Positions 1-45,907 of a stretch of 45,907 bases of DNA are shown here, one piece after another. The stretch spans positions 1 through 45,907 of the forward strand of contig JALZVU010000110.1 in the NCBI GenBank assembly GCA_023301795.1, given 5' to 3'. Positions within the stretch are counted from its first letter, which is position 1, and each line of letters opens with the position of its first letter. Below the pieces are notes generated by a model. That model searched no databases. It saw nothing but the letters and a program-made list of their open reading frames with translations, and was not told where the DNA came from. A program made the position numbers and the translations under genes. Origin of the DNA: Granulosicoccus sp. Lineage in GTDB: Bacteria; Pseudomonadota; Gammaproteobacteria; Granulosicoccales; Granulosicoccaceae.

Positions 1-1
1 T

Positions 2-550
2 GACCATATCTTCGGGCTGGACGATCTACGGCAGATGGCGATAAACCTGCGCAGGCCCATCGATGTCTGGATAGATCAGCCAACACGTACTCAGGTTATG
101 GCAGCCTTCGGCTACTGCTTTCATCAGGCACAAGGCTCTAGTTACCCAAGCTTTTGTAATGAAAAAACACTAACTGCACATCAGCCTTTTAACGTTGAGG
201 GACCAGGCGGCGCGGTTAGCATCAACACGCTTGTTGCAGAGCATGGTGACATAAACGCGCTGGGCGTAAGAATCAACAACGCTGTGTACCTACCTGATAT
301 GAAAAGAATCTCCAACCCCACATCGTTGCAATTGCTTGCCGATGTAGACGTGCTTATCGTGGATGCACTTCGCTATAACCTGCACCCCTCACACATGAAT
401 CTGGAAGAGTGCCTGGCGTTCATTGAGATGGTGAACCCTGCCAGAGCTATCCTGACCAACATGCACGCCGACATTGACTACCAAGGCGTCAAATCCGAAC
501 TACCTGCAGGGGTGGAACCAGGATATGACGGAATGCAAATCTTGCTCTAA
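2..550 (+). CDS. PhnP-like metallo-beta-lactamase-fold hydrolase (5' end missing)
   Basis: The reading frame is already open at the left edge, so this is the C-terminal part (about 182 residues) of a longer gene. The first residues read DHIFGLDDLR, the metal-binding and substrate-side motif of the PhnP/phosphoribosyl-cyclic-phosphodiesterase branch of the metallo-beta-lactamase fold; the main HxHxDH motif would sit just before it. Further on are the family's V-D-A-L-R-Y segment, a late metal-ligand region (LTNMHADIDY) and the usual ending YDGMQI. The likely role is hydrolysis of a phosphodiester or similar ester by a two-metal site in the cytoplasm. No phn genes are visible, so a link to phosphonate use cannot be argued. 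The next gene is convergent and only 15 bases away. Confidence 0.8.
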   Translation, partial: DHIFGLDDLRQMAINLRRPIDVWIDQPTRTQVMAAFGYCFHQAQGSSYPSFCNEKTLTAHQPFNVEGPGGAVSINTLVAEHGDINALGVRINNAVYLPDMKRISNPTSLQLLADVDVLIVDALRYNLHPSHMNLEECLAFIEMVNPARAILTNMHADIDYQGVKSELPAGVEPGYDGMQILL

Positions 551-565
551 ATTCTGAAGCAAGCT

Positions 566-2074
566 CTAAATCGAGACATCAAACAAAGGAAAACTAACCC
601 CTATTGCCCAGGCTAACGCCAAACCTAAACCGATACCTGCCGCAAGCGGTCCGCATCGCTGGGCTACCCAGCGTCCCATCAAGCCGTGCACCAGATAGAA
701 CAAAATAAGCACGGGCAATATCAGCAGCAAGAATATCAGACGCTCAGGATCAATAGCCGCCGCAATACCCAGAGAACTTATCAAAGCCACGCGCGCAACA
801 ACACGCCGCCAGAGACGCCCGCGTCCTGCATGAGTGATGACGCTGTCTGCCACCATGAACACGATTGCGCCCAGACAGAGAACCCCGATAATGCTCAGGC
901 GCCCTGATGTCGGTAGAAAACTAGCGGCATAGCGGTCTAGTGCAACACCAAATACAGCAATTCCCCAAACCGCCAAACTGATCGCACCTACTGTAACGGT
1001 GCTCATTGAAACAGATAGCATGGGGCGTAGAATCAACAGCTGCAATGCACCGTATAGCGCAAGATGCAGCATTAGATAGTCAGCAACCAATACCGGTAGA
1101 AATTCAACAGCCGGCAATAATGCAATAGTTGGCACAACAACAGCAGGAAGCAATGTCGCCAGCCAGAACATGCGTGTCGACACATCCGTTAATACTAGAG
1201 GTGAGACGGGCAGAAAGTGCGTCAGAGGTTTGAATAACAAGACGATCCCCACAAGCATTAACAGTATCCAACCGCCTATTCGTAGCACCTCGCCATCACT
1301 GTGACGCTCGAACGTCATATCCATCCAGTCACGTGTTTCCTGAAGTGCAACCTCGCTGTACAGGACACTGACATGTTCAACATAAGGCGCTGCAATCACT
1401 CTACGCACAACATCATCACGGGAGACCGTATCACCTTCCTGAGCTTGCGCATCGAGAAGTTGTAACTGTGCAAGCGCAGGCGCACGCAGGCGACTTTCCC
1501 ATTCACCATTGATGATGAGCAAGCTGGGCGGCACCTGTTGCGTGATCGCCTCAGAGAACATGGAAATGCCCACCATCGTTGCAACAGGGCTACCAGCGTC
1601 CGCCTCAAGGATGGCGGCACGCAACAACACATCAGTGGCCATGGAGTGTCCCAACAAGGCAATGTCAGCTGTTATACCTGTTGATTCTTGTTTAAGCTCT
1701 CGGGCTGCTGCAATAACCCGGCGCGTCTCTTCCACCAGCAAACGTGTTGTCCCGTCGATGGCTGTCACATCACCTGACATCGGAATCGGGTTTCGGCCGT
1801 GGCCTTCAAAATCAAAGGCCAGCACATCATACCCAGCTCTTGCCAGCGTCAACGAGTAAGCTTGCATCAGCTGACGTGACCCTGCAAAACCGTGGGCAAC
1901 AACAACCATGGGACCGTCGGTGCCGATCAAGCGATAGCGTGTGGCCGGTGTACTACCGACATTAAGCGTTTGAGTATCAACACCCTTACGCGCGTCTTCC
2001 AGATGATAAGCAGCAACGGCAATAGACAAAAACGCTAATAACAAAAAAACAAGATTTTTAACGATTGAGGACAT
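566..2074 (-). CDS. Alpha/beta hydrolase with C-terminal membrane domain
   Basis: A 502-residue protein in two halves. Residues 5-22 form an N-terminal hydrophobic anchor or signal. Residues 50-260 are an alpha/beta-hydrolase fold: oxyanion-hole HG at 61-62, the strand/turn FDFEGHGRN near 88-95, and a GHSMA nucleophile elbow with Ser144; His234 in VEHVS is a possible catalytic histidine. From about 265 to 500 the chain is strongly hydrophobic, with roughly six membrane segments. The hydrolase half probably sits on the periplasmic side, anchored by this block. Substrate is unknown; ester or peptide bonds are both possible. It stands alone between a convergent gene and the minus-strand aminotransferase gene 66 bases upstream. 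Fold call is firm, function is not. Confidence 0.75.
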   Translation of the reverse strand: MSSIVKNLVFLLLAFLSIAVAAYHLEDARKGVDTQTLNVGSTPATRYRLIGTDGPMVVVAHGFAGSRQLMQAYSLTLARAGYDVLAFDFEGHGRNPIPMSGDVTAIDGTTRLLVEETRRVIAAARELKQESTGITADIALLGHSMATDVLLRAAILEADAGSPVATMVGISMFSEAITQQVPPSLLIINGEWESRLRAPALAQLQLLDAQAQEGDTVSRDDVVRRVIAAPYVEHVSVLYSEVALQETRDWMDMTFERHSDGEVLRIGGWILLMLVGIVLLFKPLTHFLPVSPLVLTDVSTRMFWLATLLPAVVVPTIALLPAVEFLPVLVADYLMLHLALYGALQLLILRPMLSVSMSTVTVGAISLAVWGIAVFGVALDRYAASFLPTSGRLSIIGVLCLGAIVFMVADSVITHAGRGRLWRRVVARVALISSLGIAAAIDPERLIFLLLILPVLILFYLVHGLMGRWVAQRCGPLAAGIGLGLALAWAIGVSFPLFDVSI

Positions 2075-2140
2075 GAGCAGTTGCTATATCAGGTTGCGCT
2101 TTAGTGACTGCCGTTAGTACCTACTGTTTCAAAGAAAGCA

Positions 2141-3349
2141 CTACGCACTCTTGCGTTCGATAACTTTCATAGCCGATGCAACACCACTGACACTCACATC
2201 GACACCCAGAGCCATCAAACCCATTTCAACACACCCCAGTGTTCCCAGTAAAGAATGTGGATTCAGATGCCCCATGTGTCCGATTCTGAACACGTTGCTG
2301 TCTGTCGTCCCACCGTCGGGTGCTAGACTCAAACCCACTCCCAGAGTTAACCCAGTTTCTTTTTCGCACCATGCGCGAAGATTCGACGCCAGACCATCAC
2401 GCGTCTTAATCGTGGTAACCGCTAGCGAGCGGTCTGAGACAAGCGCTACGTTAAATGTAAGCGCACCTGACTGAGCCCATGCATCCACAGCAGCCCAAAC
2501 CGCTGCAGCTTGAACATGATGGCGATGCCATACGTTCTCCATGCCCTCTTCCAGTAACATGTCCAACGCTTCACGCAGACCATAGAGATGATGCGTGGGC
2601 GGAGTCCCACAAAACCGCGCTGCAAAATAAGCCGGGTAAACACGCGAATGCCAATCCCAATACGGTGTTTTTAAATCAGCCTCCTTGTGTCTTGGCCAGA
2701 CTGTATCCTGAATGAACACCAGTGCAATCCCGGGGGGCGTCATTAGCCCTTTCTGGCTCGCTGTAATCATTACATCGACACCCCAGGCATCCATGTCAAA
2801 GCGTTCACACGCAAATGAGGCGATACAATCCACCATCAACATGGCAGGATGATCTGCCGATGTCATGACCTCTCGAATGGCCGGTATGTTGTTTGTAATT
2901 GATGTGGCGGTATCAGTCTGCACGGTAATTACCGCTTTAATCTTGTGCTCAGTATCAGCCTGAAGTGCTGCTTCAATTTGCGCAGGATCTGCAGATTGTT
3001 CAGCACCAAAATCCAGCACCTGAACGTCAAGGCCTAAGCCTTCGGCAATCGCTACCCAACCTCGCCCAAAGCGCCCGGTAACAAGAGCCAGCACCTGATC
3101 GCCGCGGCTCAACAGGTTGACCAGACTGGCTTCCCAGGCAGCGTGCCCGTTGCCAATGTAGATAACGACCTCACCGCTGTTTCGGGCAATAAGGTTTAAA
3201 TCACGGTAGAGAGATTCGCTATGTTCAATCAGCTCTCCCTCATAAATATTGGGTGCTGCCCGATGCATGGCCTGTAGCACCCTGTCAGGCATAACTGACG
3301 GGCCCGGTATGGCCATGTGGGTTCTGCCGAAGGCAAGGGACTTGGACAT
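2141..3349 (-). CDS. Class V PLP aminotransferase, serine-glyoxylate/alanine-glyoxylate type
   Basis: 402 residues, the normal length for the serine-glyoxylate aminotransferase (SgaA/AGXT) group of fold-type I PLP enzymes. It begins with the family opening IPGPSVMPDRVL. The glycine-rich cofactor loop GNGHAAWEA is at 67-75, the Asp binding the pyridine nitrogen is in MVDCIAS near 174, and the Schiff-base lysine is K200 in TASQKGLMTPPG. The enzyme would move an amino group from serine or alanine to glyoxylate in the cytoplasm, as in the serine cycle or photorespiration-type salvage. No other serine-cycle genes are nearby, so the substrate pair is inferred from family only. It lies downstream of the isocitrate dehydrogenase gene on the same strand, separated by 119 bases that contain a strong hairpin. 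Confidence 0.88.
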   Translation of the reverse strand: MSKSLAFGRTHMAIPGPSVMPDRVLQAMHRAAPNIYEGELIEHSESLYRDLNLIARNSGEVVIYIGNGHAAWEASLVNLLSRGDQVLALVTGRFGRGWVAIAEGLGLDVQVLDFGAEQSADPAQIEAALQADTEHKIKAVITVQTDTATSITNNIPAIREVMTSADHPAMLMVDCIASFACERFDMDAWGVDVMITASQKGLMTPPGIALVFIQDTVWPRHKEADLKTPYWDWHSRVYPAYFAARFCGTPPTHHLYGLREALDMLLEEGMENVWHRHHVQAAAVWAAVDAWAQSGALTFNVALVSDRSLAVTTIKTRDGLASNLRAWCEKETGLTLGVGLSLAPDGGTTDSNVFRIGHMGHLNPHSLLGTLGCVEMGLMALGVDVSVSGVASAMKVIERKSA

Positions 3350-3387
3350 AGTGGCTAGCGCAGCAAAGGTAAGAAAGCTATTTGGCA

Positions 3388-3412
3388 GACCCTCGACAAC
3401 GAGTCGAGGGTC
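3388..3412 (-). terminator. Perfect 10-bp hairpin between idh and the aminotransferase gene
   Basis: GACCCTCGAC and its exact reverse complement GTCGAGGGTC flank a 5-base loop. The hairpin follows the stop codon of the isocitrate dehydrogenase gene. No good U-run follows on the minus strand, so it may be an attenuator, an RNA-stabilising stem or a weak terminator rather than a standard intrinsic terminator. Confidence 0.45.
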
Positions 3413-3468
3413 CTATTTCACCTGATGATGTCAGTTGGTTAACGCATCAACAGATAGTGCAGTAGCGA

Positions 3469-5703
3469 CTAAATGGCTGACTTCAACAGACCATTGAACG
3501 TATCACTAGGCCGCATGATTTTATCGCAAAGCTCTGGATCAGCTACGTAATAGCCGCCAATGTCTACAGGCTGACCCTGCACAGAATTCAGCTCTTCCAC
3601 TATCTTTGCCTCATTCTTGGTTAGCGCTTCAAACAGCGGCTTGAAGTGTGCGGCAAGGCCGGCGTCGTCTGTCTGGCTCACAATCTCTTCAGCCCAGTAC
3701 AGACACAGATAAAAGTGACTACCCCGATTATCAAGCTGCCCCACTTTACGTGACGGCGACTTGTCGTTGTCTAGCAATCGCCCGGTTGCGGCGTCCAGCG
3801 TAGTGGCTAATATCTTGGCTTTCTCGTTCTCGTGCTTGATGCCGCATTCTTCAATCGATACCGCCAGCGCCAGAAACTCACCCAATGAATCCCAACGAAG
3901 ATGGTTCTCCTCGAGTAATTGCTGAACGTGCTTGGGCGCCGAGCCACCAGCACCTGTTTCAAACAATCCACCACCTGCCATCAACGGCACAACAGACAGC
4001 ATTTTGGCACTGGTACCAAGCTCTAATATCGGGAACAGATCTGTCAGGTAATCACGCAGGATGTTACCCGTAGCGGAAATAGTATCCAGGCCCCGAGCCA
4101 CTCGCTCAAGCGTATAACGCATGGCACGTACTTGCGACATAATCTGAATGTTCAGCCCGTCAGTGTCATGATCCTCGAGATAGGTATGAATCTTCTTGAT
4201 CAACTCGTTCTCGTGCGGCCGGTAAGGGTCTAGCCAGAATACGACGGGGGTATCTGATTCACGGGCTCGACGTACTGCAAGCTTGACCCAATCACGAATA
4301 GGCGCATCTTTTGTCTGACACATACGCCAGATATCACCTTCTTCTACGGCTTGCTCCATCAGCACTTCACCGGTATCAACATCTGTAATCCGAGCGATAC
4401 CAGCGGAGTCGGCCTCAAACGTCTTATCGTGAGAGCCATACTCTTCCGCTTTTTGCGCCATCAATCCAACGTTAGGCACTGTGCCCATGGTGGCGGGATC
4501 AAAATTACCATGCCATTTGCAGAAGTTGATCATCTCCTGATAGATACGCGCAAACGTTGACTCAGGCATAACCGCCTTACAATCATACAACTTGCCATCC
4601 CCACCCCACATCTGACCACCAGAACGAATCATGGCAGGCATTGAGGCATCAACGATCACATCGCTGGGCGAGTGAAAATTGGTAATACCGCGAGAAGAGT
4701 CCACCATGGCAAGACGCGGCCTATGAACCTGACAAGCGTGCAAATCACGCTCTATCTCTTCGCGCTTGGAGCGTGGTAGCTCAGCAATCTTTTCATACAA
4801 CGTAGCCATACCGTTGTTGACATTAATACCCAATTCATCAAAGTACGCACCATGCTTGTCAAAAGCATCCTTGTAGTAAATCTTTACGGCGTGACCGAAC
4901 ACAATAGGATGAGACACTTTCATCATCGTGGCTTTTACATGCAAGGAAAAAAGGATGCCCGACTCGCGGCAATCTTCCATCTCCTGTTCATAGAATTCGC
5001 ACAGTGCCTTCTTGCTCATGAACATCAAGTCAATGACTTCACTGTCCTGCAGAGCAATCTCTGGCTTCAGTACAGTGGTTGTACCATCTTCCCCTACCAA
5101 CTCCATTTTCACTTTGCATGCTTTGTCCAGCGTGATGGACTGCTCGCCGTGGTAGAAATCACCTTTGTGCATGTGCGAGACATGGGTGCGAGACCACTGC
5201 TTCCACTCTCCCATGGAGTGCGGGTGCTTCTTTGCATAGTTCTTGACTGCTTTGGGCGCGCGTCGGTCTGAATTACCTTCACGCAGCACCGGATTAACCG
5301 CACTGCCCAGGCTTTTTCCAAAACGTCGGCGCAGCTCTATCTCTTCGTCAGTTTGCGGATCGTCCGGGAAGTCGGGAAGCGCAAAGCCCTTACCTTGTAA
5401 TTCAACAATACAAGCCTTGAGCTGCTGCACAGAGGCGCTTATGTTAGGAAGCTTGATGATGTTGACATCAGGATCCTGTGTCAGCTTGCCAAGCTCTGCC
5501 AGATTGTCATCCACCTTTTGATCATCGGTGAGGTAGTCAGGGAATTCTGCGAGCAAACGAGCCGCAACCGAGATGTCGCTAAGGTCTACCTCGATACCAG
5601 CCGCCGAGGCGAAGGTACGGATTATCGGTAGCAGTGACCGGGTTGCCAGCGCTGGCGCCTCATCAGTCTGGGTGTAGATGATTTTCTGCTGTTTGTCTGG
5701 CAT
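3469..5703 (-). CDS. idh: Monomeric NADP-dependent isocitrate dehydrogenase (IDH-II)
   Basis: 744 residues, matching the 740-residue monomeric IDH class and unlike the 45-kDa homodimeric Icd. It oxidises isocitrate to 2-oxoglutarate with NADP+ in the TCA cycle. Residues equivalent to the known active site of the Azotobacter enzyme are present with a constant offset of two: Ser134, Asn137 and Arg141 in GSAVNPVLR, Arg147, Lys257 in HVKATM, and Asp352 in VDASM. The segment [16 protein letters not shown] (337-352) is characteristic. The ATG start is followed by [17 protein letters not shown], the usual N-terminus. About 255 non-coding bases separate it from the hrpB stop, so it probably has its own promoter. 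I see nothing unusual in the gene. Confidence 0.97.
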
Positions 5704-5958
5704 TGCTAAAGGTCCTCGATCACGTACGTTAGAAAGCGATGGTCGAACGCCACAGTGTATGCGACATCAAAACCACCCTATTGTCCCGCTATTGTAAACG
5801 GCTCCGCGTTCTGGCGGGCATTCATTAAGTGTCGCCAAGGCGTCCATTCCGGCAGACTAATACTGCAGTGCCACCCCTTAGCGGGCCTACTGACCGCGCA
5901 ATCGATGGGCATAAAGTACCAAGCGAACAAGCTAATTCCTTGGTCCGTATGGCTTGGA

Positions 5959-8421
5959 CTAGTCGCGTACTTGCTTTCGAGGCTTGGCACGCGTGGTTGG
6001 CGACGCCGCAAGCGGATCGTCAGGCCAGATGTGCTTGGGGTAACGTCCAGCCATCTCCTTTTTTACCTGCTCATAGCTGGTGTTCCAGAAATTCACTAGA
6101 TCTTGGGTAAGTTGCACGGGACGGCCTGCCGGAGACAGCAACTCCACTGTCAGTGGCAATCTGCCCATCGCAAGACTAGGGTTTAGCGCGCAGCCCAACA
6201 TCTCCTGTAGTCTGACACTCAGTCGAGGCTGTCCTGGCTGGGTGTAGTCAAGTCGGATTCTGGAACCACTGGGCACCGTGTAGCGCGTGGGCAACCAGTC
6301 GTCCAGCAGCGTCTGTTGCCGATAATCCAGAATACTGGACAGAGGCTTCATCAGCTCTAGCTGCTGCACCGCTTTCATTGAACTGACACCGTTAAGAAAT
6401 GGCAATAGCCACTGTTCAAGTGAATCAGCCAACATCTCATCATCAGCCCGAGGCCAGTCTTGTAGTTCAGATTCAGACAGCACATCACGCATTCTCAACA
6501 TACGCGCCTGCCACTGACGACACTCTACATTCCATGGAAGACAAGACACCCCCTTACGAAGAATGGCTGCCAGAAGTGCGGTGGCTTTGTCCGAATCGCT
6601 AACCGTCAACATAGGCCGAGTGCTTACTAGCAAACTTCCAATCATGAGACGTTGTTCGGCGACTACGCGTTGATGATCATCGTCCCAATCCAGATGATCT
6701 ACCCACTGACTGTGAGTGGCGCTGTGCTGATCCAGCTCGTTGATGTCCAACGCTATGGCCTTGAATATCCGCGCTTGTGATCCTGCACCTCCAAGCTGCG
6801 CAACCACCAGCCATTGTGCATGTGCCAGTGGATCATCCTTGTCGATAACAGCACCTGCACCGCAAGCCAGCTGAAACCGTCCGGGCTCGCCGGGGCGACG
6901 TTTGGCGATCCAGTCTGGATAAGACTGAGCCAGCAGAACTGCTAATGAAGGGCGTGATATGTTTTTCTTAACAGACGAGCGGGGCTGTTTAAAAATCGCC
7001 GCTAGCTGACTGGTTGCTCTTTCAACATCAGATGATGGTTTTTGCCTGGTTAACAGCTCGATGTCCGCACTGGAACTACCGGTCTGATAATTTTCCAGTA
7101 CAGCGGCAACCTTACAGGCTTCAAAACCAGCACCTCTTGCTGCAGCCCAGACAAGCATGTGACCAAGACGCGGATGCACAGGCAAGCCTGCCACCTCGCG
7201 CCCACGAGCATTGATTTGCCCGTGCCCCCATAAACCGAGCTGTGCGAGCAGCGACTGTGCCCGGGCAACGCTGGCTTGAGGAGGCTTTTCCAACCAGGGA
7301 AGTGCATAGATATCGCTGGCTCCCCACAACCCCATCTGCAACATCAAAGGTGCCAGATCGGCTCGAAGAATTTCTGGCTGCCAGTGGGTTGTGCGTCGAT
7401 TGTGACCCTCCCTACTCCACAATCGATAGCACACACCCGGCGCTGTTCTTCCTGCTCGCCCGGCCCGTTGTGTGGCGCTGGCCTGACTTGCAGGCAAGGT
7501 CTCAAGCAGTTGCGCACCGGTGGCACTGTCGCACCGCGCGCGGCGCTCCAGACCTGAATCAACAACCACACATACCCCATCGATAGTGATGGAGGTTTCA
7601 GCTAGGCTAGTCGATAAAATAAGGCGACGGCAACCCGCCTTTGAAGGCATCGTAGCGTTCAGAGCAGCCGACTTTCCAACACCGCTGTGTAATGGATGTA
7701 TGGCAACGGATGACCCATCCGCATGTGGCGAAAGCGCTCGAGCACAACGGTGTATCTCAGCAACTCCAGGCAAAAACACCAGGATATCCCCGGCGTGCTC
7801 TTGCATCGCTTTGACGACTGCTTGCGCTACTCGCTGCTCGAGACGATCACGGCTTTCACCGAGGTAGAACGTTTGCACCTCATGCTGGCGAACCGCGCAA
7901 TCAAATAACGATAGCCCCGGAAGACTGGCCTCGAGTTGCTGAGCATCAACCGTTGCCGACATAAGCAGAATCCTCAGATCGTCGCGTAACGCTAGCTGCA
8001 CCTCTAGACAGAGAGCCAGTCCGATATCTGCATGCAAGCTGCGCTCATGAAACTCGTCAAAGATAACCAGAGCGACGCCTTCAAGCAGAGGGTCGTTTTG
8101 CAGAATACGAGTTAATACCCCCTCGGTTACCACCTCTAACTGCGTTACGGCCGACACCCGCGTGTCAGAGCGCATGCGTAATCCAACACGCTGGCCCACT
8201 TTCTCATTCAGGTGAAAAGCCAACCGCTCAGCCACCGAGCGCGCGGCAAGCCTGCGCGGCTCAAGCAGGATAATTTTTCCACCAAGATTCGCCTCCAGTA
8301 AAAGTGCCAAAGGCAGAGCCGTACTTTTCCCGGCACCAGGTTCGGCGCGAAGCAGTACGTTGCCGTTAACCAGTGCACTTGCAATGTCGTCTGACAGCGC
8401 AAGTGCTGGTAAGGATTGCAA
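5959..8421 (-). CDS. hrpB: ATP-dependent RNA helicase HrpB (DEAH family)
   Basis: 820 residues, the usual HrpB length. Motifs in order: Walker A GAGKST at 29-34, Walker B/DEAH-type box DEFH at 122-125, motif III SAT at 155-157, the C-terminal helicase arginine motif QRAGRAGR, then the helicase-associated and HrpB C-terminal domains, with the late motif DDWLPTRYTVPSGS. In this family ATP hydrolysis drives RNA or RNP remodelling; the physiological substrate is poorly defined. The start is TTG at 8421: an in-frame TAA lies only 24 bases upstream and no ATG or GTG is available between. No strong Shine-Dalgarno is visible, suggesting low expression. Confidence 0.95.
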   Translation of the reverse strand: MQSLPALALSDDIASALVNGNVLLRAEPGAGKSTALPLALLLEANLGGKIILLEPRRLAARSVAERLAFHLNEKVGQRVGLRMRSDTRVSAVTQLEVVTEGVLTRILQNDPLLEGVALVIFDEFHERSLHADIGLALCLEVQLALRDDLRILLMSATVDAQQLEASLPGLSLFDCAVRQHEVQTFYLGESRDRLEQRVAQAVVKAMQEHAGDILVFLPGVAEIHRCARALSPHADGSSVAIHPLHSGVGKSAALNATMPSKAGCRRLILSTSLAETSITIDGVCVVVDSGLERRARCDSATGAQLLETLPASQASATQRAGRAGRTAPGVCYRLWSREGHNRRTTHWQPEILRADLAPLMLQMGLWGASDIYALPWLEKPPQASVARAQSLLAQLGLWGHGQINARGREVAGLPVHPRLGHMLVWAAARGAGFEACKVAAVLENYQTGSSSADIELLTRQKPSSDVERATSQLAAIFKQPRSSVKKNISRPSLAVLLAQSYPDWIAKRRPGEPGRFQLACGAGAVIDKDDPLAHAQWLVVAQLGGAGSQARIFKAIALDINELDQHSATHSQWVDHLDWDDDHQRVVAEQRLMIGSLLVSTRPMLTVSDSDKATALLAAILRKGVSCLPWNVECRQWQARMLRMRDVLSESELQDWPRADDEMLADSLEQWLLPFLNGVSSMKAVQQLELMKPLSSILDYRQQTLLDDWLPTRYTVPSGSRIRLDYTQPGQPRLSVRLQEMLGCALNPSLAMGRLPLTVELLSPAGRPVQLTQDLVNFWNTSYEQVKKEMAGRYPKHIWPDDPLAASPTTRAKPRKQVRD

Positions 8422-8626
8422 CGTTGAGGGTAGCGCCGAGATTTAACAGACTCCTATAGGGTAGTGCCAGCCTGCGGTCATGACACTCAGCCGGCTCAAC
8501 GGATGTATGGCAGCCTGCCTTTTTTCGCTGCAGGTCTGAGCAACACAATTGTCGCTGTAGCGCAGTGTAACCAACACAACATCACTTGATCAAACAGACT
8601 TAGGAGTTTTGACTCAACGCCACTTT

Positions 8627-9643
8627 CTACTCAGCAATACCCAGACTCGCCCGGAAAAACTCTCCCATGTGCCTGTGCATCTGATCATGAAACTCATAAC
8701 GATCAAATCCTTCGGCGTCTCCACAAACCATCTCGTACTCCACAGGGTCATCCAGTTTGAATGCTTCACGGCACGCAACTGTCATGAATGCAAAATGGTT
8801 TGCATTATCAATCCAGCGAGTTTGCGCTGCGCGCGGCAAGTTGTCAGCGATATTTTGTGCATTGGATTCAGTGGGCACCCTCATATCAGACTCACCAGAC
8901 CAGAGCTGCACGGCGGTAGCAACACCTGCAAGTGACTGGCGAGAGTAGGCAAACCCAAAACCCGGTGCTGCGATGGCAGCAGCCTTTATGCGCGGATCGA
9001 AACCCCAGGCCTTATCAGGAAGCTCAGACATATCGGCACTGAGCATCGCGTCCAGCATGCCTTCGGCACACACGAACTCCTCAGGCCGCAGCGCACAGTG
9101 TTGTTTTCCAAGGCTGAAATCTGGAAGCGCACCAATCAACCCTAAAGCGGTATGTCCACCCGCAGAGAATCCGTACACCGCTATCTTATCCGCATCAATG
9201 GCATCTGCCGTTAGCGGATCCTCCAGTAAGTGATCAATGAGCAGGCTCACATGGCGTGGCCTATCCAGCGCCCACTGATCGACAGAGGAGCTCATATCCG
9301 ACCATGTGTTTCCAGTGTGTGAGGGTGCTGCCACAATAAAACCCTGATCGGCTAGGGCTGCCGCCGTGTCGGCGTGGCCAGCGTACCATCCACCAAACCC
9401 ATGCGATATCAGAATCAGGGAACCGTTAGTGTCAGACAACGAGGCATCTACCGCCATCGGCAGTTCAAACTCTGTGTTGGCCTCGTTGGGCACTGATTGA
9501 TCACTGGGATACCAGACACCCACTTTGATATCCGGGTGTCCGGGATCGGCGATATGCAGGCTCCGGAAACCTGCTGCCTCTATACTCATTGATGACAATG
9601 CAAGAATGCTGGCGAGTAGCGAGCGCTGGAAGCTGGATTTCAT
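8627..9643 (-). CDS. Secreted alpha/beta hydrolase, dienelactone-hydrolase/PAF-acetylhydrolase-like
   Basis: 338 residues. A Sec signal peptide covers residues 1-23, with likely cleavage after IEA-A. The mature protein has the pattern of predicted dienelactone hydrolases and bacterial PAF-acetylhydrolase-like proteins: VGVWYPSD near 41-48, oxyanion HGFGG at 81-85, the nucleophile elbow GFSAGG with Ser160, an acid after LWSGESD, and catalytic His in NANHFAF near 288. It is expected to cleave esters or short acyl chains in the periplasm; the substrate cannot be read from sequence. It is divergent from a membrane AraC regulator gene, with a perfect inverted repeat in the 123-base gap, so that regulator may control it. 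Confidence 0.82.
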   Translation of the reverse strand: MKSSFQRSLLASILALSSMSIEAAGFRSLHIADPGHPDIKVGVWYPSDQSVPNEANTEFELPMAVDASLSDTNGSLILISHGFGGWYAGHADTAAALADQGFIVAAPSHTGNTWSDMSSSVDQWALDRPRHVSLLIDHLLEDPLTADAIDADKIAVYGFSAGGHTALGLIGALPDFSLGKQHCALRPEEFVCAEGMLDAMLSADMSELPDKAWGFDPRIKAAAIAAPGFGFAYSRQSLAGVATAVQLWSGESDMRVPTESNAQNIADNLPRAAQTRWIDNANHFAFMTVACREAFKLDDPVEYEMVCGDAEGFDRYEFHDQMHRHMGEFFRASLGIAE

Positions 9644-9712
9644 ACCGACGTACCCCTTGTTAGTTGAGGCTCTAGTATCGGCATAAGCTATTGATTTTGA
9701 GACCTAAAACAG

Positions 9713-9732
9713 GATTCAGGTCGTCCTGAATC
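9713..9732. promoter_or_regulatory. Perfect inverted repeat, candidate operator
   Basis: GATTCAGG, a 4-base spacer TCGT, then CCTGAATC. It lies in the gap between the divergent hydrolase and AraC-type genes, 34 bases before the regulator's ATG. Its location suggests an operator for one or both genes; the symmetry could also be read as an RNA hairpin in the regulator leader. Confidence 0.5.
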
Positions 9733-9766
9733 ACGATATAGAACACGGCAACACGCTATTCCACTA

Positions 9767-10873
9767 ATGACATCGTTACCTATCACTTTCGTTGTGGCAT
9801 TTTTGCTGCTACTTCTGGTGGCCGCCTACCGGCCACAATTCAAGGAAACCCCCACCGGCGATGTGTTTGCGCTGGTGCTCTACGTGAATGCTATATCCCT
9901 TGTACTCATCGGGCTGCGTTGGTCAAAAGATATGGTTGGCCTGTTGCCTATCGTTGCGACACTTGCAGTGATCAGTTCAGCGCTTCTGTATCTGGCCTTT
10001 TGCAGTCTGGGCCGACGCGGACCGGTCATCGTCGTTGAGCGTGACTGGAGTCACCTGTTACCCATTGCTTGCGTCGCGCTTAGCGCCATGTGGTTCCGGC
10101 AATGGGTCGACTTCTCCCTGATTGCCACTAAGTGTCTTTACATCACCCTGTTCATCCGACTGGCGTGCAACACGAGTAACTCGTTGCAGTTAGTCAGATT
10201 AAGCTGGCTAAGCAACACTCAACGCGCACTGTGGGGCGCAATTGCGCTGCTGTTTGCTGGCATCATTCTGGATGTGACCATCTATATTGACTTTGCCAGG
10301 TTTGACGGCCAGCACGCCGAATCACTCGTTGGCATCGTGAGTTTTGGCACTCTGCTTCTGCTGGGATGGATTGTGGTGCAAGCAGCCCGTGGCAGGACGC
10401 TGGACACGGCTATTGAGGCGCACTTAGAGCATACGCCACGCAAGAATCCTGCAACCGACGTCAAAAGTGTCAGTCCTGAATCTACACTCGGGCCCGCACT
10501 CAAGTCCGCAACTGACACGACACCTGACGCTGCAATCGAACCAGATACTGCCGAACTGGTTAGTCAGCTAACGACACTACTGATTGATGACGGTCTGTAT
10601 GCCGACACTGAACTCAACCTACAGCGGTTAGCAAGGAAAGCCGGCGTACCCTCTCGAATAATTTCTCGCGCCATTAACGCTCAGACAGGGCAGAACGTTT
10701 CTCAGTGGGTCAATCGCGCCCGGATAGATGCAGCTTGTCATTTGCTGCAAACCACGCAACTCACGGTTAGCAATGTCATGCTCGAATCCGGTTTTGTCAC
10801 CAAATCAAACTTTAACCGTGAGTTTCGACGGATCAAGGGATGCAGCCCAAGCGAGTGGCGTGGTTTAGCTTAA
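9767..10873 (+). CDS. Membrane-anchored AraC-family transcriptional regulator
   Basis: 368 residues. Residues 1-205 contain about six or seven hydrophobic segments. A polar, Thr/Pro/Ala-rich linker covers about 206-265, and the C-terminal 100 residues are an AraC/XylS double helix-turn-helix. The second helix-turn-helix region reads VSNVMLESGFVTKSNFNREFRRIKGCSPSEWR, given here in outline only up to its key pattern GF-x-SNF-x-REF. Such regulators sense a signal in or across the membrane and act on neighbouring genes. The obvious candidate target is the divergent secreted hydrolase. The ATG has no strong ribosome-binding site. Next gene (EamA transporter) is 145 bases downstream in the same direction and may or may not be co-transcribed. 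Confidence 0.88.
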   Translation: MTSLPITFVVAFLLLLLVAAYRPQFKETPTGDVFALVLYVNAISLVLIGLRWSKDMVGLLPIVATLAVISSALLYLAFCSLGRRGPVIVVERDWSHLLPIACVALSAMWFRQWVDFSLIATKCLYITLFIRLACNTSNSLQLVRLSWLSNTQRALWGAIALLFAGIILDVTIYIDFARFDGQHAESLVGIVSFGTLLLLGWIVVQAARGRTLDTAIEAHLEHTPRKNPATDVKSVSPESTLGPALKSATDTTPDAAIEPDTAELVSQLTTLLIDDGLYADTELNLQRLARKAGVPSRIISRAINAQTGQNVSQWVNRARIDAACHLLQTTQLTVSNVMLESGFVTKSNFNREFRRIKGCSPSEWRGLA

Positions 10874-11018
10874 CTAATTACTCTAAAACCCTATCCCTTG
10901 GTCGAAGTTAGGGCCTATTCAATCAAAAGGATGTAGCACAACGTTTTACATTTCATTAGCCTGCTTCAAACAGCTGACGCACAAGCGTGTGCAGTAAAGA
11001 CTGAAAGGCGATTGATGT

Positions 11019-12011
11019 ATGCACCGTTTCGTTTTAATAATATTGAGCAGCGCCTTTGTCATCCTATGGAGCTCCGGATGGACGGCATCGCACTTTGCAG
11101 TAGCGGGTTCGAGTGCGCTGAGTATACTCACCATGCGATACGTTGTGATGCTGGTAGCTTTACTGTTACTCGTTACATTTATGCGTTGCTGGCGTCGGGT
11201 GAAGTTACACGATGTTATGTGTCATTTAACAATAGGCGCCCTTTGTCATGCTGTTTATTTACTGGGTAGTGTCAGTGCTTTTGAGCTAGGCGCATCAGCA
11301 GCCGTTGTCGCCTTTATCAGTTCGCTACAACCCTTAGTAACTGCATTATTTGCAGGACCTCTTACGGGCGAGTGTATGCAGCCCAGACACTGCAAAGGTA
11401 TTCTTCTGGGCGTGCTGTCAACAGTGCTCATGGTGTCTGCAAGCTATAGCAGCGGCGTAACAGCGTTTGCATTGGCACTACCGGCCATAGCGATGCTCTC
11501 CATAGCTGCAGGTACTGTGCTTAACAGGCGTCAGGAACTTATCAGACAGCACCTGAACAAGCGCCCACTTCCCATCCCTTTGATCATGCTGATCCATTCG
11601 CTGGGTGCACTGTTAGTGCTGCTACCTCTGTCTGCCGCACAGGGCCAGATACATTGGCAATTCTCACGTTCTGAATGGGGCGCTATTGTGTGGCTCGCAA
11701 TAGCGGTCTCACTTTGCTCCTATGCCCTGCTTTTGCTTCTTTTACGTCACTTGTCAGCGATTAAAGTATCGTCGTTTACCTACCTTGTGCCGCCTGTCAC
11801 CATGCTGCAGAGCTACCTGATATTTGGCAACACATTCTCTATCACTGACGGCTTTGCATTTGGTTTGGCAATCACAGCTGTCTATGTTGTGATGACAGAC
11901 TCAAAGAAAAAACTCGCATTCAACAGCATCTATGAAAAAAGTGCTTTTCTTGCAAATCGCAGGCTAACAATACTAAGAAAATCATCGGCCACATTGGATA
12001 TTGAACTGTAG
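11019..12011 (+). CDS. EamA/DMT-family membrane transporter
   Basis: 330 residues with about ten hydrophobic segments in two repeated halves, as in drug/metabolite transporters. The N-terminal half has the family pattern LWSSGWTASHFAV followed by a long helix; the second half carries the EamA repeat around VSLCSYALLLLLLRHLSAIKVSSFTYLVPP, whose key part is S-x-x-Y-L-V-P-P. It probably exports a small metabolite or amino acid across the inner membrane; the substrate is unknown. The ATG at 11019 has AAGG upstream at a workable distance; an earlier overlapping ATG at 11012 is in another frame. The last 40 residues form a hydrophilic tail longer than usual. It is convergent with the methyltransferase gene, 19 bases away. 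Confidence 0.87.
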   Translation: MHRFVLIILSSAFVILWSSGWTASHFAVAGSSALSILTMRYVVMLVALLLLVTFMRCWRRVKLHDVMCHLTIGALCHAVYLLGSVSAFELGASAAVVAFISSLQPLVTALFAGPLTGECMQPRHCKGILLGVLSTVLMVSASYSSGVTAFALALPAIAMLSIAAGTVLNRRQELIRQHLNKRPLPIPLIMLIHSLGALLVLLPLSAAQGQIHWQFSRSEWGAIVWLAIAVSLCSYALLLLLLRHLSAIKVSSFTYLVPPVTMLQSYLIFGNTFSITDGFAFGLAITAVYVVMTDSKKKLAFNSIYEKSAFLANRRLTILRKSSATLDIEL

Positions 12012-12030
12012 CCAGATCTACGATAGCTAT

Positions 12031-12633
12031 TTAGCCTGGTTTCCTCCAGGCAAGCAGCTTGTTGTTCGCAGGCATATCGATTATTTCGGCTTTTAAAAAG
12101 CCAACATCGCACGCTAACTCATCAAGTTCGGCAATGTCACGAATACCGCTTAGCGGATCAGATGATCTAAGTTGTTCATCAAAGGCTTCATTGCCATCGC
12201 TGGTATGCTGCCCGCCTACTTTATAGGGACCATAGATAATCAGTTTGCCATCACCAGACAACATTGATGCGGAACATCTGAACAACTCTTCCACCATTTT
12301 CCAGCCAACGATATGCAATGTATTAGCGCTGTAGCACATCGTTGGAACAAACTCAGATGTGCATTGCAATGACAGATCAAGCTCTACGGGTGGCAGTATA
12401 TTCGAACAACCTGAATCTGCAATCCACTGCCGAATACCAGATAACTTGTCGCTAAGTTCCGACGGCTGCCAGATAATATTTTGCAATGCAGATGCTATAT
12501 GGCAAGCATGCTGACCTGTGCCACTGCCAAATTCAAAAATTCTCTCATTATCTGACAGCAATGGCAGCAACGCTTGCAAAATAACTTGCTTGTTACGATC
12601 TGCAGAAGGCGCACACGGTTTGATGTCAGTCAT
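12031..12633 (-). CDS. DUF938 family SAM-dependent methyltransferase-like protein
   Basis: 200 residues from the ATG at 12633; an earlier in-frame ATG at 12678 adds 15 residues but sits further inside pcaQ, and the protein starting MTDIKPCAPSADRNKQVIL matches the family better. The SAM-binding glycine motif is IFEFGSGTGQHACH near residues 33-46. Family members are about 200 residues and have no firmly known substrate. The start codon overlaps the 3' end of pcaQ by 8 bases, so the two are translated from one message and the enzyme may be expressed with the protocatechuate regulator. Methylating activity is inferred from the fold only. Confidence 0.85.
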   Translation of the reverse strand: MTDIKPCAPSADRNKQVILQALLPLLSDNERIFEFGSGTGQHACHIASALQNIIWQPSELSDKLSGIRQWIADSGCSNILPPVELDLSLQCTSEFVPTMCYSANTLHIVGWKMVEELFRCSASMLSGDGKLIIYGPYKVGGQHTSDGNEAFDEQLRSSDPLSGIRDIAELDELACDVGFLKAEIIDMPANNKLLAWRKPG

Positions 12634-13585
12634 AAGCGATACAGTTTTTGTTATTAGAAGACCCATTCGCCCGAGCACTGTTAGTCAACGCTGTGATCAG
12701 TGCCTGAAGCTCGGGCGACATCACCGTGTTCTCTCGCAAGGACACCCCAACAGGACCTCCGGGGAGCTCATCTTCCAGCGGAAGCGCTTTCAATGTTCCT
12801 TCTTCGAGTTCATTCAAGACAACACCTTTTGAAACGAACCAGACAGTGTCCGAGCGCTGCACAACACTTCGACCAAACGCTAGAGAAACATTCTCAAACA
12901 TTGGATCAGGATCGCTGATGCCATGGTTGTAGAGATACGCCCGCACAATGGGGTAGATAACCGCATCGGCTGGCGGCAACATCAACGGATACGCCTCTAA
13001 AGCGGTGTCCATCAATGTAGTGTCGGTGCGTCCATCACGAAACAAGGGGTGCTCAGCACGCACTACCGGAATCACTTTCTCAGAATATAATTGCAAAAAC
13101 GTCAGGCTATTCATACTCACTTCCAGAGTCATCCGACCAACAATAATGTCCAGCTCTCCTTCGCGCAACTGTGACATCAGCATGGCATTAGGCCCTGTAC
13201 TGACACACACAAGACAATCAGGACGAGTTACCATAAGTTCCAAAGCGGCGTTGGGCAACAAGTCTGTTGACGCGGTGGGCAAGGCGCCAACTTTAAGTCG
13301 AGTTTTCTGTTGCGGTGCATCCTGCACCAGCGCGTGTGCACGGCGAAGATCGATCATCACAGAGCCAACATACTGCTGGTAAGTTCTACCTGCTCTTGTG
13401 AGTGTCAATTGACGCCCGGATCGATCAAAAAGATTGACTCCCAGAATGTCTTCCAGCTCTCGCACCGTTTTCGACATGGCAGGCTGACTCACATGTAACG
13501 CCTCAGCAGCTGCAGACAACGAGCCCAATCGACCTATTTCGAGAAAACAGCGGAGATGCCGCAACCGTAATCTTGGATCGATCAC
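12626..13585 (-). CDS. pcaQ: LysR-family activator of protocatechuate genes, PcaQ
   Basis: 319 residues. An N-terminal winged helix-turn-helix (about 9-65, LGSLSAAAEALHVSQPAMSKTV, key pattern SAAAEALHVSQPAMSK) is followed by a LysR substrate-binding domain. The N-terminus MIDPRLRLRHLRCFLEI and the segment EGELDIIVGRM are typical of PcaQ, which senses beta-carboxy-muconate-type intermediates and activates pca genes. The start is GTG at 13583-13585 with AGAGG six bases upstream. The divergent neighbours are pcaD and pcaB, and a sequence matching the published PcaQ box begins two bases from this start codon, supporting the assignment independently. The operator overlaps the ribosome-binding site of pcaQ, so autoregulation is likely. 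Confidence 0.93.
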   Translation of the reverse strand: MIDPRLRLRHLRCFLEIGRLGSLSAAAEALHVSQPAMSKTVRELEDILGVNLFDRSGRQLTLTRAGRTYQQYVGSVMIDLRRAHALVQDAPQQKTRLKVGALPTASTDLLPNAALELMVTRPDCLVCVSTGPNAMLMSQLREGELDIIVGRMTLEVSMNSLTFLQLYSEKVIPVVRAEHPLFRDGRTDTTLMDTALEAYPLMLPPADAVIYPIVRAYLYNHGISDPDPMFENVSLAFGRSVVQRSDTVWFVSKGVVLNELEEGTLKALPLEDELPGGPVGVSLRENTVMSPELQALITALTNSARANGSSNNKNCIAYD

Positions 13586-13587
13586 TG

Positions 13588-13603
13588 TTAACCTCTGGGT
13601 TAT
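13588..13603. promoter_or_regulatory. PcaQ operator
   Basis: TTAACC-TCTG-GGTTAT. Read on the minus strand this is ATAACC-N4-GGTTAA, the PcaQ recognition sequence described in Sinorhizobium (recalled from the literature). It lies in the 84-base pcaQ/pcaD gap. One half overlaps the pcaQ Shine-Dalgarno; the other half occupies the -35 position of the likely pcaD promoter, which fits both autorepression and activation by contact with polymerase. Confidence 0.85.
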
Positions 13604-13625
13604 ATATACTTCTATTATATATAAT
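13597..13625 (+). promoter_or_regulatory. Likely pcaDB promoter
   Basis: A consensus -10 TATAAT lies at 13620-13625. With a 17-base spacer the -35 hexamer would be GGGTTA (13597-13602), a poor match that overlaps the PcaQ operator. This is the pattern expected for an activator-dependent promoter. The pcaD ribosome-binding site GGAG is at 13661-13664. Confidence 0.6.
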
Positions 13626-13669
13626 TTACTTTCATCGCTGGCAGTAGTAAAACATGAAGTGGAGATATT

Positions 13670-14476
13670 ATGAATTGTATTACCTACGATGGCGTGTCAC
13701 TGCATGTTCGCGATGAAGGGGACATAAACGGCAGAGTTGTGATGTTTAGCAACTCGCTAGGAACAGACTTACGAGTCTGGGACGCCCTGCTGCCACATCT
13801 ACCCGAAGGCCTCAGGCTAGTGCGCTACGATTCTCGTGGGCATGGCTTGTCAGATTGCACACCTCCTCCTTACACCATTGATTCTCTTATCGATGATGCT
13901 GTCATTGTCATTGATGCCCTAAAGCTCACTGACATTACGTTTGTTGGGCATTCTATTGGCGGGCTAGTGGGACAGGGCCTGGCAGCCCGAGAGCCTGATC
14001 TGCTTCGCGGGCTGGCTCTAATGAATACGGCCGTGAAAATTGGCGACCATGACTTCTGGGCCAAACGCATTGAACAGGTACTCGCTGCGGGTATTAGCGG
14101 CATGTCCGATACCGTTTTGTCTCGATGGTTCAGCACAGACTTTCTTAACCAGGAAGCCAGATTAGCGCCTTGGCGTAACATGTTAAATCGAACAACTGTA
14201 GAAGGTTATACAGGGTCATGTTCGGCAATAGCCGGCGCTGATTTCACCAAAAGTACCGCCAATCTTAAGCTACCCATTTTGACCATCGCAGGCGAAAATG
14301 ACTCATTGACGCCACCCGAGCTTGTGCAGGCAACGGCTGCTCTTTGCCATGCTGACTTTCAAATCGTGGAAAATGCCTGCCACATCCCTAGCGTCGAACA
14401 TCCCCTTAAAGTCAGTGCATTACTGTCGGATTTTCTAGCGGCCACTGAGATACCTCAAATCGCCGCAGCAGGTTAA
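13670..14476 (+). CDS. pcaD: 3-oxoadipate enol-lactonase PcaD
   Basis: 268 residues, an alpha/beta hydrolase that opens beta-ketoadipate enol-lactone to beta-ketoadipate in the protocatechuate branch. Visible features: FSNSLGTDLRVWD near 24-36 (oxyanion region), YDSRGHGLSD near 53-62, the nucleophile elbow GHSIGG at about 95-100 with its serine, an aspartate in GENDSLTP, and His in NACHIPSVEHP near the end. The pattern SLGTDLRVWD is typical of PcaD. The gene is a stand-alone lactonase, not the PcaL fusion with PcaC. It starts with ATG, GGAG five bases upstream, and is the first gene after the PcaQ-controlled promoter, 44 bases before pcaB. Confidence 0.93.
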   Translation: MNCITYDGVSLHVRDEGDINGRVVMFSNSLGTDLRVWDALLPHLPEGLRLVRYDSRGHGLSDCTPPPYTIDSLIDDAVIVIDALKLTDITFVGHSIGGLVGQGLAAREPDLLRGLALMNTAVKIGDHDFWAKRIEQVLAAGISGMSDTVLSRWFSTDFLNQEARLAPWRNMLNRTTVEGYTGSCSAIAGADFTKSTANLKLPILTIAGENDSLTPPELVQATAALCHADFQIVENACHIPSVEHPLKVSALLSDFLAATEIPQIAAAG

Positions 14477-14520
14477 TGAGGTATGAAACAGCTGGGTATC
14501 GCTGAACTTGCTTACGCTCG

Positions 14521-15576
14521 ATGAGCGTTAGCCCATTTGACCATATGTGGCTGTCCGGCCTGTTTCGTGATGAGGCAATGGCTGCGATCTGGTCTTCAGA
14601 TGCTACGTTAAAACACATGCAGCGCTTTGAAAGCGCCTGGATTGAGGCCCTACAAGCGGTTGGGTTGTGTCATGTTGGCAATGCCAATCAAATCGCATCG
14701 CAGATTACAGATTTAACTATTGACCCTGCTGCACTGCGCAGCGGCACAGCGAGAGATGGCGTGCCGGTGCCAAACCTTGTTGCCCAATTACAAGCTGCAA
14801 CTCGATGTCCTTCTATCCACATGGGCGCAACATCTCAGGATGTAATGGATACCGCTTTGGTGCTTGTTCTACGCGACACTTCTGAACTCATATCGAGCCG
14901 TTTGAATACGCTGGGCGAGCACCTGGAGAACCTGGCAATACGTTTTGGCGACAGACATCTGATGGGGCGAACGCGGATGCAGGCCGCGACCGACATTACC
15001 GTAAATGATCGCTTGCGCACGTGGCGTACACCATTAATCACTCAACAACAACGACTAACACAACTACGCCCAAGTATCGAACAAGTTCAGATCGGCGGCG
15101 CCTCAGGTGATCGAGCGGTTCTGGGGGAGCATGCGGAGCGTGTTATCGCTCATGTTGCCAAGGCCTTGTCGATTGCGCCTTGTGATGTCACGTGGCACAC
15201 CATGCGCGGTGGCATCGTTGACTACTCATCGACATTGTCTTTAACAACAGGCTGTGTTGGCAAAATGGGCCAAGATATTTTACTTATGTCACAGCAGGGT
15301 ATCGATGAGATCTCCTTAAGCGGCGGTGGCGGCTCGTCAGCCATGAAACACAAGAAGAATCCAGTACTGGCAGAACTACTCGTCACGCTTGCACGCTTTA
15401 ATGCAGTACAGCTCAGCGGCATGCACCACTCGATGGTGCATGAACAAGAACGATCCGGTTCCGCGTGGATGCTTGAATGGATGATTCTTCCGCAGATGGC
15501 CATGGCCACAGGGCGTGCATTGGGCGCCGCGATTGAATTATGTCAGCAGATCGAGAGTATCGGTACAAACGACTAA
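14521..15576 (+). CDS. pcaB: 3-carboxy-cis,cis-muconate cycloisomerase PcaB
   Basis: 351 residues of the fumarase/aspartase superfamily. It converts carboxy-muconate to gamma-carboxymuconolactone. Motifs: HMGATSQDVMDT (about 100-111) and the superfamily signature GGGGSSAMKHKKNP (about 272-285). At 351 residues it is shorter than the 450-residue Pseudomonas enzyme but agrees with the short PcaB form common in alphaproteobacteria. The start ATG has no clear ribosome-binding site, so translation may be coupled to pcaD 44 bases upstream. pcaC, pcaHG and the thiolase/transferase genes are absent from this window, so the rest of the pathway must be elsewhere. Confidence 0.93.
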   Translation: MSVSPFDHMWLSGLFRDEAMAAIWSSDATLKHMQRFESAWIEALQAVGLCHVGNANQIASQITDLTIDPAALRSGTARDGVPVPNLVAQLQAATRCPSIHMGATSQDVMDTALVLVLRDTSELISSRLNTLGEHLENLAIRFGDRHLMGRTRMQAATDITVNDRLRTWRTPLITQQQRLTQLRPSIEQVQIGGASGDRAVLGEHAERVIAHVAKALSIAPCDVTWHTMRGGIVDYSSTLSLTTGCVGKMGQDILLMSQQGIDEISLSGGGGSSAMKHKKNPVLAELLVTLARFNAVQLSGMHHSMVHEQERSGSAWMLEWMILPQMAMATGRALGAAIELCQQIESIGTND

Positions 15577-15676
15577 TTCATCTAACTTAAATAGCACTTA
15601 CTAAAACGAAAATACTATCGATTATCATCCGCACCTCTGCCGGAATGACAATCTTGAATAAACACTATCCACTAAA

Positions 15677-16960
15677 CTACTGCAACAGATCCGGCAGCAT
15701 CAATGCAATCTGTGGAAAGGCGATAAGCGCTGCCACCATTAGCAGCATCGTGAGTACGTAGGGTATGGCGCCCACCATGACATCGCTCATGTTTCCGCTT
15801 TTTCGAGCACCCTGAACCACATAGAGATTAAGCCCTACGGGCGGCGTGATAAGTGCCATCTCCACCAACACGATCATCAGAATGCCAAACCAGATGGGGT
15901 CATAGCCTTGCGCAACCACCAACGGCACTATGATGGGAATCGTAACAACCATCAATGACAGGGTTTCAATGAAAAACCCCAGAACAATATAAATGCCCAC
16001 AACGACCATAATGGTCATAAACGGTGTGAGCCCCATATCACCCAGAAAGCTCTGTAGCTCACGCCCCAACCCGGCGGATGCCAAGGTGAAATTAAGAAAC
16101 GATGCACCGATAATCACCAACATGATCATCGATGTGATCTTGATGGTTCCCAGCAAGCTGTCCCGAAACATGGCAATGCTGACGCCACCAAATACAGCCG
16201 CAATGACAATAGCACCCGCAACGCCGACAGCGGCGGCTTCAGTAGGCGTTGCCCAACCCTTGTATATCGTACCTATGATCATGGTGAACAGCAGCAGAAT
16301 GGGCACCAGTTGAAGCAATGCGCGCATTCGTTCCAACAACGAAAACAATCTGCGCGTGCCACCCAGGCTTGGCTTTAACGCGCACAAAATAAGGGTGACC
16401 AGCATAAAACCCGCGGCTAACGCCAAGCCTGGCACCAGCCCAGCAAGAAACAAACGCGGAATGGACGTCTGCGTCAGAAAACCATAGACAATCAAATTTA
16501 TGGAGGGCGGAATCATGATACCCAATGTGCCGCCTGCAGCAATGGCACCTGAAAAAAGTCGCTGATCGTAACCCAGCTTTTCAGCCTGGGGCATTGCAAC
16601 GGTAGCCACTGTGGCAGCGGTGGCAACTGATGAGCCAGACGTTGCAGAAAACATAGCTGCGGTGGCGATATTGGCATGCACCAGTCCGCCTGGTAACCAA
16701 CTTACCCACTTGTCCAATGCATCGTAGGTGCGGGCAGCGATACCAGAGCGCACCAGAATCTCACCTAGCAAAACGAAAAATGGAATAGCAATGAGCGTGG
16801 CATTGTTAGAGGTAGACCAGACCAGATTTCCCAGCCCTTTTATCAACGGAAATGGGCTGAAGAATGCATCGACACCTAAACCCAGAAGAAACAACACAAT
16901 GCCAACCGGTATAGACAGACACAACAACCCCAGCAGACCAACACTAAGTGCACCTATCAT
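15677..16960 (-). CDS. dctM: TRAP transporter large permease (DctM family)
   Basis: 427 residues with about twelve hydrophobic segments, the standard size for the ion-coupled large subunit of a TRAP transporter. Family patterns include ATSGSSVATAATVATVAMP (core ATSGSSVATAA), GAIAAGGTLGIMIPPSI and the late segment PPVGLNLYVVQG. It moves solute across the inner membrane using a sodium gradient together with the small permease and binding protein encoded upstream. Its ATG overlaps the stop of the small-subunit gene by four bases (ATGA). It ends the LysR-DUF1445-TRAP unit and is convergent with pcaB, 100 bases away. Confidence 0.95.
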   Translation of the reverse strand: MIGALSVGLLGLLCLSIPVGIVLFLLGLGVDAFFSPFPLIKGLGNLVWSTSNNATLIAIPFFVLLGEILVRSGIAARTYDALDKWVSWLPGGLVHANIATAAMFSATSGSSVATAATVATVAMPQAEKLGYDQRLFSGAIAAGGTLGIMIPPSINLIVYGFLTQTSIPRLFLAGLVPGLALAAGFMLVTLILCALKPSLGGTRRLFSLLERMRALLQLVPILLLFTMIIGTIYKGWATPTEAAAVGVAGAIVIAAVFGGVSIAMFRDSLLGTIKITSMIMLVIIGASFLNFTLASAGLGRELQSFLGDMGLTPFMTIMVVVGIYIVLGFFIETLSLMVVTIPIIVPLVVAQGYDPIWFGILMIVLVEMALITPPVGLNLYVVQGARKSGNMSDVMVGAIPYVLTMLLMVAALIAFPQIALMLPDLLQ

Positions 16961-17493
16961 GAGTTTGCATCAACCTCGTTTACCAGCCCGATAACCGACT
17001 CAGCAGCCTCATAGTCTTTGCGTAGCACGAGTTGAGTGGCAGCAATAAATGTCAGCCAGGCAACCACCATAAAATAGACCCACCCGGCAAACCAGGGAAG
17101 CTGCACAAACGCAAGCGGGGTTTCCAGCGGGGTATTGGCTCGCGACCCGTTCGTCAACGAACGCGACAATACCGGCCAGCACCAATACGCTATCAAGGTA
17201 ATGGTACTGGCCAGAGACAACATACCGAAAAGATCGAACAGTGCACGGCCTTTTTCAGCAACCCTGCCGCGCAATAAATCAATTCGGACATGCCCAAGTT
17301 CGAGAAGCGTGTATCCCATACCCCAAGAGGTAGCGATGGCCATGACATACCCACTAATTTCATCAGTGCCGCCTAACGAGTGCCCGATCTGACGAAGTAC
17401 AATGTCGGCGACGACCACTGCAACACAACACAGCAACAGGACGCCGACAATGAGCGCTATCGTCCTGTTGATTTTTCTAAGCATTAGTAGCAT
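16957..17493 (-). CDS. dctQ: TRAP transporter small permease (DctQ family)
   Basis: 178 residues with four hydrophobic segments, as expected for the small membrane subunit. The pattern DIVLRQIGHSLGGTDEISGYVMAI (key part R-x-x-G-x-x-x-x-G-T-D-E) and the later TWG-LGHVRIDLL region are typical. It forms the membrane complex with the large permease, whose start overlaps this stop. Substrate specificity is set by the periplasmic binding protein encoded 39 bases upstream. Confidence 0.92.
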   Translation of the reverse strand: MLLMLRKINRTIALIVGVLLLCCVAVVVADIVLRQIGHSLGGTDEISGYVMAIATSWGMGYTLLELGHVRIDLLRGRVAEKGRALFDLFGMLSLASTITLIAYWCWPVLSRSLTNGSRANTPLETPLAFVQLPWFAGWVYFMVVAWLTFIAATQLVLRKDYEAAESVIGLVNEVDANS

Positions 17494-17532
17494 GTCAAGC
17501 GTGCACTCGTCAGTGTTAAACGGCTGGTGGTA

Positions 17533-18573
17533 TTACTTGGTTATTGTTACACCAACCACACTGCCCACCGTTTCATTCCAGCGGGCTGTCCATTCGTCCC
17601 CAGCACGCTCAGCCCATTCAGGCAGAACCTGATCCACCAGCACAGCACGGGCATTATCAAAATCTGCATCCGATACCTCAACCAGCGTCATTGAATGAGA
17701 ATCACCGGCAGGACATTCCCCATTACCGGTCAGGCAGGCAATATCGTTTACCAGCGCATCTTGTGCACTGGCCCAGGCTGGCTCTTCAAATCCACTGACA
17801 ATCTGTTCGCTGATCAGCGATTGTGTCGCCTCATCCAGACTATTCCACTTATCAAGATTCATCGCTGTAACAACACTGTCCCAACCGCCTAAGGGTATAG
17901 GTAGTAGATGACTGGACACCTCCCACCAACCGGCACTATAACCAGAACCTGCTCCAGTGACAGCGCAATCAACGACGCCTTTTTGTAACGCACCGGGTAC
18001 TTCTGCAAAACTGACATTGACACCTTCTGCACCTAGCGCTTCAAGAAACTTTGCCGTCATGCGTCCCGACGCGCGCACCTTGAGACCTTTCAGATCATCC
18101 AGGCTTGCAATATCAGCATTACAGAAAACCACCTGTGGAGGATATGGCGCGATAGCCAACACGTGGCTGTTAAAACGTTCGTGATAGATATCAGTAACCA
18201 TCGGACGGGCAGCATCAACCATGGTTCGCGCATCAGCAGCACTCAATGCCAGCAGAGGCACATCAAGACCTTCCAACTCAGGCGCATCTGCGACCGCATA
18301 GTCTGCAACCGTCATGGCCACATCATAAACACCATCGCCCAACAAACGAAATACGTCACCCACTCCCAGATTCATCTGGTTATGAGTTGTCAAGGACACC
18401 TCAATTTCGCCTTCAGATGCCGCGGGCAATATCTCGCTCCAGAACGGTACCTCGTATTCATTATGTAGAGGCAAACTGGACCAGCTGCCTACCACGGACA
18501 ATTCTTCAGCCATCGCTGGCATGGCTAGCGCTGCCGAAACAGCAAGAACACTGATAGTTTTTTTCAAGATCAC
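17533..18573 (-). CDS. dctP: TRAP transporter periplasmic solute-binding protein (DctP family)
   Basis: 346 residues. A Sec signal peptide ends at AMA-EE (about residue 22). The mature protein has the DctP fold signature SLDDLKGLKVRASGRM, where the Arg in KVRASG is the residue that in this family usually binds a substrate carboxylate, and the following GVNVSFAEVPGALQKGVVDCAVTG hinge (core EVPGALQKGVVD). Hence a carboxylate solute is likely. Two cysteines in IACLTGNGECPAG may form a disulfide. The ATG has a good leader, and the gene lies 114 bases downstream of the DUF1445 gene, suggesting that protein acts on the imported compound. Confidence 0.94.
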   Translation of the reverse strand: MILKKTISVLAVSAALAMPAMAEELSVVGSWSSLPLHNEYEVPFWSEILPAASEGEIEVSLTTHNQMNLGVGDVFRLLGDGVYDVAMTVADYAVADAPELEGLDVPLLALSAADARTMVDAARPMVTDIYHERFNSHVLAIAPYPPQVVFCNADIASLDDLKGLKVRASGRMTAKFLEALGAEGVNVSFAEVPGALQKGVVDCAVTGAGSGYSAGWWEVSSHLLPIPLGGWDSVVTAMNLDKWNSLDEATQSLISEQIVSGFEEPAWASAQDALVNDIACLTGNGECPAGDSHSMTLVEVSDADFDNARAVLVDQVLPEWAERAGDEWTARWNETVGSVVGVTITK

Positions 18574-18687
18574 AACTCCTAGGTTAGGTACTGATGGGTT
18601 AATCGAAATGCTTTATATCGTCTGGGAAACTCTAACGAACAGGCATTGCCAACAATTGAAATTGCCTGAACTTTCTTAATGAAATAT

Positions 18688-19509
18688 TTAACATGTAGCC
18701 GACATGAGGATAGGACTCTCGGCATCTTCGGCAACATCAGTAATCAGCATATGACCGGGTTTGTGCGTTATGCATAGTGGCAATCGCGCCTCTTCCAGCG
18801 CTATCTGCGGTGTGACACCACAGGCCCAGAATACAGGCACGTGACCCTTCTCTACCGGCACAACATCGCCCCAGTCTGGTTTGGCAAGATCTGTGATGCC
18901 AATGGATGCCGGATCCCCCCAATGGACAGGTGCACCATGCGCCAGTGGAAATTTTCTTGACACATCAACAACAGTATCGATGTCGGCCTCAGGTATGGCA
19001 CGCATGGAAACAGCCATCTTCCCGGCAAACGGTCCAGCGCGTACGGTGTCAATATTTGATCGGTACATCGGCACGGTCTTGTCGTGATCAATATGCCACA
19101 TGGGTATGCCAGCGTTCTGCAGTGCGCGTTCAAACGTAAAGGAACAGCCCAAGGCGAAGACCACAAAGTCATCTTGCCAGAGCTCAGTTATCTGCGTGAC
19201 ACTTTGCTGAAGCGATCCGTCAACATACACATTGTAGGCAGGCACATCAGTACGGATATCAATGTCCCGGCCCAAGGTGTGCAAAAAAGGCTTGCCGGTG
19301 TCAGAAACACCAGTAACAGGGCACGGCTTGGGATTGCGCTGACAAAAACGCATGAAATCCAGTGCATAAGGCTCAGGCATTATGGCAAGATTTGCCTGTA
19401 AAAGACCCTCACCCAGACCGGCAGTGTGCGAGCAGTAAGCACCCGTGCGAATGGCCTTTCGCAAGCTTTCCAGCCCGCCAGTTTTCAATGTGTGGTATGC
19501 GTTAATCAC
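18688..19509 (-). CDS. DUF1445/UPF0317 putative hydro-lyase (D-glutamate cyclase-like)
   Basis: 273 residues, the usual length of the UPF0317 family. Recognisable segments are GLGEGLLQANLAIMP, DFMRFCQRNPKPCPV, FALGCSFTFE and CGVTPQIALEEA. Bacterial members are annotated as putative hydro-lyases; the mammalian mitochondrial relative is reported to act as a D-glutamate cyclase/5-oxo-D-prolinase, so an acid such as D-glutamate or 5-oxo-D-proline is a reasonable substrate, but this is transfer by homology. It lies between the LysR gene and the TRAP binding-protein gene on the same strand, which suggests TRAP import of the substrate followed by cytoplasmic conversion. No signal peptide is seen. 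Confidence 0.88.
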   Translation of the reverse strand: MINAYHTLKTGGLESLRKAIRTGAYCSHTAGLGEGLLQANLAIMPEPYALDFMRFCQRNPKPCPVTGVSDTGKPFLHTLGRDIDIRTDVPAYNVYVDGSLQQSVTQITELWQDDFVVFALGCSFTFERALQNAGIPMWHIDHDKTVPMYRSNIDTVRAGPFAGKMAVSMRAIPEADIDTVVDVSRKFPLAHGAPVHWGDPASIGITDLAKPDWGDVVPVEKGHVPVFWACGVTPQIALEEARLPLCITHKPGHMLITDVAEDAESPILMSATC

Positions 19510-19634
19510 GAGCGCTCCTTGAATCAGCCAAGATTCGCAGACTTAACTAATAAGGTCAAATCGAATATTTTTGTTCATATCGATTAATATTTTTGATCAC
19601 TTGGATGTCTGACCCTTGCCGGGCTTTACGCCGT

Positions 19635-20534
19635 TTAATCAGCGTGCCCTTTTTGGTAAGCACAAGCGATTTCGTTTGCCAGATTGGCAGCCGTCTCCAC
19701 CATGTGACTCTTCGGCTCATCCAGAAAAGACGCTGTAAACAACAAAGGTGACGGCACCCAGCCAGGATCAAACTCTCGTATTCTGCCTTGCTCTACATAG
19801 CTGTTTCCAAGCACTTTGGGCAACGCAGCCACCCCCAAATCCGCTTCGACAAGTCGAAAACAGGCAGACAACGAGGATGACGGAAACATTGAACAATCTG
19901 GACCCACGCGCTCAAAAAGAAGCGCCTTGAGTTCGCGATAGGGCCGAGTATGGCGCGCGTAAGTAATAACCGGTTTTGAAAAAATCAATGCCTCTGTATC
20001 TTCCAGAGTTGGCAAGTGTGCGGTGTACCAGGCCAAATCAAATCCTGGCAACTCAATATTATTGACAGAGTAGTCCGATACAGGCCCCAGTAAAATCCCC
20101 AGATCAATCTCTCGATTTAACAAACTTGCTCGCAGGTTTATCGAAATATCAACATTAAACTCAATCTCAAGGTTCGGGTGTTGACGGTGGAGCGCCGTTA
20201 CCAGATCGGGTAACCAACATTGCGCAATTGTTTCAGAAACACCCAAACGCAAACGACCCTCGATGCCAGCAGGCTCCACAACATCACGTTCAACCTGTTC
20301 TGCCAAGTACTCAAATTTCTCAGCATGTGCAAGCAGCAACTCACCACGCTTGGTCAAGCGCATACCCACGGATGTGCGCTCAAAAAGCTCGCAGCACATC
20401 GAGCTTTCCAGATTTTTGATTCTGGCGGTGACAGCAGGCTGAGTGAGATTCAATCCAACAGCAGCTTTTCGAACGCCACCCAATCGAATAACAGCAAGAA
20501 AAGTACTCAATTGCTCAAGATTAATACCTTTCAT
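19635..20534 (-). CDS. LysR-family regulator of the TRAP/DUF1445 unit
   Basis: 299 residues from the ATG at 20534; an upstream in-frame ATG at 20588 would add an 18-residue extension atypical for LysR proteins, and the start at LEQLSTFLAVIRLGG matches the family. The helix-turn-helix is at about 18-40 (VRKAAVGLNLTQPAVTARIK, core AVGLNLTQPAVTARI), followed by the effector-binding domain. No clear Shine-Dalgarno precedes either start. It is transcribed toward the DUF1445 and TRAP genes, 125 bases before the former, so it most likely regulates them in response to the imported acid. Target and effector are inferred from position only. Confidence 0.88.
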   Translation of the reverse strand: MKGINLEQLSTFLAVIRLGGVRKAAVGLNLTQPAVTARIKNLESSMCCELFERTSVGMRLTKRGELLLAHAEKFEYLAEQVERDVVEPAGIEGRLRLGVSETIAQCWLPDLVTALHRQHPNLEIEFNVDISINLRASLLNREIDLGILLGPVSDYSVNNIELPGFDLAWYTAHLPTLEDTEALIFSKPVITYARHTRPYRELKALLFERVGPDCSMFPSSSLSACFRLVEADLGVAALPKVLGNSYVEQGRIREFDPGWVPSPLLFTASFLDEPKSHMVETAANLANEIACAYQKGHAD

Positions 20535-20984
20535 AAATGAGTCTACTTGTGTCCAACATAAGCCTACACTGACAGCATAATTTAACAAAACTCAAAAGCG
20601 CCTTTGACGGCTGATGGACAAATCGTGTACCCACACTATCCGAACAAGCAAGAATCATTTCAATTTTTAACAAATCCGGCCTTAAGACAGGCTCCTGGCT
20701 TTCACACAGATTCATGAGATTCCACTGTTAGAGAGAACGGCGTTGCGCACTGTGAACCAGACAGGCTTCACCTGATAATTAGGGAACTGTCGACCATTTT
20801 CGGTAATTTTCCAGTCATACCTATCACTTTCATGACCGCGACAGCACGAATTGATAGCGCCTAGTTGGTACTATCGCTGTATACGTTCGCTGGCCTTGTA
20901 CCTGTTACGCGGGCTTAAAATATCTTTAATGCAGCGCACAGCCTCTGGGCCTTTCCCAAAGCTACTGCTGCTGGAGCAACAATC
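20535..20984. other. Intergenic region between LysR and Amt-kinase genes
   Basis: About 450 bases separate the divergent genes. I see no coding sequence. The only structure noted is a pair of 9-base direct repeats AGACAGGCT at 20685-20693 and 20759-20767. Promoters for both genes must lie here, but no convincing sigma-70 or sigma-54 site could be picked by eye. Confidence 0.5.
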
Positions 20985-23900
20985 TTGATCGAATCGGCAA
21001 TTTTCAACACCAGCTGGATTCTGCTGTGTGCTTTTCTGGTTATGACCATGCAAATCGGCTTTTGCATGCTCGAAGCAGGCTTGGTGCGACAGAAAAACAG
21101 CATCAATGTCGCGTACAAGAATCTCATGGACTTCGTGGTGGCAGGCCTTGTATTCTGGGTCGTTGGCTTTGGCATTATGTACGGCACTGGCCATAGCAGC
21201 GGCCTGTTCGGTACAGACATGTTCTTAAAGAGTCATGCGGAGGGCGCTACCGCCTTTTTCCTGTTTCAGCTGGTGTTTTGTAGTGCAGCTGCCACTATCG
21301 TTGGTGGCGCGCTTGCAGAACGAACACGACTAGCCGGATATCTTGTTATCAGTGCTCTGGTAGCCGCAGTGTTCTACCCACTAATGGGGCATTGGGCGTG
21401 GGGCGGTGTACTGGGCAATGGCACCCCTGGGTGGTTGGCCGAACTTGGCTTTATAGATTTTGCCGGATCCAGCGTGGTGCACGGAGTAGGAGGATGGCTG
21501 GCACTGGCAGCGGTTATGATCGTTGGCCCACGCATCGGGCGCTTTGACAAAGACGCCCCACCCATACGCGGCAGCAACTACACCGTGGCAACCGTTGGTG
21601 TCCTTGTGCTGTGGTTCGGCTGGTTCGGTTTTAACGGCGGCAGTGCACTCGAATACAACGCAACCGTACCCAGCATTCTAGTTAATACATCATTAGCAGC
21701 GGCGGCTGGTGGCTTCGCACTGCTCTCATGGGCTTGGGTGAAGGAGAAAAAAACTGATATTGCCGCCTCATTGAACGGCACTATTGCAGGCCTAGTGGGC
21801 GTTACCGCAGGAGCCCACGTCTATGAGGCAACCGATGCTGTCATAGTCGGCGTTGCCTCCGCAGCTGCCTGTGGACTTGCCACAAAATTGCTTGAACGCT
21901 TGAAAATTGACGATGTAATCAGTGCCTGGCCAGCACATGCCGTCGCTGGCGGAGTTGGAACATTGCTGGTTGCGTTGCTTGGCGACATGGCAGCTTTTCC
22001 CGAAGCCACATCACGCCCCGAACAACTACTTATTCAAGCCACTGGGGTTCTTGCGGTGGCCGGCTGGGCATTCGGCGTTGGCTATGTAGTATTGTTCGGA
22101 TTAAACAAAATCCTGCCCCTGCGCGTTTCCGCTGAGGCTGAAATTATTGGTTTGAATGTGGCCGAGCACGGCGCCTCAACTGATATTGCAGATCTTATGG
22201 GCGAGATGCACTCACATCGTGACAAGGGTGATTTCAACGCACCGGTAGTGGTTGAACCGCATACAGAAGTAGGACAGATTGCCACTGAATACAATCGCGT
22301 GCTGGAACGGGTGCGACTGGAAATCGAAACACGCGAGGAAGCCTACCGTCAGTTAGAAGAGGCCAGTGAGTTTCGTTTTATCTTTGAAAATGCCCATGAA
22401 GGCATTCTGCAGTTTGCGCGCAATGGCAGTGTCACAAAAGCCAATCCCGCTGCGATTGCTCTGCTTGGCTTCCAGTCTGAGGAAGGCCTCATCAACGGCA
22501 TCGGTAAGTGGATGTCCAAACTGGAGGGCGTTGACAAAGAGCTTGAACTAAAACGCATGATCAGCCTACTTAACGACAAAGGCGTGGCTCGCGAAATAGA
22601 GCTGTCGTTTACCAGAAATATCGATGGCCGGTCAGGATACGTACAGATTGATCTTCGCAAGGTAATGGGAACAGGTGATGCACCCACCACGGTGCTTGCA
22701 TCCATCATCGATATCAGCGACCGTAAAGCCAATGATCGTCTACGCATAGAACGCGATGCAGCAACTGCTGCCAGTCAAGCCAAAAGCGAGTTTCTGGCCA
22801 ACATGAGTCACGAAATTCGCACACCACTCAACGGCGTAACCGGCATGCTCGAGCTACTGTCGCGCACAGAGCTGGACGCGCGACAATCACGATTCATACA
22901 TGTGGCTGGCACCTCAGCTGATTCATTACTCTCGGTGATTAATGACATCCTTGATGTGTCCAAGATTGAAGCTGGCAAGCTTGAACTTGAAACCACCGCA
23001 TTCGCGCTGCCCGAGTTACTGGCAGACGTACTCGACATGTTCGCCCCACAGGCTGCCAGCAAAGGTATCGAACTTGCCAGCCTGTTTCCCACCAATATTC
23101 CTGAGCGCGTCATCGGCGACCCGGAAAGACTTCGCCAGGTGTTTGTCAATCTAGTCGGCAACGCACTCAAGTTCACCGAAGAAGGCACTGTCACACTGCG
23201 TTGCAAGACAACGTACAGAGGTAGCACTGATGCCCAACTGCATTTTGAAGTGCAGGACAGCGGACCGGGTATTGTGCCTGCCGAACGCGACCGTCTTTTT
23301 GAAGCATTTAGTCAGGCAGATACGTCCACGACTCGTAAACACGGCGGTACCGGTCTCGGCTTGACGATTACCCGACAGCTTGTCGAGCTGATGGGTGGGC
23401 GCATCAATGTCGAAAGCGAGCTGGGACAAGGCACCACTTTCAGCATTGATCTGGATCTGCCCGTTGTGGAGGCTACCCGTGCCCCAAGCGACGCCAAACC
23501 TTTGGGTGTGGATACCGGATCTCAAACTGCCTTGCGTGTGCTGGCAGTGGATGATCATCCGATAAATCTTGAGCTATTGGATGGACTGCTGGAACCTGAA
23601 GGCTTCTCGGTAACCTCCGTTGATGGTGCACAGGCGGCGATGACTCAGCTTGAGCGGGCGATAGAAGAAGATTCGCCATTTTCGCTTGCGCTGCTGGACT
23701 ATCAAATGCCCACGGTTGACGGCAAAGAGCTTTCGCGCATGATTCGTTCCGACAAGCGATTTGATGATTTGCAAATCATCATGTTGACATCGATTGATCA
23801 GGCGCTCACGACTACCGAGCGCACAGAACTTAACATCCACGCAAGCATCACCAAACCTTTGCGTCGTTCGCGTCTATTCGATGCCATCAACGAGACACTC

Positions 23901-24449
23901 GGGCGGCCTCAGCTCGCATCGTCACCGGCTGTTGCCACATCAGTCACCGACCTTGCAGCAGAACGTGTTGCCGCAGCACGCAGCTCCACACCCGAGTTAG
24001 CGGTTCGGCAAGCATACCAACAGACTATAGTTGAGCCCGCGTTGCCAACGCCTGTCAGCGCTACCAACGGGCGATCGTTGTGTGTGCTCATAGTCGAAGA
24101 CAATGCAGTCAACCAGATGGTTATAGATGAGCTATTACGCGGGTTCGGCCATACCACCGTACTTGCTGAGAATGGCCAGCAGGCATTGGGTTGCGTCATA
24201 CAAGGCAATATCGATCTGGTACTGATGGATTGCCAGATGCCTGTCATGGACGGGTTCGAAGCCACCCGACGCCTGCGTGATATGGAAGCAGAACAAGGCA
24301 CACCACGGTTGCCTATCATTGCAGTTACGGCTAATGCCATCAAAGGTGATCGCGAGCGCTGCATTGCTGCGGGTATGGATGACTATGTCAGCAAGCCCAT
24401 TAATACAGCGAAACTGACAGAAGCAATCCTCAAGCATGCACCAGCGTGA
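20985..24449 (+). CDS. Ammonium transporter-hybrid histidine kinase fusion (Amt-PAS-HK-REC-REC)
   Basis: 1154 residues. Residues 1-395 are a full Amt channel: Phe gate F98 and F216, D158, S220, and both pore histidines H166 (SVVH) and H318 (PAHAV). A linker at 396-455 resembles a HAMP or coiled coil; a PAS domain spans about 460-580; the kinase dimerisation helix carries His609 in SHEIRTPLNG; the ATPase has VNLVGNALKF (N box), DSGPGI and HGGTGLGL. Two receiver domains follow with phospho-acceptors D905 and D1082. There is no HPt domain, so another protein must pass the phosphate on. The start is TTG with GGAG eight bases upstream; the only in-frame alternatives before a TAA are weaker. The protein probably senses ammonium by channel occupancy and signals to a separate HPt or regulator. 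Amt-kinase fusions are known in some planctomycetes and other bacteria. Confidence 0.93.
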   Translation: MIESAIFNTSWILLCAFLVMTMQIGFCMLEAGLVRQKNSINVAYKNLMDFVVAGLVFWVVGFGIMYGTGHSSGLFGTDMFLKSHAEGATAFFLFQLVFCSAAATIVGGALAERTRLAGYLVISALVAAVFYPLMGHWAWGGVLGNGTPGWLAELGFIDFAGSSVVHGVGGWLALAAVMIVGPRIGRFDKDAPPIRGSNYTVATVGVLVLWFGWFGFNGGSALEYNATVPSILVNTSLAAAAGGFALLSWAWVKEKKTDIAASLNGTIAGLVGVTAGAHVYEATDAVIVGVASAAACGLATKLLERLKIDDVISAWPAHAVAGGVGTLLVALLGDMAAFPEATSRPEQLLIQATGVLAVAGWAFGVGYVVLFGLNKILPLRVSAEAEIIGLNVAEHGASTDIADLMGEMHSHRDKGDFNAPVVVEPHTEVGQIATEYNRVLERVRLEIETREEAYRQLEEASEFRFIFENAHEGILQFARNGSVTKANPAAIALLGFQSEEGLINGIGKWMSKLEGVDKELELKRMISLLNDKGVAREIELSFTRNIDGRSGYVQIDLRKVMGTGDAPTTVLASIIDISDRKANDRLRIERDAATAASQAKSEFLANMSHEIRTPLNGVTGMLELLSRTELDARQSRFIHVAGTSADSLLSVINDILDVSKIEAGKLELETTAFALPELLADVLDMFAPQAASKGIELASLFPTNIPERVIGDPERLRQVFVNLVGNALKFTEEGTVTLRCKTTYRGSTDAQLHFEVQDSGPGIVPAERDRLFEAFSQADTSTTRKHGGTGLGLTITRQLVELMGGRINVESELGQGTTFSIDLDLPVVEATRAPSDAKPLGVDTGSQTALRVLAVDDHPINLELLDGLLEPEGFSVTSVDGAQAAMTQLERAIEEDSPFSLALLDYQMPTVDGKELSRMIRSDKRFDDLQIIMLTSIDQALTTTERTELNIHASITKPLRRSRLFDAINETLGRPQLASSPAVATSVTDLAAERVAAARSSTPELAVRQAYQQTIVEPALPTPVSATNGRSLCVLIVEDNAVNQMVIDELLRGFGHTTVLAENGQQALGCVIQGNIDLVLMDCQMPVMDGFEATRRLRDMEAEQGTPRLPIIAVTANAIKGDRERCIAAGMDDYVSKPINTAKLTEAILKHAPA

Positions 24450-24562
24450 ATCAGAGGATCTGTAGTTATTCTTCACTGAGGGTCTGTTAACGCATACTAT
24501 GGCTGACTGCACTGACAAGAGCGATCGTCAGTGCCTGTCAGCCACACCCTGAAATAGACCCG

Positions 24563-25951
24563 ATGACATCTGAAAAATCCACCCAGTTCAGCTCGCTCCC
24601 CATCCGCCCCGAGCTCCTCCAGTCTTTAAACGCCGCTCAATACGTGCAGATGACCCCCATCCAGTCAATGTCTGCCGAGGCCATTCTTGGTGGCAAGGAT
24701 GTTCTGGCACAGGCAAAAACAGGGAGCGGTAAAACCGCAGCATTTGCCATTGGCCTGTTGAACCGCCTCAACATCTCCATGCTTAAAACGCAGGCATTGG
24801 TCATTTGCCCGACGCGTGAATTATCTGATCAAGTGGCGGCAGAAATACGCAAACTGGCAAGCTCATTAGCCAACACGCGCATTGTCACCTTATGCGGAGG
24901 CAAGCCCATGCACGATCAGCTGGCATCACTCAAGCATGAACCCCACGTTGTAGTAGGCACTCCAGGGCGTCTCAAAAAGCATCTGGAGAAAGGCACACTC
25001 AGGCTGGAAAACGTCCAGACACTGGTATTGGATGAAGCTGACAGAATGCTGGACATGGGGTTTCACGATGACATCATGCATATTATTGATGGCACTGAAA
25101 ACGATCGCCAAACGCTCCTTTTCTCAGCAACCTATCCTGAAGATATTGTAAGAGTAAGCCGTGCCATTCAATCCGAGCCCGTACAGATTCGCATTGAACC
25201 TGAAGAGACTGGCGCACAGATAGAGCAGGTATTTGTATTTGCTAACGATGATCAGAAAACAGGCAGTCTGCTTAGAGCCATCAGTACCTACGGTCCATCT
25301 AACGCTATCATTTTCTGTAACCGCAAGCATCAGGTACAGACACTGTGCCAAGACCTTCGCCAACAAGGTTTTCATGCGGTAGCCCTGCACGGCGATCTTG
25401 AGCAGCGTGAGCGAGATGAAGCATTGGTGCTGTTTGCCAACGAAAGCGTCTCATATCTTGTTGCCACCGATGTCGCAGCGCGTGGCTTGGACATCAGTGC
25501 ACTTGGAGCCGTGATCAATTACGACCTTACACCTGACCCTGAAACCTATCTACATCGCATTGGTCGAACCGGCCGCGCTGGGCTGGACGGCATGGCTATT
25601 ACACTGGTTCACCCCAATGAAATGCATCATGTGAAAGCACTTGAGAGCTTTCTGGAACAAAAGATTACTTTTAGCGAACTCAAGCCGCCAGCTAAAGGCG
25701 CCTCACAACCCTACCCACCAACCGTCACCATCCTGATTCATTCAGGTAAGAAAGATAAAATCAGACCGGGTGACATTGTTGGGGCTCTCACCGCTGGCTC
25801 AGCACTGACCAATGATGATATCGGTAAGATCACGGTACTCCCCAAGATTTCTTATATTGCGATAGATCGCAACAAGGCGGATGTCGCTATGGAAATTCTG
25901 GCCGGGGGAAGAATTAAAAAACAGAAGATAAGGGCTAAGCAGATTCGCTAG
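24563..25951 (+). CDS. dbpA: DEAD-box ATP-dependent RNA helicase DbpA
   Basis: 462 residues. Motifs in order: Q motif with MTPIQ, Walker A AKTGSGKT (about 51-58), PTRELSDQ, TPGRL, DEAD, SAT, ARGLDIS and HRIGRTGRAG. The C-terminal 75 residues (PTVTILIHSGKKDKIRPGDIVGALT, core GKKDKIRPGDIVGA) form the DbpA RNA-binding domain that recognises hairpin 92 of 23S rRNA, so the role is late 50S subunit assembly. Length is normal for DbpA. It starts with ATG 113 bases after the Amt-kinase gene. A perfect hairpin follows the stop codon. Confidence 0.96.
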   Translation: MTSEKSTQFSSLPIRPELLQSLNAAQYVQMTPIQSMSAEAILGGKDVLAQAKTGSGKTAAFAIGLLNRLNISMLKTQALVICPTRELSDQVAAEIRKLASSLANTRIVTLCGGKPMHDQLASLKHEPHVVVGTPGRLKKHLEKGTLRLENVQTLVLDEADRMLDMGFHDDIMHIIDGTENDRQTLLFSATYPEDIVRVSRAIQSEPVQIRIEPEETGAQIEQVFVFANDDQKTGSLLRAISTYGPSNAIIFCNRKHQVQTLCQDLRQQGFHAVALHGDLEQRERDEALVLFANESVSYLVATDVAARGLDISALGAVINYDLTPDPETYLHRIGRTGRAGLDGMAITLVHPNEMHHVKALESFLEQKITFSELKPPAKGASQPYPPTVTILIHSGKKDKIRPGDIVGALTAGSALTNDDIGKITVLPKISYIAIDRNKADVAMEILAGGRIKKQKIRAKQIR

Positions 25952-25986
25952 TCATTGGGATAAACCGCCGAGTAATTTCTGGCAAC

Positions 25987-26017
25987 TGCTCCGAGCGTCT
26001 ATAAACAACTCGGAGCA
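25987..26017 (+). terminator. Hairpin after dbpA
   Basis: TGCTCCGAG and CTCGGAGCA form a perfect 9-bp stem around a 13-base loop, 35 bases past the dbpA stop. There is no T-run on either strand, so it may be a 3'-end stabilising stem or a Rho-associated site rather than a standard terminator. Confidence 0.4.
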
Positions 26018-26077
26018 AACACCCAATGGCATCTCCTTATTAAGGTTGCCGGCGACTTTGTTAAAAGCCTCAAGCAG

Positions 26078-26755
26078 TTACCACGGCATCGTTTGACCTT
26101 TCTGATCGAGAAAACGCCCGGTGTCGGCAAACGTCAGATTGTCGATGACTTTAAGGAGCCCGGCAGCACTCTCTGTCGCGCCTAGATCTGCGTTACCACC
26201 ACCCATATCAGTGCGTACCCAGCCCGGGTGCAACATGCATACGGTGATACCACGCGACTGCCACTCCAGTGCGAGTGTTCGCATGGCCATATTGGCGGCA
26301 GCCTTCGAACTACGATAAGCAACACGATCACTAGCAGCCCTCTCAAGCGAGCCCATCTGACTTGTTAATGTGACAACACGCGGCAATGCAGATGACTCCA
26401 GATGCTTCGCAAAAGCCACTGAAATACGCCAGGGAGCAATAGCATTAATGGCAAACGAGGATGCCCACTGCGCATAGTCCATATCGTCAACAGATTGCCG
26501 ATCAGACATTATTCCGGCATTGTTGATAAGTACATCCAGTGACTGCGATTCTAAGGTTTTGGCCAAAGCCGCAGTCGCAGCCTCATCGGTGACGTCCAGC
26601 TTATGGATCTCAAGCGATCCGGCAAGCGATGACAGCTGCGCTGCATCATCAGGATTACGACAGGTGGCAATAACATGCTCACCACGCTCAAGAGCCTGAC
26701 GAGTCATTTCCAGGCCGATTCCACGGTTAGCACCAGTAATAAGGTAAGTCGTCAT
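26078..26755 (-). CDS. Short-chain dehydrogenase/reductase (C-factor/sniffer-like)
   Basis: 225 residues, a compact classical SDR. The NAD(P)-binding motif TGANRGIG is at 7-14, NNAG near 77-80, the catalytic Ser is in TLTSQMGS and the Tyr-x-x-x-Lys is YRSSK. The late PGWVRTDMGG motif resembles the C-factor/carbonyl-reductase subgroup. It should reduce or oxidise a carbonyl or alcohol with NADP(H) in the cytoplasm; the substrate cannot be read from sequence. It is convergent with dbpA and seems to be a single-gene unit. Confidence 0.88.
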   Translation of the reverse strand: MTTYLITGANRGIGLEMTRQALERGEHVIATCRNPDDAAQLSSLAGSLEIHKLDVTDEAATAALAKTLESQSLDVLINNAGIMSDRQSVDDMDYAQWASSFAINAIAPWRISVAFAKHLESSALPRVVTLTSQMGSLERAASDRVAYRSSKAAANMAMRTLALEWQSRGITVCMLHPGWVRTDMGGGNADLGATESAAGLLKVIDNLTFADTGRFLDQKGQTMPW

Positions 26756-27014
26756 AAGTGGGTTCTATTCAAAATACAACAAAAAATACAACAAGATGAC
26801 TACGCTTACGAGCACCAATGTGATCGGATGAGTGCAGTCGACTCAACAAACCATCAAGGCTGGGTAACGCAGGTCTGAAGTATAAGTATTGAGAGAGACC
26901 TCCACCCTACTGTTGTATAAAATTCCAGCCAAAGTCTCTCCCCGCCTCTATCTGCAACTCAATAGATTTGGGGTTCGCAATTCACGGCAGCGCCAAGGCT
27001 CACCCTATAAATCA

Positions 27015-27713
27015 TTATTCAGCCAAGGAAAACGCAATTGTCTTCGCAACCAATACATCCAAAGAGTCAACGACGGGCACAGTTGCCTTGATATCGTTGG
27101 CAAGCAGAGAAAACTCAGAGCAACCTATCAGCAGACAGCTAGCACCGTTTTGCTCACACTGCGCAGCGGCGGCATTCAAGGTGTCGTTGTCAGCCACAGT
27201 TGCCCCCTGTGACTTGATACGACGGATAGATGCCAACATTGGCTCAGCCTGTTCGGGATAGATCACGTCCAGATCAAATTTGGCAAAGGCATTTTTGAAC
27301 AAATCAATCTGCTGGGTTGCAGGGGATGCCAGGATGCCCACTGTAGCACCACGCCCAACAATCCTTACAATAGCCTCCCCTGCCAGTTCGATCATATTCA
27401 ACAGTGGAATGTTCACAGCCGCCGTTATCTGCGGCGCGTAAAAATGTGCCGTGTTGCATGGCATGGCCAGAGCGCTCGCACCGCCACTCTCCAAGCCTTT
27501 TGCCATGTCGGCCAGAACGGGAGCCGGATCACGACCTTCTTTTCTTAATAGCCAATCAAGCCGTGATGGTATCTGGGGATTCATGTCAACCAGCAGGGGT
27601 ACGTGCGAGGCATCATCGTTGGCTGTGATGCCTACCACTACCCGTTGCTGAAACAAGATGGTGGCTTGCGGCCCCATGCCGCCGAGCACACCAATACGTT
27701 TAAAATTCCCCAT
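27015..27713 (-). CDS. Aspartate/glutamate racemase family protein
   Basis: 232 residues from the ATG at 27713, which has GAGAGA just upstream; the longer in-frame reading from 27797 runs into the preceding gene relic and is not needed. The N-terminus IGVLGGMGPQAT is characteristic. The two catalytic cysteines are visible in AMPCNTAH and LIGCSEFS, so the cofactor-independent racemase mechanism should work. It would interconvert L- and D-aspartate or a related amino acid. It lies seven bases downstream of a truncated D-cysteine-desulfhydrase-like gene on the same strand, evidently the remainder of a D-amino-acid operon. Confidence 0.9.
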   Translation of the reverse strand: MGNFKRIGVLGGMGPQATILFQQRVVVGITANDDASHVPLLVDMNPQIPSRLDWLLRKEGRDPAPVLADMAKGLESGGASALAMPCNTAHFYAPQITAAVNIPLLNMIELAGEAIVRIVGRGATVGILASPATQQIDLFKNAFAKFDLDVIYPEQAEPMLASIRRIKSQGATVADNDTLNAAAAQCEQNGASCLLIGCSEFSLLANDIKATVPVVDSLDVLVAKTIAFSLAE

Positions 27714-27720
27714 CACTCTC

Positions 27721-27924
27721 TCAAGTTGCAGATGCACCAGTCCAGCGACCGGTAAAATCGAATGCCGAGTCATAACCAAACAACGCGACAGCACCACCAG
27801 TGTGCAAGAAAACCACTCGCTCGTCTTTACTGAATTTACCCTGCCGAATCAAATCGATAAAACCTGCAGCGCCTTTAGCTGAATACACAGGATCTAGCAG
27901 TATCGCTTCAAGCTCGGCAAACAT
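27721..27924 (-). pseudogene. C-terminal remnant of a D-cysteine desulfhydrase/ACC deaminase-like gene
   Basis: 67 residues are recognisable: [20 protein letters not shown] and [15 protein letters not shown] match the C-terminal end of PLP-dependent D-cysteine desulfhydrases and ACC deaminases, proteins of about 330 residues. The N-terminal three quarters, including the PLP lysine, are missing. Upstream the frame stays open for a few codons but shows no family similarity. Its stop lies 7 bases from the racemase start, the spacing of an operon. Confidence 0.75.
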
Positions 27925-28023
27925 GGGTATCTGGAAAGATACATGACGAAAATCTCTTAGTAGATGATTCGCGCATACTAGGTCAATTAATTCGCCTTTG
28001 CCAATGCAAATTGGATGGCATGA

Positions 28024-28041
28024 TATGCGTTTTTTCGCATA
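28024..28041. promoter_or_regulatory. LysR-type operator relic
   Basis: TATGCG-TTTTTT-CGCATA, a perfect inverted repeat with T and A at its outer ends, lies 17 bases before the ATG of the LysR relic and between it and the divergent desulfhydrase relic. This is where a LysR autoregulatory site is expected. Confidence 0.5.
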
Positions 28042-28057
28042 GCGCGAGGATTATCCG

Positions 28058-28360
28058 ATGCGTCTTGAATGGATCGAGGACATTCTTTGTGTCATAGACA
28101 CCGGCTCGTTCACTCAAGCTGCGCAAAAACGTCATCTTACCCAGCCAGCTTTTACCCGACGCATTCACGGGATAGGATAGGCGCTGGCAAATCCAACAGC
28201 CGCTACCGCCAGGCGCGTCTCATTTGCCTGCCAACACACTATCGCTACTACCATATCTCCCAGGCTTATCAGAGACCTGACACGCGATGGACAAGTCAAT
28301 GTCAGAGTTCGCTCAAACAATCGCGATGAGTGCCTTATCAAGTCGCAGACATCACCCTGA
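28058..28360 (+). pseudogene. LysR-family regulator relic with internal deletion and stop
   Basis: The frame begins with an intact LysR helix-turn-helix, MRLEWIEDILCVIDTGSF then TQAAQKRHLTQPAFTRRI, and hits a TAG at 28178. The same frame continues with RRVSFACQHTIATTISPRLI and VRVRSNNRDECLI, which belong to the effector-binding domain of the same LysR subgroup. About 55 codons that would join the two are missing, and everything after DECLI is lost (TGA at 28358). The relic is divergent from the desulfhydrase relic, so it was probably that operon's regulator. Confidence 0.8.
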
Positions 28361-28371
28361 CATCGGGGTGA

Positions 28372-29079
28372 GTGATAAAGTCTCCCCCTCACTCCAACTG
28401 GCGACTTCCTATTAACACTCTGCCCTACACTATTGATGGAATACTTATCTGGCTAGACTTTGCCGGAGTGGCTGTGTTCGCCATCAGTGGAGCACTGGTT
28501 GCATCCAGAAAGTGCCTTGATCCGGTAGGTTTTGCCTTGATTGCTACGATCACCGGAATCGGTGGGGGGACACTGCGCGATCTACTGCTAGACAGAGATG
28601 TTTTCTGGATTCACCAGCCAAATTACGTTGGACTCTGCGTATCACTTGCGCTGATGGTCTACGTGTTGGCCCCACATATTGAATACCGATACAAGGTACT
28701 GCTCTGGGCAGATGCCGCGGGGCTGAGTCTGTTCTGCGTATTGGGCGCACGGGTTGCGCTTGAATTAGGATTCAGCGGCACCATCGCACTGGTCATGGGG
28801 CTGTTGACTGCAACGTTTGGTGGTTTGATTCGCGATGTACTGTGCAACGAGATCCCACTGATTCTGCGCAACGAGATCTACGCCACCGCAGCGCTTACAG
28901 GGGCATTGGTCTACGTCTTACTTGAATCGCTAGCACTACCTTACAGAGGTGCCGAACTCGGCGGTGTCTGTGCCTGTTTTATCGTACGAGCGTTTGGTTT
29001 GAGCCGTGGACTCTCACTGCCAAGCTACCGCCCCAGAGTTGGACGCGATTACCCAAAAGACGATCAGCCAAATGACTAG
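28372..29079 (+). CDS. TRIC channel family (UPF0126) membrane protein
   Basis: 235 residues with seven hydrophobic segments in two related halves. The repeated glycine-rich motifs are FAISGALVASRK with GIGGGTLRDLLLDR in the first half and GLSLFCVLGA with ATFGGLIRDVLCNEIPL in the second. This is the YicG/UPF0126 family, related to trimeric intracellular cation channels. It is likely an inner-membrane cation or small-solute pathway. The start is uncertain: a TGA directly precedes the GTG at 28372, and no in-frame ATG exists before the first membrane segment, so GTG 28372 is the best choice. The gene begins 12 bases after the LysR relic, whose decay may have altered its leader. A good terminator follows. 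Confidence 0.88.
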   Translation: MIKSPPHSNWRLPINTLPYTIDGILIWLDFAGVAVFAISGALVASRKCLDPVGFALIATITGIGGGTLRDLLLDRDVFWIHQPNYVGLCVSLALMVYVLAPHIEYRYKVLLWADAAGLSLFCVLGARVALELGFSGTIALVMGLLTATFGGLIRDVLCNEIPLILRNEIYATAALTGALVYVLLESLALPYRGAELGGVCACFIVRAFGLSRGLSLPSYRPRVGRDYPKDDQPND

Positions 29080-29097
29080 TACATACGGCAGATGCTG

Positions 29098-29125
29098 CCC
29101 TCGGCACAGGCAACCGAGGGTTTTT
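29098..29125 (+). terminator. Intrinsic terminator of the TRIC-family gene
   Basis: CCCTCGG, a 9-base loop, CCGAGGG, then TTTTT. Perfect 7-bp GC-rich stem and U-run on the plus strand, 19 bases after the TRIC-family stop. Confidence 0.88.
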
Positions 29126-29141
29126 AATCAGACAATCAATC

Positions 29142-29495
29142 TTACTGGCTATCTTTGCCTATAGAGACAAGCGGGTCTGTTTTTGTCTGTGAAGAAGCGA
29201 CACCTTCAATACTTGATAGCGCATGCTTTAGCATTTCAAGCTCAGTATTAAGCTGTTTGGCGGACTCTGCCATCATTGATGCTGCCACCTGTAAACGCTC
29301 CTGAGTATTGCAACCCGCAACTCTTTTATCAAAGGACTCCAACAAGGCGCGCCCAGCCGCACACTGTTCAGGCGTACCGCGTGCAAGCTCTATCATGAGT
29401 GCTGCACTGCGCCTGGCCTCAAACTCTGCCGGGTTTTCTTGATACAGACCTGCCCAGTCATAAAAGTCAAATTCGGATGCGACATGTTCAGCCAT
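29142..29495 (-). CDS. DUF3135 domain protein
   Basis: 117 residues from the ATG at 29495, which has GAGAGA upstream. A longer in-frame reading from 29651 adds 52 residues of cysteine- and histidine-rich, non-conserved sequence and is rejected. The N-terminal segment FDFYDWAGLYQENPAEFEARR matches the DUF3135 pattern (F-D-F-x-x-W-x-x-L-x-x-x-x-P-x-x-F-E-x-x-R). A conserved Cys-containing middle (GTPEQCAAGR) and an Ala/Glu-rich helical tail follow. The function is unknown; it is a small soluble cytoplasmic protein found in gammaproteobacteria. It converges on the TRIC-family terminator. Confidence 0.78.
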   Translation of the reverse strand: MAEHVASEFDFYDWAGLYQENPAEFEARRSAALMIELARGTPEQCAAGRALLESFDKRVAGCNTQERLQVAASMMAESAKQLNTELEMLKHALSSIEGVASSQTKTDPLVSIGKDSQ

Positions 29496-29840
29496 AAGAT
29501 CTCTCGCTATCGTTGTGTTTGTCAGGTGATCAGTTTGCACACACCCGATGCGATGTACTGAGGTGTGGTGCACACGTAGTGCAGAGAACGGTGCAGCAAA
29601 TGACAGTGTGCAGCTACTTTCATGATCCAAGTGGCAAAAACGTGTGAGCACCCGTTTAGATAGGTTCGACAGTCATTGTAGCTGCGGCACTCTAAGCAGA
29701 ACGATTGATGTATCGATTTATTGCTGAATCGCCATATCCAGCAGATTGAGCACTATTTCATATTTCACCACTGATCAGAATTCTCCTACCCAAATACCAG
29801 CGCTTTTCCGATAGTACGGCAACGCGCGCTGTCGCATACT
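29496..29840. other. Non-coding stretch upstream of the DUF3135 and sRNA genes
   Basis: About 345 bases that must hold the promoters for the minus-strand DUF3135 gene and the plus-strand sRNA. I see no coding sequence, no TGTAAG-N6-CTTACA UvrY/GacA box and no clear promoter. Confidence 0.45.
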
Positions 29841-30073
29841 AGCTGTGCGGTCAGGGAAGGCCGTGGCAGTCACGACAAGGAACGTCGAGAATGAGTGGAC
29901 AATGACTCAGGTAAAGACAGCCGGCAAGGAATGCCAGTGCTATCGGACGTCGCTAAGGACAGCAAAACAGCTTGTAGAACAGGCTGTAGAGCAAGGATGC
30001 TCTTCAAGGATCGATAGTACGTTCACCAAGGATGGTGCCCAAGCCTCCGGCTAGTAGTCGGGGGCTTTTTTTT
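29841..30073 (+). ncRNA. CsrB/RsmZ-type CsrA-sequestering small RNA
   Basis: No protein-coding sense is seen, but a GGA motif recurs in short hairpin loops. Stems and loops: GGTC-AGGGAA-GGCC (29849-29862), CGAC-AAGGAAC-GTCG (29873-29887), TGAGT-GGACAATG-ACTCA (29892-29909), GGCA-AGGAA-TGCC (29923-29935), GCT-AAGGAC-AGC (29952-29963), AGAGC-AAGGAT-GCTCT (29988-30003) and CACC-AAGGAT-GGTG (30024-30037), plus unpaired AAGGA at 30006-30010. This repeated (A)AGGA-in-a-loop design is that of Csr/Rsm RNAs, which bind several CsrA/RsmA dimers and relieve translational control. The 3' end is fixed by an intrinsic terminator. The 5' end is a guess: a CATACT at 29835-29840 could serve as -10, but no -35 is clear. 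No characterised family member is recalled as identical. Confidence 0.82.
30042..30073 (+). terminator. Intrinsic terminator of the Csr-type sRNA
   Basis: AGCCTCCG pairs with CGGGGGCT (one G-U pair) around a 9-base loop, running directly into eight T. It closes the RNA four bases after its last GGA hairpin. Confidence 0.9.
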
Positions 30074-30159
30074 GCTCAATTTTTTTGTTTAGTCGGTCCA
30101 TGGTTTTGTCGATATCTGCACTTGAGCAACTGACCAGCACTTCAGATGTGCCTCTCTAC

Positions 30160-30181
30160 TATGGGCCTGCAATATGGGCCT
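30160..30181. repeat. Short direct repeat upstream of the macroglobulin gene
   Basis: TATGGGCCT occurs twice, 13 bases apart, about 130 bases before the macroglobulin start. It could be a regulator site, since the phase is close to one helical turn, or chance. Confidence 0.3.
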
Positions 30182-30302
30182 ATAACGATATTCCAAAAAA
30201 TTAACCCCGTTTTGCGCTTACATACGTTTAGGGAGTATTCAGTGCAGATTAACCTTCGTGGCATCTGTGTTTTATGTCTATAAACTGCTTTCAGGTACCG
30301 CC

Positions 30303-33300
30303 ATGTTTTCACGAATCAAACCGACTCCCCTCCTCTGGATCATCATTACGCTCATTGTATTGAGCGCAACATTCAGTCGTGCTGCCAATACTCCTGCCTC
30401 ACTAGTCAGCGATGATCTGGGCGGCAGCACACGCTACCTTGCCTACGTGAGCACCGACAAGCCCATCTACCGGGAAGAGGAAAACGTGTATCTGCGCACG
30501 GTTTTCTTAAATGCCAACGACAACACACCACTGGACACAGAACAAAGCACCGTTCAGGTGAAAATTAGTGGACCCAAAGGGGACGTCGTGCACGAGGGTC
30601 GGGCACATGGAGACGGCAGTGCTATCGGCTACCAATGGCAGGTGCCTGCTGGAACGGTTGGCGGCCAATACACAGCCACCATCAGCAGCCCAAGCCTGGG
30701 GGTGGCGCAAACTGAGCGAACCTTTGATATCCGCGCCTTTCGAGCACCTCGCCTTAACACACAGATTGAATTCACCCGTGATGGCTATGGCGCTGGCGAC
30801 ACAGTAAAAGCCAGTGTTTCAATAGAACGGGCAGAAGGTGGAATCCCGACGAATGCCTCCATAACTGCGATAGCAAGATTAGATGGCGAAGAGATTTACC
30901 GTGCCAGCAGCCTTAATGTGGCCGATAGCGGCGTACTAGACACAAGCTTCACCCTGCCAGAGCACATCAGTACTGGGATTGGCAGCCTTGCATTTGTTAT
31001 CGAAGATGGCGGCGTGGTTGAAACCGCCAGTAAAAGCCTACCCATCGTATTGCAGGTGATGGATATATCTTTTTATCCAGAGAGTGGTGAGCTTGTCGCA
31101 GGACTTCAAAGCCGTGTGTATTTTCAAGCTGTATTGGCCAATGGCAAACCTGCTGATGTACAAGGCAACATTATAGAAATCCAAGGCGACACACTGGGTA
31201 CGGATACTATTGCCAGCTTCGCATCCACACACGAGGGGCGTGGGTTGTTCGTATTCACACCTGAACAGGGCAAGCAATACACTGCCGTATTCACAGCACC
31301 TTCCGGGATCACCCAACCTGCACTACTACCAGCGACTAAAAAAATTGGTGCTGTTATTGAAAGCCTACATACAGCTTATGACTTCGACGAACCTATTGCG
31401 CTATCGATTACCTCCAACGTTGCAGGCTCAGCTGCGCTGCTTACTTTGCACAAACGTGAACTCTTGCTGGATAGTCAGGCTGTAAGTGCAAGTGCTGGCA
31501 ATGTAGACGTCAACGACAATAGCAGTTCACTGACGCATAAATCACACAAAGTACAGCTTGATGCTCAAGACGCAGAAGGCGTTCTTATTGCAACACTGTG
31601 GAACGATAATGGCCAGCCTCTGGCAGAACGGCTAATCTACCGACATCCACGGTTCGGGCTCAACATTGAACTGACACTTTCAGAAGGCCCGTTCATTCCA
31701 GGTGCCAACGTCAGCGTCGACATACTGACTACCGACGAGCGCGGCAAGCCGGTAGAGGCTGTGGTGGGCTTAACTGTCACAGACGATGCCGTTCTTGAGT
31801 TAATTGAAACAAGACAGCAAGCACCGCGCTTACCAACCATGGTGTACCTTGAAAACGACGTGCTGGATCTGGCGGATGCACACGTCTATCTGGACCATAC
31901 CGATGACAAGGCTGCTGACAACATAGACTTGCTGCTAGGAACGCAGGGCTGGCGTCGATTTGTACTGCGCGACTACAACGAGATCAAGCAACAGCATCCT
32001 GCCAACATTGCACGTGTAATGGCCGAAATGACTCAGCCTGTCCCACAAATCATGATGCTACAGCGGGCAAACAACAGAGTAGAGGACATGCTGATGGACC
32101 AGGCCATCGCCGCAGTAGCAGTGGAGGATATTGCAGCTGTTGAGGCTGTTGAGGCTGTTGAGGCTGTTGAGGCTGTTGAGGCTGTTGAGGCTGTTGAGGC
32201 TGTTGTTCAGTTTGCACCACCGTTACCCGAAGCTGAAGAACTTGTGGATGTTAACGTTCAACAAAACGATGACATGGCAAAAATAGACCTTATGGGCGAG
32301 ATGCCTGCAATTGAGGCCATAGCCATAGATGGGATGGATAGGGAAATTATGCGGGCAGAACCCATCAATAATCGCTATATCCGAGAATTTGCGTTTCAGG
32401 CAAACGCAGACCGCCAACCCAACAAGCGAACTGACTTCACCGAAACGCTCTATTGGAATGCCGGTGTAAAAACCGGTGCACGCGACGGACGCGCTACTGT
32501 TGAATTTTCATTGTCCGACAGCGTAACCACATTCAGAGTGATGGCAGACGGCTATGGACGCAACGGCGCACTGGGTGCGGGCGATACCGTCATTGCCTCT
32601 GTTGAGCCTTTTTACATCACCACCAAAATGCCATTGAATGCAGTGGCTAACGATGTGATTGAACTACCCGTCACGCTTGTGAATACCACGACGACAACCA
32701 TCAATAACGTCAGTCTTGCTGTTACTGGACAAGGCATCAATACCAAAGAAATACCACCGATGAGATTGAAACCAGGAGAGCGACTGCGCAGCATTGTCAC
32801 TATCACAACAACCCAAGCTGGCATATTCCCGATTACCGTAGCTGCACAGGCTGGACCCTACAGCGATACAGTGACACGCGACCTCACCGTCTCGCCTGCA
32901 GGCTTTCCAGTATCAGAAAATGCGGGTGGCTTACTGTCCGCCACAGCACCCTTCAAAACCACGGTGACGATTCCAGAGGACGTAACTGCCGGCAGTCTTA
33001 AGGCAACGGCCACTGTATACCCATCACCCTTGGCCAGTATGGAAGGTGCATTAAGTGCCCTACTACGCGAACCCTACGGCTGCTTCGAACAAACCAGCTC
33101 AACCAACTACCCGCTGGTTATGGCGCAACAGTATTTTGATAGCCACACCGGCATTGACCCTTCAAAAATAGCGGCCTCCATGGGCTTACTGAAAACCGGC
33201 TACGGCAAGCTCACAAGCTTTGAATCCGAAGACAGTGGCTATGAATGGTTTGGAGCTAACCCTGCCCACGAAGCACTCACCGCCTACGGACTCATGCAAT

Positions 33301-34499
33301 TCACCGACATGGCAAAGGTCATGCCTGTCGACAACACCATGATAGAACGCACTCGCCAATGGCTGCTTGACCGGCGCGATGGCAAAGGAGGTTTCAAACG
33401 TAACGATCGCGCTCTGGATAGTTTCGGACGCGCACCAACACCCACCACAGATGCGTACATTGTCTGGTCTCTACTGGAAAGTGGTCAAAGCCCTAAGACT
33501 CTCGAGCTGGAAATCAGTCAGATAAAAGCGTTAGCGCTGACAAGCGATGATAGCTATATCGATGCACTAGCGGCCAACATCCTATATCTGTCTGGCGACA
33601 CGATCAGTGCTGATGTGCTGGCAAAACAACTGGTAGACGCCGTAGGCGATTCTGGTGCTGTGGATGGTGCAACTACTTCAATCACTGGATCAGGCGGAGC
33701 CGCATTAACCATTGAAACAACAAGTTTGGCACTGTTAGCGTGGCTTCGCGATGACGAAAAGTGGGCCGCCTCGGTAGAGACATCCATTAAGTGGCTATTT
33801 GAGACGAGCAAGGCCGGCCGGTTTGGATCAACGCAATCCACGGTGTTAGCATTAAAGGCCATTAACGCCTACGACGCCGCACGTGCAGTACCTAAACAAG
33901 CAGGAACTGTTCAGTTGGTTATTAATGGTAAGGCATTTGGAGAGCCTGTTGTGTTCACACCAGAGTCGAAAGGTACTATCGACCTACCTGCATTTAGCCA
34001 TCTCCTGGCATCCGGTAAAAACGACATTGAGCTGCGTATGAACGATGGCAGCAAGATGCCGTTTGCACTCGACATACGGTACAACAGCTCAAAACCTATC
34101 AATGCCGACACCAGACCGGTACAAATAACAACGGCACTAAGCCATAACACGGTAGTCGAAGGCGAACCTCTTGAGCTGACAGCCACCATCAGCACAGGTG
34201 AAGACAATGTACCTACACCGATTGCCATCATTGGTATACCTGCAGGACTTGAACTACGCCACGACCAGCTCAAGGAGCTGGTAGGTAGTGGCAGCATCAG
34301 CTCCTATGAAGTACGACAATCAGAGCTGGTGCTGTACTGGCGTGCACTTAAAGGTGGCGAGAACCGCGTGATATCGATTGGCTTGACAGCCGAAGTGCCA
34401 GGGAATTACACGGGTGCTGCCAGCCGGGTATATCCGTACTACACCGATGAGCAGAAGCACTGGGTAGCGGGGCATTCGGTGGAGGTTGTGGCGCGTTAG
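30303..34499 (+). CDS. Bacterial alpha-2-macroglobulin family protein with thioester
   Basis: 1398 residues from the ATG at 30303 (AGG ten bases upstream); a GTG at 30258 would add 15 residues before the signal peptide. Residues 1-27 form a Sec signal peptide ending SRA without a lipobox cysteine, so the protein is probably periplasmic and not a lipoprotein like E. coli YfaS. MG1 begins near 52 with TDKPIYREEE. MG domains continue to about 560. A low-complexity linker (about 590-690) carrying seven Ala-Val-Glu repeats lies where the bait or linker region falls. ETLYWNAG near 717 starts the A2M domain, and the thioester motif GCFEQ has Cys927 and Gln930. Such proteins trap proteases after bait cleavage. 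The usual partner pbpC is not adjacent. A transposase relic abuts the 3' end. Confidence 0.93.
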   Translation: MFSRIKPTPLLWIIITLIVLSATFSRAANTPASLVSDDLGGSTRYLAYVSTDKPIYREEENVYLRTVFLNANDNTPLDTEQSTVQVKISGPKGDVVHEGRAHGDGSAIGYQWQVPAGTVGGQYTATISSPSLGVAQTERTFDIRAFRAPRLNTQIEFTRDGYGAGDTVKASVSIERAEGGIPTNASITAIARLDGEEIYRASSLNVADSGVLDTSFTLPEHISTGIGSLAFVIEDGGVVETASKSLPIVLQVMDISFYPESGELVAGLQSRVYFQAVLANGKPADVQGNIIEIQGDTLGTDTIASFASTHEGRGLFVFTPEQGKQYTAVFTAPSGITQPALLPATKKIGAVIESLHTAYDFDEPIALSITSNVAGSAALLTLHKRELLLDSQAVSASAGNVDVNDNSSSLTHKSHKVQLDAQDAEGVLIATLWNDNGQPLAERLIYRHPRFGLNIELTLSEGPFIPGANVSVDILTTDERGKPVEAVVGLTVTDDAVLELIETRQQAPRLPTMVYLENDVLDLADAHVYLDHTDDKAADNIDLLLGTQGWRRFVLRDYNEIKQQHPANIARVMAEMTQPVPQIMMLQRANNRVEDMLMDQAIAAVAVEDIAAVEAVEAVEAVEAVEAVEAVEAVVQFAPPLPEAEELVDVNVQQNDDMAKIDLMGEMPAIEAIAIDGMDREIMRAEPINNRYIREFAFQANADRQPNKRTDFTETLYWNAGVKTGARDGRATVEFSLSDSVTTFRVMADGYGRNGALGAGDTVIASVEPFYITTKMPLNAVANDVIELPVTLVNTTTTTINNVSLAVTGQGINTKEIPPMRLKPGERLRSIVTITTTQAGIFPITVAAQAGPYSDTVTRDLTVSPAGFPVSENAGGLLSATAPFKTTVTIPEDVTAGSLKATATVYPSPLASMEGALSALLREPYGCFEQTSSTNYPLVMAQQYFDSHTGIDPSKIAASMGLLKTGYGKLTSFESEDSGYEWFGANPAHEALTAYGLMQFTDMAKVMPVDNTMIERTRQWLLDRRDGKGGFKRNDRALDSFGRAPTPTTDAYIVWSLLESGQSPKTLELEISQIKALALTSDDSYIDALAANILYLSGDTISADVLAKQLVDAVGDSGAVDGATTSITGSGGAALTIETTSLALLAWLRDDEKWAASVETSIKWLFETSKAGRFGSTQSTVLALKAINAYDAARAVPKQAGTVQLVINGKAFGEPVVFTPESKGTIDLPAFSHLLASGKNDIELRMNDGSKMPFALDIRYNSSKPINADTRPVQITTALSHNTVVEGEPLELTATISTGEDNVPTPIAIIGIPAGLELRHDQLKELVGSGSISSYEVRQSELVLYWRALKGGENRVISIGLTAEVPGNYTGAASRVYPYYTDEQKHWVAGHSVEVVAR
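32136..32205 (+). repeat. 9-bp tandem repeat (7 copies) inside the macroglobulin gene
   Basis: The unit GCTGTTGAG is repeated seven times without error (32136-32198), followed by a partial GCTGTTG. It encodes Ala-Val-Glu times seven (residues 612-632). Because the unit is three codons long, copy-number change would lengthen or shorten the linker without a frameshift. Confidence 0.97.
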
Positions 34500-34837
34500 G
34501 GGTGTGTTTTCGGGTACGCCGCAACGCTATTGCGGCAGCGCTTCGATGTTGTTACCCCTGTAAATACAGTCGTGTGATCGCTTGACACACCTTTGCTACG
34601 GTTAACCTTGCGGCGTTCCACAATGCGAGTTGTGGCATTCGACTTAAGTCGCGCTACGAAGTAAACACCCTTGTCTGTAAGGGTTTTGTACAATTCATAA
34701 TCTGTGTATCCGCGATCAACAGCCACGATACTGCCTTTTGGAAAATCCACGCGCCGTGCTTCATTTACGGTGAAGTTCATCTGGGGTCCAAATTCACCAC
34801 GTAATTCACAACCTGCACTCTGAGTGTGTCTGGTTTT
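34496..34837 (-). pseudogene. IS4-family transposase fragment
   Basis: The central catalytic part of an IS4-type DDE transposase is readable: GSIVAVDRGYTDYELY (with the catalytic Asp in VDRGY), then YFVARLKSNATTRIVERR and FTGVTTSKRCR. Both ends are missing. On the left it stops at the macroglobulin stop codon, where the frame has drifted (residues after KRCR do not match). To the right it is open to a TAA at 34838 without an N-terminal domain. It cannot make a working enzyme. Confidence 0.82.
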
Positions 34838-34848
34838 TTAAAAAACCA
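34831..34848. repeat. Perfect 18-bp A/T-rich palindrome
   Basis: TGGTTTTTTAAAAAACCA, at the right edge of the transposase fragment. It could be a bidirectional terminator-like element or part of an old element end. Confidence 0.6.
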
Positions 34849-35108
34849 AGACGCAGACCAAAACCCAGTTGTCGATGATCCGCTGATACAAAATCGCATA
34901 CTCGTCACCTTTAAACTGACAGTGCCAGCGTATCGTGAAGTGCGCAAGCAAGAGCGTCACCGAGATCGCAAGAAGCAAGTGCAAGCCCTCCCAGGCAGCT
35001 GATCTGAATTCGCCCGCAAGTCATCGCAGGCAGGCCACAGAATGATTTTCAACTGCCATGCAGGTTCGCAAGCTACGGCGGACCGACATTAATCACAAAC
35101 AACACACT
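34838..35108. other. Unassigned stretch between transposase relic and peptide-transport operon
   Basis: About 270 bases. Two overlapping short open frames exist: plus 34826-35002 (58 residues from GTG, basic tail with RKQERHRDRKKQ) and minus 34838-35020 (60 residues without a start codon, containing LLLAISVTLLLAHF, a membrane-like run). I recognise neither. They may be remains of genes broken by the IS event. The 3' end of the operon (last stop at 35109) lies here without a visible terminator. Confidence 0.4.
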
Positions 35109-36101
35109 CTAAATCTTGGTAACCACTGGCGAAGGCGCACGTACCCGGCAACGCACGAAATGCATCGGTGAAATTTCCTCCAACGGCGGTCGCGCGTCCC
35201 CGCAGGCAGGCTCCACAACGGGACAACGAGTCACGAACGGACAACCAGCTGGTGGTTTCATCGGACTCGGCAGATCACCCTCCAGTACGATTCTCTTGCG
35301 ACTATGACGCAAGGACGGATCAGGCAGGGGAATGGCCGACAACAGCGCCTCCGTATATGGATGCACCGGATTGGCAAATACGGTGGCCGCAGGCCCTTCT
35401 TCCACGACCATGCCCAAATACATGACCGCCACGCGATCGGCAATATGCCGGACGACACTCAAGTCATGTGCAATGAACAAATAGCTCAGGCCCAGTTCAC
35501 GCTGCAGTCGCATCAGCAGATTCAGAATCTGACTCTGAATGGACACATCCAGCGCGCTGACGGGCTCATCGCAAATGATCAGTTTCGGTGACAACGCCAG
35601 AGCCCGGGCAATCACGACGCGCTGCCGCTGCCCTCCAGACAAGGCACCCGGCCGACGATCTCGCTGATCCGGATTAAGACCAACCAGCCCCATCAGTTCA
35701 TCGACACGCGCCTTGATCTGCGCGCGTTCATAGCCATGAATCTGCAACGGCTCGGCAATGGACTCGGCAATCGTACGTCGCGGATTGAGCGCCGACACCG
35801 GATCCTGAAAAACGACCTGCAGGTCGCGCCAGACATGACGCCTGCCTGTCGCGTCCAGCGTAGCTAGATCCTTCCCCTGAAATTCGATACGACCCTTCGT
35901 CACCCGCGCCAGGCCCAGAACCGCATTGCCCATGGTCGATTTGCCGCAGCCAGATTCACCCACAATTGCGACAGTCTCGTTTTCATCGATGCTTATCGAT
36001 ACCCCATCAACGGCCTTCACCACGGACTGGTTGCCACCGAAGCGTCCGGTGCGAACCGGGAAATGCACTTTCAGATCGTTGATCTGCAACAAAGGGCTCA
36101 T
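35109..36101 (-). CDS. Peptide ABC transporter ATP-binding protein (DppF/OppF type)
   Basis: 330 residues from the ATG at 36101; that start overlaps the preceding gene's stop by four bases (ATGA) and the protein then begins MSPLLQINDLKVHFPVR, a normal OppF N-terminus. A longer reading from 36212 lies inside the neighbour and is rejected. Walker A GESGCGKST, signature LSGGQRQRV, Walker B IICDEPVSALD and the switch His in IAHDLSVV are all present. The C-terminal oligopeptide-family extension ends with GCPFVTRCPVVEPAC, a cysteine cluster seen in Opp/Dpp ATPases. It pairs with the other ATPase to drive uptake through the two permeases of this operon. It is the last gene of the nine-gene unit. Confidence 0.95.
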   Translation of the reverse strand: MSPLLQINDLKVHFPVRTGRFGGNQSVVKAVDGVSISIDENETVAIVGESGCGKSTMGNAVLGLARVTKGRIEFQGKDLATLDATGRRHVWRDLQVVFQDPVSALNPRRTIAESIAEPLQIHGYERAQIKARVDELMGLVGLNPDQRDRRPGALSGGQRQRVVIARALALSPKLIICDEPVSALDVSIQSQILNLLMRLQRELGLSYLFIAHDLSVVRHIADRVAVMYLGMVVEEGPAATVFANPVHPYTEALLSAIPLPDPSLRHSRKRIVLEGDLPSPMKPPAGCPFVTRCPVVEPACGDARPPLEEISPMHFVRCRVRAPSPVVTKI

Positions 36102-37051
36102 AGGTCGCCTCCCAGCGCATGGTGACAGGCAACTCGATGAACTTGCCCACTCATGAAAGGACGCTCTGCACACTGCTCCATGGCCCGATCGCAGCGTGTT
36201 CTGAAACGACAACCAGCAGGCCAGTCATGGGGGCTAGGCACATTGCCCTTGATGGCAAACAGCTCCTGCTTCGGCTCTTCGTCCAGACGCGGGATGGTCT
36301 TAAGTAGCATGCTAGTGTAAGGGTGACGCGGCGCGGCAAAAAGCGCCTCCACGGGAGCTTGCTCGACCACACGACCGCCGTACATGACACAGACTTGGTC
36401 GGCCAGTTCAGCCACCACACCCATGTCATGAGTAATCAGCAGGATGGCCGTATTGGCCTCTTCTGCCAACTCAGACATCAGCGCCAGTATCTGTGCCTGA
36501 ATGGTCACATCAAGCGCTGTGGTCGGCTCATCGGCAATCAATAATCGAGGACGGGAAATCAGCGCTGCGGCAATCATGACGCGCTGACACATACCGCCCG
36601 AGAGTTCTGTGGGCAATTGCCTCGCCCGTCGTTCGGGTTCCGGAATCCCGACTCGCCTGAGCATTTCGACCGCCTCCCGGTTGGCGCCGTCCACCGACGC
36701 GCGTCCGTGGACGATCAGACTTTCAGCCACCTGCGCCCCCACCGGCGCAAGGGGGTTCAATGAAGAGACGGGCTCCTGAAAAATCATGGCAAGTTCTGAT
36801 CCGCGCAAGGAGCGCAGCTGCTCATCATCAAGCTGAGTTAAATCAGCACCATCGAAGTGAATACTGCCGCGTCGTCGTTGCAGACCATCAGCCAGCAAGC
36901 CCATGATCGACAGGGCGGTCAGTGATTTACCCGAACCACTTTCACCGACCAGCGCCACAACTTCACCAGGCTCGACACTGAGCGAGACCCCATCCACCAG
37001 TGACAGCTCACCAGCACCGATGGCCAGATCATCAATGGCGAGCAAGCTCAT
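36098..37051 (-). CDS. Peptide ABC transporter ATP-binding protein (DppD/OppD type)
   Basis: 317 residues from the ATG at 37051, which overlaps the gamma-glutamyltransferase stop by four bases; the eight extra residues of the longer reading are not needed. Walker A GESGSGKS is at 36-43, signature LSGGMCQRV, Walker B LLIADEPTTALD and the switch His in LITHDMGVV. The C-terminal segment CRFRTRCDRAMEQC is the cysteine-bearing Opp/Dpp extension. The protein forms the ATPase pair with the downstream product. Confidence 0.95.
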   Translation of the reverse strand: MSLLAIDDLAIGAGELSLVDGVSLSVEPGEVVALVGESGSGKSLTALSIMGLLADGLQRRRGSIHFDGADLTQLDDEQLRSLRGSELAMIFQEPVSSLNPLAPVGAQVAESLIVHGRASVDGANREAVEMLRRVGIPEPERRARQLPTELSGGMCQRVMIAAALISRPRLLIADEPTTALDVTIQAQILALMSELAEEANTAILLITHDMGVVAELADQVCVMYGGRVVEQAPVEALFAAPRHPYTSMLLKTIPRLDEEPKQELFAIKGNVPSPHDWPAGCRFRTRCDRAMEQCAERPFMSGQVHRVACHHALGGDL

Positions 37052-38640
37052 TTCGCAGCTACCGCCGCAGCCCAAGGGCTGTTCGGATGAACCGCACCAA
37101 CATTCGGCGCGCCCTCTCTGCCGGCCTGAACCATGGATGGAATGGCGAACTGCACCGGGTGCAGGGAGTCTTCGGTAATCTGTACCGGATACACACGCGA
37201 TATGGCCGTAGCCGTATCCGTCGTCGCCAGACGATTAACCAGTATGGTGGGGGTACTTGCATCGATACGAGGCGTATGCACGGCTTCCTCGAGTGACATG
37301 TCTCGGTCGATCACGCAGGACAGCAATTGCAGTATGGCAGGAAATATCTGGCGCCCACCAGCGGCACCGATGGCAAGGTCGGGCTTGCCATCGCGCGTCG
37401 TAATCACGGGAGACATATTGGCCAGTGGTTTCACACCACCACGAATGGAGTTGGGCTGGTCTGGACGAGGGTCGAACCACATCATGCCGTTGTTGAGTAG
37501 CAAGTCCAGGTCTGGCGCAACGAATTTGGAGCCAAAACGAGACAACAGGGTGTTGGTGAGCGAGACCATATTGCCCAGCCCATCGATGACTGACAGATGG
37601 CTGGTGCAATCACCGCCGGACCCGGCATGCCCCATTTGGCGCAAGCGCGATTCATAGGCTTGTCGTATGGCTTTGGCATACGCAGCTGCAGCCTCGGCAC
37701 TACTGGCAGCCGCCAGATCCTGCTCTCCCAGTTCAGCCAGCGCCTGCAGCAGGCTAGGCCCGCCGGAGAGACCCGGTATGGTATGTACCAACCGGTCCCG
37801 GTAAACAATCTGTGCAGCATCTTGCCAGACAGGACAATACTCGGACAGGTCACGAGCCGTCATTTTTGAACCACTCTCGTTGAGGTTCTTCAGCAGGGTT
37901 TGCGCAACCTGACCTTCATAGAAGTCCCGAGCGCCGTGTTCGGCCAGTCGCCTCAACATCGCCGCCTTGGCCGGCATCGGCAGCAGACGACAACTGGGAT
38001 CTTCCGGGTCGGCTACTCGTCGTGATGCATCCAGAAACAGACTCTGTGCCGCCTTCTGACTGGATAGTCCGGGCGTGTCGATGGCCAGCGCCAACTCGGC
38101 AAACCAGTCGATGCGCATGCCTCTCTCTGCCAGCGCAATGGCAGGCGCCAGGGCAGCAGCCCAAGACAGCGTACCGTGTCGCTGCAGTGCCTCGGCCAGT
38201 CCTGCCACGGCACCGGGCACACAGATTGACATGGGGCCGATCAGATTGCGATTCTCTTGCACAAAAGGCCAGTTGAACCAGTCACCCCCGGCGCCTCCCA
38301 CCAACGGATAATCGGCAATATCCGCTTTTTCCGGCGCACGAAGATTGAAGTCCAGCGCTTCTACCGCGCCGCTCTTGCCTGCATGGAGTAAAAACCCACC
38401 GCCCCCAAGGCCACTCAGCCAAGGTTCTAGCACTGACAGTGCCAGTGCCGTTGCCACCGCCGCGTCCATGGCATTGCCGCCGTTCTCCAGAATGGCGGCG
38501 CCCACCTTGGCAGCCTCCTCATTCTGAGCAGCAACGATACCGCCCGAGCTCTCTACCTGGGGCTTGGTCACCGCCCAGGCCTGGCCCGACCGACCATGAG
38601 ACGAGCTGCTTTGCCGTTCTCTGCTCGCCGCGTTATCCAT
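37048..38640 (-). CDS. ggt: Gamma-glutamyltransferase family protein
   Basis: 530 residues, a single chain that should cleave itself into large and small subunits. N-terminal family motifs: NEEAAKVGAAILENGGNAMDAAVA (core NGGNAMDAAVA, near 53-63) and LSGLGGGGFLLH; Arg101 in NLRAPE is the usual substrate-carboxylate residue. The processing site is before Thr346 in GDCTSHLSVID, the N-terminal nucleophile. The later PLANMSPVI resembles the family SSMxP oxyanion motif, and GAAGGRQI follows. No signal peptide is seen, in contrast to periplasmic E. coli GGT, so it would act on imported gamma-glutamyl compounds in the cytoplasm. It overlaps the deacetylase gene by eight bases upstream and the ATPase gene by four downstream. 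Confidence 0.92.
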   Translation of the reverse strand: MDNAASRERQSSSSHGRSGQAWAVTKPQVESSGGIVAAQNEEAAKVGAAILENGGNAMDAAVATALALSVLEPWLSGLGGGGFLLHAGKSGAVEALDFNLRAPEKADIADYPLVGGAGGDWFNWPFVQENRNLIGPMSICVPGAVAGLAEALQRHGTLSWAAALAPAIALAERGMRIDWFAELALAIDTPGLSSQKAAQSLFLDASRRVADPEDPSCRLLPMPAKAAMLRRLAEHGARDFYEGQVAQTLLKNLNESGSKMTARDLSEYCPVWQDAAQIVYRDRLVHTIPGLSGGPSLLQALAELGEQDLAAASSAEAAAAYAKAIRQAYESRLRQMGHAGSGGDCTSHLSVIDGLGNMVSLTNTLLSRFGSKFVAPDLDLLLNNGMMWFDPRPDQPNSIRGGVKPLANMSPVITTRDGKPDLAIGAAGGRQIFPAILQLLSCVIDRDMSLEEAVHTPRIDASTPTILVNRLATTDTATAISRVYPVQITEDSLHPVQFAIPSMVQAGREGAPNVGAVHPNSPWAAAVAAK

Positions 38641-39505
38641 CTTGTCTATTCCTGTCGTTGATCGAAGTGAGCTTCTCGAGCGTCACATCCAGAGCGTTGG
38701 TCAATGTCTTGTGGTGTGCAGCAATCTGTCCACAGCTAGTGCACCAGACCGACTCGTCGTCAATCAGATTGCGCATGATTCTCTCCAGCATCTCGACTCG
38801 GGCAGCACGACCGGATATCCAGTCATGCACGGTCAGCATGAACAGTCCACCGTCACGAGTCTGGGCCGCCGCATCGTTGACCCACTGCAGCTCCACTTCG
38901 GCATCCGGTCGTGGTGACTTATCTCCAGCCCCGAGAAACTTGAAGAAAATCGCATCATCGTTATCCCAGCGTACGGGAACTTCAGCCACCCCGGCAATGC
39001 TGTACGGCACATCCTCACCCATCAGGGAGCTGTCCCACAAATCATGGCGTGCCAGCTCGTTCAGCATATGCGGCGTCATCTCCCAGGCAGGAGAGCGAAA
39101 ACCCTGTGGCTTCAAACCGGTCTGGGCCACGAAGATCTCGATGGAAGACTCCAGCGCCTCGGAGAACTGTTCATCGTTGATATCGGATACCAGCTCATGG
39201 AAGTAGCCATGCAGTGCAATCTCGTGCCCACGCTCCAACAGTCCCGGTAGCAGCTCCGGATTGTCTTCGGCAACAACACCCGGTACGAAAAAACTGCCCT
39301 GGATGCCGAGTCTGTCCAGCATGGCAACCATCCGGACAAGGCCGGCTCGCATACCGTACTGACGATGCTCCCGAGCAGCCAATGCCTCGGGTAGATTTGT
39401 CCGATTCTGCCAGTACCACGGTGCATTGGCATCGACGTCGACCGAAAAACAGGCAGCCGAGCGTTTGCCCTCAGGCCAGTCGTACGGTGTGCGATTCCAG
39501 ATCAC
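38633..39505 (-). CDS. CE4-type polysaccharide deacetylase-fold amidohydrolase (PuuE/imidase-like)
   Basis: 290 residues of the NodB/CE4 fold. The metal motif DVD is D23-D25 in CFSVDVDANAPW; the His-x-x-x-His ligands are H99 and H103 in LHGYFHE; the FRSPAWEM motif is at 136-143 and the catalytic His is in TVHDW near 245. There is no signal peptide, so it is cytoplasmic and unlikely to act on polymers. Cytoplasmic members of this fold include allantoinase PuuE and cyclic imidases, which open amide or imide rings. Next to a gamma-glutamyltransferase and peptide uptake genes, removal of an N-acyl group or opening of a cyclic amide is the most reasonable guess. Its start overlaps the SDR stop by four bases. 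Confidence 0.88.
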   Translation of the reverse strand: MIWNRTPYDWPEGKRSAACFSVDVDANAPWYWQNRTNLPEALAAREHRQYGMRAGLVRMVAMLDRLGIQGSFFVPGVVAEDNPELLPGLLERGHEIALHGYFHELVSDINDEQFSEALESSIEIFVAQTGLKPQGFRSPAWEMTPHMLNELARHDLWDSSLMGEDVPYSIAGVAEVPVRWDNDDAIFFKFLGAGDKSPRPDAEVELQWVNDAAAQTRDGGLFMLTVHDWISGRAARVEMLERIMRNLIDDESVWCTSCGQIAAHHKTLTNALDVTLEKLTSINDRNRQDG

Positions 39506-40260
39506 AGCGGCCGCTTCTTGGCCTGAAAAACATCCATGGTGCCGGCAGAGTTGCCACCGTCGACTGCCAGCGAGGTACCCGTGATGTTCTTGGCTGCCGA
39601 GGAGGCGAGAAACAGGGCCGACTGTCCGACATCCTCAGGTGCTGTTTCACAGCCCAGCGGAATCGCAGCAATGACCCGGTCGATATGTTCCTGCGACAGT
39701 GACGACACAGCACTGCCTGCTGCAAAACCCGGCTCCAGCGCATTGACGCGAATACCGAACTCGGCAACTTCCAGGGCAAAGCCCTTGGTCATCCGATCCA
39801 GCGCTGTCTTGGACATGCAATAGGTGACTGCTGTGCGCCGCATCTTGCGCGCTGCACCAGAGGAGATGTTGACGAAATTGCCCTTTACACCCGCCTCGAT
39901 CATCTGCAGGCAGAAGCCTCGCATTAGGACAAACGGGGCACGCACATTGACCGACATGATTTGATCCCAGTCAGCCACGTCCATATCGAGCAGAAAGGAG
40001 GATGGATAGAGTGCGGCATTGTTGACGACCACATCGGGTGCACCCCAGCGCTGCTTCACCTCATTGAGCAGGGTGTCGAGCCCCTCGTCAGTAGTTAGAT
40101 CGGCAGCAACGGCAAAACCCGGTAGACCTTCGGCTGTTCTGTCCGTTAGGCACAGCTCGGCACCTGCCTCTGCAAAGGACTTTGCCAGGGATTGCCCCAT
40201 GATGCCGGCAGCACCGGTGATGACCACACGCTTGCCCTGAAATTCTGATCCAAAATTCAT
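39502..40260 (-). CDS. Short-chain dehydrogenase/reductase in the peptide-uptake operon
   Basis: 252 residues, a classical SDR. Cofactor motif TGAAGIMG at 15-22, NNAA at 80-83, catalytic Ser133/134 in NISSG, Tyr147 and Lys151 in YCMSK, and the late LAVDGG motif before the C-terminus. An acidic residue at D40 at the end of beta-2 (CLTDR) favours NAD(H). The substrate is unknown; its place in the operon suggests it oxidises or reduces part of the imported compound. It directly abuts the permease gene upstream (no gap) and overlaps the deacetylase gene. Confidence 0.9.
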   Translation of the reverse strand: MNFGSEFQGKRVVITGAAGIMGQSLAKSFAEAGAELCLTDRTAEGLPGFAVAADLTTDEGLDTLLNEVKQRWGAPDVVVNNAALYPSSFLLDMDVADWDQIMSVNVRAPFVLMRGFCLQMIEAGVKGNFVNISSGAARKMRRTAVTYCMSKTALDRMTKGFALEVAEFGIRVNALEPGFAAGSAVSSLSQEHIDRVIAAIPLGCETAPEDVGQSALFLASSAAKNITGTSLAVDGGNSAGTMDVFQAKKRPL

Positions 40261-41103
40261 TTATCTACCTTTTCCTATCTGATCACTCAGGCGATCGCCA
40301 ATGAGGTTTGCCGACAGCACCAGTAAAAACAATGCAAGCCCGGCAAATGTTGCTATCCACCAAGCAGACGCAACATAACTACGCCCGGTCGAGAGCATGG
40401 ATCCCCAACTGGCGGTTGGAGGCTGCACACCCAGGCCCAAAAAGGACAAGCCGGCTTCGAACAGCACCATCAGACCGAATTCGAGCGTTGCCACCACCAG
40501 CAAGGGTCCAGCTATATTGGGCAATATGTGTGTGAACAGTACTCGCGGCGTGGATGCACCCATGGCTCTGGCCAGCGTGACGAATGGCCGATCGGCCAGT
40601 GCCAGCGTCTGCCCATAGGCCACTCGTGCATAACGCGGCCAGCGGGTCAGTGCCAGCACCAGAATGACATTGATGAAGCCCGGCCCCAGAACGGCCACAG
40701 TGATGATGGCCAGCAGAATCGCCGGGATGGAGAGAAAAATATCCACTAGACGCATCAACACGGTTTCTACCGTACCGCGCAGATAACCGGCCAGCATGCC
40801 GACGCTTACCCCCACCACACCCGAGAGCGCCACCGACAGGAAGGCCACCGAGATAGAGACCCGTGCGCCGTAGATCAGGCGACTCAGCACATCGCGGCCT
40901 AGTTCATCGGAACCCAGCCAGAAGACATGTCCACGCGCTTCGAACCCCGGTGGTTTCAAGCGTCCCAGCAGGTTCTGCCGATCTGGATCAACCGGCACGA
41001 TCCAGGGAGCGAATACCGCGAACAGCACCAGTGTGGCCAACAACAAGGCCGGCCACCAGGACAGGCCGGTGCGAACAAGGGACATTGAACGCGCCATGAT
41101 CAC
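40261..41103 (-). CDS. Peptide ABC transporter permease (DppC/OppC type)
   Basis: 280 residues with six membrane segments. The N-terminal OppC region ends in FWLGSDELGRDVLSRLIYGAR (core LGSDELGRDVLSR), the hallmark of DppC-type permeases, and the EAA loop is RAMGASTPRVLFTHILPN. The start is GTG at 41103, overlapping the upstream stop as GTGA; an ATG two codons later is an equal alternative. Confidence 0.95.
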   Translation of the reverse strand: MIMARSMSLVRTGLSWWPALLLATLVLFAVFAPWIVPVDPDRQNLLGRLKPPGFEARGHVFWLGSDELGRDVLSRLIYGARVSISVAFLSVALSGVVGVSVGMLAGYLRGTVETVLMRLVDIFLSIPAILLAIITVAVLGPGFINVILVLALTRWPRYARVAYGQTLALADRPFVTLARAMGASTPRVLFTHILPNIAGPLLVVATLEFGLMVLFEAGLSFLGLGVQPPTASWGSMLSTGRSYVASAWWIATFAGLALFLLVLSANLIGDRLSDQIGKGR

Positions 41104-42026
41104 GAGGGCTCGGTCAGGCGCACACGTGGGTCGACCACTGAGTACAGAATGTCAGCGGCCAGATTGGCACCGATGGTGACGAATGCGCCTATCAGCACGA
41201 CCGCCTGTACCACCAGAAAATCACGCGAGGCAATACTCTGCACTGTCAGCAATCCCAGGCCGGGCCAGGCAAACACCGTCTCCACGATCACGGCACCTGC
41301 CAATAACTGAGAAAGCTCAAGCGCCGTGATGGAGATGACCGGAATCAGGGAATTACGCAGCAGGTGATGCTTGACCAGTCGCCCGGTCCCCACACCTCGT
41401 GCACGCGCCGAACGTACATAATCCTTGCCCAGCTCATCAATGACCGCTGAGCGAACAATACGGGCATAGGTTGCTAGCGATAGTAGCCCCAACGCAATCG
41501 AAGGCATGACCAGATGTGCCAGCGTGCCGGTACCTGAGGGCGGCAGCCATTTCAGCCACACACCGAACACCAGAATCATCATGATGCCGCTCCAGAATGT
41601 CGGCATGGACTGGCAAGCCAGTACCACACCCATGATCCAGCGCGACACGAGACGGCCACGCGTCAGCGCCATCAACAGCCCCAAAGGCATACCGATGGCA
41701 AGGGCAACAACCAGTGCCCCGGCCGCCAGTTGCAGGGTTTGCGGCAAGCGACTGAGAATGATTTCCAGAACGGGGGCATTCTGTACGAATGACTGCCCCA
41801 GATCCAGTCGAACCACATCACTCAGGAAGTCCAGATATTGCACCCACAAAGCCCGGTCGAGACCAAGGCTTGTTCGCATCGATTCAATATCCGCCTGCGT
41901 CGCGGTTTCGGGCAGTAACAGAGCTGTCGGGTCACCGGCCAGACGCTGGATGAAAAACACCAGCGTCACCACACCGAATGCTGCGACCAGTGCCTGTCCA
42001 CCGCGATGCAGAAGGAAACGGAACAT
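41100..42026 (-). CDS. Peptide ABC transporter permease (DppB/OppB type)
   Basis: 308 residues with six membrane segments. The N-terminal DppB region contains FFIQRLAGDPTALLLPE, the segment GLDRALWVQYLDFL and LGQSFVQNAPVLEII; the EAA loop is RARGVGTGRLVKHHLLRN. It starts two bases after the binding-protein stop and forms the inner-membrane pore with the DppC-type protein. Confidence 0.95.
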   Translation of the reverse strand: MFRFLLHRGGQALVAAFGVVTLVFFIQRLAGDPTALLLPETATQADIESMRTSLGLDRALWVQYLDFLSDVVRLDLGQSFVQNAPVLEIILSRLPQTLQLAAGALVVALAIGMPLGLLMALTRGRLVSRWIMGVVLACQSMPTFWSGIMMILVFGVWLKWLPPSGTGTLAHLVMPSIALGLLSLATYARIVRSAVIDELGKDYVRSARARGVGTGRLVKHHLLRNSLIPVISITALELSQLLAGAVIVETVFAWPGLGLLTVQSIASRDFLVVQAVVLIGAFVTIGANLAADILYSVVDPRVRLTEPS

Positions 42027-42028
42027 GA

Positions 42029-43519
42029 TCAGTCAGACCATGTCATGCGGTTGAGGAACATGCTTTCGTTGGCAGTGGGCACGAACGACAGCTTAGACGA
42101 CGCACCGTAGAGAACCGCTGCCTGATACAAGGGCAGTGCAAGGACCTGCTCACGATTCATTTCATGCACTTTGCGATAGGCTTCCTCCCGAACACTCTTA
42201 TCTAGAGAAACTCTAGCGCTGTCAAGAAGTACATCGAATTCCGGCTCGTTCACACGTGACCATAAGCTTTCAGAGTGCAGTAAAGGGTAGGTAATGCCAT
42301 CGGCATCCTGACAGGCGCAGGACCAACGACCAAAGCTGAGCTCGGCGTTGTCTGCCGGCTCGGAACGCACGATGTTCAGATAGGTTGGCATGTCAGTGAC
42401 CGAGATGGACACATTGAAGCCGACGTCATTCAACATCTGTTGTAGGGCCTGAACGACACGCTGGTCGAACACGGGCGCTGTTGCAAAGTTGGCAGGGGTC
42501 GCAGCCAGATCAGCCTTGGCAGCCGTTAGTTTCTTCGCCGCTTCCGGGTCATATACAAAGGGCTCGATTCCATCGGCATAACCGAAGTGTGCAGGACTGG
42601 CCAGTTGCGCCACGGGAATTTCACCGGCTCCCAACAAACCCTGCGTGATGCCTTCGATATCAATAGCAAGACTGGCAGCCTTGCGCATGTCCGGATCATT
42701 AAACGGTGGTTTGTCGAGGTTCATGCCCAGGTAGGCAACACGCTCGGTAGGCGCTGACAAAACCTGCACGCCGTCAACTCCTTGCAGTTGCAGCGTTGCA
42801 TCACTGTTGATGCTGACAACAAGATCGGCAGAACCGGCTTGCAGGTTGGCGACGCGAGTTGCAGAATCCGGCACTGCTCGGTAAATGGCGTTGTCGAACG
42901 GGCCCGCTTGTCCCCAATAATCTTCGTTTCTGGACAGCGTGACCGAAACACCGCGCTTCCACTCCTCGAACTTGTAAGGACCAGATCCGACAGGTGCAGT
43001 ATTGAAAGCCTCTTTACCGACCTCTTCGACGACGTGCTTCGGCACTATCGACAGCTTAACCAACTGCGACAGGAGTGCAGGATAAGGTCCGTCGGTAGTC
43101 AGCTTTACCGTGACATCATCAATGACTTCGGCGTTTGTGATCTGGTTGAACTGGCCCAGCTGGGGTGAGCCGAATTCCGGGTCGGTAATTCGCTTGACCG
43201 AAAACACTACGTCCTCGGCGCTCAACTTCTCCCCATCGTGGAAGCTAACATCGTCACGCAGGCTCAGGGTCAGTTCCGTATCGCCGGTCTGTTCCCAGTC
43301 AGTGGCAATCTGTGGAACGATGACGCCCTCATTATCTCGGGTCACCAGATTGTCAAACACATTGCGGTAAACGTAATAACTGTCCGGGTTCCACTGCACT
43401 TGCGGATCCAGTGAGGAAGGCTCTCCAACCAGATCGATGGTGATATCCCTGGCGAGCGCGGGCATCGAGAGCACTCCCAGAGTTATCCCCGTCAGCAGAC
43501 CCTTGGCAACATGATTCAT
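42029..43519 (-). CDS. Peptide/nickel-type ABC transporter substrate-binding protein (SBP family 5)
   Basis: 496 residues. A Sec signal peptide ends at ALA-RD (about residue 23) with no lipobox, so it is a free periplasmic protein. The SBP_bac_5 signature region is ELTLSLRDDVSFHDGEKLSAEDVVFSV (core VSFHDGEKLSAEDV), and VGSGPYKFEEW follows. This cluster accepts peptides, opines, glutathione-like and other compounds. With a gamma-glutamyltransferase in the operon, a gamma-glutamyl compound or modified peptide is a plausible ligand. The ATG overlaps the regulator stop (ATGA). Confidence 0.94.
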   Translation of the reverse strand: MNHVAKGLLTGITLGVLSMPALARDITIDLVGEPSSLDPQVQWNPDSYYVYRNVFDNLVTRDNEGVIVPQIATDWEQTGDTELTLSLRDDVSFHDGEKLSAEDVVFSVKRITDPEFGSPQLGQFNQITNAEVIDDVTVKLTTDGPYPALLSQLVKLSIVPKHVVEEVGKEAFNTAPVGSGPYKFEEWKRGVSVTLSRNEDYWGQAGPFDNAIYRAVPDSATRVANLQAGSADLVVSINSDATLQLQGVDGVQVLSAPTERVAYLGMNLDKPPFNDPDMRKAASLAIDIEGITQGLLGAGEIPVAQLASPAHFGYADGIEPFVYDPEAAKKLTAAKADLAATPANFATAPVFDQRVVQALQQMLNDVGFNVSISVTDMPTYLNIVRSEPADNAELSFGRWSCACQDADGITYPLLHSESLWSRVNEPEFDVLLDSARVSLDKSVREEAYRKVHEMNREQVLALPLYQAAVLYGASSKLSFVPTANESMFLNRMTWSD

Positions 43520-44295
43520 AGATTTCTCCGATTGGTTGCAGCGTCGGTCGGCCTGTGGCTGACTATTAAACCGCTGCGATGGCTAAGAGGCGCTTCGCTT
43601 TGTAACAGCTGGCGCATGAACAACTTTTCTTGGGTGTCGATCAGTCGAAGCCTCAGTGAGGTAATCGTGTCACCGTCTTCAGCCAGTACGGCTTCAATCA
43701 ACTCGGCAATATCGACACGGTGCAGTGCCTGCCCGCCATGTTCATCTTCCAGAAACCGCGTGATGCGCGCGGAGTGATGCCATAGCTTGCGCAGATGGCG
43801 CGCCGTGAGCGGGTTGATCGCGCATATCAACAGGCTGTCGATGCGGTCGACATAATGCCGAAAGGACATGACGGCGCCCTCTTCACGACGTTGGCTCAGG
43901 GCGGCCGTCACTAGACCGATATCGGCGATCTCTCTGCGTGCCTCGGCTGATAGCCTAGCATTGGCCAGAGAAGGCTCTGCGAAACGCCGTGCCTCGAGCA
44001 CCTGACCAATCAGGGCACCACTGATTGGCAGAATCTGCCAGCCCTGTCGTGCTTGCGGGCTTGCCCAATTGTCGTAGCCGAGGCGCATCAGGCCAGCTCG
44101 AGCTGCTGCACGTGTCAGACCGAAACGCTCCATGACATCCGCTTCAGTCACCGTGTGGCCAGGCATGATTTCACACCAGATAACCGCATCCAGCAGGCGG
44201 TCTTCAGCGAAGCGTGCCTTGGCTTCGGGCCCAGGAAGACTACCGGTGCTGTCGCCGACGCGTAGTAGAGGTGAAGCCGGATCGTACATTGACAT
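43516..44295 (-). CDS. GntR-type regulator with FCD-like effector domain
   Basis: 259 residues (257 from a second ATG at 44289, which has GTGAG at better spacing). The N-terminal winged helix covers about 25-90, with the pattern MPGHTVTEADVMERFGLTRAAARAGLMRL (core ADVMERFGLTRAAARAGL); the helical C-terminal domain resembles FCD domains of FadR-subfamily GntR proteins. It is the first gene of the nine-gene operon and is divergent from the ASADH-like gene; the 76-base gap holds an inverted repeat. It likely represses both units until the substrate or its product binds. The helix-turn-helix is readable but the effector is unknown. Confidence 0.85.
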   Translation of the reverse strand: MSMYDPASPLLRVGDSTGSLPGPEAKARFAEDRLLDAVIWCEIMPGHTVTEADVMERFGLTRAAARAGLMRLGYDNWASPQARQGWQILPISGALIGQVLEARRFAEPSLANARLSAEARREIADIGLVTAALSQRREEGAVMSFRHYVDRIDSLLICAINPLTARHLRKLWHHSARITRFLEDEHGGQALHRVDIAELIEAVLAEDGDTITSLRLRLIDTQEKLFMRQLLQSEAPLSHRSGLIVSHRPTDAATNRRNL

Positions 44296-44315
44296 CTCAC
44301 GATTGCGTTTGTGAC

Positions 44316-44339
44316 ATGTTAAATTGTATTCCGTAACAT
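44316..44339. promoter_or_regulatory. Inverted repeat in the divergent GntR/ASADH-like promoter region
   Basis: ATGTTA-N12-TAACAT, centred in the 76-base gap between the divergent starts. It is a candidate binding site for the GntR-type regulator or a dyad around overlapping promoters. Confidence 0.45.
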
Positions 44340-44371
44340 TTCAAACAAATTCTCTATCTCTGGACAATGCC

Positions 44372-45379
44372 ATGACGCAAGTTCCTGTTTCCATCGCTGG
44401 CGCCAACACCCTGCTGGGACAACATCTGCTGGCAAGACTGGCTGACTCCAGAACGTTCAGAATCACCAGCCTGCACGACAAACTTGCACTGCAAGGAGTT
44501 GATTCCATAGCTGATTCGCAGGACTGGTCGTTGAACCCGCAGGTTGCCGAGATATTCCGGCAGGTGCCCTTGTTGCCACCGGATGCAGCGGCACAGGCAC
44601 CGCTGCTAGCCTCTTTCCTGCCGGATGACGACGCGCAGCGGATCGAGGCGCTGCATCTGGATCGCGGCACTCGCGTACTGACACATGGCGAATACGCTCG
44701 ACTGCACCAGCCTCTGGCGATACCTGGCAGATTGAACGAGCTCGATCAAGGGATGCAGCACTGTGCTACGCCGAACTGCACCACTGCCATGTGCACTCTG
44801 CCCCTGCAAGCGCTGCTGAGCGACTACGGTATTCAGGCGGCCACCATTACAGCGCTGCAAGCGATCAGCGGCACCGACATACCCGGCATGCAGGCTCATG
44901 CCATCCACGATCAGGTGGTTGGACACCTTCCCGGAGAAGCGGACGCCTTGAGAAACGAGCTGGGCGTGATCTTCTCGCAGGCGTTTCCGATATACGCATT
45001 CGCCACCCGTGTACCGGTGTGGCGAGGACATACGATCACGCTGGCGGTTGAACTGAAGAAAAAGGCCGAGCTCGATCAGGTGGAGCAGACACTACATGCC
45101 ATGCAGGGAGTTCATGTGGTCACGCCCTCCTCCCAGTTAAACAGGAGCAGACCCTTGTTCCATTCGGACAAGCCAATGGTCACCGTCGGTGCATTGCGAG
45201 TCGCTGCTAAGCGCGACCTCGGTTTATCCACAGCTTGTACAACTGAGTCCGGAACGCACATCGGTGGGCCTACGATCATGATGACCCTGACCGGCGATAA
45301 TCTGGAAGCGGCAACCAGCGGCTTGATGCTGGCGGCGCTGCAACAACTTGCACAGATCGATGTATCGCTGCTGGAATAG
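44372..45379 (+). CDS. Aspartate-semialdehyde dehydrogenase-like protein
   Basis: 335 residues from the ATG at 44372 (GGA eight bases upstream); an in-frame ATG at 44324 lies inside the inverted-repeat control region and is less likely. It has the ASADH active-site pattern: nucleophile C136 in ATPNCTT, a Gln in ALQAISG (Q163), Arg213 in TRVPV and acid/base H220 in RGHT. The NADP-binding start is IAGANTLLG in place of the usual GATGxVG. ASADH reduces aspartyl phosphate to its semialdehyde, but location beside a catabolic operon and the altered cofactor loop suggest a paralogue acting on another acyl phosphate or aldehyde, perhaps derived from the imported compound. The housekeeping asd is not in this window. 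Confidence 0.75.
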   Translation: MTQVPVSIAGANTLLGQHLLARLADSRTFRITSLHDKLALQGVDSIADSQDWSLNPQVAEIFRQVPLLPPDAAAQAPLLASFLPDDDAQRIEALHLDRGTRVLTHGEYARLHQPLAIPGRLNELDQGMQHCATPNCTTAMCTLPLQALLSDYGIQAATITALQAISGTDIPGMQAHAIHDQVVGHLPGEADALRNELGVIFSQAFPIYAFATRVPVWRGHTITLAVELKKKAELDQVEQTLHAMQGVHVVTPSSQLNRSRPLFHSDKPMVTVGALRVAAKRDLGLSTACTTESGTHIGGPTIMMTLTGDNLEAATSGLMLAALQQLAQIDVSLLE

Positions 45380-45535
45380 CCGCGCTCAGTCCACGAACAG
45401 ATCATTCATCAGAACCTGCTCTTGCTACTACAAACACATAGTGCGAGTAAACTCACACATCCGTACCAGCACACCCCAGATATTTAAGCGTTAATTTGGA
45501 CAATAGAGTCTTCACCCCAACAGAGGTTCACCGAT

Positions 45536-45688
45536 TTGAAGACGAAACGCCCGAAATACAACTATGATAAAACTCGCAAGCTGGGTGCTTTGATTTCACT
45601 GGAGCTAGAAATCAAAGTCAACAAGGAAAAGGAAACTCCTCAGGTAATCGTTAATCAAGTAAGAACGTCTCGTGGTGAAAGCTCATAG
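45536..45688 (+). CDS. Possible small basic protein
   Basis: 50 residues from a TTG at 45536 with AGAGG nine bases upstream. The sequence is lysine-rich at the N-terminus (KTKRPKYNYDKTRK) with a hydrophobic segment LGALISLELEI. I recognise no family. The good ribosome-binding site is the only support; it could be chance in this otherwise empty 330-base gap (45380-45713). Confidence 0.3.
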   Translation: MKTKRPKYNYDKTRKLGALISLELEIKVNKEKETPQVIVNQVRTSRGESS

Positions 45689-45713
45689 ACTAAAAAGTAA
45701 ATAAAGGTTATCA

Positions 45714-45907
45714 CTAGTGTCCCGTTAACTTTCCAACAAAGGATAGCTGGTCGGGGTTCATGTGTATTTTCCCGGTCGATCTGCCATGTATCAAATCGTG
45801 AATGCACCATTTCTCGAACAAGTTCATTTGCAAAAGACTCAGAATCTGCTGCATCGATTTCTTCGATTTTGACAAGAACTTCAAGTAAGCGATCAGCAGG
45901 TAGACAC
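45714..45907 (-). mobile_element. IS4-family transposase, C-terminal end (continues beyond window)
   Basis: The minus-strand frame from the right edge reads VYLLIAYLKFLSKSKKSMQQ then ILSLLQMNLFEKWCIHDLIH and stops with TAG at 45714. The LIAYLKF...QQIL-LLQ-NLFE pattern is the C-terminal end of IS4-family DDE transposases. The gene enters from outside the window, so whether it is intact cannot be said. It is in the same orientation as the transposase fragment at 34.5 kb, but the two pieces cover different parts of the protein and need not be the same element. Confidence 0.78.

Follow-up and report, generated by a model that had tools for sequence, protein, structure and literature searches.

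Positions 29843–30073 on the forward strand of the window, the 45,907-nucleotide stretch of a Granulosicoccus contig analysed here, very probably hold a stand-alone gene for a CsrA-sequestering small RNA of the Csr/Rsm type, one that is probably GacA-controlled and whose expression and CsrA binding are predictions. The host genome (G000; 5.78 Mb in 313 contigs) belongs to a lineage of marine gammaproteobacteria. A preliminary description had recognised the architecture of a CsrA-sequestering RNA at this locus, and the computed evidence supports that reading: the anatomy of the element, a fold and promoter boxes conserved in relatives, and two csrA genes and a UvrY/GacA-like gene, in gacA–uvrC order, in the same genome. 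In the mechanism we propose, a GacA/UvrY-type regulator would probably activate transcription of the RNA gene from a pair of phased, palindrome-like upstream boxes. The resulting RNA of ~230 nt would display A(N)GGA-like sites, seven or eight in number, on its hairpin loops and at a junction, bind and sequester several CsrA dimers, and so free CsrA target mRNAs. A similarly designed but shorter RNA, encoded on another contig (C66), would act alongside it.

The centroid fold of 29843–30073 comprises ten helices: seven GGA hairpins, one hairpin lacking GGA, a closing stem and a terminator (Table 1). Nine GGA occur on the forward strand of 29841–30073 compared with one on the opposite strand, and seven of the nine sit within small hairpins. 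The preliminary description is confirmed in its count of seven GGA-presenting hairpins; its statement that six of them carry AAGGA or AGGA needs correction, the contexts being AAGGA in five, AGGGA in one and GTGGA in one. An eighth GGA hairpin, at 29945, is counted under a loose rule and is not formed in the centroid fold. Hairpin 6 has no GGA in the window, and several congeners have one at the corresponding place. The strong intrinsic terminator with eight T was likewise present as first described.

Table 1 Features of the small RNA locus and its promoter region, in window coordinates
Feature	Position	Strand	Basis
Promoter box 1 (CAGAATTCTCCTAC), imperfect palindrome, putative GacA-type response-regulator site	29776–29789	+	A5 conserved block
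Promoter box 2 (CAGCGCTTTTCCGAT), ~22 bp from box 1	29798–29812	+	Conserved core
−10-like hexamer CATACT; recognisable −35 absent	29835–29840	+	Sequence
CsrB/RsmZ-like small RNA, long type (predicted)	29843–30073	+	Fold energy, six strict GGA hairpins, R1 relatives
Open frame of 69 codons from a GTG, not considered a gene	29845–30054	+	Overlaps RNA
Hairpin 1, loop AGGGAA	29847–29864	+	Fold; 6 pairs
Hairpin 2, loop AAGGAAC	29873–29887	+	Fold, structure-fitted alignment
Hairpin 3, GGA in loop	29892–29909	+	Fold; 5 pairs
Hairpin 4, loop AGGAA	29923–29935	+	Fold, structure-fitted alignment
Closing stem around hairpins 5–7 (29937–29945 with 30012–30020)	29937–30020	+	9 pairs
Hairpin 5, loop AAGGAC, only 3 pairs	29949–29960	+	GGA-hairpin count, fold
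Hairpin 6, GGA absent	29967–29987	+	Fold
Hairpin 7, AAGGA	29988–30003	+	Fold, structure-fitted alignment
Further AAGGA, unpaired in predicted fold	30006–30010	+	Sequence, fold
Hairpin 8, AAGGA	30024–30037	+	Fold, structure-fitted alignment
Intrinsic terminator: 12 pairs (30041–30067), 3-nt loop, then eight T (30066–30073)	30041–30073	+	Sequence, terminator scan

We then asked how often such an arrangement arises by chance. Six GGA hairpins remain in 29841–30073 when a strict rule is applied, requiring four or more pairs in the stem, two or more of them G-C, and no more than 8 nt in the loop. Dinucleotide shuffles (n = 2000) gave none in 864 cases, one in 763, two in 281, three in 76, four in 15 and five in a single case, so that six were reached in 0 of 2000. 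Amongst 4568 windows of 233 nt covering both strands of the 45.9 kb, only two, both at this locus, reached six. The plain number of GGA is unremarkable, at least nine being found in 66 of the 2000 shuffles; what is extraordinary is not the bare count but the placing of GGA in loops, just as the preliminary description had argued. The fold energy is also low (z = −3.78), with none of 200 shuffles equally low. Applying the strict rule singly to 19 RNAs cut from this and related loci, with 300 shuffles each, we found that the observed hairpin count was reached by at most 4 of 300 shuffles for 13 of the 19. The other six (G014, G012, G025b, G022s1, G022s2 and G009s) were not clearly above their shuffles (9 to 64 of 300). 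Summed over all 19, the RNA strand carries 146 GGA and the other strand 16. Two further loci, L140 and L156, were excluded from this set because a GGA-rich RNA was not seen after the box.

By score the RNA belongs to no Rfam family, and in its predicted function it is of a known kind. Searching 4227 Rfam families against the window gave 0 matches at threshold, in line with the earlier remark that its primary sequence matches no familiar Csr RNA; the top match under relaxed settings was rsmX (RF02144), which scored 23.1 bits where 56 are required. The CsrB model (RF00018) found nothing in the whole genome, in a search that detects the E. coli control. At threshold, no family of this class matched the G020, G014 or C97 loci described below. 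Weak matches to UPD-PK2, Spot 42, NsiR1 and ceN47 in the window, and to MicL and mir-2057 at these three loci, were taken as chance.

Relatives of the long RNA were sought by blastn and by model searches. A blastn search over 57 genomes returned G020 and, weakly, a copy in the window’s own genome (contig C97), and with the promoter part alone as query against 27 genomes of the genus, G014 was also found. A covariance model built from the window alone (R1) scored G020 at 112.9 bits, G014 at 59.5 and the own C97 copy at 23.2 across the 27 genomes, together with three weak matches. Two of these, in G006 and G024 (L124 and L125), fall within long open frames on the opposite strand (403 and 666 codons) and were left out of later alignments; the third, in G026, scored 10.4 bits. 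R2, a sequence model of the conserved promoter region that also takes in ~28 bases of the RNA, gave 36 rows over 48 genomes of the family, from which 21 loci were read, with four more being short-type loci that were read separately. It led to further GGA-rich RNAs in G019 (two in tandem), G012, G024, G001 and G025 (two in tandem), as well as in G027 and G028, which belong to different genera of the family. Jointly, R1 and R2 define ten long RNAs in 8 of the 48 family genomes, all of one genus. The two tandem pairs (L131 in G019:C35 and L135 in G025:C40) each consist of two RNAs separated by ~400 bp, both preceded by boxes of their own.

Neither blastn nor the genome-wide R1 search had detected seven of these long loci, which score 36–66 bits with R1 when they are given to it directly. 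In this rescoring, 20 given loci produced 12 rows, comprising all ten long RNAs, G028 (19.8 bits) and one chance match (7.3 bits). None of nine short-type loci given to R1 matched as RNA. A model of all ten long RNAs (R3) recovers, by construction, its ten members at 124–199 bits in the 48 family genomes, where just one further row appears, the C97 copy (36.4 bits). The suggestion of a lineage-specific RNA fits as far as it was tested: of the 48 family genomes, the eight with R3 scores above 40 bits all belong to the window’s genus. Across 369 genomes of the class, with six candidates scored per genome so that weak or diverged copies could be missed, R3 exceeded 40 bits only in G000 and G014, both of that genus, and 12 other genomes had matches of 20–28 bits.

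The C97 copy (L008 2241–2394, + strand, G000:C97), kept out of R2 and R3 as uncertain, is a third, shorter copy, beginning where an ATPase-like gene ends. Tandem boxes were not seen upstream of it, and its fold is no better than that of shuffles (z = −0.25); it is perhaps a truncated copy.

With relatives in hand, we examined whether pairing or coding governs conservation of the long RNA. Two alignments, A4 and A7, were fitted to the window’s structure and are biased towards it. When G000, G020 and G014 are aligned in this way, 96.2% of cells are paired, and two-sided change is seen at 27 of 63 pairs, compared with 9.4 in shuffles; in the fitted alignment of ten sequences, the values are 90.3% and 47 of 63 pairs, compared with 29.1. 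Shifting partners by 1–3 columns reduced the paired cells to 31–46% in both. Amongst the three sequences, all cells of hairpin 1 are paired, with two-sided change at one pair, and such change occurs at 5/5 pairs of hairpin 3 and 2/9 of the closing stem; amongst the ten, it occurs at 10/12 pairs of the terminator. A sequence-only alignment of two sequences, the window and G020 (A1), has hairpins 1, 4, 7 and 8, the closing stem (9/9 pairs in G020) and the terminator pairing at all or all but one position, and hairpin 6 at 6/9. Hairpins 2, 3 and 5 are out of register there, and since A1 misaligns them we used the structure-fitted alignments, bias included. By these alignments, the predicted fold of the long RNA is kept through compensatory change.

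The overlapping 69-codon frame shows no such conservation. Were it translated, the locus would be a small protein gene and its GGA repeats incidental, a reading which we regard as extremely improbable. In its favour, the frame stays open for 69 codons from a GTG, tblastn against nine short sequences aligned its predicted product weakly with G020 (46 residues at 30%, E = 4e-6 in that small database), and the G019a copy is free of stops in the corresponding frame. Yet the translation has no Pfam match, alignment gaps not divisible by 3 fall across the frame in 9/9 long-type relatives, and 8/9 have in-frame stops. Moreover, base pairing rather than frame governs conservation, and the GGA excess is one-stranded and lies in loops. 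In the relatives it is the hairpins that are kept and not the frame, the reverse of what would have refuted the preliminary description, and we judge the frame not to be a gene.

The genomic surroundings bear on whether the RNA stands alone. It is flanked by genes for a Gly_transporter-family protein (28372) and an alpha-2-macroglobulin-type protein (30258), and a plasmid search gave no match. As it lies on the same strand as, and upstream of, the alpha-2-macroglobulin-like gene (30258–34499), it could be a structured leader of that gene. A strong terminator closes the RNA, however, and the G020 RNA sits between other genes. The closest alpha-2-macroglobulin among the matches listed (80 named loci), from an uncultured Granulosicoccaceae bacterium (66%; L011), has no such RNA upstream by reading or blastn, and synteny fails there. 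We consider a leader very improbable.

Other components of such a Csr circuit are present in the genome. Two csrA genes (C201 and C207) are both above the Pfam and NCBIfam cut-offs, their products being of 70 and 71 aa, respectively; over 54–56 residues the C201 product shows near-identity with solved CsrA/RsmA chains. The C201 gene adjoins what we take to be aspartokinase-like and alanyl-tRNA-synthetase-like genes, and that of C207 lies near what are presumably ribosomal protein genes. On C241, ~100 bases before uvrC, lies the gene for a LuxR-type response regulator of 217 aa that shares 43% identity with E. coli UvrY, an arrangement that is also the E. coli gene order; the best model for this protein is UvrY/SirA/GacA (NCBIfam), with a score of 209.8 that is below the cut-off of 280. 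An Hfq-type base-pairing RNA, whose GGA loops would pair with UCC-containing targets in place of acting as a CsrA sponge, is a very improbable alternative. It would account for the intrinsic terminator with its long T run, and GGA–UCC pairing is possible in principle; against it stand the many equivalent A(N)GGA-context sites carried on changing stems and the presence of csrA and gacA–uvrC in this genome.

We next considered how transcription of such a sponge may be controlled. The region upstream of the G000, G020 and G014 RNAs is strongly conserved. A sigma-70 consensus scan found no promoter before the RNA; the putative −10-like hexamer, within a CAYACTA kept in these three genomes, would place the RNA start at about 29846–29848. 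Upstream, a match to box 1 occurs at −66/−67 from the RNA anchor in 9/10 long-type loci (G001 is without), and a TTTCCGAT-like core at −38 in 10/10; the window has one extra base between boxes 1 and 2. Before the short RNAs, a AGGAAAATTCCTAC-type box lies at −91/−92 in 11/11 and a second box at −69/−70 in 9/11; the boxes of both RNA types are palindrome-like and spaced by 22 bp. All of these box patterns were derived from the same sequences in which they were counted. A scan of both strands of the window gave the pattern pair once, at the RNA promoter; among five further stretches of the genome it turned up solely at the C66 RNA. With one mismatch allowed, TAGGAAAATTCCTA occurs twice in the 5.78 Mb, once exactly (at the C66 RNA) and once with the mismatch, but its reversed control also has two, so this count alone says little.

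Known binding sites offer a comparison. A UvrY/GacA box is given as TGTAAGN6CTTACA in the consulted portion of PMC3171408. This motif did not occur beyond chance, and GacA-like control would therefore rest on different boxes. The LetA box of Legionella, TNAGAAATTTCTNA, fits 29775–29788 at 9/12 letters, with 10 matches in the window as a whole against 13.5 expected, no more than chance; a LetA box was not found in the part of PMC5928044 that was consulted, and a literature search with TNAGAAATTTCTNA yielded no paper. Separately, a lone CAGAATTCTCCTAC box (L156 1501–1536, + strand, G000:C5) lies upstream of an apparent protein gene, which we take to be SRAP-like, and not of an RNA. That gene may be under the direct control of the same regulator.

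To characterize the shorter RNA, we used the short-type locus of G024 including its promoter as a blastn query against the 27 genus genomes. It matched 13 of 27 at E ≤ 0.05, G024 itself counted, though in G022 only through the promoter part and in G023 only over 22 bases; the match in the window’s own genome is G000:C66:24016–24243 (E = 3.6e-20). Each of the other eleven short RNAs has 6–9 GGA, and its opposite strand 0–1; their alignment contains four GGA blocks without any variation. The transcript of the short locus would be ~150 nt long. In 10/11 a GGA lies within the terminator hairpin; the own copy is the one without (L165 1481–1631, − strand, G000:C66), its terminator loop being AAGAA. 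Taken alone, the own short RNA folds no better than shuffles (z = −1.12), which speaks against strong structure there. Its neighbours are presumably D-aminoacyl-tRNA deacylase-like and rhodanese-like genes.

By eye, a 5′ GTGGTCA is complementary to a near-3′ TGACCAC in most members of the short-type alignment (A9, L158–L168). The own genome has the variant GTGGTTA with TAACCAC, and complementarity is incomplete in G016 and G005. A long-range 5′/3′ pairing in the short type, competing with a local 5′ hairpin, is possible.

Known systems show both likenesses to the long RNA and differences from it. It resembles Pseudomonas RsmX/RsmY/RsmZ in its multiple unpaired GGA/ANGGA motifs and palindromic upstream element, as these are described in the consulted part of PMC2375449, and in there being more than one such RNA per genome; its loops recall the RsmZ-2 control hairpin CCCCGAAGGAUCGGGG in the portion of PMC4066749 seen. 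It is unlike those RNAs in its length of ~230 nt, its low rsmX score and its promoter boxes. With E. coli CsrB it shares the design of a GGA-motif CsrA sponge. Legionella RsmY/RsmZ are GGA-rich RNAs that a GacA homologue (LetA) activates via a conserved upstream sequence, and the long RNA is like them in its GGA content and, putatively, in this mode of control; CsrB and RsmY/RsmZ are both described so in the consulted section of PMC5780407. It is shorter than the 356-position CsrB model, and the boxes here, unlike those of Legionella RsmY/RsmZ, form phased tandem arrays, the sequence link to the latter being compared via Rfam only.

Searches of the open-licence literature for Granulosicoccus with CsrA or small RNA, and for Granulosicoccaceae with regulatory RNA, found no report. 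The present analysis places the parts of a Gac/Csr circuit and two kinds of predicted sponge RNA in this lineage, for which that literature holds no such report. It also provides a worked case in which Csr-type RNAs far under Rfam thresholds are recoverable through models of promoter boxes and fold built from a single example; an earlier computational search for such RNAs was reportedly made by Kulkarni et al. in 2006. A wider picture, which we put forward tentatively and hold to be rather doubtful as a whole, would combine genus-wide two-tier CsrA sponges outside Rfam (long and short, sometimes in tandem), a new response-regulator array (GTAGGAAAATTCCTAC and variants with 22-bp phasing, two or three per promoter) and a short-type terminator hairpin that serves as a CsrA site. 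If true, this last element would tie termination or 3′-end stability to CsrA occupancy.

Three of the 12 weak class-wide R3 matches stand out by their GGA content: L180 1501–1637 (+) in G192, L186 1501–1727 (−) in G185 and L188 1501–1676 (+) in G081, whose RNA strands carry 9, 9 and 5 GGA, respectively, compared with 1–2 on the opposite strand. The other nine have 1–4 GGA and are not distinctive, L189 being 5S rRNA and L183 overlapping a tRNA. L180, L186 and L188 have no Rfam match at threshold and look like further Csr/Rsm-type RNAs.
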